The notes beneath the pieces were generated by a model that did no database searches, was not told the origin of the DNA, and was given only the letters and a program-made list of their open reading frames with translations. The position numbers and the translations under genes were made by a program. Positions 1 through 64,000 of a DNA stretch of 64,000 bases are shown piece after piece (position 1 is the stretch's first letter; each line of letters opens with the position of its first letter). Source of the stretch: Alphaproteobacteria bacterium (GTDB taxonomy: Bacteria > Pseudomonadota > Alphaproteobacteria > Rhizobiales > Beijerinckiaceae); NCBI GenBank assembly GCA_016869595.1, contig VGDT01000001.1, positions 124,001 to 188,000 of the forward strand, in the 5' to 3' direction.

Positions 1-1
1 A

Positions 2-919
2 TTCAAAGCCGGCGCTTGCGCGCACGGCCTCACGATCACGGACGAACCCTTCGTCGCGATGCTCGACGCCGACTTCCGTCCGCCGCCCAATTGGCTGAAG
101 CGGACGGTTCCGCTTTTTCTCACCGACGATCACGTCGGATTCGTGCAGTCACGCTGCGAGTTCCAGAACTTCGAGAAGAACTGGCTGACGCGTGCGCAGG
201 GTCTCGTGCAGGACGGACATTACCTCGTCGAGCAGCGCTCGCGGGCACATGCGGGCTGGCTCTTTCAATTCAACGGCACGGGCGGCATCTGGCGGCGCGC
301 CACGATCGACGACGCCGGCGGCTGGTCGGATTATTCGCTGTGCGAGGACCTCGATCTTACCGTTCGCGCGGCGCTCAATGGGTGGCATGGGCTGTTTGTG
401 TCGGAGCCGCCGATTCCGGGTCAGGTGCCGGAGGGAATTCGCGATTTCAGACGTCAACAGAGGCGCTGGTCAAATGGTTTCGTGCAGGTCGCGCAAAGGA
501 CCGTCTTGCCGATCTGGCGTTCGCCATGGAGTCTGACGCGTCGCGTGATGGCGATCTCCCTTATCGCCCATCAGATTTTCTTCCCGACAGCCGCCGTCGG
601 GTTCATCGCGCTTGTTCTTGGCGCGATCCTGCACGGGTCTCTCGCGCCCTACGCGGACATGTTGGAGATTATCGGGATCATGACCCTGCTGGTGGCGCTC
701 GGCGTCACGCTTCCGCCATACCTGGCGTTAAGGCGGGGGACCATCGTCGACTATGTTAAGACGGTCGCGTCCATTCCGCCGCTGATGATCTATCTCGCCT
801 TCGCCAATGGCGCGAAGATTTTGCAGACTTTGCGCGGACGGAAATCGACATTTAAGCGCACGCCCAAGCTCGACCATGAAGCTGCGGCGCAAGAGCCAAT
901 TGACGCTAAAGTAGAATGA
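2..919 (+). CDS. Family 2 glycosyltransferase, C-terminal part (5' truncated by window edge)
   Basis: The reading frame is open from the first bases of the window, so the gene starts upstream. The visible part begins with a stretch of the kind that precedes the DxD motif in processive GT2 enzymes, followed by MLDADF, which carries the metal/nucleotide-sugar-binding aspartates. A QRRW motif typical of cellulose-synthase-like and mannan-synthase-like beta-glycosyltransferases follows. The last third is hydrophobic, with several predicted membrane spans, so the enzyme probably works at the inner membrane and may couple synthesis to export. The ending is basic and ends 15 bases before the converging next gene. 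The polysaccharide product cannot be told from the sequence. Confidence 0.85.
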   Translation, partial: FKAGACAHGLTITDEPFVAMLDADFRPPPNWLKRTVPLFLTDDHVGFVQSRCEFQNFEKNWLTRAQGLVQDGHYLVEQRSRAHAGWLFQFNGTGGIWRRATIDDAGGWSDYSLCEDLDLTVRAALNGWHGLFVSEPPIPGQVPEGIRDFRRQQRRWSNGFVQVAQRTVLPIWRSPWSLTRRVMAISLIAHQIFFPTAAVGFIALVLGAILHGSLAPYADMLEIIGIMTLLVALGVTLPPYLALRRGTIVDYVKTVASIPPLMIYLAFANGAKILQTLRGRKSTFKRTPKLDHEAAAQEPIDAKVE

Positions 920-934
920 GCGAAGAGAGGCGCG

Positions 935-1744
935 CTACTCCAGCCGCGCCGGGGCTTCGAACGCGCCGCCGTCGGTGACGATCGTAAGCGTCGCATCGGC
1001 GGCCTTAGCCGGGGCGTCGCCAGAAAAGAGCTTAAGCTCGAAGCCCTCTCCGGCGCGCGTGCTCTCAATGAAAAGAGGCTCCTTTGCTTCCGCAAAGAGG
1101 TCCTTCGCCTTGCCAGGTCCGAGATAACGCAATCGCCATGACCCCTCCGCGCCGTTGCGCGACAGCGAGAAGCGCTTTTTCGCTTCGTCCGCGGTAAGCT
1201 TCTTTGGCACAAGCCTTTCCGCCTCGGCGATCGCTGCGGCGTGAGGCGAGGCGCCGACGCGCGGCAACTCCAAAGACAGTTCGGCGCGCGCCGGCAGACA
1301 AATCTTCCCGCATGAGGCGTAGTCGAGCACGAGATTGAGCGTCACTGGCGCGTTCGGATCACGCGGCGTCACCCTCAAAGGCAAAAGCACGCGCGAGTCA
1401 TAGCCGGCGACGACGGTCCCGGCCTCGTCGATATGCTTTGGCGCCGGAAAGGACGGCTCGACCACGGCGACATTGACGGACTTCGAAAAGTCGAATGCGG
1501 GCGCCGAGCCCGCCTCGCCCGGTTGGCGCCAGTAGGTGATTGTCTCTGGATCGAGTGTGATCTCGACCGCTGCGTGGTAGGCGCCTGCTTGTGGAGGCCC
1601 GGCGGATAGGAGCCGAGCGCGCGAGGCCGAGCCCTTAACGATAGCGGAAGCAAACACGGCGCTCTCGGCGGCCGTCTTCGTCGGATAACCCTGTGCGAGC
1701 GCTACGGCTAGCGTCGCGACGACAAACAGTTTTACACGCATCAT
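935..1744 (-). CDS. Secreted protein with DsbD N-terminal-type (thiol:disulfide interchange) domain
   Basis: A 269-residue protein with an N-terminal signal peptide (MMRVKLFVVATLAVALAQG). The body resembles the periplasmic N-terminal domain of DsbD (DsbD_N/DUF255-type immunoglobulin fold). The key part is the DYASCGKICLPA segment, where two cysteines four residues apart match the redox pair of DsbD-alpha. The transmembrane and thioredoxin-like domains of full DsbD are absent, so this is a stand-alone periplasmic domain. It may pass electrons from a CcdA-type membrane partner or help cytochrome c or copper-protein thiol maintenance. The exact role is inference. Confidence 0.8.
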   Translation of the reverse strand: MMRVKLFVVATLAVALAQGYPTKTAAESAVFASAIVKGSASRARLLSAGPPQAGAYHAAVEITLDPETITYWRQPGEAGSAPAFDFSKSVNVAVVEPSFPAPKHIDEAGTVVAGYDSRVLLPLRVTPRDPNAPVTLNLVLDYASCGKICLPARAELSLELPRVGASPHAAAIAEAERLVPKKLTADEAKKRFSLSRNGAEGSWRLRYLGPGKAKDLFAEAKEPLFIESTRAGEGFELKLFSGDAPAKAADATLTIVTDGGAFEAPARLE

Positions 1745-1835
1745 GGTTTGCGGCGGTTCGTCCTCTAGTGAAGGCAGTCAGTTACATAGTTTTGCGCCGC
1801 TTGTCCTCAGGGCTCGGCGAGCGTAGCATGACCCT

Positions 1836-2486
1836 ATGAGGCCAGCCGGTAAGAAGCAAGATTTCGCGGCGAGGGTGAACGAGCGCCGCAGCAGTCGTCC
1901 TGCTGGGCGGCGCTATCTCGACGGCCAATTGCTGATCGCAATGCCGAGCATGTTGGATCAGCGCTTCGCGCGGTCGGTGATCTATCTCTGCGCCCATTCC
2001 GAAGAAGGCGCGATGGGCATCGTGGTAAACCAACCGGCCCGCGTTCGCAATTTTCCGGATCTCCTGGTGCAGCTTCAGGTGATCGCTCCCCAAGAGCGCA
2101 TCAGTCTGCCGAGCCGCGCCGAAGACATCCAGGTGCTTTCGGGCGGACCGGTGCAGACCGACCGCGGTTTTGTGCTGCACTCGCCCGATTTCTTCCTCGA
2201 TAATTCGACGTTGCCGATCGACGACGGCGTGTCTCTCACCGCAACCATCGACATTTTGCGTGCGATCGCGGCGGGGCGCGGCCCCGACCGGGCGCTGCTC
2301 GCGCTCGGCTATGCGGGCTGGGACGCAGGTCAGCTCGAAGAAGAGATACAGCGCAACGGTTGGCTGAACTGTCCCGCCGATCCTGGCTTGCTGTTCGACG
2401 GCGAACTCGAGACCAAATATGCGCGCGCCTTGCGCTCGATCGGCGTCGATCCGGAACGGCTGTCGACGAACGCGGGACACGCCTGA
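1836..2486 (+). CDS. YqgE/AlgH family protein
   Basis: A 216-residue protein matching the UPF0301 (YqgE/AlgH) family. Recognisable segments are [10 protein letters not shown] near residue 30, the GIVVNQP motif near residue 60, the [15 protein letters not shown] motif near residue 100, and the [16 protein letters not shown] motif in the C-terminal half. Family members are small cytosolic proteins of unclear function, once named after alginate regulation in Pseudomonas. Length fits the family apart from a roughly 25-residue basic N-terminal tail. It is transcribed divergently from the DsbD-like gene. Confidence 0.9.
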
Positions 2487-2540
2487 CCATCAGGCGCCAT
2501 GCTTCCCGTTATCTTTCTTGCAGAAAACGGGCGCCCTGAA

Positions 2541-3590
2541 TCATGGCGCTGGGTTGCTGTGCAGCGCATGGATCGCGTCGATGCGCCGCTCGATTTCAGA
2601 CGTGACCCTGAACTCCATCGAAGCAAGGTCGGTCTTGAGCTGCTCCATTGTCGTGGCGCCGATGATGTTTGAGGTCACGAAGGGCCGCGAGGTCACGAAA
2701 GCGATTGCGAGCTGCGCCGGATCGACGCCAAGGTCCCGCGCGAGATTTAGATAAGCGTCGACGGCCTGTTCGACTTCCGGCTTCTCGTAACGCTGCGCGC
2801 GCTCGAACAACGTCGTGCGCGCGCCGGCAGGTCGCGCGCCGCCCTGATATTTGCCGGTGAGATAGCCTTGGGCGAGCGGCGAATAGGCGAGCAAACCGAC
2901 GTGGTCGCGTTCGGCGAATTCGGCTAAGCCCATTTCGAACGTGCGGTTGACGAGATTATAGGCGTTTTGAATCGAAACGACGCGCGGCCCGTGGCCGAGT
3001 TCGGCGGCGCGCAGGAAACGCGCGACGCCCCATGGCGTTTCATTGGAAAGGCCGATGTGACGAACCTTCCCGGCTTCGACCAGCCGCGCGAGCGCTTCCA
3101 GCGTCTCTTCGATTGGAACTTCGCCGCGCCGCGTCGGTCGCCGATAGGTCGTGCCGCCCGCGCCCCAAAGCGGCAGCGAGCGATCCGGCCAATGCAATTG
3201 ATAAAGATCGATGTAGTCGGTCTTGAGCCGCTTGAGCGAGCCTTCGACCGCATAGCCGATGTTCTTGGCGTCGAGAACGGTTCCGGCGTCTCCGGGACGC
3301 AACCAATTGGCGTCGCCGCGCCCGGCGACCTTGGTCGCGATGATAACCTTGTCCCGGTTCTTGCGCGCGGCAAGCCAACTCCCAATGATGCGTTCGGTCG
3401 CCCCTTGAGTCTCTCGCCGTGGCGGAATCGAATAGATTTCCGCTGTGTCGACAAAATTGACGCCGCAATCGAGGGCATAGTCCAGTTGGGCGTGACCTTC
3501 CGCTTCGCTGTTCTGCTGTCCCCAAGTCATCGAGCCGAGACAGATTGCTGAGACTGAAAGATCGGTGTTTCTGAGTTTGCGGTATTCCAT
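2541..3590 (-). CDS. Aldo/keto reductase (Tas-like)
   Basis: A 349-residue NAD(P)H-dependent oxidoreductase of the aldo/keto reductase superfamily, closest in layout to E. coli Tas. The sequence starts with a typical first strand (MEYRKLRNTDLSVSAICLG). It carries the catalytic Asp-Tyr region (FVDTAEIYS) near residue 50, the conserved lysine in IIATKVAG, the histidine in LYQLHWPDR, and the IGLSNE and YSPLAQGYLTG barrel motifs. The substrate is unknown. The start lies 10 bases downstream of the preceding P-loop-like gene on the same strand, so it may be the distal gene of that operon. Confidence 0.92.
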   Translation of the reverse strand: MEYRKLRNTDLSVSAICLGSMTWGQQNSEAEGHAQLDYALDCGVNFVDTAEIYSIPPRRETQGATERIIGSWLAARKNRDKVIIATKVAGRGDANWLRPGDAGTVLDAKNIGYAVEGSLKRLKTDYIDLYQLHWPDRSLPLWGAGGTTYRRPTRRGEVPIEETLEALARLVEAGKVRHIGLSNETPWGVARFLRAAELGHGPRVVSIQNAYNLVNRTFEMGLAEFAERDHVGLLAYSPLAQGYLTGKYQGGARPAGARTTLFERAQRYEKPEVEQAVDAYLNLARDLGVDPAQLAIAFVTSRPFVTSNIIGATTMEQLKTDLASMEFRVTSEIERRIDAIHALHSNPAP

Positions 3591-3600
3591 CGCGCCGCCG

Positions 3601-4314
3601 TTAACGAAGAAATTCGCTCGATTGCAGCTCCAGCCGCAGTTCGAAGCTTTGAAACTGGGTGAAGATCGGCAAGAGCCAGGCTTTGAGCGCGGCGCGAACC
3701 ACGAGGGACATTCCTGGCGGCGGCTCGCTCATGAAGCGGGATAATGACAGTTCGACGTCGTCGAGCGCTCGAGCCATCGGCGCCTCAAGGCGGGGGATCA
3801 CGAATTTGCCGCTCGTTGGATAGCGCGCAAGGATTGTTAGCGCGTTCCGGCCAAGCGGCGACGCGCCGCGATTGTGAATGACGCTCATCGTCAGATCAGG
3901 CCAAGTGGTCTTCAGGACGAGCGCGCTATTCGCCGCGCTCTCCGTGACGTCTGTCTGAAAGAGCACGATCGGCTCCACGTCGAGCCTTCGCGCTTCTTCC
4001 AGAAAGCCGATTTCAGCAATCGTTGCGAACAGGCGTTCATAAGAGCGGTGCCAGACGTCGACGATCTTTGGTCTTTCGTCGGCGACGAGAAGGCTGTCGA
4101 AGAGCGAGATTTGTCCCTTGACCTCGTCAAGGTCGACAACGCGCGTCCTTTCAGGAAAGAACAGCGCATAGAGCGGCTCGCGGGAAGCCGTGTCGAATCC
4201 CTCCACGCGGACATTGCGCGATAGATAATAATCGGTCAGCAGACGCGCCGCCGTCGTCACGCCTGTTCGCGAATGCGGCGAGCAAACGAAGAAAACGAGC
4301 GTGCGGCGCATCAT
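3601..4314 (-). CDS. ParA/MinD-like protein with degenerate P-loop, second of a tandem pair
   Basis: A 237-residue protein that looks like a diverged paralogue of the upstream gene. Both share a 'xxFDTxxxxPLxxLFxPxxTxxVDL' pattern after the P-loop region. Where a ParA/MinD protein has KGGVGKTT, this one has HSRTGVTT (residues 14-21), so both signature and catalytic lysines are lost. It probably no longer hydrolyses ATP in the normal way and may be a partner of its neighbour. The start is the ATG at 4314, not the longer in-frame extension, because that extension lies inside the preceding gene and has the amino-acid composition of an off-frame translation. The gap to the upstream gene is 41 bases. 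No family name can be given. Confidence 0.75.
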   Translation of the reverse strand: MMRRTLVFFVCSPHSRTGVTTAARLLTDYYLSRNVRVEGFDTASREPLYALFFPERTRVVDLDEVKGQISLFDSLLVADERPKIVDVWHRSYERLFATIAEIGFLEEARRLDVEPIVLFQTDVTESAANSALVLKTTWPDLTMSVIHNRGASPLGRNALTILARYPTSGKFVIPRLEAPMARALDDVELSLSRFMSEPPPGMSLVVRAALKAWLLPIFTQFQSFELRLELQSSEFLR

Positions 4315-4355
4315 GTGGTCTTCGCGTAGACAAGGTGCGCCGTCGTCTCGGTCCT

Positions 4356-5219
4356 TTATCGCCTCTTCTCGTCGAGGAGTTCGAGTAGGCCTACTCTTTC
4401 GAATTCGTCCGCGACCCGCGCCAGCCAGGTCCGAACATAGCCGCGCAGCACGAAGGAATGTTCTGCCGCGCGGCCCTGCGCATCCTGATTGGCGACGAAG
4501 GTTGAAAAAGGCGCCCCGCAGAGTTCGACCTGCTCGTAAGCGAGTTCGCTGAGCTTGGGGATGGTGATCTCGCCTGACGTGACGACATCCTCGAAATATT
4601 TGGCGTGCGTTTGAGGATCCCACTCGAAGAAGGTCGTGTCGTTGACGTGATTTTTCACCATGAAGTAGTTGGCCTCCGCAACGTAAGGCGCAATTTCGGC
4701 GATTTCCTCCAGCGAGGAGATCGAGGGTCCGATGACATGCAGCAGGATGAAGCGGAACTCGCCGCCTTTCACCGCGTCGAAGAACCCGATCTCGTCGAGA
4801 GCCTGAAGCGCCGGACTTAACCCGCCGGCGCGCACGTCGATGACGCTGACTTTGGCCTGCGACGAATTCAGCGTGTCGATGATCTTCATCTGGTCCGCCG
4901 GCTCGGTCAGATCGACGATCATCGTGTGGTCGGGGTGAAAACGATGAAGCGTCCCGCGCGGCGTCTCGGTGTCGAAGGCGCGCGCATGGATGTCGTTGAG
5001 CGAAAGAAAATCGAGGATCGCTCTGGCGATCGTGGTCTTGCCGACCCCGCCTTTGTCCGCGCCCACGACGATGACCGCCGGCCGGGCGGCGCCTTTTGGA
5101 GCGGCCACCGGAGTCTTAGCCGTTTGAGCTGCGACCGGAGTCTTAGCCGTTTGAGCTCGACTTGGGGCATGTCGTTTGGCTGGCGCTTCCCTGGTGATTT
5201 TAACCGGTTTCTTGACCAT
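4356..5219 (-). CDS. ParA/MinD-family P-loop ATPase
   Basis: A 287-residue protein with an N-terminal basic, Ala/Pro-rich tail (residues 1-47) and a deviant Walker A motif KGGVGKTT at residues 56-63, which is diagnostic for the SIMIBI ParA/MinD group. An FDTETPRG segment follows (Walker A'-like), then SVIDVRAGG (Walker B-like). Such ATPases dimerise on ATP and often position DNA, chemoreceptors, flagella or polysaccharide machinery. No ParB, MinC or centromere-like partner is visible here, so the cargo is unknown. The tail contains an exact tandem duplication of nine residues. It is followed by a degenerate paralogue, presumably co-transcribed. Confidence 0.8.
   Translation of the reverse strand: MVKKPVKITREAPAKRHAPSRAQTAKTPVAAQTAKTPVAAPKGAARPAVIVVGADKGGVGKTTIARAILDFLSLNDIHARAFDTETPRGTLHRFHPDHTMIVDLTEPADQMKIIDTLNSSQAKVSVIDVRAGGLSPALQALDEIGFFDAVKGGEFRFILLHVIGPSISSLEEIAEIAPYVAEANYFMVKNHVNDTTFFEWDPQTHAKYFEDVVTSGEITIPKLSELAYEQVELCGAPFSTFVANQDAQGRAAEHSFVLRGYVRTWLARVADEFERVGLLELLDEKRR
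5107..5157. repeat. 27-bp tandem duplication inside the ATPase gene
   Basis: The 24-base string beginning ACCGGAGTCTTAGCC occurs at 5107-5130 and again at 5134-5157, a period of exactly 27 bases. It encodes the peptide AQTAKTPVA twice in succession (residues 22-30 and 31-39 of the ParA-like protein). The copies are identical at the DNA level, which indicates a recent in-frame duplication in a flexible linker. Confidence 0.9.
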
Positions 5220-5353
5220 GGGTGCTCCCCTATCGGATTCGCGCTGCGCCGCTGCTTATGAAGGAGACAAGTACATTTAACAAACATGGTTTTCGGCGCT
5301 TGTCATGCTCCGATTCAGCTAATCCTCGATGGCGCTGCAATTGTGACGCGATA

Positions 5354-5376
5354 AATAACATGATATTTATGTTATT
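5354..5376. promoter_or_regulatory. AT-rich palindrome upstream of the sulfate-assimilation operon
   Basis: Perfect 8-base inverted arms AATAACAT and ATGTTATT separated by 7 bases, within an AT-rich patch of an otherwise GC-rich chromosome. It lies about 120 bases upstream of the likely start of the ferredoxin gene, and also upstream of the divergent ATPase gene. Position and symmetry suit an operator for a dimeric regulator controlling the cys operon. The regulator is not identified and no promoter was mapped. Confidence 0.4.
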
Positions 5377-5496
5377 ATTAATATGCTCCGTAACTGGAAC
5401 GTAAATTGACATTCGTGCGTTTTGCAGGTTTATGCGTTCGAAATACAGAACGTCCGGGGTGGGCAGCCGGCGTGGACCAGTCTGCGCGTTAAGAAC

Positions 5497-5871
5497 ATGA
5501 GCAACATCGGGAACATAGTGGCGCAGCGGCCCGCCGAATCATCGTCGCAGCAAGGTCTAGCGACTCTGCACGTGGAGGACCGCGACGGCGTGGTCCATGA
5601 ACTCGAGGCCGTCGAAGGCTGGCGGCTGATGGAGATATTGCGCGACCATGGCGTCAGCATGGAGAACACCTGTGGGGGCGCGCTCGCATGCGCGGAATGC
5701 CACGTCATCCTCGACGCAGATTGGGCCGGCCGCGTGCCGCCGCCGCGGGAAGAAGAAATTGAAAAGCTCGATGAATTGCCGATGCTTTATGAAAATTCGC
5801 GTCTCTCCTGCCAAATCATCTGGTCTGATGAAATGAACGGCCTTCGACTGAAGCTCGCGCAGGAAACGTGA
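5497..5871 (+). CDS. Adrenodoxin-type [2Fe-2S] ferredoxin
   Basis: A 124-residue protein with the adrenodoxin-family cluster motif C-x5-C-x2-C in CGGALACAEC, and the fourth cysteine in NSRLSCQI near the C-terminus. The ATG at 5497 is preferred. An in-frame TTG 75 bases upstream would add residues with no counterpart in ferredoxins. Its stop overlaps the start of the DUF2849 gene (TGATG), so it is translationally coupled to the sulfite reductase operon. Because no CysJ flavoprotein is present, it is a reasonable candidate electron donor to CysI. That is inference, since adrenodoxin-type ferredoxins more often serve Fe-S assembly or P450s. Confidence 0.88.
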   Translation: MSNIGNIVAQRPAESSSQQGLATLHVEDRDGVVHELEAVEGWRLMEILRDHGVSMENTCGGALACAECHVILDADWAGRVPPPREEEIEKLDELPMLYENSRLSCQIIWSDEMNGLRLKLAQET

Positions 5872-6191
5872 TGGCCGTCTTCAAACATCCGCAGATCCTC
5901 ATCGCCTCCAATTTGGCGGATGGCGAAGTGGTGTTTCTCGGCCAGTCGGGCTGGGAGCGCGACCATTGCCGCGCGCGCGTGGCGCAGAATGCTGAGGAGG
6001 CGGCGGCGCTCGAAGCGGCGGGCAAGCGCGACGTTTCCGCCAATCGAGTGGTCGACGTCTATCTCGCCGACGTCGAGATCGGCAGGGATGGCGCGCCGAC
6101 GCCATTGCATTATCGTGAAAGGATGCGCGTGAAGGGGCCGAGCGTGCGCCTCGATCTCGGCAAACAGCAGTTGCCCGGGAGCGCGGCATGA
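5871..6191 (+). CDS. DUF2849 domain protein (sulfite reductase-associated)
   Basis: A 106-residue small protein of the DUF2849 family, found next to cysI in many alphaproteobacteria. It starts at the ATG embedded in the stop of the ferredoxin gene and ends overlapping the start of cysI by 4 bases (ATGA), so all three are translationally coupled. There are no cysteine motifs or membrane segments. The function is unknown. A structural or redox accessory role for sulfite reductase is inferred from conserved gene order. Confidence 0.85.
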   Translation: MAVFKHPQILIASNLADGEVVFLGQSGWERDHCRARVAQNAEEAAALEAAGKRDVSANRVVDVYLADVEIGRDGAPTPLHYRERMRVKGPSVRLDLGKQQLPGSAA

Positions 6192-7912
6192 CGGCGGTTG
6201 ATTTGCGCGTGGCGCAGCGGCCCAATGCGCCGGTGACGACTTATCGCTACGACGAATATGACGCGGCCTTCGTGCGCGAACGCGTCGCGGAATTTCGCGA
6301 ACAGGTGCTGCGGCGGCTTTCCGGCGCGCTGACGGAAGAGGAGTTCCGCCCGTTCCGGTTGATGAATGGACTCTATCTGCAGCTCCACGCCTATATGCTG
6401 CGCGTCGCTATTCCCTATGGCACGCTGACGGCGCGCCAGATGCGCCGGCTCGCCGATATCGCTGACAGATGGGACAAGGGTTACGGCCATTTCACCACGC
6501 GCCAAAATCTGCAGTACAACTGGCCGAAGCTCGTCGACACGCCAGACATCCTCGAAGCGCTTGCCGACGTCGAGATGCACGCGATCCAGACGTCCGGCAA
6601 CTGCATCCGCAATGTAACGGCAGACCATTTCGCCGGCGTCGCGCCGGATGAGATCGAAGATCCGCGCCCGACGGCTGAATTTCTCCGCCAATGGTCGAGT
6701 CTGCATCCAGAGTTTTCATTCCTGCCGCGCAAATTCAAGATTGCGGTGACGGGCGCAGAACACGACCGCGCCGCGATCATGGTGCATGACGTCGGTCTGC
6801 GTATTCTCAGGAACGAAAGAGGCGAGATTGGCTATCAGGTCGTCGTCGGCGGCGGCCTTGGGCGTTCGCCCTTTGTCGGCAAGGTTGTGGGCGACTTCGT
6901 GCCGCGGGAAGATTTGCTCGCCTTTCTTGAAGCGATCATGCGCGTCTACAACCGCTTCGGCAGGCGTGACAACAAATACAAAGCGCGCATAAAAATTCTC
7001 ATCCACGAGAAAGGGATTGACGAAATCCGCGCTGCGGTTGAAGCCGAATTTGCGGCAATGGACCGCTCGGTTTTTTCACACGATCCCGCCGAGTTTGAGC
7101 GCATCGCGTCTTTTTTTGCGCCGCCGCCTTATGAAACGCTGCCGGAGACGTCTTCCGCGCTTCGAACTGCGAAACTGGAGACGCCGGCTTTCGCCAATTT
7201 CGTTGATGTCAACGTCAGCGCGCACAAGATACCTGGCTACGCCATCGTCACGGTTTCATTAAAGCCCATTGGCGGCATTCCCGGCGACGCCACGTCCGAA
7301 CAGATGCGCGTCCTCGCCGACGCAAGCGAGCGCTTTGGCTTCGGCGAAATGCGCGTCAGCCATGAGCAAAACATTATCCTGCCGCATGTGAAGCAGGACG
7401 ATCTTTTTGCGCTTTGGCGGCTGCTTGAGCCAGCTGGTCTTGCGACGGCGAACGCCGGCCTCGTCTCGGACATCATCTCATGCCCGGGTCTCGATTACTG
7501 TTCGCTCGCGACTGCGCGTTCGATTCCTATCGCGCAGGCGATCTCGAAGCGTTTCGCAGACATGTCAAGGCAGAGGCGCATCGGCAAGCTCGGCATTAAG
7601 ATTTCGGGCTGCATCAACGCCTGCGGTCATCACCACGTCGGCGCGATAGGCATTCTCGGCCTGGAGAAGAAAGGCCAAGAGTCATATCAGATCACGCTCG
7701 GCGGCGATCCGACCTTTTCTGCTTCGATCGGCGAAATCCTTGGACCCGGGGTCACTGCGGACCAGGTCCCGGACGTCATCGAACATCTCGTCGATTTCTA
7801 TCTCGCCGAACGCGAGGAGGGGGAGGCGTTCATCGACACCTGGCGCCGCATCGGTCATGTGCGGTTCAAAGACGTCTTGCGTCGGGAGGGCGAAGATGGC
7901 GCTGATATCTGA
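6188..7912 (+). CDS. cysI: Ferredoxin/hemoprotein-type sulfite reductase (CysI-like)
   Basis: A 574-residue nitrite/sulfite reductase superfamily protein that reduces sulfite to sulfide with six electrons in cysteine biosynthesis. It has two ferredoxin-like half domains (residues near 60-130 and 330-400, the second starting VDVNVSAHKIPGY). The siroheme/[4Fe-4S] ligands are clear: CPGLDYC followed by CINAC, the usual C-x5-C and C-x3-C pairs. The active-site basic residues around HFTTRQN and the GNCIRN segment are also present. Its place between DUF2849 and DUF934, followed by cysH, cysD and cysN, makes sulfite rather than nitrite the substrate. Confidence 0.95.
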   Translation: MTAVDLRVAQRPNAPVTTYRYDEYDAAFVRERVAEFREQVLRRLSGALTEEEFRPFRLMNGLYLQLHAYMLRVAIPYGTLTARQMRRLADIADRWDKGYGHFTTRQNLQYNWPKLVDTPDILEALADVEMHAIQTSGNCIRNVTADHFAGVAPDEIEDPRPTAEFLRQWSSLHPEFSFLPRKFKIAVTGAEHDRAAIMVHDVGLRILRNERGEIGYQVVVGGGLGRSPFVGKVVGDFVPREDLLAFLEAIMRVYNRFGRRDNKYKARIKILIHEKGIDEIRAAVEAEFAAMDRSVFSHDPAEFERIASFFAPPPYETLPETSSALRTAKLETPAFANFVDVNVSAHKIPGYAIVTVSLKPIGGIPGDATSEQMRVLADASERFGFGEMRVSHEQNIILPHVKQDDLFALWRLLEPAGLATANAGLVSDIISCPGLDYCSLATARSIPIAQAISKRFADMSRQRRIGKLGIKISGCINACGHHHVGAIGILGLEKKGQESYQITLGGDPTFSASIGEILGPGVTADQVPDVIEHLVDFYLAEREEGEAFIDTWRRIGHVRFKDVLRREGEDGADI

Positions 7913-8402
7913 AGGCCGTTTCGTCGAAGATGCATGGCGCCGCCTCGCCGACGAGGAAGCGCTGCCAAAGACCGGCAGGGTCATCGTGTCGCTGCCACGG
8001 CTTGAACATGCCTTGGAGGTTCTCGGGACGGAATCAGCGCTCGGCGTGATCGTTCCGAACACGACCGAGCCTTCGTCGCTCATTCAGGCGTTGCCGCGAC
8101 TTCAGCTTATCTTGATCTCCTTTCCGGCCTTCTCCGATGGTCGCGGCTTCTCCCTCGCGCGCCTTCTGCGGCGCGCCGGATTTAAAGGCGAGCTGCGCGC
8201 GAGCGGGCGGCTTGTCGCTGATCAATATTCCCATGCGATCGGCTGCGGCTTCGATACGATCGAAATTCCTGAAGATCTCGCGGAACGCCAGGATGAAGGA
8301 CAGTGGTGCGCCGCGCTCGACGCTTATTCGATGAGCTATCAGCGCGGTTATACGGGGCGCGGATCGATTCTCGAGGCCCGCAGGAGGGCCGCGCGCTCAT
8401 GA
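7896..8402 (+). CDS. DUF934 family protein (sulfate assimilation)
   Basis: A 168-residue protein of the DUF934 family, which accompanies cysI and cysH in proteobacteria. The ATG at 7896 overlaps the end of cysI by 17 bases. A longer in-frame extension lies wholly inside cysI and is rejected. The C-terminal part (IPEDLAERQDEGQW and SYQRGY) is typical of the family. It ends with a 4-base ATGA overlap with cysH. The biochemical role is unknown. Confidence 0.88.
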   Translation: MALISEGRFVEDAWRRLADEEALPKTGRVIVSLPRLEHALEVLGTESALGVIVPNTTEPSSLIQALPRLQLILISFPAFSDGRGFSLARLLRRAGFKGELRASGRLVADQYSHAIGCGFDTIEIPEDLAERQDEGQWCAALDAYSMSYQRGYTGRGSILEARRRAARS

Positions 8403-9148
8403 AACCTTCCATCGCTGAAACGCTGGCGCCGCGTTTGGCGCCGCTCGATCTCGATCATCGTTTGGTGCTGGTGCGCGAGTTCATTCCCGGCCGGATCGTG
8501 TTCACCACGAGTTTCGGGATAGAGGATCAGCTCATCACGCATTCGATCTTTACCCAGGGACTCGATATCGACGTCGCGACGATCGACACGGGGCGGCTGT
8601 TTCCAGAAACCTATGAGCTATGGGAGCGTACGGAAGCGCGTTATGCGCGACGCATTCGGGCGGTCTACCCGCAGGCTGCGCCGCTTGAAGCGCTGATCGA
8701 AGATCAGGGAATCAACGGCTTCTATAACTCCGTTGAGGCGCGCAAGGCCTGCTGTCATGTGCGCAAGGTCGAACCGCTGTCGCGGCTGCTTGCCGGCGTT
8801 TCAGGCTGGGTGACGGGGCTTCGGGCGGACCAGTCGCAGGCGCGCGCCGAGGCGCCAATTATCGCCTTTGATGAGACCCACAGGCTGCTCAAGCTTAATC
8901 CGCTTGCAGATTACACGCGCGACGCGGTCGTTGCGGCGGTTGAGGAGTTTTCAGTGCCCATCAACGAGCTTCACGCCAAGGGCTTTCTGTCGATCGGCTG
9001 CGCCCCATGCACGCGCGCGGTGCTTCCCGGCGAAAGCGAGCGCGCTGGCCGCTGGTGGTGGGAAGAGGACAATAAGAAGGAATGCGGCCTTCACGTCGGT
9101 GAAGACGGCGTGTTGCGTCGCGGGGCGCCGCAAGAGGCGGACCAATGA
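8399..9148 (+). CDS. cysH: [4Fe-4S] adenylyl-sulfate reductase (APS reductase)
   Basis: A 249-residue PAPS/APS reductase-family enzyme that reduces adenylyl sulfate to sulfite with thioredoxin or glutathione electrons. [10 protein letters not shown] is the P-loop-like PPi motif of the family. The paired cysteines in KACCHVRK and the CxxC in IGCAPC are the four ligands of the [4Fe-4S] cluster that marks the APS-using (assimilatory, 'plant-type') group rather than PAPS reductases. The C-terminal ECGLH provides the catalytic cysteine. This fits the absence of an APS kinase (cysC) from the operon. The start ATG overlaps the DUF934 stop. Confidence 0.95.
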
Positions 9149-10062
9149 CGGCGCTCGCGGCGCGGCCGCTCGGCCATCTCGATCGACTCGAGGCCGAGAG
9201 CATCCATATCATGCGCGAGACCGTCGCCGAATGCGAACGGCCGGTGATGCTCTATTCCATCGGCAAGGACTCTGCGGCGATGCTGCACATCGCCATGAAG
9301 GCCTTTTATCCGTCGAAGCCGCCGTTTCCATTGCTCCATGTCAATACGACATGGAAATTTCGCGAGATGATCGAATTTCGTGATCGTCGCGTGAAGGAGC
9401 TTGGGGTCGAACTCATCGAATATATCAATCCCAAAGGGATTGAGATGAACATCAGCCCCTTTGTTCACGGCTCGAAGCTTCATACCGAGATTATGAAGAC
9501 CGAGGCGCTGAAGCAGGCGTTGGACAAATACAGCTTCGACGCGGCTTTCGGCGGCGCGCGTCGCGACGAGGAAAAGTCGCGCGCCAAGGAGCGTGTGCTG
9601 TCATTTCGCACGGCGCAGCACCGCTGGGACCCGAAGAATCAGCGCCCGGAATTCTGGCGTCTCTACAATACGCGAAAGGCGCCGGGCGAAAGCTTGCGGG
9701 TTTTCCCAATGTCCAATTGGACCGAGGCGGACATCTGGGACTACGTCGCGCGCGAGAACATTCCTGTCGTTCCGCTCTATTTCGCCAAAGAAAGGCCTGT
9801 CGTGCGCCGCGGCGGCACGCTTATCATGGTCGATGATGATCGCATGAAGCTCGCGCCCGGCGAGTCGATCGAACATAAAATGGTGCGCTTTCGCACGCTC
9901 GGCTGTTACCCGTTGACGGGCGGCATAGAAAGCGACGCCGCTAGTCTCGACGAGATCATTGCGGAAATGCGCGAGAGCCGCTCCTCGGAGCGCCAAGGAC
10001 GGCTGATCGACCACGACGGCTCCAGCTCAATGGAGCAAAAAAAGCAGGAAGGATATTTTTAA
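9145..10062 (+). CDS. cysD: Sulfate adenylyltransferase small subunit
   Basis: A 305-residue CysD that forms adenylyl sulfate from sulfate and ATP together with the GTPase CysN. The N-type ATP pyrophosphatase loop SIGKDSA is near residue 35. The family segments [16 protein letters not shown] and [13 protein letters not shown] are intact, and the C-terminus ends in the usual KKQEGYF. Length matches the family (about 300). It overlaps cysH by 4 bases and cysN by 1 base. Confidence 0.97.
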
Positions 10063-11690
10063 TGCACGGCGCCGTCGCCACCGTATTGCCGTCGCGCGCG
10101 CCTGCCCGGCTGGTCGGCGAAAAGCCGCTCCTGCGGTTCATCACCTGCGGCTCGGTCGATGATGGCAAATCAACGCTGATCGGGCGTTTGCTCTACGACG
10201 CCGATCTTGCGCCCGATGACATTATCGCAGCGCTCGAAAGCGACTCGAAGAAGCATGGCACTCAAGGCGAAGCGCTCGATTTCGCCTTGCTCGTCGACGG
10301 GCTCGCCGCAGAGCGCGAGCAGGGCATCACGATTGACGTCGCCTATCGCTATTTTGCGACGGAAAAGCGCAAATTCATCGTCGCCGATACGCCGGGGCAC
10401 GAGCAATACACGCGCAACATGGCGGTCGGCGCCTCGACCGCCGATCTCGCCATTCTGCTTGTCGATGCGCGCAAGGGCATTTTGCCGCAAACGCGCCGGC
10501 ACAGCGTCATCACCTCGATGTTCGGCGTGCGTCACGTCGTCGTCGCCGTCAACAAGATGGATCTCGTCGGCTACAGCGAAGAGGTCTTCCGCAAGATCGA
10601 AGCGGATTTTCGCGCATTCGCCAATAATCTTCGCTTCGCCTCCATCTATGTCGCGCCGCTTGTCGCGAAGGATGGGGACAATCTCGTCCACGGCAGCGCC
10701 AATATGTCTTGGCATCAAGGCCCGCCGCTACTCTCCTATCTTGAGGGCGTCGCGGTCGAAGATGTGATGCAGATCGCGCCCTTTCGCATGCCCGTGCAAT
10801 GGGTAAATCGACCCAATCTCGACTTTCGCGGCTTTTCCGGCTTCATCAGCGGCGGCAATATTCAGCCGGGGGACATTGTCCGCGTTCTGCCCTCAGGGCG
10901 GGATACGCGTGTCGCGAGAATTGCCACATTTGACGGCGATCTCGAAAGCGCGCTGTCCGGTCAGTCAGTGACGCTGACTCTTTCTGAAGAAATCGATATC
11001 TCGCGAGGCGATCTCTTGTGTTCGCCGGTCTCGCCAGCGAAAATCGGAGATCGTCTCGAAGCGAAGTTGCTATGGCTTGTGCGCGAGCCTCTCCTCCTCG
11101 GCAAGAGCTATTTGTTGAAGCTCGGGACGAAGACTGCGCCAGCCGCCGTAACCGAGGTCGATGCGCGCATCGATATCGAAACAGGTCTGCCGCAACCGCT
11201 CCCCGAGGGTTCGAGTCTCGACTTCAACGAAATCGGCGATGCGCGCCTATCGGTCGAGACCGTGATCGCCTGCGACCCCTATATCGAGAACCGTGAAACT
11301 GGCGGATTCATTCTCATCGACCGCATCACCAATGAAACTGTGGCGGTCGGCATGGTCAAAGCGGTCGCTGCATCGGCCGGCCGCGCCGCGCCGCCGCTGA
11401 CGGAGCTGAGCTACGCTTCTATGGAAGGCTTGCCGCTTGTGCGCGAGTCATTTCGACCGAGTCCGACGCGCAGCCTCGCGAAAGCGCTGTCCTGGCTCTT
11501 GCCGGCAAGCGTTTCGATCTTCCTGATCACTTACGCCTTTGTCCAAAACGCAGAGCTTGCCGCCGAAATCACCGGCGTTGAGCTGCTCGCGATGTTCGCG
11601 CTCTATTATTTCCACGAGCGGTTTTGGACGCGATTGAACTTTGGCCTCACGGCCGGAGAAACGCAGAGCGGAGACGACCCGGGGCTCTGA
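10062..11690 (+). CDS. cysN: Sulfate adenylyltransferase large subunit fused to a C-terminal DUF2061 domain
   Basis: A 542-residue protein. Residues 1-450 are the translation-factor-like GTPase CysN, which powers sulfate activation with CysD: G1 GSVDDGKST, G3 DTPGHEQY and G4 NKMD are all intact, followed by beta-barrel domains. In place of the APS kinase domain often fused here, residues about 470-528 form a hydrophobic two-span module (beginning SLAKALSWLLPAS, ending FHERFWTRLNFG) that matches DUF2061. This would tether ATP sulfurylase to the inner membrane. No cysC is present, in line with the APS-type CysH. It is the last gene of the operon and ends 3 bases from the convergent polA. Confidence 0.93.
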   Translation: MHGAVATVLPSRAPARLVGEKPLLRFITCGSVDDGKSTLIGRLLYDADLAPDDIIAALESDSKKHGTQGEALDFALLVDGLAAEREQGITIDVAYRYFATEKRKFIVADTPGHEQYTRNMAVGASTADLAILLVDARKGILPQTRRHSVITSMFGVRHVVVAVNKMDLVGYSEEVFRKIEADFRAFANNLRFASIYVAPLVAKDGDNLVHGSANMSWHQGPPLLSYLEGVAVEDVMQIAPFRMPVQWVNRPNLDFRGFSGFISGGNIQPGDIVRVLPSGRDTRVARIATFDGDLESALSGQSVTLTLSEEIDISRGDLLCSPVSPAKIGDRLEAKLLWLVREPLLLGKSYLLKLGTKTAPAAVTEVDARIDIETGLPQPLPEGSSLDFNEIGDARLSVETVIACDPYIENRETGGFILIDRITNETVAVGMVKAVAASAGRAAPPLTELSYASMEGLPLVRESFRPSPTRSLAKALSWLLPASVSIFLITYAFVQNAELAAEITGVELLAMFALYYFHERFWTRLNFGLTAGETQSGDDPGL

Positions 11691-11693
11691 GCA

Positions 11694-14693
11694 TCAGTGC
11701 GCCTCGTCCCAATTGGCGGCGGCGCGCGCATCGACTTTCAGCGGCACTGTTAGGTGAACGGCAGGTGAGGGCGCCTGCTCCATCACGCGGCGCGCGACTT
11801 CGATCGTCGCCTCGGCTTCATTGATCGGCGCTTCGAACACAAGCTCGTCATGCACTTGCAGAAGCATTTGCGCCGAGAGGCCGGCGGACGCGAGCGCGTC
11901 ATCCATCCGTATCATGGCGCGACGGATGATATCGGCGGCCGCGCCCTGGATCGGCGCATTGATCGCCGCGCGCTCGTAGAAGGCGCGATCTGAAGCATTG
12001 GCGGAGCCGATGCCAGGGAAGTGATAAACGCGGCCGAAGATCGTCGAGACTTCTCCCTTCTCGCGCACGGTTTTGCGGGTTGAATCCATGTAATCGCGAA
12101 TGCCGGGAAAACGTTCGAAATAACGCTTGATATAGGCGCTCGCCTCTTCACGCGGGATGCTCAGCTGATTGGCGAGTCCGAAAGCGGAGATGCCATAAAT
12201 GATGCCGAAGTTGATCGCTTTTGCGCGGCGGCGTGTTTCGGGCGGCATGTCCTTGATTGGCACATTGAACATTTCACTGGCCGTCATCGCGTGAATGTCT
12301 AGGCCTTCGGCGAAGGCGCGTCTGAGCTGAGGAATGTCGGCGATGTGGGCGAGCAGCCGCAGCTCGATCTGCGAATAATCCGCAGAAATCAGCACGCGGC
12401 CGGGCGCCGAGATAAAGGCTCTGCGGATTTTGCGTCCCGCCTCATTGCGCACGGGGATGTTCTGAAGATTCGGCTCTGATGAAGAGAGCCGCGCCGTCGT
12501 CGTCGCAGCGAGCGCATAGCTCGTGTGCACGCGGCCGGTGTCAGCATTGATATAGCCGGGCAGGGCGTCGGCGTAAGTGCTCTTGAGTTTCGAGACCTGT
12601 CGCCAGTCTAGAATGCGGCGCGCGAAATCATTGCCGTCGCTAGCGAGGTCTTCGAGAACGCTTGCGGACGTCGACCAGGCGCCCGTGGCCGTCTTTTTCG
12701 CGCCGGGCAGCCCCATCTTGCCGAATAATATGTCGCCCAATTGCTTGGGCGAGCCGAGGTTGAAACTCTCGCCGGCAAGCTCGAATATTTCGGCTTCGAG
12801 ACGCGCCATGTCCTGCGCAAATTCGCCGGAGAGGCGCGACAAGATTGTGCGATCGACGGTGACGCCTCTTCGTTCCATATGCGCGAGCGTCGCGACCATC
12901 GGCCGCTCCAAAGTCTCGTAAACCGTGGTCATGCGCTCTAACGAGAGCCGCGGTTTCAACACGCGCCAAAGGCGCAGCGAAATATCCGCGCGTTCTGCTG
13001 CATATTCTGTCGCCGCTGTGAGCGAAGCGCGGGCGAAACCGACGAAATTACGGCCGGCGCCGGCGCCGGCGACGGAGGCGAAGGTCAAAGCGTCATGGTC
13101 GAGATAATGGCGCGACAGTTCTTCGAGACCATGAGGGCTGCGTCCCGAATCCAGCGTGTAGGACATAAGCATCGCGTCATCGATCGGCGCGACGTCGATT
13201 CCGTAACGCGAAAGGACAAGCAAATCATGCTTCATATTATGCGCGATTTTGAGGATCGACGGATCCTCAAGCAGCGGCTTTAGACGCGCGAGCGCCGCCT
13301 CGATCGGAATCTGTCCCTCGACCAAATTGGCGCCGGCGAAAAGGTCGGCGGACTCGCCAGATCGATGCTGCAGCGGCACATAACAAGCCTGTCCCGGCGC
13401 CGTCGCCATAGAGACGCCGATGAGTTCGGAGCGCATCGGATCCGGCAATGTCGTTTCGACATTGATGGCGACGAGTCCAGCGCTGGCGGCTTCCGTGATC
13501 CAATGATCCAGACGCTCAGTCGAGGTGATCGTCTCATAGGTAGAGCGATCGATCTTGTTCGTCCTCGCTTCGGCGAGGCGCGCTGAGACGAGCCTCGCCG
13601 GCGTGAGCGCGTCACTCGTCTGCTTCTCGACGGGTTTAGGCGCCTCAGAAACAGGCGCGGCGGTCTCTGAGAATTCGCCATTGCGCCCACGCCAGCCCGC
13701 AGCGCCGACGAAATCGGGGTCGGGCGCGATATCCTGCGCGTGCACCCCATACATCTCAGCGACTCGGCGGGTGATCGTGGTGAACTCCATCGCTTGCAGA
13801 AAGGCGATGAGTTTCGCAGGGTCCGGCTGATGAAGGCCGAGGTCTTCGAGCGGCGTTTCGAGAGGCGCGTCGCGCACGAGTTCGCAGAGCTTCTTCGAAA
13901 TAAGAATGCGCGCGACCGCATCCGGTTGGGTCAAAGCTTCGCGCCGTTTGGGCTGCTTGATGCTGGACGCCTTTGCGAGCAGCGTTTCGAGATCGCCGTA
14001 CTCATTGATGAGCTGAGCGGCGGTCTTGACGCCGATTCCCTTCGCGCCCGGCACATTGTCGGTCGAATCGCCCGCGAGCGCCTGTACATCGACGACCTTG
14101 TCCGGCGTGACGCCGAAATAGTCGACCACCTCGGCTTCGCCAAAGAGGCGTTCTTCACGCGCGCCTTTCGTTCCGGCCGTTCCTGAGGCGGGGTCGTACA
14201 TTCTCACACCGGGACCGACGAGCTGCATCAAATCCTTGTCGGCCGAGACGATCAGGACATCCGCGCCCTTGGCCTGCGCCTGGGTCGCATAGGTAGCGAT
14301 GAGATCGTCGGCCTCGTAGACGTCCTGTTCAATCGGGGTGAGGCCGAAAGCGCGCACGGCGGCGCGCATCAGCGGAAATTGCGGAATAAGATCTTCGGGC
14401 GGTTCGGAGCGATGCGCCTTGTAGTCCGGATAAATATCCTTGCGGAATGAATGTTCGCTTTTGTCAAAGATGATGGCGAGATGCGTGGGCTTCACGCCCG
14501 CCGCCCCCTCGCGCACGAATTGGAGCACCTTCGTGCAGAAAAGCCGCACGGCGCCGGTCGGCAGCCGGTCGGTACGATAATTATATTTCGCATCCTGCCG
14601 GATCGACTGGAAATAGGCGCGAAAGACGAAGGAAGAGCCGTCGACGAGGAAGATGTGGCTGCCGGGGCCGACGGGCTTATAGGTGAGGGTCAT
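11694..14693 (-). CDS. polA: DNA polymerase I, with altered 3'-5' exonuclease site
   Basis: A 999-residue PolI with an N-terminal 5'-flap exonuclease (VDGSSFVFRAYF, YEADDLIATYA, ALAGDSTDNVPG), a central proofreading-like domain and a C-terminal family A polymerase (DYSQIELRLLAH, RRAKAINFGIIYG, QVHDELVFE all intact). In the proofreading domain the first metal-binding Asp (D355 in E. coli) is Asn411, and the Asp in the YAAED motif (D501) is Arg568. The matching Glu413 and the Asp490 of NMKHD remain. The enzyme should polymerise and process flaps but probably proofreads poorly. It is transcribed alone, divergently from aroC. Confidence 0.96.
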   Translation of the reverse strand: MTLTYKPVGPGSHIFLVDGSSFVFRAYFQSIRQDAKYNYRTDRLPTGAVRLFCTKVLQFVREGAAGVKPTHLAIIFDKSEHSFRKDIYPDYKAHRSEPPEDLIPQFPLMRAAVRAFGLTPIEQDVYEADDLIATYATQAQAKGADVLIVSADKDLMQLVGPGVRMYDPASGTAGTKGAREERLFGEAEVVDYFGVTPDKVVDVQALAGDSTDNVPGAKGIGVKTAAQLINEYGDLETLLAKASSIKQPKRREALTQPDAVARILISKKLCELVRDAPLETPLEDLGLHQPDPAKLIAFLQAMEFTTITRRVAEMYGVHAQDIAPDPDFVGAAGWRGRNGEFSETAAPVSEAPKPVEKQTSDALTPARLVSARLAEARTNKIDRSTYETITSTERLDHWITEAASAGLVAINVETTLPDPMRSELIGVSMATAPGQACYVPLQHRSGESADLFAGANLVEGQIPIEAALARLKPLLEDPSILKIAHNMKHDLLVLSRYGIDVAPIDDAMLMSYTLDSGRSPHGLEELSRHYLDHDALTFASVAGAGAGRNFVGFARASLTAATEYAAERADISLRLWRVLKPRLSLERMTTVYETLERPMVATLAHMERRGVTVDRTILSRLSGEFAQDMARLEAEIFELAGESFNLGSPKQLGDILFGKMGLPGAKKTATGAWSTSASVLEDLASDGNDFARRILDWRQVSKLKSTYADALPGYINADTGRVHTSYALAATTTARLSSSEPNLQNIPVRNEAGRKIRRAFISAPGRVLISADYSQIELRLLAHIADIPQLRRAFAEGLDIHAMTASEMFNVPIKDMPPETRRRAKAINFGIIYGISAFGLANQLSIPREEASAYIKRYFERFPGIRDYMDSTRKTVREKGEVSTIFGRVYHFPGIGSANASDRAFYERAAINAPIQGAAADIIRRAMIRMDDALASAGLSAQMLLQVHDELVFEAPINEAEATIEVARRVMEQAPSPAVHLTVPLKVDARAAANWDEAH

Positions 14694-14788
14694 GCGCCTA
14701 TCTTAACGGCGCGCGCGCGCCGCGTCATGGCGCTGGCGCCTGAGACCGCATCGTTTGACCGGCGCCGGCGCGAGGCCTAGAAGACCGC

Positions 14789-15871
14789 ATGTCCCACAAT
14801 AGTTTTGGCCATCTTTTCCGCGTGACCACCTTCGGCGAAAGCCATGGGCCGGCGCTCGGCGCGATCGTTGACGGATGTCCGCCGAAAATTCCACTCGAAG
14901 CGGCGGACATCCAGGGCTTTCTCGATAAGCGCAAGCCGGGACAGTCTCGCTTCACCACGCAACGGCGGGAAGCGGATGAGGTGAAGATTCTTTCCGGCGT
15001 TTTTGCTGACGACGACGGTCAACAGGTAACGACAGGGACGCCAATCGCGCTCCTGATTGAAAATACCGACCAGCGCTCCAAGGACTATGGAGAAATCGCC
15101 GACAAATATCGTCCCGGCCACGCCGATTATGTCTATGACGCGAAATATGGCGTGCGGGACTATCGCGGCGGCGGGCGCTCATCGGCGCGTGAAACAGCGG
15201 CGCGGGTCGCCGCCGGCGCTATCGCGCGAAAGGTGATCGCCGGCGTAACGATTCGCGGCGCGCTGGTGCAAGTTGGTCCGCACAAGATCGATCGCGCGAA
15301 TTTCGATTGGGCGGAGGTCGAGCGCAATGCGCTTTTCTGCCCCGACGCGCGCGCGACGAGGTTATGGGCGGATTATCTCGATGACGTGCGTAAAGAAGGC
15401 TCGTCCATCGGCGCGGTGATTGAAGTCATCGCGGAAGGCGTTCCGGCCGGCTGGGGCGCGCCGGTTTACGGCAAGCTCGACGCCGATCTCGCTGCGGCGA
15501 TGATGTCGATCAACGCGGTGAAGGGCGTCGAGATCGGCGCGGGATTCGCCGCCGCGGAACTCACCGGCGAAGAAAACGCCGACGAGATGCGCGCCGGACC
15601 GAAGGGTCCGCAGTTTCTATCCAACAACGCCGGCGGCGTGCTCGGCGGCATTTCGACCGGCCAGCCAATCGTCGCGCGCTTCGCGGTGAAACCGACGTCT
15701 TCGATTCTCACGCCGCGCCGTACGATCGATCGCTTCGGCAAAGAGACCGACATCGTCACGAAGGGCCGTCACGATCCCTGCGTCGGCATTCGCGCCGTTC
15801 CGGTGGGCGAAGCGATGATGGCCTGCGTGCTCGCGGATCACTTCCTGCGCCATCGCGGGCAGGTTGGATGA
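14789..15871 (+). CDS. aroC: Chorismate synthase
   Basis: A 360-residue FMN-dependent lyase that converts 5-enolpyruvylshikimate 3-phosphate to chorismate, the last step of the shikimate pathway. It starts [20 protein letters not shown], the family signature 1. [15 protein letters not shown] and the [17 protein letters not shown] ending are also typical. Length matches the family. It is divergent from polA across a 95-base gap that must hold both promoters. Confidence 0.98.
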
Positions 15872-15883
15872 CGTCGCGCGCGG

Positions 15884-17599
15884 CTATCGTCTGAGCAATT
15901 TTTTCAGCTCGGTCAGCGAGCGCGTGTTGATAACGTCGTCAGGCTCCAGCCAGCCGCGACGCGCCTGATCTACGCCAAAACGCATGTAGGCGAGAGCTGC
16001 TATGGAATGTGCGTCGGTTGAGATCGCGATGCCCACGCCGATCTCTTTCGCCGCCTTCGCGGCGAGGTCGGTGAGGTCCAGGCGATCGGGCTCGGCGTTG
16101 ATCTCCAAAGAACAGCCGCGCTCCTTGGCCGCAACCATGACTCGCTCCATGTCGAGTTCATAAGGCGGCCGCTCTTCGATGAGGCGACCCGTTGGATGCG
16201 CCAGGATCGAGACATAACGGTTGTCGAGCGCGCGGATGATGCGTTCGGTTTGCTTTTCGCGCGGAAGATCGAATTTATAGTGAACGGCGGCGACGACGAG
16301 ATCGAGTCGCGATAAAACGTCGTCCGGCAAATCGAGCTCACCGTCGGCGAGAATGTCGACTTCAACGCCTTTCAGCACGGTGAACCCACGCAATTTAGCG
16401 TTCAGGCGATCGACCTCGTGGATCTGACGCAGCAAACGCGCGCGGTCCAACCCATGAGCGACAGTCACCCGCCGGCTGTGATCGGTTAGCGCCATATATT
16501 CATAGCCGCGCGCTTGCGCCGTTTGCGCCATCTCGGCGATTGGCGCATCGCCATCGCTCCAATTCGAATGAACATGGAGGTCGCCGCGAATGTCCGACAA
16601 TTGCACGAGTTTGGGCAGCGCATTTTTTTGCGCTAGGGCGATCTCGCCGCGATCCTCGCGCAGTTCCGGCGGCACGAATTGGAGTCCGAGCTTCTTATAT
16701 ATTTCCGCTTCAGTCGCGCCGGCGATGGACCTCGTTTTGCTGAAGAGGCCGTATTCGTTGAGCTTCCAGCCGCGATCGACAGCGATATTGCGCAAGGCGA
16801 TGTTGTGCGCCTTGGAGCCGGTGAAATAGAGCAGCGCAGCGCCGTAGCTTTCGTCCTTTACGACGCGCAGGTCGACCTGAAGTCCTGAGCGCAGGACGAC
16901 GGTCGTTCGGGTCGGACCATGGGCGACCACTTGCACGACATTTTCATATTGCGCCAGCCTATCGCCAACTGCGGCCGCATTCGCGCTCGTTGCAAGAACG
17001 TCCAGGTCGCCAACGGTGTCGCGCCGGCGCCGAAAGCTTCCTGCCACGACGACTTGTCCGCCATCGAGGCCGGCGCGAAGCCAGTCGGTCAGAGCCGTCG
17101 CTTCGGCTTCGGCGAACGGCAGTTTGAAGCGTTTAACGGCGACGGGCTTGGCGAGCGCCGCCGCGATATTCTGTTGGAGTTTGGGGCCGAATCCGCGAAG
17201 CTCGTTCAAACGGCCCAATTTGACGGCGCGGCGGACGTCCTCGATGGATCGGACGCCGAGTTCGTCGATCAAAACTTTGACGCGTTTCGGGCCAAGACCG
17301 GGGATCGCGACGATTTCGCCGAGGTCGCCCGGAAGCTCGCGCTTGAGCGACTGCAGCACGTCGAATTTGCCCGTCTCGACGATCGAGGCGATTTTGCCCG
17401 CCAGATCATGGCCGATGCCGGGAAGCTCGGCGAGGTCTTCGCCCGCGCTGAGCATGGCCGCCGCGCTCTTTGGCAAGCCCTCGAGCACGCGGGCCGCGCG
17501 GCGATAGGCTCTCGTGCGGAACGGATTGTCGCCCTTGATTTCGAGGAGCTCCGCCGTCTGATCGAACATCTCGGCGATTTCGGCGTTGTGGACAGGCAT
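15884..17599 (-). CDS. polX: Family X DNA polymerase with PHP domain (PolX)
   Basis: A 571-residue bacterial/archaeal-type PolX for gap filling in base-excision repair. The helix-hairpin-helix region comes first (ELPGIGHDLAGKIA and PGLGPKRVKVLIDELG). The polymerase palm follows, with GSFRRRRDTVGDLDVL (primer/dNTP site plus two catalytic Asp) and the third Asp in LQVDLRVV. The C-terminal PHP phosphoesterase starts at DLHVHSNWSDG and includes the metal-binding TDHSRR, EVDIL, ILAHP, EINAE and STDAH blocks. All key residues are present. It follows the acyl ligase gene by only 3 bases, so the two are likely co-transcribed. Confidence 0.95.
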   Translation of the reverse strand: MPVHNAEIAEMFDQTAELLEIKGDNPFRTRAYRRAARVLEGLPKSAAAMLSAGEDLAELPGIGHDLAGKIASIVETGKFDVLQSLKRELPGDLGEIVAIPGLGPKRVKVLIDELGVRSIEDVRRAVKLGRLNELRGFGPKLQQNIAAALAKPVAVKRFKLPFAEAEATALTDWLRAGLDGGQVVVAGSFRRRRDTVGDLDVLATSANAAAVGDRLAQYENVVQVVAHGPTRTTVVLRSGLQVDLRVVKDESYGAALLYFTGSKAHNIALRNIAVDRGWKLNEYGLFSKTRSIAGATEAEIYKKLGLQFVPPELREDRGEIALAQKNALPKLVQLSDIRGDLHVHSNWSDGDAPIAEMAQTAQARGYEYMALTDHSRRVTVAHGLDRARLLRQIHEVDRLNAKLRGFTVLKGVEVDILADGELDLPDDVLSRLDLVVAAVHYKFDLPREKQTERIIRALDNRYVSILAHPTGRLIEERPPYELDMERVMVAAKERGCSLEINAEPDRLDLTDLAAKAAKEIGVGIAISTDAHSIAALAYMRFGVDQARRGWLEPDDVINTRSLTELKKLLRR

Positions 17600-17602
17600 C
17601 CG

Positions 17603-20446
17603 TCACCCTGCCACCATTACGCGTTCGTGGCCAAGGTCGGGTTCGCCGCAGCGCTCTAATATCTTTTGGCGCGCAGCGTCGCGCAATGCGACCGCCGCCT
17701 GAAAGTCGTCGCCCTTGGGCTCGATCGGCGCGCCGATATGAACGGCGATGGGGCCGCGCCTGAACAGCCATGAATTGCTGCGCAAGATCGAGCGCGTGCC
17801 GCGTATGGTGATTGGCGCGACCGGGAGCCTCAATTGCGCGGCGGTCGAAAAGGCGCCGATATGGAACCCGAGCAGTCCCGGCATTCGCGAAAAGGTTCCT
17901 TCCGGAAACCAGACCAGCCGCACGCCGGCGCGCGCTGACTGCAAGGCGGCCCGCGCATCGGCCACGCCGCCTGCCGGATCAGTCCGCCGCACGAAGATTG
18001 CGCCCAAACGCCGCAAGAAGGGACCAGCGACGCGCTGATGCGCGAGCTCTTCCTTCGCAATGAACGAAAGCTCTCCCGGACAGACTGCGACAAGCACGGC
18101 GCTGTCAAGATAGCTTGAATGGTTGGCGATAAGAATCGCGCTTTCTTGCGGGACCGCCGCGTCGCGCGTGATGGTAAGCGGACATCCGATCAAGCGGAAA
18201 AACAGTCGAGCGGCCGTGCCGACAAGTTGGTGGCGCCATATCCGCTTTGGCGTCAACAGCACGCATGGCCACACGAAGGCGCCGATCAAGGCCAGCATGC
18301 TCCACGCACAGGCATTGTAGGCCGAGATCGCGAAATTGGCTGAGAGGCGGCGTAGCCGAGGCGCGACGCCGGAGAGGGCGATACGCACAAGCTGCCATTG
18401 CGGGCTCGTCCCCTTCGTTCGTAACTGACCGGTTTCGAACATGACGCGCGCGGTCGAGCGTCTTATTTTACCGCTTGATGTTTTCGGGATGGTGTGCGGC
18501 GGAACGAGAACGACTTCATCCGGCGCAAGATCAAGCAAGGATTGAGAGGTTTCGCTGATCCTTTTGCGCAAAGACTCGCGGCGCGTATCGTCGATCAGGC
18601 GCGTTTCGGCGAGGACAATGAGCCTCTCCGTCCCGGCGCGCGCATCGATCGCGGGAAACGCCGCGACGCAGCCCTTTCTCGTCCCGTCGAGCGCCCCGAC
18701 AGCTTCTTCCAGCTCCTGCGGATAGATGTTGCGTCCGGCGCGCTTGATCAGATCCTTGATGCGGCCGGTGATGAAAATATCGCCGCCTGCGATGTAGCCG
18801 CGATCGCCTGTCTCGAGCCAATCGCCGTCAAAGAGCGCGGCAGTCTTTTCCGGATTTTGGAAATATCCTCGCGTCGCCGACGGCCCACGAAATTGGATGC
18901 GCCCTTCCCGTCGCTCCGGCAATTCGCGACTGGCGTCGTCGACGACGCGGATTTCGTGGTGAGGCAGAGGCCGTCCACAGGCCACTAATGAGATGACGCC
19001 TTCGACGCCTGGGTCCGCGATCCGTGCAATGCCGTCGCGATCGAGCGCCTTGCGATCCACGCGATCGATGAGTGGTCCTCGGCCGGGCGGCGGGAAAGCA
19101 AGTCCAACGGCATTTTCCGCCAGCCCGTAAACCGGGGTCATCATCTCGGGTCGAAAGCCGTAAGGCGCAAATCGTTGAGCGAAGCGCGCAAGGGACGTCG
19201 GGCTCACGGGCTCTGCGCCGTTCATGATCGCCCGCAAAGATGAGAGATCAAGGCCGTTGATCTTGGCGCCGTCGATCGCCTTCAGACACAGTTCATAAGC
19301 AAAATTCGGGGCCGCGGAGATCGTCGCCTTATGCGTGTCGATCGCCCAAAACCAGCGCGCCGGATCAGCGAGAAAGGACAGCGGCGACATGATGAGCGCC
19401 GACGCTCCGTAATAGAGACTGCCAAGCCAGCAGCCAATCAGCCCCATGTCATGATAGAGCGGCAGCCAGCTCACGACCCTATCCGCTGACGAAGCCTTCA
19501 GCACGCCGCCCATGGCGCGGATGTTTGCGAGAAGATTGGCGTGAGACAGCACGACGCCCTTTGGATCGCCGGTGCTGCCTGACGTGTATTGGATCAGCGC
19601 CGTGGCGTCGGACGGCGCCGGCAATGGCGCGGATATTGGCGCAGCCGAGTTCAGATCTGGAATCGTAACGATGTGTTGAAGCGCGCTCACGAGCCCATAG
19701 AGCAATTTCCCGACGACTCTGATCTCGGCGTTGGTGATGAGCACGCTGGCTTCAGCGTTCGACAATATCCCGGCCTGGCGGCGAAGATGGTCCTCGATCT
19801 GCGCTAAGCGAAAGGGCGGATAGATCGGCACGGGAACAGCGCCGCAGAACAAAACCGAAAAGAACGCGATGAAAAAATCGCGGCTGGTCGGCAGCATGAT
19901 CGCGACGCGATCTCCAGACCCAACGCCGCGTTCAACGAGCCCGCCCGCAGCCGCGCGCGCGGCGTGATAGAGCTCGCCATAGGTCAGCGGCTCTGGAGAA
20001 CCCTCGGGCCGCCAAAGCAAAACATGTTCGCGGTCGCCATGGCGCTCAGCGTGCTGAGCGAGCGCATCGATCAGCGTTTTGGCCTCGATCGGCTCGTCCA
20101 CGGTCTTAAGCGTGGTGGGCGAGATGGGTCGAGGCAATGTTGGAGCAATAGCCGCGCCGGCGGCGAGGACCGCATTTACGAGATCGCGAGGACGGTTCGC
20201 TTCTCCGATGAGTCTTTCGGGGAGCTGCACCTTGAATTTGCGATTAAGCCGCAACAGCAGCTCTGCGCGCGACAGGCTGTCGAGCGCCAGATCTCGATCG
20301 AGGTCACTGTCGAGCCGGACGAGTCGGGAATCGACGAAGTCAGGATGCAGCTCGATGACGAGCGCGCGAACAACCTCAAGCACAGCCGAATGCGCATCTT
20401 CCTTTTGCATCGGCGGGTCATCTTCAACGCCTGAATTCGCGTCCAT
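17603..20446 (-). CDS. Trifunctional acyl carrier protein / acyl-AMP ligase / glycerolipid-type acyltransferase
   Basis: About 947 residues in three parts. First comes an acyl carrier domain with the phosphopantetheine site DLALDSLSR (Ser57). Next is an adenylate-forming ligase resembling fatty acyl-AMP ligases (YTSGSTGDPKGVVLSH, WLPLYHDMGLIG, the YGLAE block and the C-terminal Lys in TSSGKIRR). Last is a PlsC-like acyltransferase after one or two hydrophobic spans (NHSSYLD for the HX4D motif, FPEGTFSR for the second block). It could activate a free fatty acid, load it on its own carrier domain and transfer it to a lipid acceptor, similar in concept to Aas. The start is set at MDANSG, preceded by a weak GGTGG. 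An ATG 21 bases earlier is possible. The substrate is unknown. Confidence 0.88.
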   Translation of the reverse strand: MDANSGVEDDPPMQKEDAHSAVLEVVRALVIELHPDFVDSRLVRLDSDLDRDLALDSLSRAELLLRLNRKFKVQLPERLIGEANRPRDLVNAVLAAGAAIAPTLPRPISPTTLKTVDEPIEAKTLIDALAQHAERHGDREHVLLWRPEGSPEPLTYGELYHAARAAAGGLVERGVGSGDRVAIMLPTSRDFFIAFFSVLFCGAVPVPIYPPFRLAQIEDHLRRQAGILSNAEASVLITNAEIRVVGKLLYGLVSALQHIVTIPDLNSAAPISAPLPAPSDATALIQYTSGSTGDPKGVVLSHANLLANIRAMGGVLKASSADRVVSWLPLYHDMGLIGCWLGSLYYGASALIMSPLSFLADPARWFWAIDTHKATISAAPNFAYELCLKAIDGAKINGLDLSSLRAIMNGAEPVSPTSLARFAQRFAPYGFRPEMMTPVYGLAENAVGLAFPPPGRGPLIDRVDRKALDRDGIARIADPGVEGVISLVACGRPLPHHEIRVVDDASRELPERREGRIQFRGPSATRGYFQNPEKTAALFDGDWLETGDRGYIAGGDIFITGRIKDLIKRAGRNIYPQELEEAVGALDGTRKGCVAAFPAIDARAGTERLIVLAETRLIDDTRRESLRKRISETSQSLLDLAPDEVVLVPPHTIPKTSSGKIRRSTARVMFETGQLRTKGTSPQWQLVRIALSGVAPRLRRLSANFAISAYNACAWSMLALIGAFVWPCVLLTPKRIWRHQLVGTAARLFFRLIGCPLTITRDAAVPQESAILIANHSSYLDSAVLVAVCPGELSFIAKEELAHQRVAGPFLRRLGAIFVRRTDPAGGVADARAALQSARAGVRLVWFPEGTFSRMPGLLGFHIGAFSTAAQLRLPVAPITIRGTRSILRSNSWLFRRGPIAVHIGAPIEPKGDDFQAAVALRDAARQKILERCGEPDLGHERVMVAG

Positions 20447-20595
20447 GGCGTTTCCACCCAAGCGCATACAACAGAGCGCCTCCACTAGAATTTATGATCG
20501 CGCCTTCCGCTCGGCGAGTCGGCGCAGAAGATTCTGCCCGAGCTTGGCGAACGAGCTTACAAGCTCGGCGGCGGGGAAGTTGCGGCGAAAGCAGG

Positions 20596-21765
20596 CTAAG
20601 CGGCGAGATCGGCGACGACCGCGTCAAGCACCGGAAAGCCTTCCGAGCTTACGCGAAGCTTGTTCTCGCGGGTGAATTCGACGAGCCCGTCGCCAATCAG
20701 TTCGCTGATGCGCGATTGCGACAGACGCTTGCCGGTGAGGAGGAAATAGCGCTGCGGATCGAGGCCTTCGCGCAACCTAAGCCCCATCAGTAGGAATTCG
20801 TCGCCCTCCTGCTCGGAGGAGAGCAATTCATCCTCGATGAGGCCATGGCCCTCCGTCTCGACGCAGGTCAGCCACATCTCGGGGTGCCGCTCGGCGGCTT
20901 GGGCGCGCCGTCCGCGAGGCGTGACGATCCGCCCATGAGCGCCAGGACCGACGCCGACATATTCTCCATAGCGCCAATAGACCAGATTATGCCGGCACTC
21001 GGCGCCCGGCCGCGCGTGATTGGAGACTTCGTAAGCGGGCAGGCCTGCGCGGGCGGCGACTTCCTGAGTCGCGTCCCAGAGCGCGCGTTGAACGTTGGCG
21101 TCCGGCAACGCCATCTTGCCGGCGTTGACCATGCGCTCGAACATCGTGTCGGGCTCGATCGTCAACTGATAGAGCGAGACATGCTCCGGCGCACGGGCGA
21201 GCGCCAGCTCCAGCTCTTTTCGCCAGGCGGCGGGCGTTTGGCCGGAGCGTCCGTAGATCAGATCGAAGGATGTGCGCTCAAAAACGGAATTGGCGACGTC
21301 GAGCGCCATCAGCGCTTCCGCGACGGAATGCTGCCGTCCGAGCGCACGAAGGTCGATGTCGTTCAAGGCCTGCAGGCCGAGGGACACGCGGTTAACGCCG
21401 GCGGCCTTGAAGCCTCTAAAGCGCGAGGCCTCGACGCTCGTCGGATTGGCCTCGAGCGTGATCTCGCAATCTTTGGCGAGAGTCCAATGGCTTGAAATCT
21501 GGGATAGGATCGCTTCCGTCGTCGAAGGCGACATCAGCGACGGCGTGCCGCCGCCAAAAAAGATTGAACGGACCTGGCGTCCGGGAGTCAGCGCGGCGCG
21601 GTGCGCGAGCTCGACGCTAAAGGCTTCGACGAAGCGGTCCTCGTCGACGTCGCCGCGCCGGACGTGGCTGTTGAAGTCGCAATAGGGGCATTTCGACAGG
21701 CAAAACGGCCAGTGGACATAGACGCCGAAGCCTGGGTCGAAAGCGTTGCGAATCGGTGTCGCCAT
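20596..21765 (-). CDS. hemW: Radical SAM heme chaperone HemW (coproporphyrinogen III oxidase-like)
   Basis: A 389-residue radical SAM protein. The cluster motif is CLSKCPYC (C-x3-C-x2-C) within VHWPFCLSKCPYCDFNSH, the hallmark that separates HemW from true HemN, which has an extra cysteine. FFGGGTPSLM and the VSLGLQALND segment fit. HemW inserts heme into respiratory proteins and was formerly misannotated as oxygen-independent coproporphyrinogen oxidase. The end is well conserved (GDGLVEFTRENKLRVSSEG). There is no co-oriented partner. Confidence 0.95.
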   Translation of the reverse strand: MATPIRNAFDPGFGVYVHWPFCLSKCPYCDFNSHVRRGDVDEDRFVEAFSVELAHRAALTPGRQVRSIFFGGGTPSLMSPSTTEAILSQISSHWTLAKDCEITLEANPTSVEASRFRGFKAAGVNRVSLGLQALNDIDLRALGRQHSVAEALMALDVANSVFERTSFDLIYGRSGQTPAAWRKELELALARAPEHVSLYQLTIEPDTMFERMVNAGKMALPDANVQRALWDATQEVAARAGLPAYEVSNHARPGAECRHNLVYWRYGEYVGVGPGAHGRIVTPRGRRAQAAERHPEMWLTCVETEGHGLIEDELLSSEQEGDEFLLMGLRLREGLDPQRYFLLTGKRLSQSRISELIGDGLVEFTRENKLRVSSEGFPVLDAVVADLAA

Positions 21766-21839
21766 GGCCCTTTATCGCATGGAATGGCGGGAAAAGGCAC
21801 GGCGGCAGAGCCGATTCGGCCGGTCTTTCGGGAGGCTGT

Positions 21840-22325
21840 ATGTCGTTTTGGAAAGCTTGGCGGTCCTGGCGGAGAGATGCGGCCGCTCAGCCCGATCCCG
21901 CGATGCTGGCGATCGCTGAAGCGATCTCCCGTAATCTCGCGATCCTTGGCCTCTTCGTCGATTCGAAACAGTACGGGCGCGGCTTTTTCGAAATCAAAGC
22001 GTCGACCTCGCCCAGGCTCATCACCACACCTGATGGGACAGAGGCGTCGGGAATTGCGCTCCTGCTCGCTGGCGGATATGAGCCGCCGACACTCGTTTTC
22101 GAACAGATCAACTCTCTGCAGCGCGGCTTGGGGCGCGCCATGGTCGAGGTGGTCATAGCAGGTGTAAAAGAGCGGCCGGGCGCCTTCGGGCGGCTGCGAG
22201 TCAACGACCTTTCGCCGCGCTTGCAGGACGGGCGGCGATGGTGGGAGCATGTCGCCGCAGCGCATCCGGAATTCGAGTGGGTGATCACGCATGAGGAGCC
22301 GTTTGGAAGCGCGCCCCCGACGTGA
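21840..22325 (+). CDS. Hypothetical protein, partner of the metallopeptidase-like gene
   Basis: A 161-residue protein starting MSFWKAWRSWRRD after a good ribosome-binding site (GGGAGGCT, 7 bases upstream). An in-frame upstream extension lacks a matching site and is rejected. The sequence is mixed alpha/beta with no signal peptide, membrane span or known motif. It ends in WEHVAAAHPEFEWVITHEE. It overlaps the following gene by 35 bases if that gene uses its first ATG, which indicates co-expression. The function is unknown to me. Confidence 0.65.
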   Translation: MSFWKAWRSWRRDAAAQPDPAMLAIAEAISRNLAILGLFVDSKQYGRGFFEIKASTSPRLITTPDGTEASGIALLLAGGYEPPTLVFEQINSLQRGLGRAMVEVVIAGVKERPGAFGRLRVNDLSPRLQDGRRWWEHVAAAHPEFEWVITHEEPFGSAPPT

Positions 22326-22986
22326 GGGGCAGGAACTCGGCGCGTTGGCTTTTGTGCGCCGCTGGTTCGGGGCTGCGCCGCGCACTGACCCGGCGCCTGC
22401 GCAGACGGCGAGCGAGATCAAAAACTCCCCCGATTTCTTAAAGAAGCAGCAAAGGCTCGCGGCGCTCGCCCGCGAGTTCGGCTATGATGCGGACAAAGTG
22501 ACGCTCAGCCCGCAGACGAAGACCTTCGATTATCTCGGCCAGAGCTTTACTTCGGAGGGTCAGTCTTTCTCCGACGGCCGCATTGAAATCTATTTCGACC
22601 CGCAGATGAGCGACGCGCGTCTCGGCTGCTGCCTCGCGCATGAGCTGCAGCATATGCGCTATTTCGCGGTGCGCGACGCCTATCGCGCAGAGCCGGCAGA
22701 TGGCCCGCTGCATCGGCGCTTCGCCAAATATGCGCCGGAAGCGCTCGCGGCGCAGCGCGGCGTTTCCAACTATTCAAACGAACATTGGGACACTTGGAAA
22801 GGCGACGCGCGGCCGAAGCTTTTTTCTATGGAATTGGAGGAGGGAGAAAGCGAACCGATCAATGAGACGATCGCGGAGGTCGCCAAGGCGCTCTACAATT
22901 GGGGGCCTGACGTGCGCATCAATCCTCTGTGGAGAGAGCTGCACGATGCGATCAACGAGGAATATGCGGCGCTGCGCGGCGGATAG
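22291..22986 (+). CDS. Putative HExxH zinc metallopeptidase-like protein
   Basis: A 231-residue protein with the motif AHELQHMRYF near residue 118, an HExxH zinc-binding signature. A downstream acidic helix with INETIAEVAKAL could supply the third ligand. No signal peptide is seen, so it should act in the cytoplasm. The first ATG overlaps the previous gene by 35 bases. A TTG at 22345, preceded by GGGGCAGGAA, is a plausible alternative that would remove 18 residues. I recognise no named peptidase family. HExxH also occurs by chance, so activity is inference. Confidence 0.65.
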   Translation: MRSRLEARPRREGQELGALAFVRRWFGAAPRTDPAPAQTASEIKNSPDFLKKQQRLAALAREFGYDADKVTLSPQTKTFDYLGQSFTSEGQSFSDGRIEIYFDPQMSDARLGCCLAHELQHMRYFAVRDAYRAEPADGPLHRRFAKYAPEALAAQRGVSNYSNEHWDTWKGDARPKLFSMELEEGESEPINETIAEVAKALYNWGPDVRINPLWRELHDAINEEYAALRGG

Positions 22987-22998
22987 AGCGTCGCCCTT

Positions 22999-24060
22999 TC
23001 ACGGCTTGCGTTCCCGTTCGAGCAGCTCGCGCTTGCGCTCAACGCCCCAATGGTAGCCGGAAAGCGCGCCGTCGCTGCGCACGACGCGATGGCAGGGAAC
23101 GGCGAGCGAAACCGGATTGGCGGCGCACGCCTGCGCGACCGCGCGCGTCGCCTTCGGCGCGCCGATGCGTCGCGCAATCTCGGCGTAGCTTGCCGTCTTG
23201 CCCGCTGGAATCTTTCGGAGGGCGGCCCAGACGCGCTGCTGAAAGGCCGTGCCGCGCATATCGAGCGGCAGATCGAAGCGCGAGCAAGGCCGCTCCACCA
23301 TCCCCACCGCCGCGGCGACATAGCGCTCGAACGTCTCATCGCCGCCGATGAGCGTCGCGCGCGGAAATCGATCCTGCAGATTGCGCAACAGCTCTTCGGG
23401 CTCGTCGCCGAGCGAGATGGCGCAAATGCCCTTCGTGCTCGCGGCGACGAGCACCGCTCCCAAAGATGATTGGCCTATGGCGAAGCGGATCGTTTCGCGC
23501 GGAGCCCCCGCGCGATAGGCGCTCGGCGTCATGCCCAATGTTTCCTTCGCTGTCGCATAGAAGCGCGCGCTCGAATTATAGCCTGATCCATAAATCGCCT
23601 CGGTCACCGTTCGGCTTTCCTTCAGTCCATCGCGCAGGCGGGCGCGTCGATGCGCCTGGGCATAGGCCTTGGGCGTGACTCCCGCGACGCGCGAAAATAG
23701 TCGGTGGAAATGATAGGGGCTCAGCCCGACAGTTTGCGCAAGCTGCGTAAGCGTCGGCGGAACCTCCGCCGCTTCGATCATCCGACAGGCGCGGGCGATC
23801 TTCTCCGCGTCTTGCGCCTGCTGCGACGGCGCGTCAGGGCGACAGCGACGGCAGGGACGAAAACCTTGAGCCTCAGCTTCCGCCGCCGTGGCGCAGAAGC
23901 GCACATTGGCGCGCTTCGCTGGCCGGGACGGGCAGGAGGGGCGGCAATAGACGCCGGTCGTTTCAACGCAATAATAGAAGTCGCCATCGCGGCGGGCGTC
24001 GCGCGCGATAACCGCCGCCCAGCGGGCCTCGTCAATATCCAGGGTATTTGCCTGCTTCAT
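22999..24060 (-). CDS. ada: Bifunctional DNA-repair methyltransferase/transcriptional activator Ada
   Basis: A 353-residue protein with the full Ada layout. The N-terminal zinc domain has Cys39, Cys43, Cys70 and Cys73 (E. coli 38, 42, 69, 72), which takes methyl groups from phosphotriesters. An AraC-type helix-turn-helix region follows (LAQTVGLSPYHFHRLF). The C-terminal O6-alkylguanine methyltransferase has the AVPCHRVV acceptor site. The ATG at 24060 is chosen because MKQANTLDIDEARW lines up with the E. coli start. In-frame ATGs further upstream would add unmatched residues. Confidence 0.95.
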   Translation of the reverse strand: MKQANTLDIDEARWAAVIARDARRDGDFYYCVETTGVYCRPSCPSRPAKRANVRFCATAAEAEAQGFRPCRRCRPDAPSQQAQDAEKIARACRMIEAAEVPPTLTQLAQTVGLSPYHFHRLFSRVAGVTPKAYAQAHRRARLRDGLKESRTVTEAIYGSGYNSSARFYATAKETLGMTPSAYRAGAPRETIRFAIGQSSLGAVLVAASTKGICAISLGDEPEELLRNLQDRFPRATLIGGDETFERYVAAAVGMVERPCSRFDLPLDMRGTAFQQRVWAALRKIPAGKTASYAEIARRIGAPKATRAVAQACAANPVSLAVPCHRVVRSDGALSGYHWGVERKRELLERERKP

Positions 24061-24191
24061 GTCGTCGGCTTGCATACACCCATCATCCAACTTTCTCGCC
24101 ATTCGTCGCAATGCGTTTCTTGCTGTCAAATCGGCTGACATACCCGTTGCGCGCTCCTATGCTGCGCGACTAAAGCCGAGGGCCGGACGGG

Positions 24192-25217
24192 ATGAGGGGA
24201 ACACGTTACGTTGCAGCCTTTACACGCCGGGCCGCAATCGCCGGCGCGAGCGCAAGCCTCGCTTGCTTTGGCGCGTGTGCTGAAACGGCTTCGACTCTGC
24301 TCGTCACACACTCAGCGGCGCTGGCGCATGACATGGGGCCGACGCATGTCGAACGGCCTGAGCGTCTCCGCGCTATCCTGAGCGCGTTAGATGACGCGCG
24401 CTTCGCGAATCTCGTACGCGTTGAAGCGCCCATAGCGTCACAAGAGGCGCTGCTACGCGCCCATAGTTCAGAGCATTTGTCGCGCCTCGCAAAGTCGGCG
24501 CCCTTCGGGGACTATGTGCGCATTGGTCCGGACGTCGCCATGAACAGCGCCACGCATGAAGCCGCGTTGCGGGCGGCGGGCGGCGCGATCGTAGCCGTCG
24601 ACGCGGTCATGCGCGGCGACGCCAAGAGCGCTTTTGTCGCCATGCGGCCGCCGGGCCATCACGTGACCCGCAATACGCCGATGGGCTTCTGCTTTTTCAA
24701 CAACGCCGCTATTGCAGCCTTGCATGCGCGCGCGGCTCATGGCGCGTCGCGTATCGCTATCGTCGATTTCGACGTGCATCACGGCAATGGCGTTCAGGAG
24801 ATTTTCTGGAGCGAGCCGAACGTGCTTTACGCGTCGACGCATCAAATGCCGCTCTACCCAGGTACTGGCGCAATTAGCGAAACCGGCGCGCATGACACGA
24901 TCGTCAACGCGCCGCTCGTGAAGGGCGACGGCGGCTCGCAATTTCGCGAGGCGCTCGCATCGCGCATTCTGCCGCGTCTCGACGCATTTTCGCCCGATCT
25001 CATCGTTCTTTGCGCAGGCTTCGACGCCCATCTGCATGATCCGCTTGGCGGATTGCGTCTCGTCGCTGAGGATTTCAGAGACGTGACTTTGCGTGTGATG
25101 GAGATCGCAGCGCGCCGCTGCGAGGGGCGTATCATCTCGCTGCTCGAAGGCGGCTATCGGCCCCAAGATCTTGCGCGCAGCGTCGCGGCGCATGTCGGCG
25201 CATTGATGGAGGCGTGA
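24192..25217 (+). CDS. Histone deacetylase-family hydrolase with apparent Tat signal
   Basis: A 341-residue member of the zinc-dependent HDAC/acetylpolyamine amidohydrolase superfamily. HVERPERL, MRPPGHHVTRNTPMGFCFFNN (split His-His and asparagine motifs), DFDVHHGNG (metal-binding Asp and His) and AGFDAHLHDPLGGL are intact. Substrates of such enzymes are acetylated small amines or proteins. The unusual part is the first 33 residues: FTRRAAIAGASASLACFGAC looks like a twin-arginine signal, possibly ending at a lipoprotein-type cysteine. If real, the enzyme is periplasmic. The core fold starts at STLLVTHSAALAHD, and a start there cannot be ruled out. Confidence 0.88.
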   Translation: MRGTRYVAAFTRRAAIAGASASLACFGACAETASTLLVTHSAALAHDMGPTHVERPERLRAILSALDDARFANLVRVEAPIASQEALLRAHSSEHLSRLAKSAPFGDYVRIGPDVAMNSATHEAALRAAGGAIVAVDAVMRGDAKSAFVAMRPPGHHVTRNTPMGFCFFNNAAIAALHARAAHGASRIAIVDFDVHHGNGVQEIFWSEPNVLYASTHQMPLYPGTGAISETGAHDTIVNAPLVKGDGGSQFREALASRILPRLDAFSPDLIVLCAGFDAHLHDPLGGLRLVAEDFRDVTLRVMEIAARRCEGRIISLLEGGYRPQDLARSVAAHVGALMEA

Positions 25218-25232
25218 GTCAGCCTGCGATTT

Positions 25233-25339
25233 GTCATTCCCGACCGCGCGACGCGCGTGATCGGGAATCCAGAAAAAATTTTGGATTCGGGTTAGCGGCT
25301 CTGGATTCCCGGTCAGGCCTTCGGCCTGCCGGGAATGAC
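25233..25339. repeat. Palindromic intergenic repeat element (REP/MITE-like)
   Basis: A 107-base element bounded by perfect inverted ends GTCATTCCCG and CGGGAATGAC. Inside, GGGAATCCAGA (25263-25273) pairs with TCTGGATTCCC (25300-25310), and further hairpins form around GCGCGACGCGCG and GCCTTCGGCC. Elements with such GTCATTCCCG ends are common between genes in Hyphomicrobiales. It lies between the HDAC gene and the convergent hisG and may act as a bidirectional terminator or mRNA stabiliser. Confidence 0.8.
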
Positions 25340-25346
25340 ATTCGGG

Positions 25347-26321
25347 TCAGCCAAGCCGCGCCGCGAGCTTGCTCCACAAGGCGTTCTCCGCCTGAAACAC
25401 ATAATCGAGCCGCGCACTGGTGACGCTTTTTGCGCCTTGGGCGATCAGCCAGTCCGCGAGCGCCGCGACCGTTTTCGCCGGACAGGAAAAGGTTGCCGAG
25501 TCATCGTCCTTTTCGCGCAGCGCCGCGCCGAAGTTGGCCTCAGCCTCACGCAGAAGATTCTGGTTCAAAGCAGGCAGACTCGCGCGCACGTCGCGCGTCG
25601 TGCGCGCTTCTTCTTCTGCGGCGATGCGCGAAAGAATGATGCGTGCGGCCTCGCGCGCCGCCTCGCTCCAAGGCGCGGTCAGCGAGGCGACGAGATTGGC
25701 CTGCGAGCGCAGAATGACGCCATCCTCGATGATCTTGAGCGCATTCGCCGCGAGCGTCGCGCCCGTCGTCGTGATGTCGACGATGAGATCGGCCGAGCCT
25801 GCAGCGGGCGCTCCTTCGGTGGCGCCGGAGCTTTCGACGATGCGATAATCGGATACGCCGTGCGTGGCAAAGAAGCGCCGCGTCGTATTGACGTATTTCG
25901 TCGCGACGCGCAGGCCGCGGCCGTGCCGCGTGCGAAATCCGTCGGCGACGTCGGCGAGATCGCTCATATAGCGCACGTCGATCCAGGCTTGTGGGACCGC
26001 GACGACGACATTGGCGGCGCCAAAGCCAAGCGGCGCAAGAAGCTCGACCGTCTTCTCGGCGTCAGCGATCTCTTCGCGCACCAAATCTTCGCCGGTGACG
26101 CCGAGATGCGCTTCACCCAAAGCCAGCCGACGCGTGATTTCGGAAGCGGAGAGATAGGCGACTTCCGCGCCTTCGACTCCGCCGACGGCGCCGCGATAAT
26201 CTCTCGCGCCCCGTCCTTGCGTCAGCTCCAAGCCGGCGCGCGCGAAGAAGGCGGCGGCGTTTTCCTGCAGCCGGCCTTTCGATGGAGAAGCGACGATGAG
26301 TTTTTGCGCGCGCGCCATCAT
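25347..26321 (-). CDS. hisG: ATP phosphoribosyltransferase, catalytic subunit
   Basis: A 324-residue HisG for the first step of histidine biosynthesis (ATP plus PRPP). It has ASPSKGRLQ at the start, LGVTGEDLV, and the PRPP-binding segment [20 protein letters not shown]. It overlaps the hisZ stop by 4 bases (ATGA), so the two subunits are translationally coupled. This fits the HisG-HisZ hetero-oligomer, in which HisZ supplies the regulatory role. The protein is longer than the minimal short HisG (about 210) because of a C-terminal extension. A longer upstream in-frame extension falls inside hisZ and is rejected. Confidence 0.95.
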
Positions 26322-27463
26322 GCCTCTCCGGCGTTCGGCAAAAGCCGGTCGATCCAAATGGCGGCGCCGACCGCCGGTATGTCCGACGCTGCGCCCAGCG
26401 TCTTGAGCAATCGATCGTAGCGACCGCCGCCGATCACCGGTTCGCAATCGTTGCCGTGACGGGCCTCGAAAACAAAGCCGGTGTAATAGTCGAGATGGCG
26501 CGCAAAGCTTGCGGAGAAGCGCATGTCATTGACCGTGAGGCCGCGCGCCGCAATGGCGCGCGTGCGCGCATCGAAAGCGTCGAGCGCGGCGGAGAGGTCC
26601 AGCTGCGCGTTGGCCGCCAGTCGGCGCATGGCTTCGGAAGCGGATTCAGGCGCGCCTTCGATGGCGAAAAAAGCTTCCGCCAGCGCGCGAGTCTCGTTGG
26701 AAACTGCGGCGCCTTCGGCGAGCGTCGCCTGATCGAGGAAGCGTTCGGCGATTTCAGCTGCGCTGCGTCCGCCGACCGTGGCGATGCCGGCGATGGATAG
26801 CAAGTCTTCGACGAGGCGTCGCGCGTCCGCTGGATCCACCTTAGTCAACGCCGCCAATACGCCCGATTGGTCCGGACCGCCGTTGCGTTTCGGCGGCGCG
26901 AAGATGTCGGCAATCCTTTGACCGCGCGCATGGCCGGCGGCAAGTCGCCGGCGCCAGACGGCGGGAACGTCGAGCCTTTCGAGAAAGGCGGCGACGAGGC
27001 CTGCGTCGCCGATATGAACATCAAGCGCCGTCGCGCCGGCCGCCGCCGCAGCTTCAAGCGCTGCGGCGAGAATTTCGGCGTCCGCGGCTTCGCGGTCCTG
27101 ACGGCCGAAGCTCTCAAGGCCAGCCTGAAGAAACTCGCCGTCGCCCGTCGCGCCATGTTCGGGCGCGCGAAAGATCGAGCCGCCATACGCATATGCCGCC
27201 GGCGCGCCCGCCCGTGCGGAGGCAAGATAATCGAGGCAAACGGGAATCGTATATTCCGGCCGCAGGCAGAATTCCGCGCCTGAGCCATCGTTCGTCAGAT
27301 AGAGGCGGCCGCGGAAATCCTCTCCTGAGCGATCGAGGAAGACATGCGCCGGTTGCAGGAGGCGCGGCTCGCAGCGCGCGAAACCCTCCCGCGCGAAATG
27401 CGCAAGGATGGCGGCAAGGCTTGTGGCTTCGCGTTCTGCGGAAGTGGCGGCGACGGCGTTCAA
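26318..27463 (-). CDS. hisZ: ATP phosphoribosyltransferase regulatory subunit
   Basis: A 381-residue histidyl-tRNA-synthetase-like protein that has lost aminoacylation and binds HisG. Class II core features are [14 protein letters not shown] (motif 2 region), [12 protein letters not shown] and GGGRYDRLL (motif 3 region). It has no anticodon-binding domain. The start is taken as the TTG at 27463, preceded by GAGGA about 8 bases upstream. Reading further upstream would run towards the SRP RNA locus on the other strand and gives low-complexity sequence. It is coupled to hisG. Confidence 0.9.
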
Positions 27464-27600
27464 GCGCAAATTCCTCGAAATTTGCGCTCTCTTTAGCAAG
27501 TGCGGCGCGGCGGCGCATCCAGTTTTGGGGAGGAGAGTGAATGATAGCGGTGACGCACGGCTGCGGCGTCTTGCATCCTCAGGCCGCCTCTGCCACATAG

Positions 27601-27705
27601 GGGCCGGGAGGTTGGCGGTGGACGCTTCACTCGCCAACCGGGTCAGGTCCGGAAGGAAGCAGCCCTAACGAGCTTGGGCGGGTCTTCGTTCAGCCTCCCA
27701 CCTTC
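27601..27705 (+). ncRNA. ffs: Signal recognition particle RNA (4.5S-type)
   Basis: It contains the near-universal apical domain GGTCAGGTCCGGAAGGAAGCAGCC (27640-27663, first 20 bases GGTCAGGTCCGGAAGGAAGC), which binds Ffh. GGGAGG (27606-27611) pairs with CCTCCC (27694-27699) to close the hairpin. The size, about 100 nt, is that of the small bacterial SRP RNA without an Alu domain. The exact ends are estimated from pairing. Confidence 0.93.
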
Positions 27706-27777
27706 GCCCCCGAAGGACGCCGGCCAAGCGGCGGGGCGCCGCCTTCCTGTCGGCTGGCCGCGGACAAGGAGAGCGAA

Positions 27778-28134
27778 TTGAGCGAGGCGCTTTATCATGG
27801 CTCCTGCCAATGCCAAGGCGTCGCTTTCGAGGCTTCTCTCGACCTCGACCATACCGTCACCTGCAATTGCTCGCGATGCCAGCGCCTCGGCTCTGTGCTG
27901 AGCTTTACGCCCGCGACGAAGTTCACGTTACGGCAGGGCGCCGAGGCTTTAAGCGAATATCTCTTCAACACGAAGAAGATCAGGCATCAATTCTGCAAGA
28001 CGTGCGGGATCGAGCCTTTCGCCTATGGCGAGGATCGCGACGGTACGCCGATCGTCGCGGTCAACGTCAATTGTCTCGAAGGCGTCGATCCGCGCGCGCT
28101 GAAATCGACCCATTTTGATGGGCGAAAACTTTGA
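27778..28134 (+). CDS. GFA (CENP-V/glutathione-dependent formaldehyde-activating-fold) family protein
   Basis: A 118-residue Mss4-like zinc-fold protein with the cysteine pattern CQC, CNCSRC and CKTC typical of the GFA family. Most members have no shown glutathione-formaldehyde activity, so the formaldehyde link is only the family name. The start is the TTG at 27778, preceded by AAGGAGAG at good spacing. It ends 6 bases before dnaX on the same strand. Confidence 0.88.
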   Translation: MSEALYHGSCQCQGVAFEASLDLDHTVTCNCSRCQRLGSVLSFTPATKFTLRQGAEALSEYLFNTKKIRHQFCKTCGIEPFAYGEDRDGTPIVAVNVNCLEGVDPRALKSTHFDGRKL

Positions 28135-28140
28135 GCCTCC

Positions 28141-29958
28141 ATGAGCGACCAGCTCTTCCTTGACGATTCCGGCGCGGGGGCCGCGCCGTCGGCCTATCGC
28201 GTGCTGGCGCGCAAATATCGACCGAAGACCTTCGCGGATCTGATCGGCCAAGAGCCGATGGTGCGCACGCTCGAAAACGCCTTCGATCTCAACCGAATTC
28301 ATCAAGCCTATCTGCTGACTGGCGTTCGCGGCGTCGGCAAGACGACGACCGCCCGCATTCTCGCGCGCGCATTCAATTATGAACTGCCGGCGCGAGACGG
28401 CCGGCCCGCGGTCAATCAGCCGACCATCCATATGGAAGAGCTTGGCGTTCACTGCCAGGCGATCATCGATTCGCGCCACGTCGACGTGCTCGAAATGGAC
28501 GCCGCCTCACACACAGGCATCGACGACATCCGCGAGATCATCGACAACGCCCGTTATCGCCCGGTGATGGCGCGCACCAAGGTCTACATCATCGACGAAG
28601 TGCACATGCTCTCGAAGGCCGCCTTCAACGGCCTTTTGAAGACGCTCGAAGAGCCGCCGGAGCATGTGAAGTTCATTTTCGCGACGACCGAAATCGACAA
28701 GGTGCCGGTAACGGTGCGCTCGCGGTGCCAGCGATTTGATCTGCGCCGCATCGACGCCGGTCTGCTCGCCGATCATTTGCTCAACGTCTGCAAGGCAGAG
28801 GGCGTCGCCATTGACCCGGAAGCGCTCGCCATGATCGCGCGCGCGGCGGAAGGCTCGGCGCGCGACGCGCTGTCTTTGCTCGATCAGGCGATCGCTTATG
28901 GCGCGGCGCATTCCACAGGCGGCGCGATCGCCGCCGAAGATTTGCGGCTGATGCTCGGCGTCGCCGACAAGGCGCGAATCATCGATTTGTTCGAAGCGGC
29001 GATGTCGGGCGATATCGCCAAGGCGATCGGCATACTCGAAGATCAGTATAATGGCGGCGCCGATCCGGCGCAGGTGCTGCTCGAACTTGCAGAATTCACG
29101 CATCTTGCCACGCGTCTGAAGCTTGCGCCGGAGACCGCGCAATCGGCGGCTCTAACGCCTGAAGAAAAGCGTCGCGGCGAAGACGCCGCGATGCGCCTTT
29201 CCGTTCCGGCGCTTACGCGCGCCTGGCAGATTTTGATGAAGGGCGTCGAGGAATTGCGCGGGTCGCAGCGACCGCTGGCGGCGGCCGACATGGTGTTGGT
29301 GCGGCTCGCTTACGCCTCTGACATGCCGACGCCCTCGGAGGCGCTTCGGCGTCTGGGCGTTACAGAGAAAGCATCGTCGACCGACTCTCGCTCGCCGTCA
29401 GCGCGAAGCGCGGAATCCGCCGGAGCCGGCGCAGCGCCCGCGCGCGGAGGTCCGCGACTCGCGGCGGCGTCACGCCCCGCGGAACCGTCTCCAGCGGTGG
29501 CTCCAAAGCCGGCGGCGGCTCCAAGAACGGTAATCGAGAGCTTCGACGCTCTTGTGGCGCTCGCCGCACAGAAGCGAGATATGCGCCTCAAAATCGCGCT
29601 CGAATCCGAAGTGCGGATGGTTCGATTTGAACCCGGACTGATCGAATACGAAATCGCGCCCGGCGGCGCGCGGGATTTGGCTTCGACTCTGATGCAGAAG
29701 CTGCAGGCATGGACTGGCGAGCGTTGGATGGTTTCGATCGTCGCCTCGGGCGGCGCGCCGACGCTCAAGGAACAACGCGAAGCTGAGGAACTCAAACGCC
29801 GCTCCTCGCTCGAATCCGATCCGCTCGTAGCGAGCGTGCTCGCGCGTTTTCCCGGCGCGCAGATTGTCGCCGTGCGAGGCAAGGATGAAGGCGCGGCGTC
29901 CGCCGAAACGCTTTATGATGACGCGTCGCCAATCGAGGAAGACGACGGAGAAGCTTAA
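28141..29958 (+). CDS. dnaX: DNA polymerase III subunits gamma and tau
   Basis: A 605-residue clamp-loader ATPase. It has Walker A GVRGVGKTTT, the DEVHML Walker B and sensor segment FIFATTEIDKVPVTVRSRCQRFD, which contains the SRC arginine finger. The central zinc module is reduced: where E. coli has four cysteines, only the one in GVHCQAI remains, so zinc binding is unlikely. A Pro/Ala-rich linker (residues about 390-460) leads to a tau-type domain that should bind the polymerase alpha subunit. It heads the dnaX-ybaB-recR cluster; ybaB begins directly after its stop. Confidence 0.96.
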   Translation: MSDQLFLDDSGAGAAPSAYRVLARKYRPKTFADLIGQEPMVRTLENAFDLNRIHQAYLLTGVRGVGKTTTARILARAFNYELPARDGRPAVNQPTIHMEELGVHCQAIIDSRHVDVLEMDAASHTGIDDIREIIDNARYRPVMARTKVYIIDEVHMLSKAAFNGLLKTLEEPPEHVKFIFATTEIDKVPVTVRSRCQRFDLRRIDAGLLADHLLNVCKAEGVAIDPEALAMIARAAEGSARDALSLLDQAIAYGAAHSTGGAIAAEDLRLMLGVADKARIIDLFEAAMSGDIAKAIGILEDQYNGGADPAQVLLELAEFTHLATRLKLAPETAQSAALTPEEKRRGEDAAMRLSVPALTRAWQILMKGVEELRGSQRPLAAADMVLVRLAYASDMPTPSEALRRLGVTEKASSTDSRSPSARSAESAGAGAAPARGGPRLAAASRPAEPSPAVAPKPAAAPRTVIESFDALVALAAQKRDMRLKIALESEVRMVRFEPGLIEYEIAPGGARDLASTLMQKLQAWTGERWMVSIVASGGAPTLKEQREAEELKRRSSLESDPLVASVLARFPGAQIVAVRGKDEGAASAETLYDDASPIEEDDGEA

Positions 29959-30282
29959 ATGATGGACTTCATGGGCCTGATGAAGCAGGCGCAGCAGATG
30001 CAAGCCAAGATGGCCGAAGCGCAATTGGAGCTCGAACAGACCGTCGTCGAGGGTGAAGCGGGCGGCGGCATGGTCAAAGTCGCGCTTACCGCCAAGGGCT
30101 CGATGAAGAGCGTCTTCATTGACCCCAGCCTGTTGAAGCCGGAAGAGAAGGAGATACTCGAGGACCTGATCCTCACGGCCCATATGCAGGCGCGCGCCAA
30201 AGCCGATGAGGCGATGGCCGAGAAGATGAAGGCGCTGACCGGCGGCCTGCCGCTGCCGCCCGGCTTCAAGCTGCCGTTTTGA
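29959..30282 (+). CDS. YbaB/EbfC nucleoid-associated protein
   Basis: A 107-residue protein beginning with MMDFMGLMKQAQQMQAKM, an amphipathic helix typical of the YbaB/EbfC DNA-binding family. A conserved EAGGGMVKVALTAKG strand pair follows, and the end is the GLPLPPGFKLPF tail seen in many alphaproteobacterial members. It forms dimeric tweezers on DNA. The stop of dnaX directly abuts its start. Gene order dnaX-ybaB-recR is widely conserved. Confidence 0.95.
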   Translation: MMDFMGLMKQAQQMQAKMAEAQLELEQTVVEGEAGGGMVKVALTAKGSMKSVFIDPSLLKPEEKEILEDLILTAHMQARAKADEAMAEKMKALTGGLPLPPGFKLPF

Positions 30283-30307
30283 ATTGGCGTATCGCTGCGC
30301 TTCTCGC

Positions 30308-30410
30308 GTCATGGCCGGCCGTGTGCCGGCCATCCACGTAATGACGCCGCCCAACGCTTCCATTTATACATAGCACTGGCGTGGATGCCCGCGACAAGCG
30401 CGGGCATGAC
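30308..30410. repeat. Palindromic intergenic repeat element, second copy type
   Basis: A 103-base element with ends GTCATG and CATGAC. GGCCGGC and GCCGGCC form a first hairpin, GCCCGCG and CGCGGGC a second, and the internal ATCCACG (30332-30338) pairs with CGTGGAT (30380-30386). The architecture is the same as the element at 25233-25339 (two terminal hairpins joined by GGAT-containing arms), but the sequence differs. It separates ybaB from recR. Translation across it yields an N-terminal extension of recR that should be ignored. Confidence 0.75.
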
Positions 30411-30440
30411 GCGAAACCTCATGAGGCGCTTGATCCGGCT

Positions 30441-31046
30441 ATGGCTGAAAAAGTCGCCGGCCCAGAAATCGAAAAACTCGTGCAGCTTCTCGCGAAGTTG
30501 CCCGGGCTCGGCCCGCGCTCGGCGAGGCGCGCTGTGCTGCATCTCATTCGCAAACGCGAAGAACTGCTGGCGCCGCTTGCTGACGCGATGCGCATTGCGG
30601 AGGAACAGATCGTCGTCTGCTCCGTCTGTGGGAATATCGACACGAGCGATCCATGTACGATCTGTCGCGACGCGCGTCGCGACGCGTCGATCCTCGTTGT
30701 CGTCGAGACGGTCGCTGACCTATGGGCGCTGGAGAGAGCAGGGCTGCTCAACGCGCGCTATCACGTTCTCGGGGGCGTGCTATCGCCGCTCGACGGCGTC
30801 GGGCCCGACGATCTCGCCATCACGAGCCTCGTGGCGCGCGTGCGCGCCGAGGAGACTCGCGAGGTTGTGCTCGCGGTCAACGCCACTGTCGATGGACAGA
30901 CGACTGCGCATTACATCGCCGATGTGCTGTCTCCCTCAGGCGTGAAGGTGACGCGGCTCGCCCATGGCGTGCCGGTTGGCGGCGAACTCGACTATCTTGA
31001 CGAAGGCACGCTTGCGGCGGCGCTGGAGCGCCGGACAGTCTTTTAG
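30441..31046 (+). CDS. recR: Recombination protein RecR
   Basis: A 201-residue RecR of the RecFOR loading pathway. The helix-hairpin-helix [17 protein letters not shown] comes first. The zinc finger [16 protein letters not shown] is in the middle, followed by a Toprim domain ([15 protein letters not shown]) and the C-terminal Walker-B-like segment ending in [15 protein letters not shown]. The ATG at 30441 gives the family length. An upstream in-frame ATG lies in the palindromic repeat and is rejected. Confidence 0.96.
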
Positions 31047-31065
31047 AGGGCGCTTTCCAGAGACG

Positions 31066-31752
31066 TCACTTCGCTGCGGTTTTCGATGCGATGATCTGGT
31101 CGAGATCGGCGACGGTCATTTCGCCAGTGTATTTGTCGCCATTGACAAAAAATGTCGGCGTGGAGTTGACGCCTAATTTTTCAGCCGCGCGATTGCGAAC
31201 CTTGTTCACATTATCGTAGAGCGCTTGATCTTTGAGAACCGCCTCGAACTTTTCCTGGCCGATCCCCGTCTGCTTTAAAACATTCGCCAGACCATCGAGC
31301 GGCTTATCGGCGAAGGCCCAGTTCTTCTGCTGCGAGAATAGAAGATCGACCGCCGCATCGCGCTTGTCGCCAAGTTGGCGCGCCAGCATGAAGGCCGCCG
31401 TCGCCAGCGGATCAAGCGGAAACTCGCGCAGGATGAATTTCACTTTGCCGGTGTCGATGTAATTCTTCTTCAGCTCAGGATAGACATCGCGATGGAACGC
31501 CGCGCAATGGCTGCAGGTCATCGAGGCATATTCGACAATTGTCACCGGAGCGTTCGCCGAGCCTTCCACAACGTCGGGCAGCGCGTCCGGCGCCATCAAC
31601 TCCTCGACGGAGACTTTGCCTGCTGGCGCCTTCTCGGCGTAAGCGGGCGTTGCGGCAAAGAGCGCGCATACGGCCACAAAAAGGAAATCACGACGGGTCG
31701 AGAAAGCGAGGGGCATGTGCAGTCCGTAGCTGTTGCGATGCGGGAAGACCAT
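31066..31752 (-). CDS. DsbA-family thiol:disulfide oxidoreductase with Tat-type signal
   Basis: A 228-residue secreted thioredoxin-fold protein. The signal segment STRRDFLFVAVCALFAATPAYA carries a twin-arginine motif. The redox motif CSHC is at residues 80 and 83, followed by the cis-Pro region NSTPTFFVNGD. It should oxidise or isomerise periplasmic cysteines. The first ATG has an AGGAG just upstream. The ATG 36 bases further in would give a more usual Tat signal length, so the start is not settled. Confidence 0.88.
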   Translation of the reverse strand: MVFPHRNSYGLHMPLAFSTRRDFLFVAVCALFAATPAYAEKAPAGKVSVEELMAPDALPDVVEGSANAPVTIVEYASMTCSHCAAFHRDVYPELKKNYIDTGKVKFILREFPLDPLATAAFMLARQLGDKRDAAVDLLFSQQKNWAFADKPLDGLANVLKQTGIGQEKFEAVLKDQALYDNVNKVRNRAAEKLGVNSTPTFFVNGDKYTGEMTVADLDQIIASKTAAK

Positions 31753-31812
31753 AAACTCCTCAACAAATGTGGCAAATCAAATTTGGGCAGGAACTTGGAC
31801 GAGAAGCGAAGC

Positions 31813-32016
31813 TCACAGTCCATGTTTCGGTCGTATGAACCAATAGAGCACGCCGATCGCCGCGAGAACGACGCCGAACCAGAAAACCACGTCGCCGATC
31901 TGCAGGTCCTTCATGGTATAGCTGAAGACGCTGATCAGCAGCCCGCCGATCGCGATCCATAGCGGACGCTGACTGCGTTCGGTCTTCTCTGACCGCTTTT
32001 TCGATAGGTTGGACAA
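31813..32016 (-). CDS. Small two-span membrane protein
   Basis: A 67-residue protein with a basic, charged N-terminus (SNLSKKRSEKTERSQR) and two hydrophobic helices (residues about 19-35 and 43-61) joined by a short KDLQIGD loop. A basic C-terminal tail (RPKHGL) follows. It looks like a genuine small inner-membrane protein of unknown function. The ATG is preceded by GGGAGAG. Confidence 0.65.
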   Translation of the reverse strand: MSNLSKKRSEKTERSQRPLWIAIGGLLISVFSYTMKDLQIGDVVFWFGVVLAAIGVLYWFIRPKHGL

Positions 32017-32134
32017 GCGCTCTCCCTTAGGCGTTCATTCGCGCAGCGCCCTTTTTCACGTCGCTTGCAAGCGGCGGCGGGCGTTCTTGTGCTTAGATTT
32101 TCCGATCGCTCCCTTACAGTCAAGAATTGCGCGC

Positions 32135-32164
32135 AAAAAAACAGCCGCTCGAAGCGGCTGTTTT
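32135..32164 (-). terminator. Rho-independent terminator of rpsD
   Basis: On the minus strand, ACAGCCGCT and AGCGGCTGT form a 9-bp stem with a 3-base loop, followed by seven U residues. It lies about 20 bases past the rpsD stop. The A-run on the other side makes it potentially bidirectional. Confidence 0.9.
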
Positions 32165-32184
32165 CTCCAAATTCCTGCGCGCCT

Positions 32185-32802
32185 TTAACGCGAATAGAAT
32201 TCGATGACGAGATTCGGCTCCATCTGCACGGGATAGGGCACCTCCGTCGCATGCGGCACGCGGGTAAGCTTCGCGGTCATTTTGGAATGGTCGACGTCGA
32301 AATATTCCGGCGCGTCACGCTCGGCGAGCTGAACCGACTCGAGAACCGTTATCGCCTGTTTCGAGGCTTCCTTAACCTCGATCACGTCCCCGACCTTCAC
32401 CTGGTAGGACGGGATGTTGACGCGCTTGCCGTTGACGCGGATGTGCCCGTGATTGACGAATTGGCGCGCGGCGAAAACCGTCGGCACGAATTTCGCGCGA
32501 TAGACGATAGCGTCGAGGCGCCGCTCCAAAAGGCCGATCAGATTATCCCCGGAGTCGCCTTTCATGCGGATCGCTTCCGCGTAATATTTGCGGAACTGCT
32601 TTTCCGAAATATTGCCGTAGTAGCCCTTGAGCTTCTGCTTGGCTTTGAGCTGGGTGCCGTAGTCGGAGAGCTTGCCCTTGCGCCGCTGCCCGTGCTGTCC
32701 GGGGCCGTATTCACGGCGGTTGACGGGGCTCTTTGGCCGACCCCAGATATTCTGGCCCAGGCGGCGGTCGAGCTTGTATTTTGCTTCTGCGCGTTTCGTC
32801 AC
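32185..32802 (-). CDS. rpsD: 30S ribosomal protein S4
   Basis: A 205-residue primary 16S rRNA-binding protein. It starts at a GTG codon ([14 protein letters not shown]) with GAGGA upstream. The [25 protein letters not shown] segment and the S4 RNA-binding domain ([26 protein letters not shown]) are typical. The zinc-ligand cysteines of some S4 proteins are absent, as usual for alphaproteobacteria. It stands alone rather than in the alpha operon, with its own terminator and a structured upstream region. Confidence 0.98.
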
Positions 32803-32944
32803 TTTGACTGTCGTCCTCTATGATCGCGTTGGCGCGAGAGAGGCGACAAGACGAAAATCGCCCGGAGCCTTGCGCTCTGAGGCGTCGTCCACGATCGCGT
32901 CTCTCGCTCCCCGTCAGCGCGGGGGCCTCAAGAACGCGCCCTCC

Positions 32945-33054
32945 TCTGCCGGATTATCCGGCCGACAGGCGTTTGCAGCAAACGCCACGGGTGCTTACCC
33001 GACGCGAACGGATCGCGTCAGGTCCGTGGGGAGCTAAAGGAAAGCGCTCCCCAA
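32945..33054 (-). promoter_or_regulatory. Densely structured region upstream of rpsD (candidate leader or small RNA)
   Basis: The 281 bases between rpsD and the next gene contain several perfect inverted repeats in a row: GCCGGAT/ATCCGGC (32949-32962), GGCGTTTG/CAAACGCC (32968-32986), GACGCGA/TCGCGTC (33001-33019) nested inside CCACGG/CCGTGG (32985-33029), and TGGGGAGC/GCTCCCCA (33027-33053). Some stems share bases and so exclude each other. No U-run follows any of them on either strand. The arrangement suggests a regulatory mRNA leader for rpsD or a separate RNA. I do not recognise a known riboswitch or leader family. Confidence 0.35.
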
Positions 33055-33083
33055 GTCAAGATTCTCGTCTGGAATAGCCCGAC

Positions 33084-33425
33084 TTACGGCCACCAGAAGG
33101 GAAGACCTTCGTCGTAAGGAACGATCATATCCGTGTTGTAGGGCGGGCGCTGTGGCAGCGTCTCCTGCATGTACCAGCTGCGCTGGTTGCGCTCGATAGG
33201 GTCATGATTGAGATAAGTCTGCTGAATCATGTAGCGATTGGTGCTGCCGACCGGCACCTGCGTGCCGGGATCGAGCCAGCTTCGGCGCTGGATGTCGATT
33301 GGGCCGCGGCCGCAACAAACTTCGTTTGAGGCAACGCGATAGCGCGACTTGGCGAGCGCGTCGCCCGCCGCGAACAACACGAGACAGGCAAGCCCCGCCG
33401 ACAGCACTTTATTCCTGCGCATCAC
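33084..33425 (-). CDS. Hypothetical secreted protein
   Basis: A 113-residue protein with a signal peptide (VLSAGLACLVLFAAGDALA). The mature part is rich in Tyr, Arg and Pro with a VCCGRG segment and ends PYDEGLPFWWP. No family is recognised. The ATG is preceded by AAAAGGGGA, a good ribosome-binding site. It is probably periplasmic or surface exposed. Confidence 0.65.
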   Translation of the reverse strand: MMRRNKVLSAGLACLVLFAAGDALAKSRYRVASNEVCCGRGPIDIQRRSWLDPGTQVPVGSTNRYMIQQTYLNHDPIERNQRSWYMQETLPQRPPYNTDMIVPYDEGLPFWWP

Positions 33426-33555
33426 GATCCCCTTTTAACTGAAACTAGGGGTTATAATAGCGGAACGTTTCGCAAAAGCGAGTTGGAGGCGCGTTTTCCC
33501 GCCAGCGATCCGCCGTCAGGGTGAACGCCTCGCGCTAGCGGGGCGTCGGCGCGCT

Positions 33556-34473
33556 TTAACGCGATGTCTTCGCATGCGTGCGCCGTGCGCCCTGCGCCGA
33601 ACGCGCGGCATTCTTTTGCGCCGGAATCGTCGCGGTGAGGTCGTCGCGTGAGATATTGGCGCAATCGATGGAGCTAGCCGACGCCGCCTTCGCGAAGAAA
33701 TCGTTCAATGCGGGTTTATCCGGGCTCGCCGTGTAAGTGATGCGGTCGAGCAAGCAGCCAAGCGCGACTCGATCGATTGGCTTCGCGGTTTCGCCGCACG
33801 CGAGTCCGGCAATCTCAAGCGCCAGCTTCTCGTCAATGAAGCGCGTGGCGAGACAGCTGCGTTCGCTCGCCGCCACGCCCTGGGACGAGGGTCGCCACAG
33901 ACGTATGTCGGCTGTCTCGAAGGATCCGAATTTCGTGATCAGCGCGCTGGGTTGACCGATTTTTGCGACATTCAGTCCCGCATCCACCGCGTGGCGGGCC
34001 ATGTCCAGAAAGAAATCCGACGCCTTTTCCTTGTCGACGATGTCTTGATGAATGTCGATGCGCATGAACGGCGCGCCCACCGCGAATTGCCCCACGGCGA
34101 TGGTGTCGATGCGTCCGGAGCCGTTCTCGCCGTCGCGGACCGCGATCGTCTTTTTCTCACGCTCGAAATCGCGCGCGGCGACGTCGAAGGCGTTGAAGGG
34201 CCTCGCCATTAGCGCCGAAGCCTCGACGGCGTCGACAGAGACTTTGGCAGTAATTTTGCCTGATGGCGCGAGAGCGACAGCGCGAGGCGGCTCGACGTTC
34301 GCCGCGACCTTCGGTTCAACGTTGTCCGACCCGCGCGGAAACAGAACGAGCGCGGCGAGAAGAATGAGCGTCGAGCTGACGCCCATTCCGATCGCTGCGC
34401 GGACGCCTGTCGGACGCGCGCGCAGCGGCTGCGCATAGCGCCTGTAGTTCGGTTGGGACTGGGCAACGCTCAT
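33556..34473 (-). CDS. Hypothetical membrane-anchored protein
   Basis: A 305-residue protein with one N-terminal membrane span (GMGVSSTLILLAALVLF, residues about 29-46) after a basic cytoplasmic head, so the bulk should be periplasmic. The middle contains FMRIDIHQDI and FFLDMARHAVDAGL. The C-terminal half has four spaced cysteines (in RSCLATR, LACGET, LGCLLDR and DCANIS) and ends in a basic tail. I recognise no domain. It is transcribed alone. Confidence 0.7.
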   Translation of the reverse strand: MSVAQSQPNYRRYAQPLRARPTGVRAAIGMGVSSTLILLAALVLFPRGSDNVEPKVAANVEPPRAVALAPSGKITAKVSVDAVEASALMARPFNAFDVAARDFEREKKTIAVRDGENGSGRIDTIAVGQFAVGAPFMRIDIHQDIVDKEKASDFFLDMARHAVDAGLNVAKIGQPSALITKFGSFETADIRLWRPSSQGVAASERSCLATRFIDEKLALEIAGLACGETAKPIDRVALGCLLDRITYTASPDKPALNDFFAKAASASSIDCANISRDDLTATIPAQKNAARSAQGARRTHAKTSR

Positions 34474-34606
34474 AAGAGACGACTCCGGCAGCCCGCAAGC
34501 ATTTGCGGGCAGGAAAACGCGCCGAGTTTGCGCCCCTGTTTCAAAATTAGGGTTAACAAATCTGCATGAATTGCATCTTGGTGAATGAAGGGTTCACGCG
34601 CGCGCA

Positions 34607-34636
34607 AGAAAAAACCCGCGCCTTGCGGCGCGGGTT
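34607..34636 (-). terminator. Rho-independent terminator of rpsA
   Basis: On the minus strand, AACCCGCGCC and GGCGCGGGTT form a perfect 10-bp stem with a 4-base GCAA loop, followed by a U-run. It begins about 24 bases after the rpsA stop. Confidence 0.95.
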
Positions 34637-34659
34637 CGAATCTGACGACCGCGGAATGT

Positions 34660-36402
34660 TTACTCCTCGGACTTCTTGCCTTTCTTGGGCGTCTCGTCGC
34701 GGGCCTTTAGCGCCGCACCGAGAATGTCGCCAAGCGAAGCGCCGGAGTCGGCCGAGCCATATTGCGCAATGGCCTCCTTCTCCTCGGCGACTTCGAGCGC
34801 CTTGATCGAGACAGAGATCTTGCGCGCCTTGCGGTCGAAGAGCGTCACGCGGGCGTCGACCTTCTCGCCGACGGCGAACCGATCGGGACGCTGGTCGGCG
34901 CGGTCGCGAGCGAGTTCGCTGCGCTTGATGAAGGTCGTAAGATCGGTGCCGGCGATCTTCACGTCGATGCCGGAGTCCTTCACCTCAATCACTTCGCAGG
35001 TGACGACGGCGCCTTTCTTGATCTCGCCGCCTTCCTCGGCGCTCACGGAAGCGAAGGGATCGCCCGCAAGCTGCTTGACGCCAAGCGAAATGCGCTCCTT
35101 CTCCACGTCGACGTCAAGGACCTGGGCGTTGATGATGTCGCCCTTCTTATATTCCTCGATCACCTGTTCGCCGGGGCGATTCCAGTCGAGATCCGACAGA
35201 TGGACCATGCCATCGACATCGCCGTCGAGGCCAATGAAAAGACCGAATTCGGTCTTGTTCTTGACTTCGCCGGAAACGGTCGAGCCGACCGGATGTTTCT
35301 CGGCGAATCCCTCCCACGGATTCTGCAGGCACTGCTTGAGGCCGAGCGAGATGCGGCGCTTGACCGGATCGACTTCGAGCACCTGAACGTCGACCTCCTG
35401 GCTCGTCGAGACGATCTTGCCGGGATGAACGTTCTTTTTCGTCCAGCTCATTTCCGAGACGTGGACGAGTCCTTCGATGCCAGGCTCCAGTTCGACGAAG
35501 GCGCCGTAGTCGGTGATGTTGGTCACGCGGCCATGGAACTTCGCGCCGATCGGATATTTCGCCTCGATGCCCTGCCACGGGTCTTCGAGAAGCTGCTTCA
35601 TGCCAAGCGAGATGCGGTGCGTCTCGTGATTGATCTTGATGATCTTTACTTTGACGGTCTGGCCGATGGTCAACACCTCGGACGGGTGATTGACACGCCG
35701 CCAGGCGATGTCGGTGACATGCAGCAGGCCGTCGATGCCGCCGAGATCCACGAAAGCGCCGTAGTCGGTGATGTTCTTCACGACGCCGTCGATGACCTGC
35801 CCCTCTTCGAGATTGGCGACGATCTCGTGACGCTGCTCGGCGCGGCTCTCCTCGAGCACAGTGCGGCGAGACACGACGATGTTGCCGCGGCGGCGGTCCA
35901 TCTTCAGGATGTGGAAAGGCTGCGGCACATTCATCAGCGGGCCGACGTCGCGGATCGGTCGGATATCGACCTGGCTGCGCGGCAGGAAGGCCACGGCGCC
36001 GTCGAGGTCGACCGTAAATCCGCCCTTGACCTGGTTGAAGATCACCCCATCGACCTTTTCATTGGTCTCGAAGGCTTTTTCGAGCTTCACCCAGCTCTCT
36101 TCGCGGCGAGCCTTGTCGCGCGAAATGACGGCTTCGCCGAGCGCGTTCTCGACTCGCTCCAGATAGACTTCGACCTCTTCGCCGACCTGCGGGGCGGGGT
36201 CTCGGCCATAGCCGGTGAATTCCTTTATAGCGACTCGACCCTCGGTCTTGAGGCCGATGTCGATGACGGCGACATCCTTTTCGATGGCGACGACGCGGCC
36301 CTTAATAACGGAACCTTCGAAGGCTTCGTTCTGGCCGTAGCTTTCGTCGAGCAGAGCGGCGAAATCTTCGCGCGTGGGCGCGCGATCGGTAGTGACGGAC
36401 AT
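34660..36402 (-). CDS. rpsA: 30S ribosomal protein S1
   Basis: A 580-residue protein made of six S1/OB-fold repeats. The second is divergent; later ones start with patterns such as GQVIDGVVKNITDYGAFVDLG and GAKFHGRVTNITDYGAFVELE. It brings mRNA to the 30S subunit. The ATG at 36402 follows an AGGAGAA site. The seven-residue in-frame extension upstream is rejected. Strong codon bias and its own terminator fit a highly expressed gene. The usual upstream partner cmk is not adjacent. Confidence 0.98.
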   Translation of the reverse strand: MSVTTDRAPTREDFAALLDESYGQNEAFEGSVIKGRVVAIEKDVAVIDIGLKTEGRVAIKEFTGYGRDPAPQVGEEVEVYLERVENALGEAVISRDKARREESWVKLEKAFETNEKVDGVIFNQVKGGFTVDLDGAVAFLPRSQVDIRPIRDVGPLMNVPQPFHILKMDRRRGNIVVSRRTVLEESRAEQRHEIVANLEEGQVIDGVVKNITDYGAFVDLGGIDGLLHVTDIAWRRVNHPSEVLTIGQTVKVKIIKINHETHRISLGMKQLLEDPWQGIEAKYPIGAKFHGRVTNITDYGAFVELEPGIEGLVHVSEMSWTKKNVHPGKIVSTSQEVDVQVLEVDPVKRRISLGLKQCLQNPWEGFAEKHPVGSTVSGEVKNKTEFGLFIGLDGDVDGMVHLSDLDWNRPGEQVIEEYKKGDIINAQVLDVDVEKERISLGVKQLAGDPFASVSAEEGGEIKKGAVVTCEVIEVKDSGIDVKIAGTDLTTFIKRSELARDRADQRPDRFAVGEKVDARVTLFDRKARKISVSIKALEVAEEKEAIAQYGSADSGASLGDILGAALKARDETPKKGKKSEE

Positions 36403-37016
36403 TTGTTCTCCTGAGGGCCCCATAGGGCGGCGCCGGCAATTGGTTAGCGTTGCGGATCGGCTTTCGGCGATCGGACGTCCCCCGCGGCTAGAACGCGAGG
36501 CTGGACGAAAAGTTCGCTTTAAGCGAACTGCCGGCGCGGCCCGATGTCGAAAACCAAAGCGAATGCGCCGGCTTGGTCTCCGGCGCGGCGCTTATCTATC
36601 AGCGACGCGCCGCAGCCGCAAGCGCGTCGACGTGAAAAGCATCTGATAGGCGCTTCGGCAAAGTTCTGATTTTGCGCTGCAATATCGAAATAATATACTG
36701 ATTGTATGTATTAAACATAATGCCCAAGCGTAAGATATTCGCCAATTTACTGCTGGCGGAATCGAAATCGCGCGCATAGTCTGCCAAATTGCCAAGCTTC
36801 GAAGCGTTCTCGCGTTCGCATAGGGCGAAGTCACGGAGATGGGACGAAGGCGAGTTTGCCGTTTGCCTTGGCGCCGTCTGGCAGGACGGAAACAAGCGTC
36901 AGCCGACCAGTTGGGACAAAGTCCCGAGGGCGCTAAGTAGAAGCTAGCACGCGCCGCGCGAGCGGCGAGAGCGTCGCCTTCCCTTCGTTGCGAGGGGGAT
37001 ATAAGAGGAGAAAGAA
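36403..37016. other. Long intergenic region with an AT-rich patch
   Basis: About 610 bases separate rpsA from the Cys-rich precursor gene. The part next to rpsA should hold its promoter. Bases about 36650-36770 are strikingly AT-rich (for example AATAATATACTGATTGTATG) compared with the rest of the window. ORFs here are short with unlikely composition and are not called. The last bases contain AGGAGAAAG, the ribosome-binding site of the precursor gene. No terminator or known RNA was recognised. Confidence 0.6.
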
Positions 37017-37247
37017 ATGAAGCCTAATATTATTTCAGGATCGGCTCTCGCCGCGGCGGCCGTCGCCCTTGCGTTGAGCGGCGCGTCCGTTGCGCCCGCA
37101 CACGCGCACGGCGCGAAGGCGACCCACGCCAAGACCCATTGCGGCGGCAAGGGCACCTGCCGCGGCATGGCCAAATGCCATCACAAGGCGCAGTGTCACC
37201 ACTATAAGGGCCACTGCAATATGAAAAGCCGCTGCCACACCAAGTAA
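37017..37247 (+). CDS. Secreted Cys/His-rich peptide, probable RiPP precursor of a DUF692 (MNIO) enzyme
   Basis: A 76-residue protein with a classical signal peptide (residues 1-30, cleavage after APAHA) and a short basic mature part rich in His, Lys and Cys. The six cysteines at residues 42, 48, 54, 60, 67 and 73 are spaced by 6, 6, 6, 7 and 6. Directly downstream are a DUF692 enzyme and a DUF2063 protein. Known loci of this layout (bufferins, oxazolin-type HvfA) encode secreted copper-binding peptides whose cysteines are oxidatively modified. The cysteine pattern does not match the four-Cys DUF2282 bufferins that I know of, nor EGKCG repeats. The role as precursor is inference from context. 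Confidence 0.8.
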   Translation: MKPNIISGSALAAAAVALALSGASVAPAHAHGAKATHAKTHCGGKGTCRGMAKCHHKAQCHHYKGHCNMKSRCHTK

Positions 37248-37329
37248 TCGCCTTGCGCGGGGGCGGTTCATCTTGGCCGTCCCCGTCATCGGCTCTTGGA
37301 TGAGCGGCGGCGCCTGAGGGGGAGATGTC

Positions 37330-38175
37330 ATGGAAAAGCCTGCGCCTCTCGGCTACGGCTTAGGACTGAGGCCCGTCTATTACGACGAGATTCTCTCGTC
37401 GCGCCCGCCGGTCGACTGGTTCGAAATCATCTCTGAAAATTACATGCTCGCCGGCGGCAAGCCTTTGGCCATGCTCGACCGCATCCGGGCTGATTATCCA
37501 GTCGTCATGCATGGCGTCTCTATGTCGCTGGCCTCAACCGATCCGCTCAACTTCGATTATCTGCGGCAGTTGCAAGCGCTCGCCGAACGCGTCCAGCCGG
37601 CCTGGATTTCGGATCACGTCGCCTGGACAGGCGTTCACGGCGTGACGCTTCACGATCTGTTGCCCATTCCCTATACGCGCGAGTCTCTTGCGCATATCGT
37701 CGAGCGCATCCTGCGGGTGCAGGATTTCCTCAAGCGCCGGCTCGTCGTCGAAAACGCTTCGACTTACGTCTCCTTCGTCGATTCCGAGATGAGCGAGCAT
37801 GAGTTCGTCCGCGAAATGGCGGAGCGCGCCGATTGCCTGTTGCTGCTCGACGTCAATAATGTTTTCGTTTCGAGCTTCAATCACGGCTTCGATCCGATCG
37901 CTTTCATCGACGGCGTTCCGGCCGAGCGAGTCGTGCAGTTCCATATGGCGGGCCATACCAATAACGAGACGCATCGGGTCGACACGCATGACCAGCCGGT
38001 CTGCGACGAAGTCTGGGCGCTCTATGAGCACGCCCGGCGACGCTGCGGCGACGTCTCCGCCATGATCGAGCGGGACGACAATTATCCGCCGCTCTCCGAG
38101 CTTCTGGACGAGCTGCAACATATGCGCGACATCGATGCGCGCATCGCAAACGAGCGAGCGCTCAGCGCGGCATGA
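37330..38175 (+). CDS. DUF692 multinuclear non-heme iron oxidative enzyme (BufB/HvfB/MbnB-type)
   Basis: A 281-residue TIM-barrel enzyme of the DUF692 (MNIO) family. These enzymes use two or three irons to modify cysteines in peptides, for example to oxazolone/thioamide or thiooxazole groups. Likely metal ligands are visible: His in VMHGVS, Glu in ISEN, Asp/His in ISDHVAW, Glu in VVENAS, Asp in LLDVNN, the histidines in QFHMAGH, Asp in VDTHDQPV and Glu in MIERDD. It lies 82 bases after the precursor gene and overlaps the DUF2063 gene by 4 bases, so the operon is clear. Confidence 0.93.
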   Translation: MEKPAPLGYGLGLRPVYYDEILSSRPPVDWFEIISENYMLAGGKPLAMLDRIRADYPVVMHGVSMSLASTDPLNFDYLRQLQALAERVQPAWISDHVAWTGVHGVTLHDLLPIPYTRESLAHIVERILRVQDFLKRRLVVENASTYVSFVDSEMSEHEFVREMAERADCLLLLDVNNVFVSSFNHGFDPIAFIDGVPAERVVQFHMAGHTNNETHRVDTHDQPVCDEVWALYEHARRRCGDVSAMIERDDNYPPLSELLDELQHMRDIDARIANERALSAA

Positions 38176-39008
38176 AGCTCGCCGATTTCCAGTCTCTTTT
38201 TCAGGAGCGCGTGCTGGCCGGCTCAGGAGAGGCGGACAAGCCGCTCCTGAAAAAATTGAGATTGTCGCCGCGTGGCGCAACTCCTGAGACGCTGCTCGAT
38301 GTCTATCAGACCGGCTACCGAATACGATTAGCCGATTTCGTTTCCCAGGATCACCCGGGGCTGCGCGCGATTCTCGGAGACGAGACTTTTGAGACGCTGG
38401 TCGACGACTACATCGATTGGCGTCCGTCGTGCGAGCCCAACGCGCGCTTTTTTACGACCCGACTGCCGGATTTCATGCGCGAAAATTCGCCCTGGCGCGA
38501 CGACGCGCGGGCGGTCTCATTGGCGCTGTTCGAACGCGCCATGGTCGACGCCTTCGATGCGCCTGACAAAACCCCATTGGCCGTGCAGGCGCTGGCGGAT
38601 TTTACGCCCGAGGATTGGCCTCGCCTCGCCTTCGATTTTGACCCAAGTCTAACGCTGCTCGAACTCGCCGCCGGCACAGTCCGCGCTTATGACGCGGCCA
38701 TCAATGAGGAGGAGGCGGAGAAAGTCGATGCGCCTACGGCAGGCGATCAGGTCGAATATGCGGCAGTGTGGCGCGTCGATCACGAATCGGCCTACCGCCA
38801 GCTCGAGCCCGACGAATATGTCGCGCTCTGCGAAGCGCGCGCGGGCCACGCCTTCGGCGATATCTGCCAAATTACGGCGTTCCAGCAGTCCGGCGAGATT
38901 ACGCCGGAACGTTTGGCGCAATGCCTATCGAGCTGGTTCGAGGACGGTATGATTATCGGCGTGCGCGTGCGCGACGATCATTCTTCGAACACGCCTTCAA
39001 GCGCGTAA
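38172..39008 (+). CDS. DUF2063 MNIO partner protein (BufC/HvfC-type)
   Basis: A 278-residue protein with an N-terminal DUF2063 putative DNA-binding-like domain (start MKLADFQSLFQERVL, then LDVYQTGYRIRLADFV) and a C-terminal winged-helix-like region (ALCEARAGHAFGDICQI). In characterised MNIO pathways the partner recognises the leader or signal region of the precursor and presents it to the iron enzyme. The start overlaps the DUF692 stop (ATGA). The 3' end overlaps the convergent fae-like gene by 31 bases. Confidence 0.9.
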   Translation: MKLADFQSLFQERVLAGSGEADKPLLKKLRLSPRGATPETLLDVYQTGYRIRLADFVSQDHPGLRAILGDETFETLVDDYIDWRPSCEPNARFFTTRLPDFMRENSPWRDDARAVSLALFERAMVDAFDAPDKTPLAVQALADFTPEDWPRLAFDFDPSLTLLELAAGTVRAYDAAINEEEAEKVDAPTAGDQVEYAAVWRVDHESAYRQLEPDEYVALCEARAGHAFGDICQITAFQQSGEITPERLAQCLSSWFEDGMIIGVRVRDDHSSNTPSSA

Positions 39009-39520
39009 TGCTGCACGCTCTTGCGGTTGGCGATGAGTTCGTCCGCCGTCGGCTCGCCCTTCATCGCGCGTGAGATCGCGAGCTTCGTCGCTTCGTAATT
39101 CGTGCGATAGAGATCTTTCTTGTCGAGCTTCTTGTGCTTGGCGCAACGCGGATCGAGCCAGACCATGATGACCATGCACAGCTCATTGATCTGATCTTTG
39201 GGGATAATCCCTTCAGCGATACAGTCGACGATGGCGTCGCCTGTCGCCGCCTGCACGACGCCGCCCAGTAGCTCGACATATTCTTCCGATTTGACCGTCA
39301 TCTTGGTGGTCATCATCGTCGCGGGTCGCACCTGCTGGTTGAGGTCGCGGATGACGAACATGCGCGGATGGCCGGCGACCTGACCCGCCATGCTGGCGAA
39401 GGCGTGCCCGACCGGACCCTTGACGTTGCCGATCATCACTTCCGGCATCGCGTCGGTATATTGTCCGTCCGCCGCCAGAACCGTCGCTTCGCCCGTCGCC
39501 AACCAGATATGCTCGGTCAT
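38978..39520 (-). CDS. Formaldehyde-activating enzyme (Fae) paralogue, proposed catalytic His replaced
   Basis: A 180-residue protein clearly of the Fae fold. IAEGIIPKDQINEL, then TNYEATKLAISRAMKGEPT and the RKSVQH ending match Fae, which condenses formaldehyde with tetrahydromethanopterin in methylotrophs. The position of the conserved histidine just before the IDLIIG-type strand is Met25 here (DAMPEVMIG), so normal catalysis is doubtful. Compared with true Fae it has an insertion with CAKHKKLDKKD. It may be a Fae2/Fae3-like regulator or carrier. The ATG at 39520 is best placed relative to AAAGGA; two more ATGs lie immediately upstream. Confidence 0.9.
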   Translation of the reverse strand: MTEHIWLATGEATVLAADGQYTDAMPEVMIGNVKGPVGHAFASMAGQVAGHPRMFVIRDLNQQVRPATMMTTKMTVKSEEYVELLGGVVQAATGDAIVDCIAEGIIPKDQINELCMVIMVWLDPRCAKHKKLDKKDLYRTNYEATKLAISRAMKGEPTADELIANRKSVQHYALEGVFEE

Positions 39521-39762
39521 CATCATTCCTTTTCTCAATGAGTTGAGCGCTCGATAGCACCGCGCGTTGTCATATGGAAGCGGACGATCGGAGCGCTTCT
39601 GTCGCCTTTTCCTCCATGCTTCGATCGATGCAAGACCTACGCTCTCGATGCTCGCTCCGCCGCCTTTGCAAATCCTCTGGCGAAGCGGTTCAATCCGAAT
39701 GGATTCTTTATGCCGCATTGGCGCAAGTTGGATCAAAGTCCTCTTGGAGGCCGAGTGGGGAC

Positions 39763-40026
39763 ATGAAGTCGATAGGTTTCTGCGCCGCTTTCTTAGCCGG
39801 CATGGCTACTGCTCATGCGCAGTCCACGGAGCTTGCGGGATCGACGGGACAGTCTTCGGGACAATCTCCAAGGACAGGTGTTCCCGTTGAGTATTACAGC
39901 GGGACGGGTCGGCCGTTAGGAAGCGTAATCACGATTGGCGGCACGACCTATTTCGCTGGGCCGGACGGCGCGCCGTTGGGGACATCAACCACGATAGACG
40001 GTCGTAAAGTCTATAAGAAATATTGA
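39763..40026 (+). CDS. Small secreted protein of unknown function
   Basis: An 87-residue protein with a signal peptide (MKSIGFCAAFLAGMATAHA, cut before QSTEL) preceded by GGAGG at about 11 bases. The mature part is Gly/Thr/Ser-rich and ends GTSTTIDGRKVYKKY, with two similar beta-hairpin-like units (SVITIGGTTYFAGPDG and GTSTTIDGRKVY). The upstream in-frame extension is rejected. No family was recognised. Confidence 0.65.
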   Translation: MKSIGFCAAFLAGMATAHAQSTELAGSTGQSSGQSPRTGVPVEYYSGTGRPLGSVITIGGTTYFAGPDGAPLGTSTTIDGRKVYKKY

Positions 40027-40040
40027 CGCGCGCCGACCGC

Positions 40041-41096
40041 TCAGCATAGCGCCGCTGCGTCTTTGCCGACCCGTGCGGCTAGCGAGTCATTGTCGCGCGA
40101 GAAAACATCGAGCAATCCGCGCTTGATGCGCGCGACGAGGTCGGGCCCTTCATAGACGAGCGCCGAATAAAGCTGCACCAGCGTCGCGCCGGCTTCGATC
40201 TTGGCGAGCGCCGCGTCTGCGCTGTCGACGCCGCCGACGCCGATCAGCGGAAACTGTCCTTCCACGCGCAGAAATGTTTGCGCGAGCATGCGCGTCGAGA
40301 GGTCAAAGAGGGGCGCCCCGGAAAGACCGCCGCTTTCCTTCGCCAAAGGCGAGTGCAGCGTCGCTGGGCGCGAAATCGTCGTGTTCGAAACGATCATCCC
40401 GTCAATGCGTCGCTCCCGCGCGACACGCACGATATTATCGAGCTGATTGAGCGTGAGGTCCGGTGCGATTTTCAGGAGCAGGGGGCGCCAGATGGGCGCG
40501 GCGTCGCGGGCTTCGATAACGCGCGCGAGGAGATCAGAAAGCGCTTCCGGCTCCTGTAGATCGCGCAGGCCAGGCGTATTCGGCGAACTGACGTTGATCG
40601 TAAAATAGCTCGCGACGTCGGCGAAGGCGCTGACGCCCGTGACATAGTCTGCAACGCGGTCTGTGGCGTCCTTGTTGGCGCCGACGTTAACGCCGACAAT
40701 TCCTCCCCCTGCGCGTTTGGACAGGCGCGCCAGCGCCGCCGCATGGCCGTCATTGTTGAAGCCATAGCGATTGATGACGGCGCGATCTTCCACGAGGCGA
40801 AAGGCGCGCGGACGCGGATTGCCGGGCTGTGCGCGTGGCGTAAGTGTGCCGACTTCGACGAAGCCGAACCCGAAACCAAGCATCGCGTCGGCGACTTCAG
40901 CATTCTTATCGAAGCCCGCCGCAAGGCCGATCGGGTTGGGGAAGTCGAGGCCGAAGGCTGAAACCGAGAGACGCGCGTCGTCAGATTGCGGCGCGTTTGC
41001 CGGCAGCAATTTCAACGCAGCGATGGTTGCGCGGTGAGCCGTTTCAGCGTCGAGCAAGCGCAGGAGCGGCGATGCGATCGCAAAGGCGTCCATCAT
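40041..41096 (-). CDS. pyrD: Dihydroorotate dehydrogenase (quinone)
   Basis: A 351-residue class 2 DHODH that oxidises dihydroorotate to orotate in pyrimidine synthesis and passes electrons to the quinone pool. It has the N-terminal membrane-associating helices ([16 protein letters not shown]) that define class 2, [24 protein letters not shown], the catalytic Ser region [11 protein letters not shown] and the FMN-phosphate loop [20 protein letters not shown]. The start overlaps the end of the DUF952 gene by 4 bases. Confidence 0.97.
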
Positions 41097-41470
41097 TTGA
41101 GAAGGCCGGAGAAGGCGTGCCGACCGTCAGCGCCGATGGGCAGCGGATCGACCTTCGCCACCGCCTCAAAAGAAAGCGGCGCATAGAGATGCGGAAACAG
41201 CGCGCCGCCGCGCGAGGCCTCCCATCTGAGCGCGTCGCCAAGCTTCGCGGCGTTCACCGCAACGAGCAGAAGATCCGTTTGACCAGCAAAATATCTCGCG
41301 GCGGTTTCCTCGACCTGTTCCGCAGTCGAAAAATGAATGAAGCCGTCGGCGAGATCGACCGCCGCTCCGTGAAAAACGCTAGCGGCTTCGGCCGCGCGCC
41401 AATCTGATCGAGAAACGATCTTGTAGATATGGGTCACTGCAGAACCAGCCTTATGCTCAATGCCGGTCAC
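41093..41470 (-). CDS. DUF952 family protein
   Basis: A 125-residue protein of the DUF952 family, recognised by [11 protein letters not shown] near the start, [20 protein letters not shown] in the middle and [15 protein letters not shown] towards the end. The function is not established. Both ends overlap their neighbours by 4 bases, so it is translated together with opgH and pyrD. Confidence 0.88.
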
Positions 41471-43695
41471 TCAGCGGCGCGCGCGGTTTCCTGCGCAGCT
41501 GCGGCGAGGGCGGCGCGCCGCGGCAGACGTGCGATCATGCCGATAAGGGCGCGATCGGAGAGCGCAACCAGCCTCTCGCCGCGATTGAGCCAATTGACCG
41601 CGTCCTCGATCGTCTCGGCGTCGGCGATCTTGGCCTCGGCCAAGGCCCGATCGGCGCTGATCTGCCCGCGTTGCCTCGGTCGGCGAGTCGGCAGCCAGTT
41701 CTCGTGCAGCGCCCGCAGCTCCGGGTCTTCGTGGATGGCGAGCAAACCGTTGACGTCATCTTCGCCTGCGCGCGCAAGCGCCTTGGACAGCGCTTTGCCG
41801 CGCTTGGCGATCGGCGGCGTCGTTGTTTCTTCCGGAGTGATCAGCGCGCCGGCGCGCCGAAACATGAGGCCGAGCCAACGTTGGCTCGTCGCCCATGAAA
41901 TGATGATTGCAAGCACAAGGCCGGCGATCGTGGGCGACATCCAGGCGACTAGCGAGGGCGAAATCATGAAGCCGGCGATAAGGCTCAGCAGTCCGAGCGC
42001 AACGTGCCAGAAATGACGGCGAACGATATCGCTGAATGGCACTGAGCCGTCGTCTCGCCGCTGCGGGTCCCAGCCTGTGTCGAAGCCGAAGACGATGTGC
42101 AGCACATGGCCCGTCTGAATGAGCATCATGATCGGCGCGAGCAAAGCAGACAGCACGATTTCGAAAGCTGTCGAGACCAGCAGCATGATGACGCCGCCAG
42201 ACCCTTTGCGCGTTTCCGGCTCACGAATGGCGACGATCAGCCCGAAGAGCTTGGGAGCAAGCAGAATGCCCATGGTGAGGCCGAAGAGTTCAAGCGACCG
42301 CTCGGCGTCGAACCGCGGAAAGGTCGGAAAGAGTACGAATTCGCCCGTGAAATATTCCGGGCGAAAATAGCTCGCCTGGAACACGATCACGATACCGATG
42401 AGCAATTGCAAGAGCCACAGCGGCGAAGTCAGATAGCCGAAGATGCCGGTGAGAAAATGCTGCCGCGACGCCCAGTGAAAGCCTTCGCCGAACAATAGGC
42501 GCGCATGCTGCAGATTGCCCTGGCACCAGCGACGGTCGCGAATTGAGAGATCAATCAGCGAAGGCGGACTCTCTTCGTAAGAGCCGCCGAGAGTCGGCAT
42601 CATGTAGACAGCGTAGCCCGCGCGCCGGATAAGCGCGGCTTCAACGAAATCATGGCTCAAGATGTGGCCGCCCCACGGCGGGCGTCCGCGCAGGTCGGGC
42701 AGGCCGCAGTAGCGCGCAAAGGCCTCCGTGCGAATGATGGCGTTATGGCCCCAATAATTGCCGTCGCGGCCCATCCAGGCCGATAGGCCCATCGCGATGA
42801 CAGGACCGTAGATGCGCGCGGCGAATTGCTGGACCCGGGCGAATAGCGTGTTGCGATTGATGATGAGCGGCAACGTCTGAATGATGCCGCTGTCGGGATC
42901 GGCCTCCATCGCGGCGGCGAGCTGGACGATGGTCGGGCCGCTCATCAGGCTGTCGGCGTCGAGCACGACCATGTGGCTATAGGCGCCGCCCCAGCGCGAG
43001 ACGAAATCTTCGATATTGCCGGCTTTACGCGCCGTGTTCTTTTCGCGCCGCCTGTAAAAGATTCGCGCCTGCGGCCCGAGCCGCCTGCGGAAGGCGATGA
43101 AGGCGCGCTCTTCCGCGACCCAAATGTCGGGATTGGTGGTGTCGGAAAGAAAGAACCAATCGAAATGCGCGCCAAGACCTGTAGCTTGCAAATCTTCATA
43201 GATCGTTTGCAGCGCGGCGAAGACGCGGCTCGGCGCTTCGTTGTAGATCGGCATCACGACGGCGGTTTTTTCGGCGAGAGTCGACGGCAGCGTCGGCCGC
43301 TTGCGCCGGCGCATCAGCACGGCGAAGCCGACGACGCAACTTGCGAAGGAGAGCGCGATCCAGGAGAAGTTGAGCACGAACAAGGCCAGCAGCGCCCACT
43401 TCAAAATGGTGACGCCGCCGACGTCGATAACTTTGTACATTTGGGCGGCGCCATAGGCGGTCAGCGCCAAGCCGCCGCCGAAGGTGACAAGCCGCGCTAG
43501 CCATGGCGTGCGCCATAGCCACGGCGCCTCCCTCTTGCGCCGCTGACGCTTGTCGAATTTGAACAGATTTTGGGCCGGCATCGGCAGCCGGCTCTCGACA
43601 GGAGTCGGCGGAGCCGCCGCTGGATCGGAACTGGCGGTTCTCCGTTCCAGCGCCGGCGGAGAGCCATCTGTGGCGGCGAAGTTTACGACGTCCAT
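41467..43695 (-). CDS. opgH: Glucans biosynthesis glucosyltransferase H
   Basis: A 742-residue inner-membrane GT2 enzyme that makes the beta-1,2 backbone of osmoregulated periplasmic glucans. Cytoplasmic catalytic motifs are VVMPIYNEAPSRV, the DxD-type VVLDADSLMSG and the RWCQGNLQH (QxxRW-like) segment. About seven to eight hydrophobic spans flank them. The C-terminal tail is cytoplasmic and charged. It overlaps opgG by 13 bases and the DUF952 gene by 4. Confidence 0.96.
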   Translation of the reverse strand: MDVVNFAATDGSPPALERRTASSDPAAAPPTPVESRLPMPAQNLFKFDKRQRRKREAPWLWRTPWLARLVTFGGGLALTAYGAAQMYKVIDVGGVTILKWALLALFVLNFSWIALSFASCVVGFAVLMRRRKRPTLPSTLAEKTAVVMPIYNEAPSRVFAALQTIYEDLQATGLGAHFDWFFLSDTTNPDIWVAEERAFIAFRRRLGPQARIFYRRREKNTARKAGNIEDFVSRWGGAYSHMVVLDADSLMSGPTIVQLAAAMEADPDSGIIQTLPLIINRNTLFARVQQFAARIYGPVIAMGLSAWMGRDGNYWGHNAIIRTEAFARYCGLPDLRGRPPWGGHILSHDFVEAALIRRAGYAVYMMPTLGGSYEESPPSLIDLSIRDRRWCQGNLQHARLLFGEGFHWASRQHFLTGIFGYLTSPLWLLQLLIGIVIVFQASYFRPEYFTGEFVLFPTFPRFDAERSLELFGLTMGILLAPKLFGLIVAIREPETRKGSGGVIMLLVSTAFEIVLSALLAPIMMLIQTGHVLHIVFGFDTGWDPQRRDDGSVPFSDIVRRHFWHVALGLLSLIAGFMISPSLVAWMSPTIAGLVLAIIISWATSQRWLGLMFRRAGALITPEETTTPPIAKRGKALSKALARAGEDDVNGLLAIHEDPELRALHENWLPTRRPRQRGQISADRALAEAKIADAETIEDAVNWLNRGERLVALSDRALIGMIARLPRRAALAAAAQETARAAE

Positions 43696-45227
43696 CGGTA
43701 AAGCCAGGTCTCACTGATCGGGCGATCGTCCGACTGTAGAACGAGTCGAAGCTCGCAATAGTTCTCGCCGGCGGGGTCGACGTCGAAAACGACACGGCAG
43801 GACTTCGCCGACGAATTCAAATAGGTCTGAATATTGGTCGCCAATCCGGGGGAGGTCGTCAACGCCGCTTTAAGTTGCGCCGTGCGCTGCGGGTCCGCCA
43901 ATACGTCGCCGGAAAAGGCGACAACAAAACGGCGGAGCTTGCCGCCCGGCGCGCGGCCGGAGCGCGCGCTCCTGGCGATCGCCAGCGGCGGCCGCGCTGG
44001 CGGCTCCCAGCACCAGAACTGTCGATAGGCGAAGGACGTCTCCTTGCCGGCGACGAGAGCGGTCTTGGGTCGCCAATAGGCGACGATATTGGCGTTGATC
44101 TCGGATTCTGAGGGAATCTCGACGAGCTGCAGGCCGCCTTCGCCCCATTCGCCGAGCGGTTCGACCCATAGCGACGGACGGCGCTCCCAGTGCTGCTGGT
44201 CATCCTCATAGTCGTCGATGTCGCGCTGCCGGATCAGCGAACCGAAGCCCTGCGGGTTTCCGTCGACGAAGGAGGAGAACTGCAGAATCTCGCGGTTCGA
44301 CACGGGTCGCCAAAGCCATTCGCCCTGGCCGGTGAGCATTTGGATGCCGTTGATGTCGGCGACCATTGGGCGGTAATCGTCGGGCCGGGGGCGGTCGAGC
44401 GGCGTGAAGAGCGAAGCCGCGGCGAAACCGGCGAGCCCGAAATGATCGACCGCCGTGCGTGGATAGAGCGTCAATTCGGTGTCGATGAGCGTCGCTTCGC
44501 CCGGCCGTAGCGTGAAACGATAAACGCCGGCGACGCTTGGGGAATCTAGCAAAGCGTGAACGACGAGCGCGTTGTCGCCGAGCGCCGGCTTCTCGATCCA
44601 GAAGCTTCGAAAGGCTGGAAATTCCTCGCCGCGCGGATCGGCTGTCCGAATAGACAGACCGCGCGCCGTTACGCCGAGATTCTGCCCCCGGGCGACGGCG
44701 CGATAGAAGCTTGCCCCCTGAAATATGGCGAGTTCCGCCTCGGAGCCGCCATTTTGGGCGTGAAGGACCCGAAACCCGGAAAAGCTGAGGTCGGGAAGCG
44801 ACTCTGGGACGTTCAGCCCGCCATAGTCGAACCGGCGCCTATCGTAAGGCAGCCGCGCGGCGGCGCCGTTCTCCACCAGGTAGATATCGACCGCGCCCGC
44901 AAAAATATGGCCGCGGTGAAGCAATTCGATGCTGAAACCCGTGTTGTCTTGACGCCAGATCGCCGCGTCCGGCTTCGTCTTGATCCCGACGAATTGTTCG
45001 TAGGAAAGATTTGCGAAGGGTTCAGGCAGGTCCGTTCGGGGCGGCGTATAGGGCTTTGCTGCAAGTGCGCGGGCGAGCTCAACCACCATGTCGCGCGAGA
45101 AGGGCGAAGGCTCTGGAGTCTTTGGGCTCGCCGCCGGACCAGCCGTCCCGGCGCTTGACTGCGACGAAACGATCCCCGCCGCGATTACGCCCAAGCCCGC
45201 TTTCAAAACATCTCGACGTTCGAACAT
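43683..45227 (-). CDS. opgG: Glucan biosynthesis periplasmic protein OpgG/OpgD family
   Basis: A 514-residue exported protein needed for synthesis or branching of periplasmic glucans. The N-terminus MFERRDVLKAGLGVIAAG has a twin-arginine motif, more like E. coli OpgD than Sec-dependent OpgG. Family blocks such as FANLSYEQFVGIKTKPDAA, FGLAGFAAASLFTPLDRPR and FWCWEPPARPP are present. It is the first gene of an opgG-opgH-DUF952-pyrD operon whose members all overlap. Confidence 0.93.
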   Translation of the reverse strand: MFERRDVLKAGLGVIAAGIVSSQSSAGTAGPAASPKTPEPSPFSRDMVVELARALAAKPYTPPRTDLPEPFANLSYEQFVGIKTKPDAAIWRQDNTGFSIELLHRGHIFAGAVDIYLVENGAAARLPYDRRRFDYGGLNVPESLPDLSFSGFRVLHAQNGGSEAELAIFQGASFYRAVARGQNLGVTARGLSIRTADPRGEEFPAFRSFWIEKPALGDNALVVHALLDSPSVAGVYRFTLRPGEATLIDTELTLYPRTAVDHFGLAGFAAASLFTPLDRPRPDDYRPMVADINGIQMLTGQGEWLWRPVSNREILQFSSFVDGNPQGFGSLIRQRDIDDYEDDQQHWERRPSLWVEPLGEWGEGGLQLVEIPSESEINANIVAYWRPKTALVAGKETSFAYRQFWCWEPPARPPLAIARSARSGRAPGGKLRRFVVAFSGDVLADPQRTAQLKAALTTSPGLATNIQTYLNSSAKSCRVVFDVDPAGENYCELRLVLQSDDRPISETWLYRWTS

Positions 45228-45339
45228 GAGCTACCGAAGGAAGGTCGGCCTGGAGCCGATCCGCGAGGCTGAACGGGCAACTGAACCCTTTGCGGCGGGC
45301 TGGCGACAGCCCTCTATACAAGAAAGCTAAGGAGACAAA

Positions 45340-45465
45340 ATGGTTTTCTTCGCGGTTTTTGAAGGCTGCGCGCGAAAGCCGCGGCGCCTTGCGCTCCGCC
45401 GCTCGAATCTGCCAGAACCGCGGCACAAGCGGCGCCGCTCCGCCGGCTCCTCGCGCAACGTCTAG
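45340..45465 (+). CDS. Possible small ORF just upstream of glmU
   Basis: A 41-codon frame (starts [16 protein letters not shown], arginine-rich thereafter) with a strong ribosome-binding site, AAGGAG 6 bases before the ATG. It ends 16 bases before the glmU start. Composition resembles neither a membrane nor a typical globular protein. It could be a leader peptide coupling translation to glmU, or a chance frame. No homologue is known to me. Confidence 0.3.
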
Positions 45466-45481
45466 CCATTTGGGCCGCTCG

Positions 45482-46843
45482 ATGCCGACAAATAGAAGCG
45501 CGCTCGCGATCGTCCTTGCCGCCGGCGAAGGCACGCGGATGAATTCCGACAGGCCAAAAGCGCTGCACGAGGTCGCCGGACGCTCCATGCTCGCCAATGT
45601 ATTGACGAGCGCAGTCGCGGCAGGCGTCAACCGCGTCGCCGTGATCGTCGGCCCCGGGCGAGATGACGTTGGCGCAGAGGCGCGCCGCTGCATCCCCGAC
45701 GTGCAGATTTTCGTTCAGAACGAAAGGCGCGGCACGGCGCACGCAGTGCTCGCCGCCCGCGCCGCCATCGCTGAAGCATGCGACGACCTTCTGGTGCTTT
45801 TTGCCGACACGCCGCTGGTGACGCCGCCGACGATCGAAGCGTTGCGCGCCGCCCTCGCGGAAGGCGCCGCCGTAGCGGTCTTGGGTTTTGAAGCCTCCGA
45901 CCCCTTCGGCTACGGACGGCTGTTGCGCGACGCCGCGGGGCGCGTCATCGCAATCCGCGAGGAGAAAGATGCAAGCGACGACGAACGCGTCGTGACGCTC
46001 TGCAACGGCGGTCTGATGGCGATCGACGGCGCCCACGCGTTGCGCTTGCTGGAGAAGATCGACAATAAGAACGCCAAGGGCGAGTTCTATCTTACGGATG
46101 TCGTCGAACTCGCGCGAGCGGACGGACTTGAAACGAGTGCCGTCATCGCCGACGAAACCGAAGTCCTCGGCGTCAACGATCGCATACAGCTCGCCCAGGC
46201 CGAGGCCATTGCGCAGTCGCGCCTGCGTCGCGCCGCCATGGCGAGAGGCGCAACGATGATCGCGCCAGAGACTGTTTTTCTTTCCGCCGATACGGAAATC
46301 GGTTGCGATGTCGTCATTGAGCCGCATGTCGTCATGGGCCGGGGCGTAAAAATCGCCGATGGCGCCGTGATCCACGCCTTCTCGCATCTCGAAGGCGCGA
46401 GCGTCGGAAAGGGCGCGAGCGTCGGTCCCTTCGCGCGCTTGCGGCCAGGCGCGGCGCTCGCTGAAAAAGCCAAGGTCGGGAATTTTGTCGAGATCAAGAA
46501 CGCCAATGTCGCGCAAGGAGCCAAGGTCAACCACTTGAGCTATATCGGCGACGCCGACATCGGCGCGAACGCCAATATCGGCGCAGGGACCATCACCTGC
46601 AATTACGACGGGTTTCTCAAATATCGCACGACCATCGGCGACAACGCTTTCATCGGCTCCAATTCCTCGCTTGTCGCGCCGGTGACGATCGGCCAGGGCG
46701 CCTATATCGGCTCAGGCTCGGTCATCACCAAGGATGTTGCGCCCGACGCGCTCGCCATGGGGCGCGGGCGCCAGATGGAAAAGGCAGGGTGGGCGGCGAC
46801 TTTTCGCGCCACGCAGGCTGCGAAGAAGGCCAAAAATCGGTAA
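45482..46843 (+). CDS. glmU: Bifunctional GlcN-1-P acetyltransferase / GlcNAc-1-P uridyltransferase
   Basis: A 453-residue enzyme for the last two steps to UDP-GlcNAc. The N-terminal uridyltransferase has [22 protein letters not shown] and [13 protein letters not shown]. The C-terminal left-handed beta-helix has [33 protein letters not shown] and the acetyltransferase site [17 protein letters not shown]. The ATG at 45482 gives the family length. Upstream in-frame codons are rejected. It precedes glmS in the same direction by 98 bases. Confidence 0.97.
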
Positions 46844-46941
46844 CTTCGAGCCTTCGCGCCTATCCACCCTAAATTTGACGTTGATCGTGCGGGTTCATCC
46901 GTCTTGTCGGCGCTCTTGCTACTATCGCTTCGGAGATCGTC

Positions 46942-48771
46942 ATGTGCGGCATTGTGGGAATTATCGGCGCAGGTCCGGTAGCGGGCGGCGTCATCGAGTC
47001 GCTGAAGCGTCTCGAGTATCGGGGCTATGATTCCGCCGGGATCGCCACTTTGGAGAACGGCCATCTCGCGCGTGTGCGCGCGAGCGGAAAGCTCAAGAAT
47101 CTTGAAGAAAAGCTCGCGGCGGCGCCGCTTTCCGGGGCCATCGGCATCGGCCACACGCGCTGGGCGACCCATGGCCGGCCCACCGAAAACAACGCCCATC
47201 CGCACGCCAATGACCGCGTCGCGGTGGTTCATAATGGCATCATCGAAAATTTCCGAGAGCTTCGCGCCGAACTCACGGCGAAGGGCCATATTTTCTCGAC
47301 TGAGACGGATTCGGAGGCGGTCGCCCATCTCGTCGCCGACGAGCTGCGCAACGGCGTGACGCCGGAAACAGCTGTCGCTGCGGCCTTAAAGCGGCTCAAG
47401 GGCGCCTTCGCGCTCGCATTTCTTTTCGAAGGCGAAAACGATCTTTTGATCGGCGCCAGGCGCGGTTCGCCGCTCGCCGTTGGTAGGAGCGACGAAGGCG
47501 TCTATCTCGGCTCCGATGCACTGGCGCTCGCGCCCTTCGCGACGTCTATCGCTTATCTCGACGAGGGCGATTGGGTGACGCTGACGCGCGAAGGCGTGCG
47601 TTTCCATGACGCCGACGACAATCCGGTGGAACGGCGCTTTCAGCCGCTGATCGCCGGATCTTTCCTGGTCGATAAGGGGAATTGCCGCCATTTCATGGCC
47701 AAGGAGATTCACGAGCAGCCGGAGGTCGTCGGGCGCACGCTCGCGCATTATCTCGATCTCGCCGAGGGCGTCGTGCGCTTGCCGTTCGAACTCAAATTCG
47801 ATCCGCAGGCGCTGTCGCGCGTCACCATCTCCGCCTGTGGCACGGCCTATTACGCCGGTCTTGTCGCCCGCTACTGGCTGGAGCGCTTCGCCCACCTTTC
47901 GGTCGAAATCGACATCGCATCGGAATTTCGTTACCGCGAGGCGCCGCTGCCTGAGAACGGCCTGACTATTCTCGTCTCGCAGTCCGGCGAAACCGCCGAT
48001 ACGCTCGCAGCCCTGCGTTACGCCCGCGAGCACGGCCAGCACATTCTCTCGATCGTCAATGTCGAAACCTCGACGATCGCCCGCGAGAGCGACACTGTCG
48101 CGAAGACATTGGCGGGACCTGAAATCGGCGTCGCTTCGACGAAGGCCTTCACCTGCCAGCTCGCGGTGTTCGCCTGTCTTGCGCTGGCGCTCGGCCGAGC
48201 GCGCGGCGTGCTGAGCAGAGAGCGCGAACGCGAACTCGTCGCGGAGCTTGTCGCCGCGCCGGGGCAGATGGCGCAGGCGCTTGCGCGCGAGGCGCAGATC
48301 GAACCTGTGGCGCGCGACGTCGCGCGGGCGTCGAGCGTGCTTTATCTCGGACGCGGACCCGCCTTTCCTCTGGCGCTCGAAGGCGCGCTGAAGCTTAAGG
48401 AGCTTTCCTATATCCACGCAGAGGGCTATGCGGCGGGCGAATTGAAGCACGGGCCAATCGCGCTGATCGACTACGCCATGCCGGTGATTGTCTTGGCGCC
48501 TCCCGATGCGAGCCTCGAGAAGACCGTATCGAATCTCCAGGAAGTCGCCGCGCGGGGCGGTCACTTGATTCTCATCGGTTCGCCGCACGCGCGAGACGCC
48601 GCGGCCGCCGATCTCGCCGGCTTCATCGAAATGCCGGAAGACGTCGCGGGCCCCTTCGCGGTCATCGTCTACGCAATCCCCGCGCAGCTCCTTGCGTACC
48701 ACGTCGCGACCTTCATGGGTAAAGACGTGGATCAGCCGCGCAATCTCGCGAAGAGCGTGACAGTGGAATAG
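46942..48771 (+). CDS. glmS: Glutamine--fructose-6-phosphate aminotransferase (isomerizing)
   Basis: A 609-residue enzyme that makes glucosamine-6-phosphate. The N-terminal Cys nucleophile follows the start Met (MCGIVGIIG). The glutaminase domain has RGYDSAG, HTRWATHG and HNGIIENF. Two SIS isomerase domains follow (SACGTAYYAGL, SQSGETADTLAAL, STKAFTCQL, EGYAAGELKHGPIALID), and the end is QPRNLAKSVTVE. With glmU it supplies UDP-GlcNAc for cell wall and polysaccharides. No glmS ribozyme was seen upstream. Confidence 0.98.
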   Translation: MCGIVGIIGAGPVAGGVIESLKRLEYRGYDSAGIATLENGHLARVRASGKLKNLEEKLAAAPLSGAIGIGHTRWATHGRPTENNAHPHANDRVAVVHNGIIENFRELRAELTAKGHIFSTETDSEAVAHLVADELRNGVTPETAVAAALKRLKGAFALAFLFEGENDLLIGARRGSPLAVGRSDEGVYLGSDALALAPFATSIAYLDEGDWVTLTREGVRFHDADDNPVERRFQPLIAGSFLVDKGNCRHFMAKEIHEQPEVVGRTLAHYLDLAEGVVRLPFELKFDPQALSRVTISACGTAYYAGLVARYWLERFAHLSVEIDIASEFRYREAPLPENGLTILVSQSGETADTLAALRYAREHGQHILSIVNVETSTIARESDTVAKTLAGPEIGVASTKAFTCQLAVFACLALALGRARGVLSRERERELVAELVAAPGQMAQALAREAQIEPVARDVARASSVLYLGRGPAFPLALEGALKLKELSYIHAEGYAAGELKHGPIALIDYAMPVIVLAPPDASLEKTVSNLQEVAARGGHLILIGSPHARDAAAADLAGFIEMPEDVAGPFAVIVYAIPAQLLAYHVATFMGKDVDQPRNLAKSVTVE

Positions 48772-48776
48772 GGCGC

Positions 48777-50276
48777 TCAGCCCCTCTTGATGATTTCGAC
48801 GGCGTTCTGCGCCTCGACGATGGCGCTCTCGACCGCTGGCAGGCCCTGTCCGTCCGAATGCGCGAGCAGCACATTGCCGAAGCGCTTGGGCAGCGCCCGC
48901 ATGGTTGTGACGATCCCAGGCGCGGCGATCAGGTGATGATGGCCCCAGCGCGTCAGCCGCACTTCGGTGAGCCGCGCCTTGCCGAACGTCTCCGGAAGGA
49001 AGCGTCGCAGCTCTTCGACGATTGGCGCGGCGAAGTCGGCGCGGTCGCCCGCAAGCAGGCGCTCGCGCCCCGCGCGAGGGTCGCGAAAGGGCGCATAGAC
49101 GGTCAGCACGCCGTGATCCTTGGGCCGTTCGGCGGAGGGGAGGGCGGCTGTCGCGCGGACCGCATCGCAGAAGCTCTGAGCGCCGAGCGCCCAATTGTCA
49201 TAGGGCAGTTCCGTCGGCGGCCCCTCGAAACAGCAGTTGGCGACGAGATAGCTGCCCTGACGCAGCGAGGTCATTTTTGCAGTCGCGGCGGGGTCGACTC
49301 CGCGCAGAATGCGGCCGGCGAAGAAGTAGGGGGCCGCAACGACCGCCCAGCGCGCTTCGAGGCAGCGGAGCTCTTCCGGATTTCGAACGTCGAACCAGCC
49401 TATGCGGGCGTAGCCGCCTTCGGCTGGCTCGATCGCGTAAACCGCGGCGCCGGTGACGATCCGCCCCGCGCCCGCGTTCGACAGCCGCGCCGCCATGGCG
49501 CGGGCGATCGCCGCGTTGCCGCCCGGGAAGGCGTAGATCGGCGTGTTGATCTCCGAAAGAAAATTCACGCCTGCATAGGCCGAAATGTCGGCCGCGGGCG
49601 CGCCCAACGCCGAGAGGCAGTAGGAGTCGAGCAAGCCAAATAGTCGCGCGTCTATATGCTCGCTCCGCAAGAATTCGAGCAGGGACAGCCCGTCAAGCGC
49701 CAGCGCAGGCTGCGACGCTTCGGCTATCGGGATCTTGGGGAAGTCCCGGCTCTCGGCGAGGCGGCGTAGTAGCGCTTTAAGACTCTCGTAGGCGCCGCGC
49801 CATTCCCCCTCCCGAGGATCGCCTTCGCCTGCCGTCCCCGTCATCACCCTGTCGACCGGATCGCCAACGGGCCGCGGCGCAAGACCCAGCATCTCGTAGA
49901 AAGCGCCGAAAGGTTCAGATAGGTCAACGATATACGCCGAACCAAGCGCGTAATCGACATTGCGCCAGCGCCCGCATTTGGCCACGCCGCCAGGCTCCAA
50001 CTCGCGCTCCAAGACGAGTAGGTCGCGATCTTTCAGAAGCGTGGCGACGGCAAGGCCCGCCAGGCCTCCGCCGATGATGGCGACTTCGACGCGTCGCTCG
50101 GGGGCCGGCAGGGGCGCGCGCCATAGACCGTCGCGGATCGCGTGCATCGGCGCGAAATTGTCGCCCGTCCATTCCCCCAACAGGTAGGAAGGCTCTTGCG
50201 CCGCTCCCGCCCACGGCAGGATGAGCTGTCCGCCCAGAGCGCCAAGCCCGGCGATCGCCTCACGGCGTGTCAGCAT
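48777..50276 (-). CDS. FAD-dependent oxidoreductase with Tat signal
   Basis: About 499 residues. The signal MLTRREAIAGLGALGG contains a twin-arginine motif, so the folded flavoprotein is probably exported. The dinucleotide fold VAIIGGGLAGLAVATLL, ending in VLERE, starts near residue 65. The remainder resembles amine oxidase/phytoene-desaturase-like flavoproteins, including a C-terminal FAD-binding stretch (NVLLAHSDGQGLPAVESAI). The substrate is unknown. The start at 50276 has GGAGA at good spacing. A start 69 bases upstream would bury the signal and is less likely. Confidence 0.85.
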   Translation of the reverse strand: MLTRREAIAGLGALGGQLILPWAGAAQEPSYLLGEWTGDNFAPMHAIRDGLWRAPLPAPERRVEVAIIGGGLAGLAVATLLKDRDLLVLERELEPGGVAKCGRWRNVDYALGSAYIVDLSEPFGAFYEMLGLAPRPVGDPVDRVMTGTAGEGDPREGEWRGAYESLKALLRRLAESRDFPKIPIAEASQPALALDGLSLLEFLRSEHIDARLFGLLDSYCLSALGAPAADISAYAGVNFLSEINTPIYAFPGGNAAIARAMAARLSNAGAGRIVTGAAVYAIEPAEGGYARIGWFDVRNPEELRCLEARWAVVAAPYFFAGRILRGVDPAATAKMTSLRQGSYLVANCCFEGPPTELPYDNWALGAQSFCDAVRATAALPSAERPKDHGVLTVYAPFRDPRAGRERLLAGDRADFAAPIVEELRRFLPETFGKARLTEVRLTRWGHHHLIAAPGIVTTMRALPKRFGNVLLAHSDGQGLPAVESAIVEAQNAVEIIKRG

Positions 50277-50427
50277 GGCCGTCTCCAAAGACGATGCGCC
50301 TGGTAATTCATGCAGTTCCTGGGGGTTGAGCGTCGCCATTGACATAGGGCGGGCTGAACTGGTCTATGCGAGCGACGCAGCGCCCGGCGCGACAGCGCTC
50401 TCTAAACCTGAAAGGACGCGCCGCCAC

Positions 50428-51252
50428 TTGCTCGCCTCGATACCAGCCGTCTATGTCGCGCCCTTCGACAGGGCCTGGCGCAATCGGGAGCTCATCCGCG
50501 CCGTCGTTCGACGAGAGCTCATTTCCAGATTTAGCGGCTCGGCCCTCGGACCGCTTTGGGCGGTGCTCGCGCCGCTCTTCATGCTGCTCACCTATACCGC
50601 GCTGTTCTCGATTACCGTGCCGCAGCTCTCTGCCGGCGTGACGGTCACGGACTATGCGAGTTCGATCTTCATAGGGCTCATCGTCTTCAATCTATTCAGC
50701 GAGCTCGCCTATCGCGCGCCGATGCTTCTGCATGAGCATGTCAACTTCGTGAAAAAGTCGATTTTTCCGAGCGAGACCATCGCCTGGACCGCCACCATCC
50801 GAGCCTTCACATATGCCGGAGTAGCGTTTGCGGTATATATCGTCTTTCGATTGCTGACGGCGGGATCGATTCCTCCAACGATCGTGCTGGCGCCGTTCCT
50901 GATCGCGCCTTTCTTCCTCTTCATGTTGGGAGTCGTCTGGTTTTTGATGGCGCTCGGGGCCTTCACGCGCGACGTTGCGCATATCATGGCGTCGGTCGTG
51001 CCGATGCTCATGTTCGCGACCCCAATTTTTTATCGGATCGACCAGATTAGGGAGATATCGAGGTCGGCTGCTGTCTGGTTGCGGTTCAATATCGTTGGCG
51101 ACTATATCGAGATGCTGCGCGATCTCGCTCTCGATGGAAACATGCCGAATATCTTCGCATACCTCGGGATTGTCGCCGTATCCTACGCCGTCTTTATCGG
51201 GGGCTACCAATTTTTCATGCGCTATAAATCGGTAATCGTCGATGTCATCTGA
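50428..51252 (+). CDS. Polysaccharide export ABC transporter permease (Wzm/KpsM-type)
   Basis: About 274 residues with six hydrophobic spans and the family entry motif ELISRFSGSALGPLWAVLAPLFMLLTY. It pairs with the ATP-binding gene that overlaps its end by 11 bases. Such exporters move undecaprenyl- or lipid-linked glycans across the inner membrane. The start is uncertain. A TTG at 50428, preceded by AAAGGA, leaves the usual 25-30 residues before the first conserved block. An ATG at 50275 would overlap the start of the divergent flavoprotein. Confidence 0.9.
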   Translation: MLASIPAVYVAPFDRAWRNRELIRAVVRRELISRFSGSALGPLWAVLAPLFMLLTYTALFSITVPQLSAGVTVTDYASSIFIGLIVFNLFSELAYRAPMLLHEHVNFVKKSIFPSETIAWTATIRAFTYAGVAFAVYIVFRLLTAGSIPPTIVLAPFLIAPFFLFMLGVVWFLMALGAFTRDVAHIMASVVPMLMFATPIFYRIDQIREISRSAAVWLRFNIVGDYIEMLRDLALDGNMPNIFAYLGIVAVSYAVFIGGYQFFMRYKSVIVDVI

Positions 51253-52003
51253 GTTTGCTATTCGCTGCGGGGGCGTCGGCAAGGCGTTCCAGCTCTATGC
51301 GCATCAGAACGATCAACTCAAGCAGATCCTGTTTGGTCTCTGGAAGAAATTTTACAGGGAAAAATGGGTTCTGAATGACGTCAACTTTACGGTCCAGAGG
51401 GGCGAGCGCGTCGGCATCGTTGGGCGCAACGGCGCTGGCAAAACCACGCTGCTGCAAATCCTCTGCGGCATTACGCAGCCGACCAAAGGCGAGTTCGAGA
51501 TCGAGGGTCGCATTGCGCCGATATTGGCGCTAGGCTCTGGTTTCGACGGGCTGCTGACTGGACGCGAAAACGCCCGCATCGGCGCGGCGATCCTCGGTCT
51601 TTCGCGCAAAGAGGTCGACGCCTGCATCGAAGATATCGCCGCTTTCGCCGACATCGGGCCTTTCTTCGAACAGCCGATGCGAATCTATTCGGTAGGCATG
51701 ATCGCGCGCGTCGCTTTCGCAATCTGCGCTCACGCCCAGGCGGACGTGCTCATCGTCGACGAGGCGTTATCCGTAGGCGACGAAATCTTTCAAAAAAAAT
51801 GCGAGAATTACATCAGCGAATTCGCCAAGACGGGAACAATTCTTATTGTCTCCCATAGCCTTGAGTTTCTTAAGAAGCTATGCACGCGCGTCTTGTGGCT
51901 GGAAAATGGCGTTGTGCGAGAGATCGGCGATCCTGCAAAGGTCATCGCTCATTACCGCGCGGCGATGAAAGCCGAACAAGGTCAAAAAATCGCGTGGCGA
52001 TGA
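51242..52003 (+). CDS. Polysaccharide export ABC transporter ATP-binding protein (Wzt/KpsT-type)
   Basis: A 253-residue ATPase. Walker A is GRNGAGKTTLLQILCG, the signature is YSVGMIARVAFAI (a diverged C-loop typical of this subfamily) and Walker B is DVLIVDEALSVGDEIF. It has no C-terminal carbohydrate-binding extension, so it resembles KpsT or short Wzt proteins rather than those that read a polymer end cap. It is translationally coupled to the permease. Confidence 0.94.
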   Translation: MSSEFAIRCGGVGKAFQLYAHQNDQLKQILFGLWKKFYREKWVLNDVNFTVQRGERVGIVGRNGAGKTTLLQILCGITQPTKGEFEIEGRIAPILALGSGFDGLLTGRENARIGAAILGLSRKEVDACIEDIAAFADIGPFFEQPMRIYSVGMIARVAFAICAHAQADVLIVDEALSVGDEIFQKKCENYISEFAKTGTILIVSHSLEFLKKLCTRVLWLENGVVREIGDPAKVIAHYRAAMKAEQGQKIAWR

Positions 52004-52016
52004 AAGCGGAGTAGGC

Positions 52017-53183
52017 TCAAAAAAGCGGCGTCGCATACGCGCGGGCGGGCGCCACGCTTTGGGCGCTGGAGAGACGCCGCGGCTTCGCGCTCCAGTTCAA
52101 CCGGGCGATGAGCCAAACCGAAACGCCGACTTCCGCGAGCGCCAGCGCGGCGAGCAGCAAAACGAACAGCCCGTTGATGCGCAGCAATGATTCAAGCGCG
52201 ACGAGAAAGCCAATGTGCACGGTCGGAATCGCCATGATGGCGAGGCTTCCTGCCGCCCCCCTCCGACCGGTGATGTTGCCAAAAGTCAGTACGAGCGCCA
52301 TCGCGAGCAGCGTATGAGCGATAGCGAGCGCCGGCACGCCAAAACGCTTTGCCGCCTCTGCGGTCCATTCTCCGAGCTGGCGCGGGTCGCCGCGCGCCAC
52401 AGCGTAATTGGCTAGAAATGCGCCAGCCGACAATTCATAGACTCCTCGCCAGCCACGGTCGGGCAGCGACGCGCTGCCCTGCATCGGCAAGGCCATCGCA
52501 TATTCGTCGAAGTTGGCGATGCGCACGTCGCCCGTCGTCAGCGAGCGGGTTTGGATGCTGCCGTTAGAGAGCGCGACGATGACGCCTGATTCATTGCGCC
52601 GAAATTCCGCGCGCGCCGCCGTCACCGTCTCCTCCTGCATTTTTTCGACCGAAAGCTGACGCACGAACAGGTTGATCGCGAGGTCTGGCGTCTCCCAGCG
52701 CTCGATATACAGCGTCTTCACGCCATTATCGAAAGTGTAGAAATGCGCCGCGTCGAGCATACGATGGTTGAGCGAATTGCGTACGACGTTGAGCACGTCC
52801 TGCATGCCGCTCGAATAATAAGGCGCGGCGAAATTGGCGAGCAGATAGCCAAGAACGACGACGCCAGCCGCCAAGACCAGCGCAGGCCTGCAGATGGCCC
52901 AAACTGAAAGACGTAGCGCGTAGAGGACGGCAATCATCCCTTCGCTCGCCATGCGGGAGAATTCCAGCGCTGTGGCGACCCCGACCGCCATCGGCAGTGT
53001 CACATAGGCGACCGTCGGCGTCACGCCGATCAACGCCGGGATAACGAGGCCGCCGCGCACCGCCGCGGGCGGCAACTGGTAAAGCAGATAGGACAAAACG
53101 ACGGGGATAGAGAGCGCCAGCTGCACGACGACCACGCCGAAGCCGATCCGCTTGAAGAGATAGAGAAACAACAGGCGCGGCAT
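52017..53183 (-). CDS. LptF/LptG-family permease, stand-alone
   Basis: A 388-residue protein with the YjgP/YjgQ layout: three N-terminal membrane spans, a periplasmic beta-jellyroll domain (residues about 135-250) and three C-terminal spans. LptF and LptG pull lipopolysaccharide out of the inner membrane and usually lie side by side. This one is alone, next to a polysaccharide ABC transporter and glycosyltransferases. It may be a genuine LptF or LptG encoded apart from its partner, or a paralogue adapted to another lipid. Confidence 0.85.
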   Translation of the reverse strand: MPRLLFLYLFKRIGFGVVVVQLALSIPVVLSYLLYQLPPAAVRGGLVIPALIGVTPTVAYVTLPMAVGVATALEFSRMASEGMIAVLYALRLSVWAICRPALVLAAGVVVLGYLLANFAAPYYSSGMQDVLNVVRNSLNHRMLDAAHFYTFDNGVKTLYIERWETPDLAINLFVRQLSVEKMQEETVTAARAEFRRNESGVIVALSNGSIQTRSLTTGDVRIANFDEYAMALPMQGSASLPDRGWRGVYELSAGAFLANYAVARGDPRQLGEWTAEAAKRFGVPALAIAHTLLAMALVLTFGNITGRRGAAGSLAIMAIPTVHIGFLVALESLLRINGLFVLLLAALALAEVGVSVWLIARLNWSAKPRRLSSAQSVAPARAYATPLF

Positions 53184-53249
53184 GTCGGCGGCGTCCTCGT
53201 TATCGCCCGATATCGCACCGAATGGCGAAGAAAGTTTGGACCTCGCGTC

Positions 53250-54143
53250 TCACTTCTTGAACCTCGCCCATGCGGCCTTCGAATACTCCGTCCACGCCTG
53301 ATCAAAAACGCCGCTTTTTGGCAAAGCGGTGGCGCCGGCCCAATGCGCGAAATAAATTTCCTTGCCTTCGTAATCGACGGGCTTGTCGTCTTTAAATTCG
53401 ACCCCAGGCGCCTTGTAGAAGCTTTCGTGCGAAGCGCCGGCGACCACATGCGGCAAAAGCGCGATTTTTACGCCGCGACGATGCGCAACGAAATTCACAA
53501 GCGGCTGCGCGAAGAGCTGCCCGCGCTTGCGCACGTCATGAAAGATTGTGGCGTCGTCGCGGATTGTGTCGATGAAGTCGGAAAGTTTGAGATACTGGTT
53601 CGACGTGACCCAGAAGCCGTCATTGAAGAGGAGCGCATCCTTGAGAAATGGGTAGCGGTCGCGCTTGTCGTTGTAAACATATTCGAAACTCGGCGAGGCG
53701 ACGATGAACTCAGTTTTGCCTGTCTCGAGACGACCAAACAGCGGCGTGAAGTCACGAAACAGAATGACATCGACGTCGACATAGGCGACTTCGTCGAGCG
53801 GCAGGGCGAGCGCCTGCAATTTTCTCAGCCGGCGGCGATTGGCATTGAAGACGCCGGGGTAAAGTTCATGCGAAAGCTTATCAATTTCCCTCGGCTCTTC
53901 GCCAACGTAATGCGCGCCGTAGATGTCCGCGGCGCGGCGCGTCATCGTGACATTGTCGTCGTAAGGAATGAGATAGAGAGGCAGCGAGGAATTGGTGTCT
54001 CGGTAACTCTCAAGAAAAGGCAGCAGCCAATCGATGATCTTGTCGTTGCCCACGATGGCGACGCCATAGCGCTTGCTCGAAGCGGCGCTTGGCGCCGTGG
54101 CGCCATCGGGACATAAGACTGGATTTGGAACGCGGAGCCTCAT
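53250..54143 (-). CDS. Putative glycosyltransferase (nucleotide-diphospho-sugar transferase-like)
   Basis: About 297 residues beginning MRLRVPNPVL. The core has YGVAIVGNDKIIDWLLPFLESY, then VAYVDVDVILFRDFTPLF, where DVDV is a DxD-like metal/sugar-nucleotide motif. The C-terminal region has EIYFAHWAG, with a histidine typical of GT8-like folds. No signal peptide is seen. Family assignment is by motif only. Position among polysaccharide genes supports the role. In-frame extension upstream to a TTG at 54257 is less likely. Confidence 0.65.
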   Translation of the reverse strand: MRLRVPNPVLCPDGATAPSAASSKRYGVAIVGNDKIIDWLLPFLESYRDTNSSLPLYLIPYDDNVTMTRRAADIYGAHYVGEEPREIDKLSHELYPGVFNANRRRLRKLQALALPLDEVAYVDVDVILFRDFTPLFGRLETGKTEFIVASPSFEYVYNDKRDRYPFLKDALLFNDGFWVTSNQYLKLSDFIDTIRDDATIFHDVRKRGQLFAQPLVNFVAHRRGVKIALLPHVVAGASHESFYKAPGVEFKDDKPVDYEGKEIYFAHWAGATALPKSGVFDQAWTEYSKAAWARFKK

Positions 54144-54299
54144 ATAGAGGATGTATTTGAAAAAGGCGGGCAAAAGCAAGGGGCGGCCGAGCCGTGAGCG
54201 AAGATGCGTTTCTCGAAGGCTCAGGTGTGATAAAGAGCGGCGACAGCGCTTGATCAAGCCAGACCGAGATTTTCATTAGGGATTTGAGAATCAACCGCC

Positions 54300-55589
54300 A
54301 TGTCCCTCGCCATGTCTCATATGATGCGCTCCAATCCCTCATCCGCAACACGGCAGGCGGAAACCACAGACGTGGAAACACGGCCTTTTGCCGGCAAAAC
54401 CGTCGCCGTCGTTCATGCCGCCTGGCACAGTTGCGGCAGTTATCAGGTGAACGTCAGTCAGATCGCCGCTTATAAGGCGCTTGGCGCCCGCGTCGTTTCT
54501 GTCGCGATGATGGATGATGTGGCGCGTCGCCCGCCGCATGGCGCGCGTTGGTCAGCCTATATTGCAGCGTCGCGCGATATCGGCGCAGACCGTCGTCACT
54601 ACTCTGGCGCTCCGCTCTCAACATTGGCGTCCCGACTCCTCATCGATGGCTGGTGGCGGTTAATTCACGGCGATCAGGCGTCATGGCTGATCGAACTCGC
54701 CAAGCGCGCGCCGTTGCCGGAAGGATTCGAGAACGAAACGATCGACTTCATTCACGCCAATCATTATTTCACGCTGCCCTTCGTCGAAACGCTGATGCGG
54801 GGGCGTAAAGTTCCAGTCGTTTTGGAGACGCAGGACATTCAGGCGCGCCAATATATGTTGCGCAACAAGGGCGGTTTCTTCATTCCGCCCTACGCGACCT
54901 ACGATGACATGCTGAAGATCGAACTTGCGTGGATGCGTCGCGCTGATCTTTGCGCGCATCTCAATGAAGAGGAGCATCGCGATTTCCAGAAGCTCCTGCC
55001 GGAGCTGCGGCACGCGCTGATCTACCCGGCGGTGTCCTCAGCGCCATTGGCGCACGGACGCGACATCATCATCGTCGCGAGCGACAACTACGGCAATTAC
55101 ATGAGCCTGCGCTGGTTCTTACAAGAGGTTCTCCCGTTAGCGGGCGACGCCCGCGTCGCGATCTACGGCAATATTGACGGGGGCGTGAAGAGACGCGACG
55201 CGGCGCTCTATGAATCGCATCGCGCTTTGTTCAAAGGCCGGGTCGACGACATTGGCGCGGTTTACGCCAACGCCGGCTGCGTGCTGCTCCCCACGGTCGA
55301 AGGTCATGGCCTGTCGATCAAGGCGGTCGAGGCGCTATCCTGCGGGGCGCCTCTCGTCGCGACGCCGCTGGCGTTCCGCGGCATGCAGGTCGATCCGGCG
55401 AAATTGAAGAATGTCGCTCTCGCCGAAGACGCCAAGCAATTTGCGGCGCTGTGGCGCGACGCCCAGGCGCGGGCCGAACGCGCAGACGCGACTGAGGCGG
55501 AGCAAAGCGACACGCGCCGGCTCTACGAAGATTCGTTCAGTCCCGAGGCTTATGCGCGCGCCCTGGCGATAGCCGCCGCGACGCTCTGA
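54300..55589 (+). CDS. GT-B-type glycosyltransferase, first of a tandem pair
   Basis: A 429-residue protein with a GT4-like layout. VAVVHAAWHSCGSYQV heads the N-terminal Rossmann domain. DFIHANHYFTLPFVE and ETQDIQARQYML lie mid-way. The donor-binding half has YANAGCVLLPTVEGHGLSIKAVEALSCGAPLVATPLAF, the usual E-x7-E loop. It is paralogous to the next gene along its whole length. Donor and acceptor are unknown. Confidence 0.88.
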   Translation: MSLAMSHMMRSNPSSATRQAETTDVETRPFAGKTVAVVHAAWHSCGSYQVNVSQIAAYKALGARVVSVAMMDDVARRPPHGARWSAYIAASRDIGADRRHYSGAPLSTLASRLLIDGWWRLIHGDQASWLIELAKRAPLPEGFENETIDFIHANHYFTLPFVETLMRGRKVPVVLETQDIQARQYMLRNKGGFFIPPYATYDDMLKIELAWMRRADLCAHLNEEEHRDFQKLLPELRHALIYPAVSSAPLAHGRDIIIVASDNYGNYMSLRWFLQEVLPLAGDARVAIYGNIDGGVKRRDAALYESHRALFKGRVDDIGAVYANAGCVLLPTVEGHGLSIKAVEALSCGAPLVATPLAFRGMQVDPAKLKNVALAEDAKQFAALWRDAQARAERADATEAEQSDTRRLYEDSFSPEAYARALAIAAATL

Positions 55590-55732
55590 GAATCTCGTCT
55601 CTCTGGCGGCGCCTGCAAAACCCGAGCGCGGCCCTCCGCGCACGTCATTGCGCAGACAGGCCAGCGAAAGTGCGATTGTCGGAATAGCCGAACTCTGATT
55701 AGGCTGCGGCTTACGCCAACTGGAGGATCGGA

Positions 55733-57007
55733 TTGAGCGTCTCAACGAGTGAATGCTTGGCATGCGCCGAGCGTCCGCTTTTCGGCCGGCGGGTCGCGCT
55801 TGTCCATCCGGCTTGGCACTCCTGCGGCACTTACCGCGTCGTCCTTGGCCAAATCGCTGCCTATCGCGCGCTCGGAGCTGAAATTTTTCCGATCGCCGTC
55901 AGTTCCGATCCAGGCTTTCATCCGGCCCGAGGATGGATTTGGAAGTCTTTCAATCAGGCGACTCCAGAACTTGACGGCGGTGCGCGCTACTACGGCGGCA
56001 CGCCTTTCCGTGCGCTGTTCGCACCCCGATTTCTGCGCGAGGCGCTATGGCCGTACATTCATGGCGACCAGGCCGTAATTCGTCTTGCCATGGCGGAGCG
56101 TGCACGGCTCTCGCCCGCTGCCGAGGACGCAACCTATGATCTTGTTCATTGCAACCATTTTTTTTTAATGCCTGTCGCGCGCCGTCTCGCGCGCCGCGCC
56201 GCACCGATCCTGCTTGATACGCATGATCTGCAGGCGCGACAATTTGCGCTCATCAACGAGACCATGCCTTGGCTTAGGCCTCGCGCCACTTATGAATCCA
56301 TGTTGGCGCAAGAACTTGAATCAATGCGCGGCGCGGATCTCCTGCTTCATCTCAACGCCGAGGAGGCCAAGGACTTCGAGACCCTTCTTCCCGAAAAGGC
56401 CCACGCGCTGCTTTATCCAGCTATTCCTGAAGCGCCGACCGGACCTGGCGGCCCCGACATTGTTCTCGTTGCAAGCAACAACACGGCCAATGTCGAAAGC
56501 GTTCTCTGGTTTTTGAGCGAAGTTGCGCCGAAGGCGCCCGGCGTTGCCGTCAAGATCGTCGGCAATGTCGATGACGCCGTTCGCTCAAAGGCGCCTGAGC
56601 AATACGCCACATACAAAGAGTGGTTCCTGGGGCGAGTCGAAGATCCTGGCTCTATCTATGCGAACGCGCGTCTCGCTTTGCTTCCGACGATCAGCGGAAC
56701 GGGACTTTCGATCAAATCCGTGGAAGCGCTCTCGAGCGGACTGCCGCTAATCGCCACCACGCAGGCCATGCGGGGAATGGAGGAAGCAGCGTTGCGCCTT
56801 CCCGGCGTCGTCATCGTCAATTCAGCCGCAGAATTCGCCCAGGCGCTGACGCTGGCCGCCGCCGATGTGCCCTTGGACGAAGCCGCACGGCGCGCCAGCG
56901 CCGGCCGTCGCTATTACGAGTCGCGCTTTTCGCTCAGCGCATACAAGGCGAGCCTCGGCGTGCTGGCGGCTGCGCTGATCAGCGCGACGCAGGAAAATAG
57001 CGCGTAG
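55733..57007 (+). CDS. GT-B-type glycosyltransferase, second of a tandem pair
   Basis: A 424-residue paralogue of the preceding gene. The VALVHPAWHSCGTYRV, LLDTHDLQARQFAL and TGLSIKSVEALSSGLPLIATTQAMRGM segments match position by position. It starts at TTG 55733, with GGAGGA 6 bases upstream. The 143-base gap from its paralogue has no terminator. Both probably act on the same or successive sugars of one glycan. Confidence 0.88.
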   Translation: MSVSTSECLACAERPLFGRRVALVHPAWHSCGTYRVVLGQIAAYRALGAEIFPIAVSSDPGFHPARGWIWKSFNQATPELDGGARYYGGTPFRALFAPRFLREALWPYIHGDQAVIRLAMAERARLSPAAEDATYDLVHCNHFFLMPVARRLARRAAPILLDTHDLQARQFALINETMPWLRPRATYESMLAQELESMRGADLLLHLNAEEAKDFETLLPEKAHALLYPAIPEAPTGPGGPDIVLVASNNTANVESVLWFLSEVAPKAPGVAVKIVGNVDDAVRSKAPEQYATYKEWFLGRVEDPGSIYANARLALLPTISGTGLSIKSVEALSSGLPLIATTQAMRGMEEAALRLPGVVIVNSAAEFAQALTLAAADVPLDEAARRASAGRRYYESRFSLSAYKASLGVLAAALISATQENSA

Positions 57008-57168
57008 AAAATCAGCGCCTTGCATGAAGGTGTGTCCCATCGGCAACGGCGGCGGAAAAATGGCGTCGTGACCCCGGGCGCTAATTACCTCTTAGGTTTG
57101 ATAATGTTACTTTGCTTTTTGAAACTGCCGTTCGTCCTAGCGGGATGAGCTTATTGGAGGCGCCTCGA

Positions 57169-57951
57169 ATGACTTTCAAAACCTTCATTGTTGGCGCCTT
57201 CGCGTCAGTGCTTGCGGCCAGCGCCGTTTCGGCGGCTGACCTTCCGAGCTACAAGGCTCCGCCGCCTCCGCTTCCGCCGCCCTTCAGCTGGGAAGGCTTC
57301 CATATTGGCGTCAGCGGCTCCTATGGCGGGGGCATCTCCGCCACTAACGCCACTGTTTATTCTTTCGCGCCGGGATCGATATTTGGTTTTCCGGCGTCGC
57401 ATTCGATCGGCACGAGCGGCTACCTCGTCGGCTATCAGAATGGATATAATTGGGTCTTCGACAACAAACTGGTCGTCGGCTACGAAAGCGAATTCAATTA
57501 CGCCGATGTTCGCGCGACAAATACGGGCGCGTTCATTGGCGGAGTCGGCGCCAGCAGCCGCCTGCAATGGTTTGGTTCGGAGCGCTTGCGCTTCGGCTAC
57601 GCCTACGGGCGTTTCCTTCCTTACATCACCGGCGGTCTGGCCTATGGGAAGGTCCGGCCCTATGGCACGCAGTGGGCGAACGGATTTGTCTTCCCCGCCA
57701 GCCAGTCAGTCTGGCAGGCAGGTTTCGCGGTCGGCGCGGGCGTAGAGTATGCCGTTCTTGATAGCTGGACGGTCAAGGCGGAATATCTCTTCACGAGCAT
57801 GAAGGGAGCCTCGGGCGCAAACTTTGGCTTCCCCTTCTCCTACCGCATCTTCCAGGGCAACCACCTCGACACGCATATCGCCCGCGTCGGCGTCAATTAT
57901 CAGGTCAAGAACATCGGCGCGCTCATCGGGATGCCTGATCTCGGGCTCTGA
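57169..57951 (+). CDS. Omp25/RopB-like outer-membrane beta-barrel protein
   Basis: A 260-residue outer-membrane protein. The signal peptide [22 protein letters not shown] is followed by a proline-rich linker ([14 protein letters not shown]) and [15 protein letters not shown], the usual entry of alphaproteobacterial Omp25-like barrels. Alternating hydrophobic strands follow, to [11 protein letters not shown]. The ATG at 57169 follows GGAGG. Earlier in-frame ATGs lie before the ribosome-binding site. It is a single transcription unit closed by a strong terminator. Confidence 0.9.
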
Positions 57952-57976
57952 TCGACCGTCCTTTCCGACCTCGACG

Positions 57977-58002
57977 AAGCCCGGCCTCGCGCCGGGCTTT
58001 TT
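57977..58002 (+). terminator. Rho-independent terminator of the outer-membrane protein gene
   Basis: AAGCCCGGC and GCCGGGCTT form a 9-bp stem around a 5-base loop, followed by a T-run. It lies 25 bases past the stop codon and upstream of hrcA. Confidence 0.93.
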
Positions 58003-58033
58003 CGTTGGCGCGCGGATGCGATATTCTCGGCGC

Positions 58034-59119
58034 ATGATCCGCAACCCGCCGCTTGGCCACCCTTCGGCGCTGAGTCTCGCGCAACTCAGCGACCGCTCCC
58101 GCGAAATCTTCCGGCAGATCGTCGACAGCTATCTCGCTTCCGGCGATCCGGTCGGCTCGCGCAATCTTGCCCGGCTCCTGCCGATGACGCTGTCGCCGGC
58201 GTCGGTGCGCAATGTCATGCAGGACCTGGAGGAGCTCGGCCTCATCTATGCGCCGCATACGAGCGCAGGACGTCTTCCGACCGAGCTTGGCCTTCGCTTT
58301 TTTGTCGATTCGATGCTGCAGATCGGCGACCTCGAAGCAAACGAGCGTGCGCGCATCGCCGCCGAAGTCGAGGCGGCGTCGAAAGACCATGATTTCTCTG
58401 GCGTCCTTGCGGAAGCGACGAGTCTTCTGTCGGGGCTGACTCGCATCGCGGGCGTCGTCGTCGCCTCCAAGGACAATGTGCGGTTAAAGCAGATCGACTT
58501 CGTGCGGCTCGAGCCCGAGCGGGCCTTGGTGATTCTCGTCGCCGACGATGGGTCGGTTGAAAACCGCGTGATCCCCGTGGCGCGCGATTTGCCGGCGTCT
58601 GCGCTAACGGAGGCGGCCAATTATCTCAACGCGCGCGTTTCCGGCCGGACGATCGCCGAAGCCCGCGAGAACATCGAAGCGTCGCGGCGCGCCGCGCAAA
58701 AGGAACTCGACGAACTGGCGGCACGGCTCGTGGAGGCCGGATTGGCGACCTGGGCCGGCGCGATGGGCGAATCGCGGCAACTTATCGTCCGCGGCCAGGC
58801 GCATCTTCTCGAAGATCTGACGGCCGCCGCCGATCTCGAGCGCGTTCGGCTTCTCTTCGCCGATCTGGAGACAAAGACGGAGGTCATCGACCTGCTGGAG
58901 CGCGCCGAGGAGGGAGAAGGGGTGCGCATTTTCATCGGCTCGGAAAACAAACTTTTCTCGCTCTCCGGCTCATCGATGATCGCCGCGCCGCTGCGCGACA
59001 GCGAACGCCGAATCATCGGCGCACTCGGCGTCATCGGCCCGACCCGAATCAACTATGCGCGGATCGTTCCGATGGTCGACTACACCGCGAAGGTCGTGGC
59101 CCGCGTCGTCGGCGGTTAA
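58034..59119 (+). CDS. hrcA: Heat-inducible transcription repressor HrcA
   Basis: A 361-residue repressor of CIRCE-controlled chaperone genes. The winged-helix N-terminus has [21 protein letters not shown], then [31 protein letters not shown], the family signature. The C-terminal region has VFIGSEN-like [11 protein letters not shown] and [23 protein letters not shown]. The ATG at 58034 is used; another ATG 18 bases upstream is possible. The customary neighbour grpE is not present downstream, where priA converges. Confidence 0.95.
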
Positions 59120-59141
59120 AGAGAGAGCAGCGGAGCTGCGG

Positions 59142-61385
59142 CTACGAGAAGTTTTGCGGGTCGACATCCACCTGTACACGAACGCCGCCTCGTTCTTTCG
59201 GTCCTGAGGCAATCATGTCGCGTATAAACGCCTGCATGTCGGCGCCGCGTGGTCCTTTGACGAGCAGTCGAAATCGATAACGGCCGCGGATGAGCGCGAT
59301 CGGCGCTTCGGCCGGGCCGAGCAGCGCGATCTCATTTTCCTCTGGCCAGGCGCCGGGCCCCGCGACTTTGTAGCGCGGCGAAGGCGGCAGCTCATGCGCC
59401 GCCCGGACGAGCGCGCGGGCGTGAGCTTCCGCGGCTCCGGCGTCTTTAGCCGAAACAATCAAAGCGGCGAGACGCCCGAAGGGCGGAAGTCCCGCGCGCT
59501 CGCGCACCGCGATCTCCTGCTCATAGAAGCGATCCGCATCGCCCGAGAGTAGAGCCTGCATCACCGGATGCGACGGGTGAAAGGTCTGGATCAGCGCGCG
59601 CCCCGGCCTGTCGCCGCGCCCCGCGCGTCCTGTCACCTGATTGAGAAGCTGAAATGTGCGCTCGGCTGCGCGCGGATCGCCGCTGCCCAAACCAAGATCA
59701 GCGTCGATGACGCCGACAAGCGTGAGATGAGGGAAATTGTGGCCCTTGGCGACGAGCTGCGTGCCGATGACGATATCGAAAGCTCCCTTTGCAATCTCCT
59801 CCAACTCACGTCGCAGCCTGTCGGCGCCGCCAGGAAAGTCCGACGAGAGAACGAGTATGCGCGCGTTCGGAAAAAGCGTCGCTGCTTCTTCAGCGAGTCG
59901 CTCGACGCCGGGTCCGCAAGCGGCGAGCGAATCCTCGCTGCCGCATTCGGGGCAGACGTCCGGGCGACGCTCGACATGGCCGCAATGATGGCACATCAGC
60001 GCGCGGCGGAACCGATGCTCGACGAGCCAGGCGTCGCATTGTTCGCAGCGGAAGCGATGGCCGCATGTACGGCAAACCGTCAGCGGCGCATAGCCGCGCC
60101 GATTGAGAAAGAGCAGCGCCTGCTCGCCGCGGGCAATCGTTTCGCCGACGGCAAGAGCAAGCCGCGGCGCGATCCATCGACCGCGCGGCGGACCTTCCTT
60201 GCGCATGTCGATCGCTTCGAGCGTCGGCATCAGTCGCGCCCGCGCCCGTGAATCGAGCTTGAGATACCCATAGCGCCCGCGCATGGCGTTGACGCGCGTT
60301 TCGATGGACGGCGTCGCCGAGGCGAGGACGATTGTGGCCTGCTCCATCCGCGCGCGCACGACCGCCATGTCGCGCGCGTGATAGCTCACGCCGTCGTCCT
60401 GTTTGTAGGCGCCCTCGTGCTCCTCATCGACGACGATCAGCCGCAAATTCGAAAATGGCAGGAACAGCGCCGAGCGCGCGCCGACGACCACGCGCACGTC
60501 GCCAGTCGCGCAGCCGCGCCAGATGCGCGCGCGCTTCCGCGCGCTGACTCCTGAGTGCCATTCAGCGGGCTTCTCGCCGAAACGCGTAGCGAAGCGCTCG
60601 AGAAATTGTGTCGTGAGCGCGATCTCCGGCATCATGACGAGCGCCTGTCCGCCCGTTTGCAGCGCCTGCGCAATCGCTTCGAAATAAACTTCGGTTTTGC
60701 CCGAGCCGGTGACGCCTTCGAGCAGAAAGGGCTTGAACGCTGGCGATGAAAGCGACGCCTTCAGCGCGTCTGCTGCGTCCTGCTGAGCAGGCTCTAAGCA
60801 GGGTACAGCGAACAAAGGATCGAGCGGCGGCGCGATCGGCTCCGGCGGCGCGGCGATCGCCTCCAACGCGCCCTCATCTACGAGAGCGTCGATGACGCCC
60901 GTCGAGCAGGCGGCGGCTTCGGCAAGCGCCTTCTTCGTAAAAGCCATGCCGCCTTCCGCCGCCGTCAGCACTCGCGCGCGCGTCGGCGTCAGGCGTTGCG
61001 GCGGCGCGCCGCTCGCGCGGTAGAGCGTGCGCGGCGCCTCGGGTCCGGCGTCTTCCGCCGCGCGCGTTGCGAGTCGCAGCGCCATGCCGCGCGGCGTCAG
61101 CGTATAGCGCGCCAGCCAGTCGATGAAATCGCGAAGCCTCTGCGCAAGCGCCGGCCGGTCGAGGCGGGCGCTGATAGTCTTGAGATTTCCTCCCGGGCCG
61201 GAGCCGCCGTCGACCGACCAGACGACGCCATAGGCCTCGCGGCGTCCGAGCGGCGCGCTGACGCTGTCGCCGGGCTCAAGGCGCATGGCGCGTGGCGCGA
61301 GATAGGAATAGGTCGCGTCGACCGCAACGGGCGCGAGGATTTCCACGACTCGCGCACCTTCCTCGTCGTTCTGCGCCGCGCTCAT
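59142..61385 (-). CDS. priA: Primosomal replication restart helicase PriA
   Basis: A 747-residue 3'-5' helicase that reloads the replisome at stalled forks. The N-terminal 3'-binding domain is followed by Walker A GVTGSGKTEVYF, the DEEH box VVDEEHEGAYKQDD and an eight-cysteine zinc region (CRTCGHRFRCEQC, then CHHCGHVERRPDVCPEC). The helicase core ends with TGRAGRGDRPG. All key residues are present. Convergent with hrcA. Confidence 0.97.
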   Translation of the reverse strand: MSAAQNDEEGARVVEILAPVAVDATYSYLAPRAMRLEPGDSVSAPLGRREAYGVVWSVDGGSGPGGNLKTISARLDRPALAQRLRDFIDWLARYTLTPRGMALRLATRAAEDAGPEAPRTLYRASGAPPQRLTPTRARVLTAAEGGMAFTKKALAEAAACSTGVIDALVDEGALEAIAAPPEPIAPPLDPLFAVPCLEPAQQDAADALKASLSSPAFKPFLLEGVTGSGKTEVYFEAIAQALQTGGQALVMMPEIALTTQFLERFATRFGEKPAEWHSGVSARKRARIWRGCATGDVRVVVGARSALFLPFSNLRLIVVDEEHEGAYKQDDGVSYHARDMAVVRARMEQATIVLASATPSIETRVNAMRGRYGYLKLDSRARARLMPTLEAIDMRKEGPPRGRWIAPRLALAVGETIARGEQALLFLNRRGYAPLTVCRTCGHRFRCEQCDAWLVEHRFRRALMCHHCGHVERRPDVCPECGSEDSLAACGPGVERLAEEAATLFPNARILVLSSDFPGGADRLRRELEEIAKGAFDIVIGTQLVAKGHNFPHLTLVGVIDADLGLGSGDPRAAERTFQLLNQVTGRAGRGDRPGRALIQTFHPSHPVMQALLSGDADRFYEQEIAVRERAGLPPFGRLAALIVSAKDAGAAEAHARALVRAAHELPPSPRYKVAGPGAWPEENEIALLGPAEAPIALIRGRYRFRLLVKGPRGADMQAFIRDMIASGPKERGGVRVQVDVDPQNFS

Positions 61386-61463
61386 GCCGAGGGCTTAATC
61401 CATTCTGATCCGAAGCGGAAATTTTCTGAAATGAAGCGGCGGGTCCTGCGCCGTCGATCGAAC

Positions 61464-62720
61464 TTAGCGCGTAATTATCCGCGCGCCTCGATTGCTCGTT
61501 AGGTAAGTCGCGATCCAACTCATCGCCACGAATATCCGGCTGCGCAAGTTCACGAGAAAATAAATGTGTACGACGCTCCAGAAGAGCCAGCCCGGGAAGC
61601 CGGTCAGCTCCAGTCGGCCGAGTTTGACGATCGCCGAGTTGCGGCCGATGGTCGCCAGACTTCCATAATCTCGATAACGGAAGGGCTTTTGCGGGGAGCT
61701 CCCCTTCAAACGGAGTCGGATGGCGCGTCCCGCGTATTTGCCCATTTGCTTGGCGGAGGCGGCGAGCGCTGGGACCTGCGTCCCGTCAGGACCGATCAGA
61801 CGCGCGAGATCTCCAATGACGTAGACGTCGGGAAAGCCGGGGACGGTCAGATCCCCGTCCACCGCAATGCGCCCGCTTTGATCGCCTTCGACGCCCAGCC
61901 AATTCGCTGCGGGCGAAGCCCGCACGCCGGCCGCCCAGAGAATGACGCCTGCGGGAATTTCCATTTCTCCAGCAATGATTCTGTCCTCGAACACCTGGTC
62001 GACGGGAATGTCTGTGCGCACGTCAACGCCATTTCTTTCGAGCGAATTGCGCGCGTAGTCCGACAGTCGTTCAGGAAAGCTTGCAAGAATGCGCGGGCCT
62101 GCTTCGAGCAGAATGATGTGTGTCTTCCTTGGATCGGCGCGGCGAAACTCCGGGGGAAGCGTTCGCCGCGCGAGTTCGGCGATAGCGCCGGCGAGTTCGA
62201 CTCCGGTCGGACCGCCTCCGACAATGACGATAGTCAGCAGTCTCTCGCGTTCGATGGGATCGCCGCTGACCTCGGCGCGCTCGAACGCCAGAAGCAGCCT
62301 GCGGCGGATGAGCGCCGCATCGGAGATGGATTTCAACCCTGGAGCCAATTTCGCCCAGTCGTGGCCAAAGTAGGAGTGCGTGGCGCCCGTCGCGACGACC
62401 AGAAAGTCATAGCCGATCTCGCATTCTTGAGTCTTCACGACTTTGCGCGCCGTATCGACTCCCTCGACCGTAAGCATCAGCACGGTTGCATTCTTCTGAC
62501 GCCGTACGACGTGTCGTATCGGCCAGGCGACCTCTGGCGCAGCGAGCGCCGCAGTCGCAACTTGGTAGAGCAGGGGCTGGAAGCAATGATGATTGTTGCT
62601 GTCCAGTATCACGATGCGTGCGCCCGACCCGGCAAGAGCCAGCGCCGCCGCAATTCCCGCAAAACCGCCGCCAATGATGACGACGCGAGGTTTGCTTTCG
62701 GCGGCGCTGCTTTGCTGCAT
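61464..62720 (-). CDS. ndh: Type II NADH:quinone oxidoreductase (NDH-2)
   Basis: A 418-residue FAD enzyme with two Rossmann folds: VVIIGGGFAGIAAALAL (FAD) and IVIVGGGPTGVELAGAI (NADH). The quinone-site-like stretches HHCFQPLLYQVATAAL and QVPALAASAKQMGKYAGRAI match NDH-2. The C-terminus has a hydrophobic helix (FWSVVHIYFLVNLRSRIFVAM) that attaches it to the membrane. It oxidises NADH without proton pumping. Confidence 0.9.
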   Translation of the reverse strand: MQQSSAAESKPRVVIIGGGFAGIAAALALAGSGARIVILDSNNHHCFQPLLYQVATAALAAPEVAWPIRHVVRRQKNATVLMLTVEGVDTARKVVKTQECEIGYDFLVVATGATHSYFGHDWAKLAPGLKSISDAALIRRRLLLAFERAEVSGDPIERERLLTIVIVGGGPTGVELAGAIAELARRTLPPEFRRADPRKTHIILLEAGPRILASFPERLSDYARNSLERNGVDVRTDIPVDQVFEDRIIAGEMEIPAGVILWAAGVRASPAANWLGVEGDQSGRIAVDGDLTVPGFPDVYVIGDLARLIGPDGTQVPALAASAKQMGKYAGRAIRLRLKGSSPQKPFRYRDYGSLATIGRNSAIVKLGRLELTGFPGWLFWSVVHIYFLVNLRSRIFVAMSWIATYLTSNRGARIITR

Positions 62721-62845
62721 GGCGAACGATCCACGGACTGGCTTGTCGTCAGAGAGAGCGAATCAGGCCTAAAGCAGCCCGAAGCATACAAGGTTCCTGC
62801 CGCTGACCGTCCTTGCATTCCGGCTCAGGGGCGCCTATCCCTTCA

Positions 62846-63228
<383 letters not shown>

Positions 63229-63231
<3 letters not shown>

Positions 63232-63777
63232 AATCAAAGGAATTTCGTAGAGGAAATAGTCGGATTCAACGAACCACGATGGCGCGCATTGGCGGAGCAG
63301 CACGCCACCGTTCGCCTCGATGACGCGACGAGATGCGATATTATCGACGTCGCAACTCAATCGAGCGATTCCGATTCCCATGCCGCGACAGATGTCCAAA
63401 GCCAGCGCGAGCTGGCGCTTGCCGTAGCCGCGCCCCTGCATCGATGGCCGCACGCCATAGCCGAGATGGCCGCTGAAGTGGGCAAGCAAATGGGTGTCGA
63501 TGCGTGAGCGGATCGTGACCGCGCCTATAAAGGTTTCTCCTTCAACAAGCCAGAAAGCGTTCGCGGGAACGCTCGGCAGCGTTCGTTCGCCAAAGGCGGC
63601 GGGGCTTTGTCCGTCCCGGTCGAGTCTTGCGAGATGGCTCGTGAAGTCCTGCTCAACGGCAGCGATTTCGCTGGCGTCGTATGTGTGGCGTCCACCAACG
63701 GACAATCCTTCCCGCAGCGCGTCGAGATAGCTTTCGCGGAAAATTGGCGTTGGCCGGATCAGAAAGCTTTGCGTCAT
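63229..63777 (-). CDS. GNAT family N-acetyltransferase (RimJ/RimL-like)
   Basis: A 182-residue acetyltransferase. The acetyl-CoA loop region is GYGVRPSMQGRGYGKRQLALAL (R/Q-x-x-G-x-G/A: MQGRGYGK). RLSCDVDNIASRRVIEANGG and the SYFLYEIPL-type ending resemble RimJ/RimL-like members. The substrate is unknown. Its 3' end abuts or slightly overlaps the 3' end of rnpB on the opposite strand. Confidence 0.9.
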
Positions 63778-63849
63778 CCCTCGCCCGCCGCCATAAGTCC
63801 GCCAAATTCCGGGCCACCGTAAACGCTCCCTTAACGATAAAAAAGCCTA

Positions 63850-64000
63850 ATGAAACCGGTTGCCGAGTTCGGCGCGTGGCGACCCGCCTGCTCCCCGACG
63901 CCTCGCGGTTTCATGTCGATTAAGACCGCCCAGCCGCAATTGAGCCGTCTCGACGAGCCAGCGCTCGCCGGGCGCACGGCGTCGCGTCGCCTGCCGTCTC
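63850..64000 (+). CDS. Possible start of a gene running off the right edge
   Basis: An open frame from ATG 63850 continues to the window end. A second in-frame ATG at 63913 (MSIKTAQPQLSRLDEP) looks like a better protein start. About 30-50 residues are visible, with no recognisable domain. It follows an AT-rich stretch (CGATAAAAAAGCC) that could be promoter DNA. Too little is present to name it. Confidence 0.3.
   Translation, partial: MKPVAEFGAWRPACSPTPRGFMSIKTAQPQLSRLDEPALAGRTASRRLPS

Follow-up and report, generated by a model that had tools for sequence, protein, structure and literature searches.

A locus of three genes, encoding a small Cys/His-rich peptide, an MNIO (DUF692) enzyme and a DUF2063 partner, raises the question of whether its product is a new class of modified peptide, as the first-pass annotation of this DNA had suggested, or belongs to one of the known MNIO systems. 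Positions refer to the window, i.e. the whole stretch of 64,000 nucleotides that was analysed. Probably, the locus is a bufferin-2 variant of Methylocystis, in which leader and enzyme were kept and the core was replaced by a short Cys/His-rich one, with a thiooxazole-containing copper-binding product.

Layout of the locus and its host

The three open reading frames (Table 1) are all on the forward strand. The gap between the precursor gene and bufB is 82 bases, and the ORFs of bufB and bufC overlap by 4 bases (38172–38175), so the co-directional layout described first for this DNA is confirmed. No DoxX gene lies beside the locus, the flanks being rpsA and fae; DoxX is frequent in bufferin operons and is not obligatory.

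Table 1. Features of the locus and its flanks in the window.
Feature	Position	Strand	Description
Precursor gene (bufA-like)	37017..37247	+	ORF of 76 aa, predicted Sec-type leader (aa 1–30) and Cys/His-rich core
Leader / signal peptide (aa 1–30)	37017..37106	+	Related to the canonical BufA2 leader of the same genome
Six-Cys core region (Cys within aa 42–73)	37137..37244	+	After-Cys residues G, R, H, H, N, H
MNIO / DUF692 enzyme (bufB, bufferin maturase)	37330..38175	+	281 aa; NF050167, PF05114, 3BWW match
DUF2063 partner (bufC, PME-type 1), C-terminal RRE-like domain	38172..39008	+	278 aa; PF09836, AF2 model, Foldseek
rpsA flank (ribosomal protein S1), divergent	34660..36423	-	Slot marker, outside the system
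fae flank (formaldehyde-activating enzyme homologue), convergent	38978..39736	-	PF08714 (186 bits) and synteny; slot marker, outside the system

The host, which had been considered as a possible methanotroph, proved to be one: its genome encodes pMMO-B, and 12 of the 16 named relatives with the peptide patterns of the locus are titled Methylocystis. The scan of named genomes used two short peptide patterns and recovered just 16 of the 28 replaced-core genomes, and therefore it does not prove absence elsewhere. A separate MbnB gene (450 bits) is located on contig C33 of the host genome, as well as a DUF2282 precursor (86 bits) with its own MNIO at another locus (L038).

The sigma-70-like scan of positions 36400–39100 revealed no forward-strand site upstream of the operon, for which reason a copper-responsive promoter was dropped. 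Neither a promoter nor a copper box links the locus to copper, which is a point against the copper reading. No Rfam family was found at the operon. The palindrome TTGC-N3-GCAA is present 248–345 bases upstream in 13/14 His-rich loci, versus 0/9 sister-group and 0/28 canonical loci (2/9 and 3/28, respectively, with 1- or 2-base spacing). Being sited between rpsA and the operon, it may belong to rpsA.

The enzyme and its partner

The enzyme passes the cut-off of the NCBIfam BufB model (NF050167, 373.5 bits, cut-off 310) and matches PF05114 (365 bits, cut-off 25) as well as 3BWW (158.8 bits). It stays below the cut-offs of HvfB (271.8 bits, cut-off 360), MbnB (76.4 bits, cut-off 325), ApyH and ChrH. 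Residues H61, H96, E141, D174, N177, H205, D218 and H220 are identical in every row with a residue there in the alignment of 63 MNIOs, and E247 and D249 are conserved in 98% of the rows. All ten of these conserved positions, which are candidate ligand or catalytic ones, are kept in the enzyme, in agreement with its description as a DUF692 iron enzyme with recognisable metal ligands. The assignment of ligands and catalytic Asp follows in part PMC13097082.

The site next to the catalytic Asp, which corresponds to the selectivity residue Phe250 of FonB, is occupied by D250 (ERDDNY versus ERDFNF in 3BWW). Asp is found here in 27/27 enzymes of the replaced-core loci and in 21/22 canonical Buf2 rows, with Glu in the remaining one; all ten Buf1 rows have Asn or Ser, the Buf1 label being Pfam-checked in three of them (all DUF2282) and given by likeness in the others. 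In PMC13097082, Asp at this site is assigned to Cys-Lys enzymes. As reported in the same paper, FonBC, an enzyme pair of the Lys-Cys type, did not process cores in which Cys precedes a charged residue, so it is possible that CR or CH sites stay unmodified.

In the MNIO tree (63 rows with identical sequences dropped, drawn with a midpoint root and read with the root outside), the 27 distinct replaced-core enzymes form one group (100/100). This group joins (97/96) four Methylocystis enzymes adjoining canonical BufA2, and the Buf1-associated enzymes branch apart; the precursor types were assigned manually, leaving four rows without an assigned precursor.

The product of the third gene matches PF09836 (DUF2063) at residues 6–102 (51.4 bits, cut-off 27.2), in line with its annotation as a DUF2063 partner. 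The AF2 model of the partner (pLDDT 84.6, pTM 0.81) was matched by Foldseek to TglI (8hi7, 5.2e-6) and NGO1945 (3dee, 1.9e-5) and, weakly, to lasso-peptide leader-binding proteins (E 0.85–1.7). DUF2063 is followed by an RRE-type domain, as in PME-type 1 proteins.

The precursor peptide

The N-terminus of the precursor, read by eye from the sequence, shows an n-region with lysine, followed by a hydrophobic segment and a cleavage-like A28-H-A30 motif. The next 46 residues contain 6 Cys and 9 His, and the precursor may be described, as it was at first, as a signal-peptide-bearing Cys/His-rich one with Sec-type leader features. Its core reads HC-GGKGT-C-RGMAK-C-HHKAQ-C-HHYKGH-C-NMKSR-C-HTK. The structure model of the precursor is of low confidence (pLDDT 50.8, pTM 0.17), and hence no fold is claimed.

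In accordance with the earlier remark that it seems unlike known families, the precursor passes the cut-off of no described one. On the BufA2 model (NF050166) it obtains 22.4 bits at a cut-off of 60, and its relatives obtain 10.5–21.5 bits or no match. Two of the three DUF2282 (Buf1) precursors reach the same level (19.8 and 22.5 bits), so this weak score does not support Buf2 over Buf1 and was dropped as evidence. The profile of canonical BufA2 recovers the precursor at E 1.3e-9, with no Buf1 precursor among its matches at E ≤ 1e-8. No PF10048 (DUF2282, Buf1) match was found among the Pfam matches with E up to 10, and no metallothionein or copper storage family among the Pfam and NCBIfam matches. 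The EGKCG repeat is absent on reading. The CxxxxC motifs of the family in PMC12452194 are absent as well, the Cys residues of the precursor being 5 or 6 residues apart (judged by the motif alone).

All 22 full-length homologues of at least 73% identity (101 genomes, own copy counted) have an orthologous MNIO gene 62–93 bases downstream, stop codon included, which excludes a chance ORF. It had been stated beforehand that an MNIO-modified peptide would be called into question if its homologues were routinely found away from MNIO genes; such cases amount to 0/22. Purifying selection acts on the mature part, with dN/dS of 0.17 (14 sequences; 90 of 91 pairs, those with dS > 0.05). In the alignment of 22 rows, five 9-Cys relatives among them, none of the 6 Cys varies, and 5 of the 7 His located from the first Cys region onwards are likewise invariant.

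The core differs from that of canonical BufA2 in several respects (counts are for distinct sequences: 28 canonical, 15 six-Cys and 5 nine-Cys). Cys is followed by Lys in 0/90 cases in the 6-Cys peptides versus 103/168 in canonical BufA2. The stretch that starts one residue ahead of the first Cys contains 7–10 His versus 0–2, and its length is 36 residues versus 49–57. The C-terminal W...C...GG block of canonical BufA2 is lost. The 9-Cys and 8-Cys cores retain one to three Cys-Lys, and it is therefore possible that the kept Asp of the enzyme simply serves those or the stand-alone BufA2.

Kinship of the leader and origin of the core

The leader (aa 1–31), compared with the whole own genome, matches itself (8.5e-13) and the BufA2 on contig C60 (3.2e-4, 59% identity). 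There are no other matches at E ≤ 10, and Buf1 of this genome was not recovered. The mature parts were compared profile to profile. For the 6-Cys mature part, Cys-preserving column shuffles are as good in 42/100 cases against all canonical BufA2 and in 21/100 against the slot-like ones; for the 9-Cys part the corresponding values are 14/100 and 3/100. Full shuffles are as good in 3 and 2 of 100 cases (6-Cys) and in 0 and 0 of 100 (9-Cys) against the same sets. As the 6-Cys mature part does not align better than Cys-preserving shuffles, homology of the core to canonical BufA2 is not claimed and its descent from BufA2 is unproven. Alternatively, an old leader could have acquired a new core, or the core could be derived from the 2-Cys tandem gene.

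The chromosomal slot in Methylocystis

In four Methylocystis genomes the slot holds a canonical Cys-Lys BufA2 (85–91 bits on the BufA2 model, above the cut-off) beside the sister enzyme. Of these loci, L084 is flanked by rpsA and fae, L083 by rpsA, and L082 and L085 by fae. Other cores occupy the slot in 28 genomes, 22 of them with the 6-Cys His-rich core and 6 with only 9-, 8- or 5-Cys ones. At the thresholds used, the slot MNIO and canonical BufA2 are both present in the same 32 of the 39 genus genomes, and neither in the other 7. The slot enzyme is absent at E ≤ 1e-60 from G003 and G008, genus genomes listed as 98–99% complete, which has to be counted as a point against. The related leader, the enzyme tree and the synteny make the locus a lineage-specific derivative of bufferin-2 loci, for which "new class" is too strong a term.

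The replaced-core BufB is the sole bufferin-2-type MNIO found in 20/28 genomes (rows of at least 287 bits, search listed at E ≤ 1e-60), and in each of these there is a canonical BufA2 gene, or several, with no adjoining enzyme of that type. Since the leader is shared and BufB is often alone of its type in a genome, canonical Cys-Lys BufA2 encoded elsewhere is probably matured in trans by this BufBC pair as well. At least 7/36 stand-alone BufA2 genes have a Buf1-type MNIO nearby (see L047 and L050), a lower bound, since only MNIOs at E ≤ 1e-60 were listed and weaker Buf1-type ones may be missed.

Comparison with known systems

With bufferin-2 (BufA2/BufB2/BufC2; Buf_6/12Cys; "Cys-Lys" captophorins) the locus has in common the enzyme family, the selectivity Asp, the DUF2063 and RRE partner, the ABC gene order, a related leader, six Cys and the slot of four Methylocystis genomes; it differs by the shorter (36 versus 49–57 residues) His-rich core without Cys-Lys and W...C...GG, and by having no adjacent DoxX. 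Bufferin-1 (DUF2282, BufA1) similarly combines a signal-peptide precursor, an MNIO and a DUF2063 partner, but the present precursor has no DUF2282 and the selectivity site of Buf1 enzymes is Asn/Ser. The oxazolin/fontiphorin/gonophorin group (EGKCG, "Lys-Cys" captophorins; HvfABC, FonABC) shares the MNIO, the DUF2063 partner and an exported (here predicted) Cys-rich precursor. Membership in this group was rejected, as the repeat is absent, Asp stands in place of Phe and the HvfB cut-off is missed. Thus, of the original assignment to a bufferin/oxazolin-type MNIO RiPP locus, the bufferin part stands and the oxazolin (HvfA) part does not. Methanobactin (MbnABC) has an MNIO of the same superfamily and occurs in methanotroph hosts, this genome having an MbnB gene elsewhere; identity with it was rejected because the MbnB score is low, the leader is of the Sec type and DUF2063 replaces MbnC. 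Bacterial metallothioneins and copper storage proteins are likewise small Cys-rich metal binders, but without an MNIO, which the locus has.

No publication on a Methylocystis bufferin was found in the literature searches, in one of which the term "bufferin" was swamped by "buffering". No such locus appears in the matched text of the Methylosinus trichosporium copper transcriptome (PMC12811070) or of PMC3621798. According to PMC12452194, hundreds of unclassified signal-peptide ORFs adjoining MNIOs are given in its Table S2, where the present precursor may already be included.

Proposed maturation and function

The precursor would be made in the cytosol, where the RRE domain of BufC would bind the conserved leader (signal peptide) and present the core to the multi-iron site of BufB. 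There, the six Cys would be oxidised in part or altogether, 5-thiooxazoles being the most likely product. Export by Sec and cleavage after AHA would follow, and the mature peptide of ~46 residues would bind periplasmic copper by thiooxazole sulphur together with many neighbouring His. By analogy with the characterised relatives, it is probably a periplasmic copper buffer. Captophorins, the 5-thiooxazole peptides, are characterised by Cys-derived 5-thiooxazoles, a band at ~305 nm and binding of copper. In PMC12452194, Buf1 is reported to chelate copper via thiooxazoles, with preliminary data pointing to a mass loss and a function of a similar kind for Buf2; preliminary results also place the signal peptide of Buf1 within the recognition sequence of BufBC.

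A reading with the same MNIO chemistry but a metal other than copper, in which the extra His suit Zn, Ni or another ion, or redox or sulphur stress, is unlikely. Copper is a central metal for methanotrophs, and a host with pMMO and MbnB argues against another one, whereas the strong His enrichment (7–10 versus 0–2 in canonical BufA2) would fit it. So would the MerC fusions and gold induction reported for other bufferins in PMC12452194; the characterised 5-thiooxazole peptides are generally copper-binding, according to PMC13097082.

Rather improbable is an unmodified, metallothionein-like periplasmic metal binder, with BufBC mainly serving canonical BufA2 elsewhere. The Cys-Lys selectivity Asp kept beside a 6-Cys neighbour without Cys-Lys, and the 20/28 genomes with BufB as the sole bufferin-2-type MNIO yet canonical BufA2 elsewhere, are in favour of it. 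On the other hand, the bufferin leader is kept, the same-strand adjacency holds in 22/22 cases, and some stand-alone BufA2 lie near Buf1-type MNIOs able to serve them. A secreted methanobactin-like molecule acquiring copper instead of buffering it would agree with the MNIO fold and Cys modification common to MbnB and with the methanotroph host, but is very improbable given the MbnB score (76.4 bits, cut-off 325), the Sec-type leader, DUF2063 in place of MbnC and the separate MbnB gene on contig C33. A decaying locus with a degenerate bufferin precursor that has lost its function, to which the low BufA2 score and the lost W...C...GG block could point, is hardly credible in view of the dN/dS, the invariant six Cys and 5/7 His and the intact MNIO and partner ORFs in the loci read.

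The bufferin-2 variant thus preferred offers a natural test of how far a leader-guided enzyme tolerates core replacement: slot, enzyme clade and partner are the same in sister species, and the cores are CK, 9-, 8- and 5-Cys and His-rich 6-Cys ones. The effect of thiooxazole-adjacent His on metal choice or affinity is directly testable. Copper decides which methane monooxygenase methanotrophs use, and here one methanotroph has a probable copper-buffering peptide together with a methanobactin MbnB gene. Tentatively, one may think of a captophorin subclass in which a Cys-Lys MNIO builds thiooxazoles beside His, giving mixed thiooxazole/imidazole sites, and one BufBC serves canonical bufferins in trans too; such a peptide might act as an envelope copper buffer opposite methanobactin uptake, supplying or protecting pMMO.

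Organization of the locus and its enzymes

The three-gene layout described in the first-pass annotation was borne out, as the precursor, the MNIO (DUF692) enzyme and the DUF2063 partner are all present as ORFs of the + strand, with a four-base overlap between the latter two.

Features of the window and of related fetched loci (L-numbers, in locus coordinates)
Feature	Location	Strand	Remarks
Precursor ORF	37017-37247	+	76 aa
MNIO enzyme ORF	37330-38175	+	281 aa; PF05114, 365 bits
Partner ORF	38172-39008	+	278 aa; PF09836/DUF2063, 51.4 bits
TTGC-N3-GCAA palindrome and conserved AT-rich block	36672-36720		between rpsA and operon
Small SRP RNA (Rfam)	27606-27702		ordinary
RNase P RNA (Rfam)	62850-63229		ordinary
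Tandem slot precursors, other Methylocystis	L042 5562-6499		
Tandem slot precursors, other Methylocystis	L045 5850-6755		
Tandem slot precursors, other Methylocystis	L044 5756-6343		
Tandem slot precursors, other Methylocystis	L048 7334-7965		
MbnB with the ORF after it, own contig C33	L040 7192-8578		449.9 bits, cut-off 325
Fourth MNIO of own genome, contig C1:312956	L039 4735-5763		235.8 bits, BufB cut-off 310
Canonical BufA2 of own genome, contig C60	L041 1248-1592		stand-alone

The MNIO enzyme passes the NCBIfam model of the bufferin maturase BufB (373.5 bits, cut-off 310). It falls short of the cut-offs for HvfB (271.8 bits, cut-off 360), ApyH (97.8, 400), MbnB (76.4, 325) and ChrH (51.5, 600). 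The nearest solved structure by sequence is the DUF692 protein 3BWW (158.8 bits), followed by TglH and MbnB. In an alignment of 63 MNIO rows His61, His96, Glu141, Asp174, Asn177, His205, Asp218 and His220 are identical in every row with a residue at that position, and Glu247 and Asp249 are kept in 98%; the assignment of the conserved positions as metal ligands and of Asp249 as the catalytic Asp follows PMC13097082 and general knowledge of MNIO enzymes. PMC13097082 also reports that Lys-Cys enzymes carry Phe at the FonB-250 site and that Cys-Lys (BufB2) enzymes carry Asp, with a model placing the latter residue on the Lys of the substrate. This site is occupied by Asp in the window enzyme (ERDDNY versus ERDFNF in 3BWW), in 27/27 rows of its tree group and in 21/22 Buf2-linked rows (the remaining one has Glu); Buf1-linked rows have Asn (9/10) or Ser (1/10). 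The enzyme has thus retained the bufferin-2 setting, while its adjoining 6-Cys substrate is devoid of Cys-Lys.

Searched by itself, the partner protein has no sequence match among solved structures, and a profile of 18 relatives matches 3DEE at E 0.014 only. The predicted model (pLDDT 84.6, pTM 0.81) matches TglI (8hi7, E 5.2e-6) and NGO1945 (3dee, E 1.9e-5) and, weakly, leader-binding proteins of lasso peptides (E 0.85 to 1.7). The partner is thus a DUF2063+RRE protein, PME-type 1 in the terms of PMC12452194.

The precursor family and its kinship to bufferin-2

Among 101 genomes (relatives and own) the precursor has a match at E <= 0.01 in 34. The genus accounts for 32 of them; the other two are from different genera, and their matches are canonical (Cys-Lys) BufA2 (L029/L046, L054). 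Full-length homologues (at least 73% identity) occur in 22/101 genomes, own included, all in the genus, and in 22/22 an MNIO gene follows on the same strand 62–93 bases downstream (stop codon included). In a 22-row alignment that also holds five 9-Cys relatives, all six Cys are invariant, and of the seven His that lie in or after the first Cys region, five are invariant too. The dN/dS ratio of the mature part is 0.17 (14 sequences; the 90 of 91 pairs with dS above 0.05). No fold is predictable (model pLDDT 50.8).

On the BufA2 model the precursor reaches 22.4 bits, under the cut-off of 60, and its relatives 10.5 to 21.5 bits or no match. Since two of three tested DUF2282 (Buf1) precursors of the genus reach like scores (19.8 and 22.5 bits), this value is unspecific. 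More telling is the leader-only search: residues 1–31 against the whole own genome (six frames, E up to 10) found just the precursor itself and the C60 canonical BufA2 (E 3.2e-4, 59% identity; 101 bits on the BufA2 model), the own-genome Buf1 precursor being absent from the results. A profile built on 18 canonical BufA2 sequences of the genus and of related genera matches the window precursor over the leader and first Cys (E 1.3e-9), with no Buf1 precursor listed at E <= 1e-8. Mature parts alone were compared with canonical BufA2 against Cys-preserving column shuffles (100 each); shuffles were as good in 42/100 (all canonical) and 21/100 (slot-like canonical) for the 6-Cys part, and in 14/100 and 3/100, respectively, for the 9-Cys part. 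Hence the evidence of kinship lies in the leader and does not extend to the core. Of the proposed likeness to bufferin/oxazolin systems the bufferin part holds in kind and the oxazolin part does not.

One slot with different cores

In the tree of 63 distinct MNIO rows the 27 enzymes from loci with a replaced (non-canonical) core cluster together (100/100); joined to this group (97/96) are four enzymes of Methylocystis whose precursors are canonical BufA2 (85–91 bits). Calling the two sisters presumes a root outside, among Buf1 or other rows. Within the stretches fetched, these four loci occupy the same slot between rpsA and fae: both genes flank L084, rpsA flanks L083, and fae flanks L082 and L085. 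Both flank the operon in 13/13 fetched loci of the window's 17-row subgroup (L058-L070; flanks up to 6 kb), and in L071-L073 of the sister subgroup rpsA is kept with no fae nearby.

Of 32 slot genomes, 17 (the window's subgroup) carry the 6-Cys peptide alone, five a 2-Cys peptide followed by the 6-Cys one (two of them also a 9-Cys peptide), six a 2- or 3-Cys peptide followed by a 9-Cys (4), 8-Cys (1) or 5-Cys (1) peptide, and four a 2- or 3-Cys peptide followed by canonical BufA2. A 2- or 3-Cys peptide leads in each of the 15 slots that do not belong to the window's subgroup. The tandem arrays open with a 2-Cys peptide of the CGGKNGC type, which has a long A/P/K/D-rich tail; 9-/8-Cys and/or 6-Cys His-rich peptides come next, and a single MNIO gene follows them all.

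The residue after Cys is never Lys in 15 distinct 6-Cys peptides (90 Cys: His 49, Gly 15, Asn 15, Arg 11); it is Lys 103 times and His twice in 28 canonical BufA2 (168 Cys), and Lys 7 and His 15 times in five 9-Cys peptides (45 Cys). From one residue ahead of the first Cys onward, 6-Cys peptides have 7–10 His and canonical BufA2 0–2. The TTGC-N3-GCAA palindrome with its AT-rich block is present at this place in 13/14 His-rich loci, the window's included, and, at that spacing, in none of 9 sister-group loci; it may be the rpsA promoter region.

Host and other MNIO genes

The host is a methanotroph, its genome (3.28 Mb, 152 contigs) encoding the B subunit of particulate methane monooxygenase. 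When named species genomes were scanned by patterns drawn from the precursor alignment, 16 loci came up (12 Methylocystis, 1 Methylocystaceae, 2 Alphaproteobacteria and 1 Hyphomicrobiales metagenome bins), all falling in the window's genus. The separate MNIO on C33 is MbnB, so a methanobactin-type gene is also present; a 191-aa ORF follows it at the MbnC position. The fourth MNIO has a very long tree branch and a 192-aa ORF overlapping its end, with no precursor recognised. Near the C60 BufA2 lies a 1092-aa ORF that, by reading, resembles an RND efflux pump.

Proposed function

By analogy with characterised bufferins and captophorins (PMC12452194, PMC13097082), the steps beyond gene presence would be as follows: BufC (the partner) would bind the precursor leader, BufB (the MNIO enzyme) would oxidise Cys, most likely to 5-thiooxazoles, and the precursor would be exported by Sec and cleaved after the AHA motif, so that thiooxazoles and His could hold copper in the periplasm. 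The literature listings covered gave no prior mention for Methylocystis. The term "new class" was not adopted; until the chemistry is known, the product is best called a new variant in the bufferin-2 lineage.

The slot enzyme and canonical BufA2 were found, at the thresholds used, in the same 32/39 genomes of the genus and neither in the other seven, five of which are just 64–81% complete. Two genomes of the genus listed as 98–99% complete (G003, G008) have no slot MNIO (E <= 1e-60) and no canonical BufA2 (E <= 1e-8). In 20/28 replaced-core genomes no bufferin-2-type MNIO other than the slot enzyme was found, and all 20 still encode one or more canonical BufA2 outside the slot. Of their 36 stand-alone BufA2 genes, at least 7 may be served by a listed Buf1-type MNIO no more than 4 kb away; every one of the 20 genomes has a stand-alone BufA2 away from listed MNIOs, within the limits of contig ends and unlisted weaker MNIOs. 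The sole stand-alone canonical BufA2 of the own genome lies near the end of C60, and the like gene in the close relative G036 has a Buf1-type MNIO ~2 kb downstream of it (L050). PMC12452194 already suggests maturation in trans as a possibility for stand-alone bufferin genes, and its preliminary results indicate that the recognition sequence includes the Buf1 signal peptide. With a sole bufferin-2-type MNIO and BufA2 elsewhere, and given these limits on neighbours, it is plausible that the window's BufBC matures stand-alone BufA2 in trans, and the slot enzyme may have been retained for work on canonical BufA2 elsewhere.
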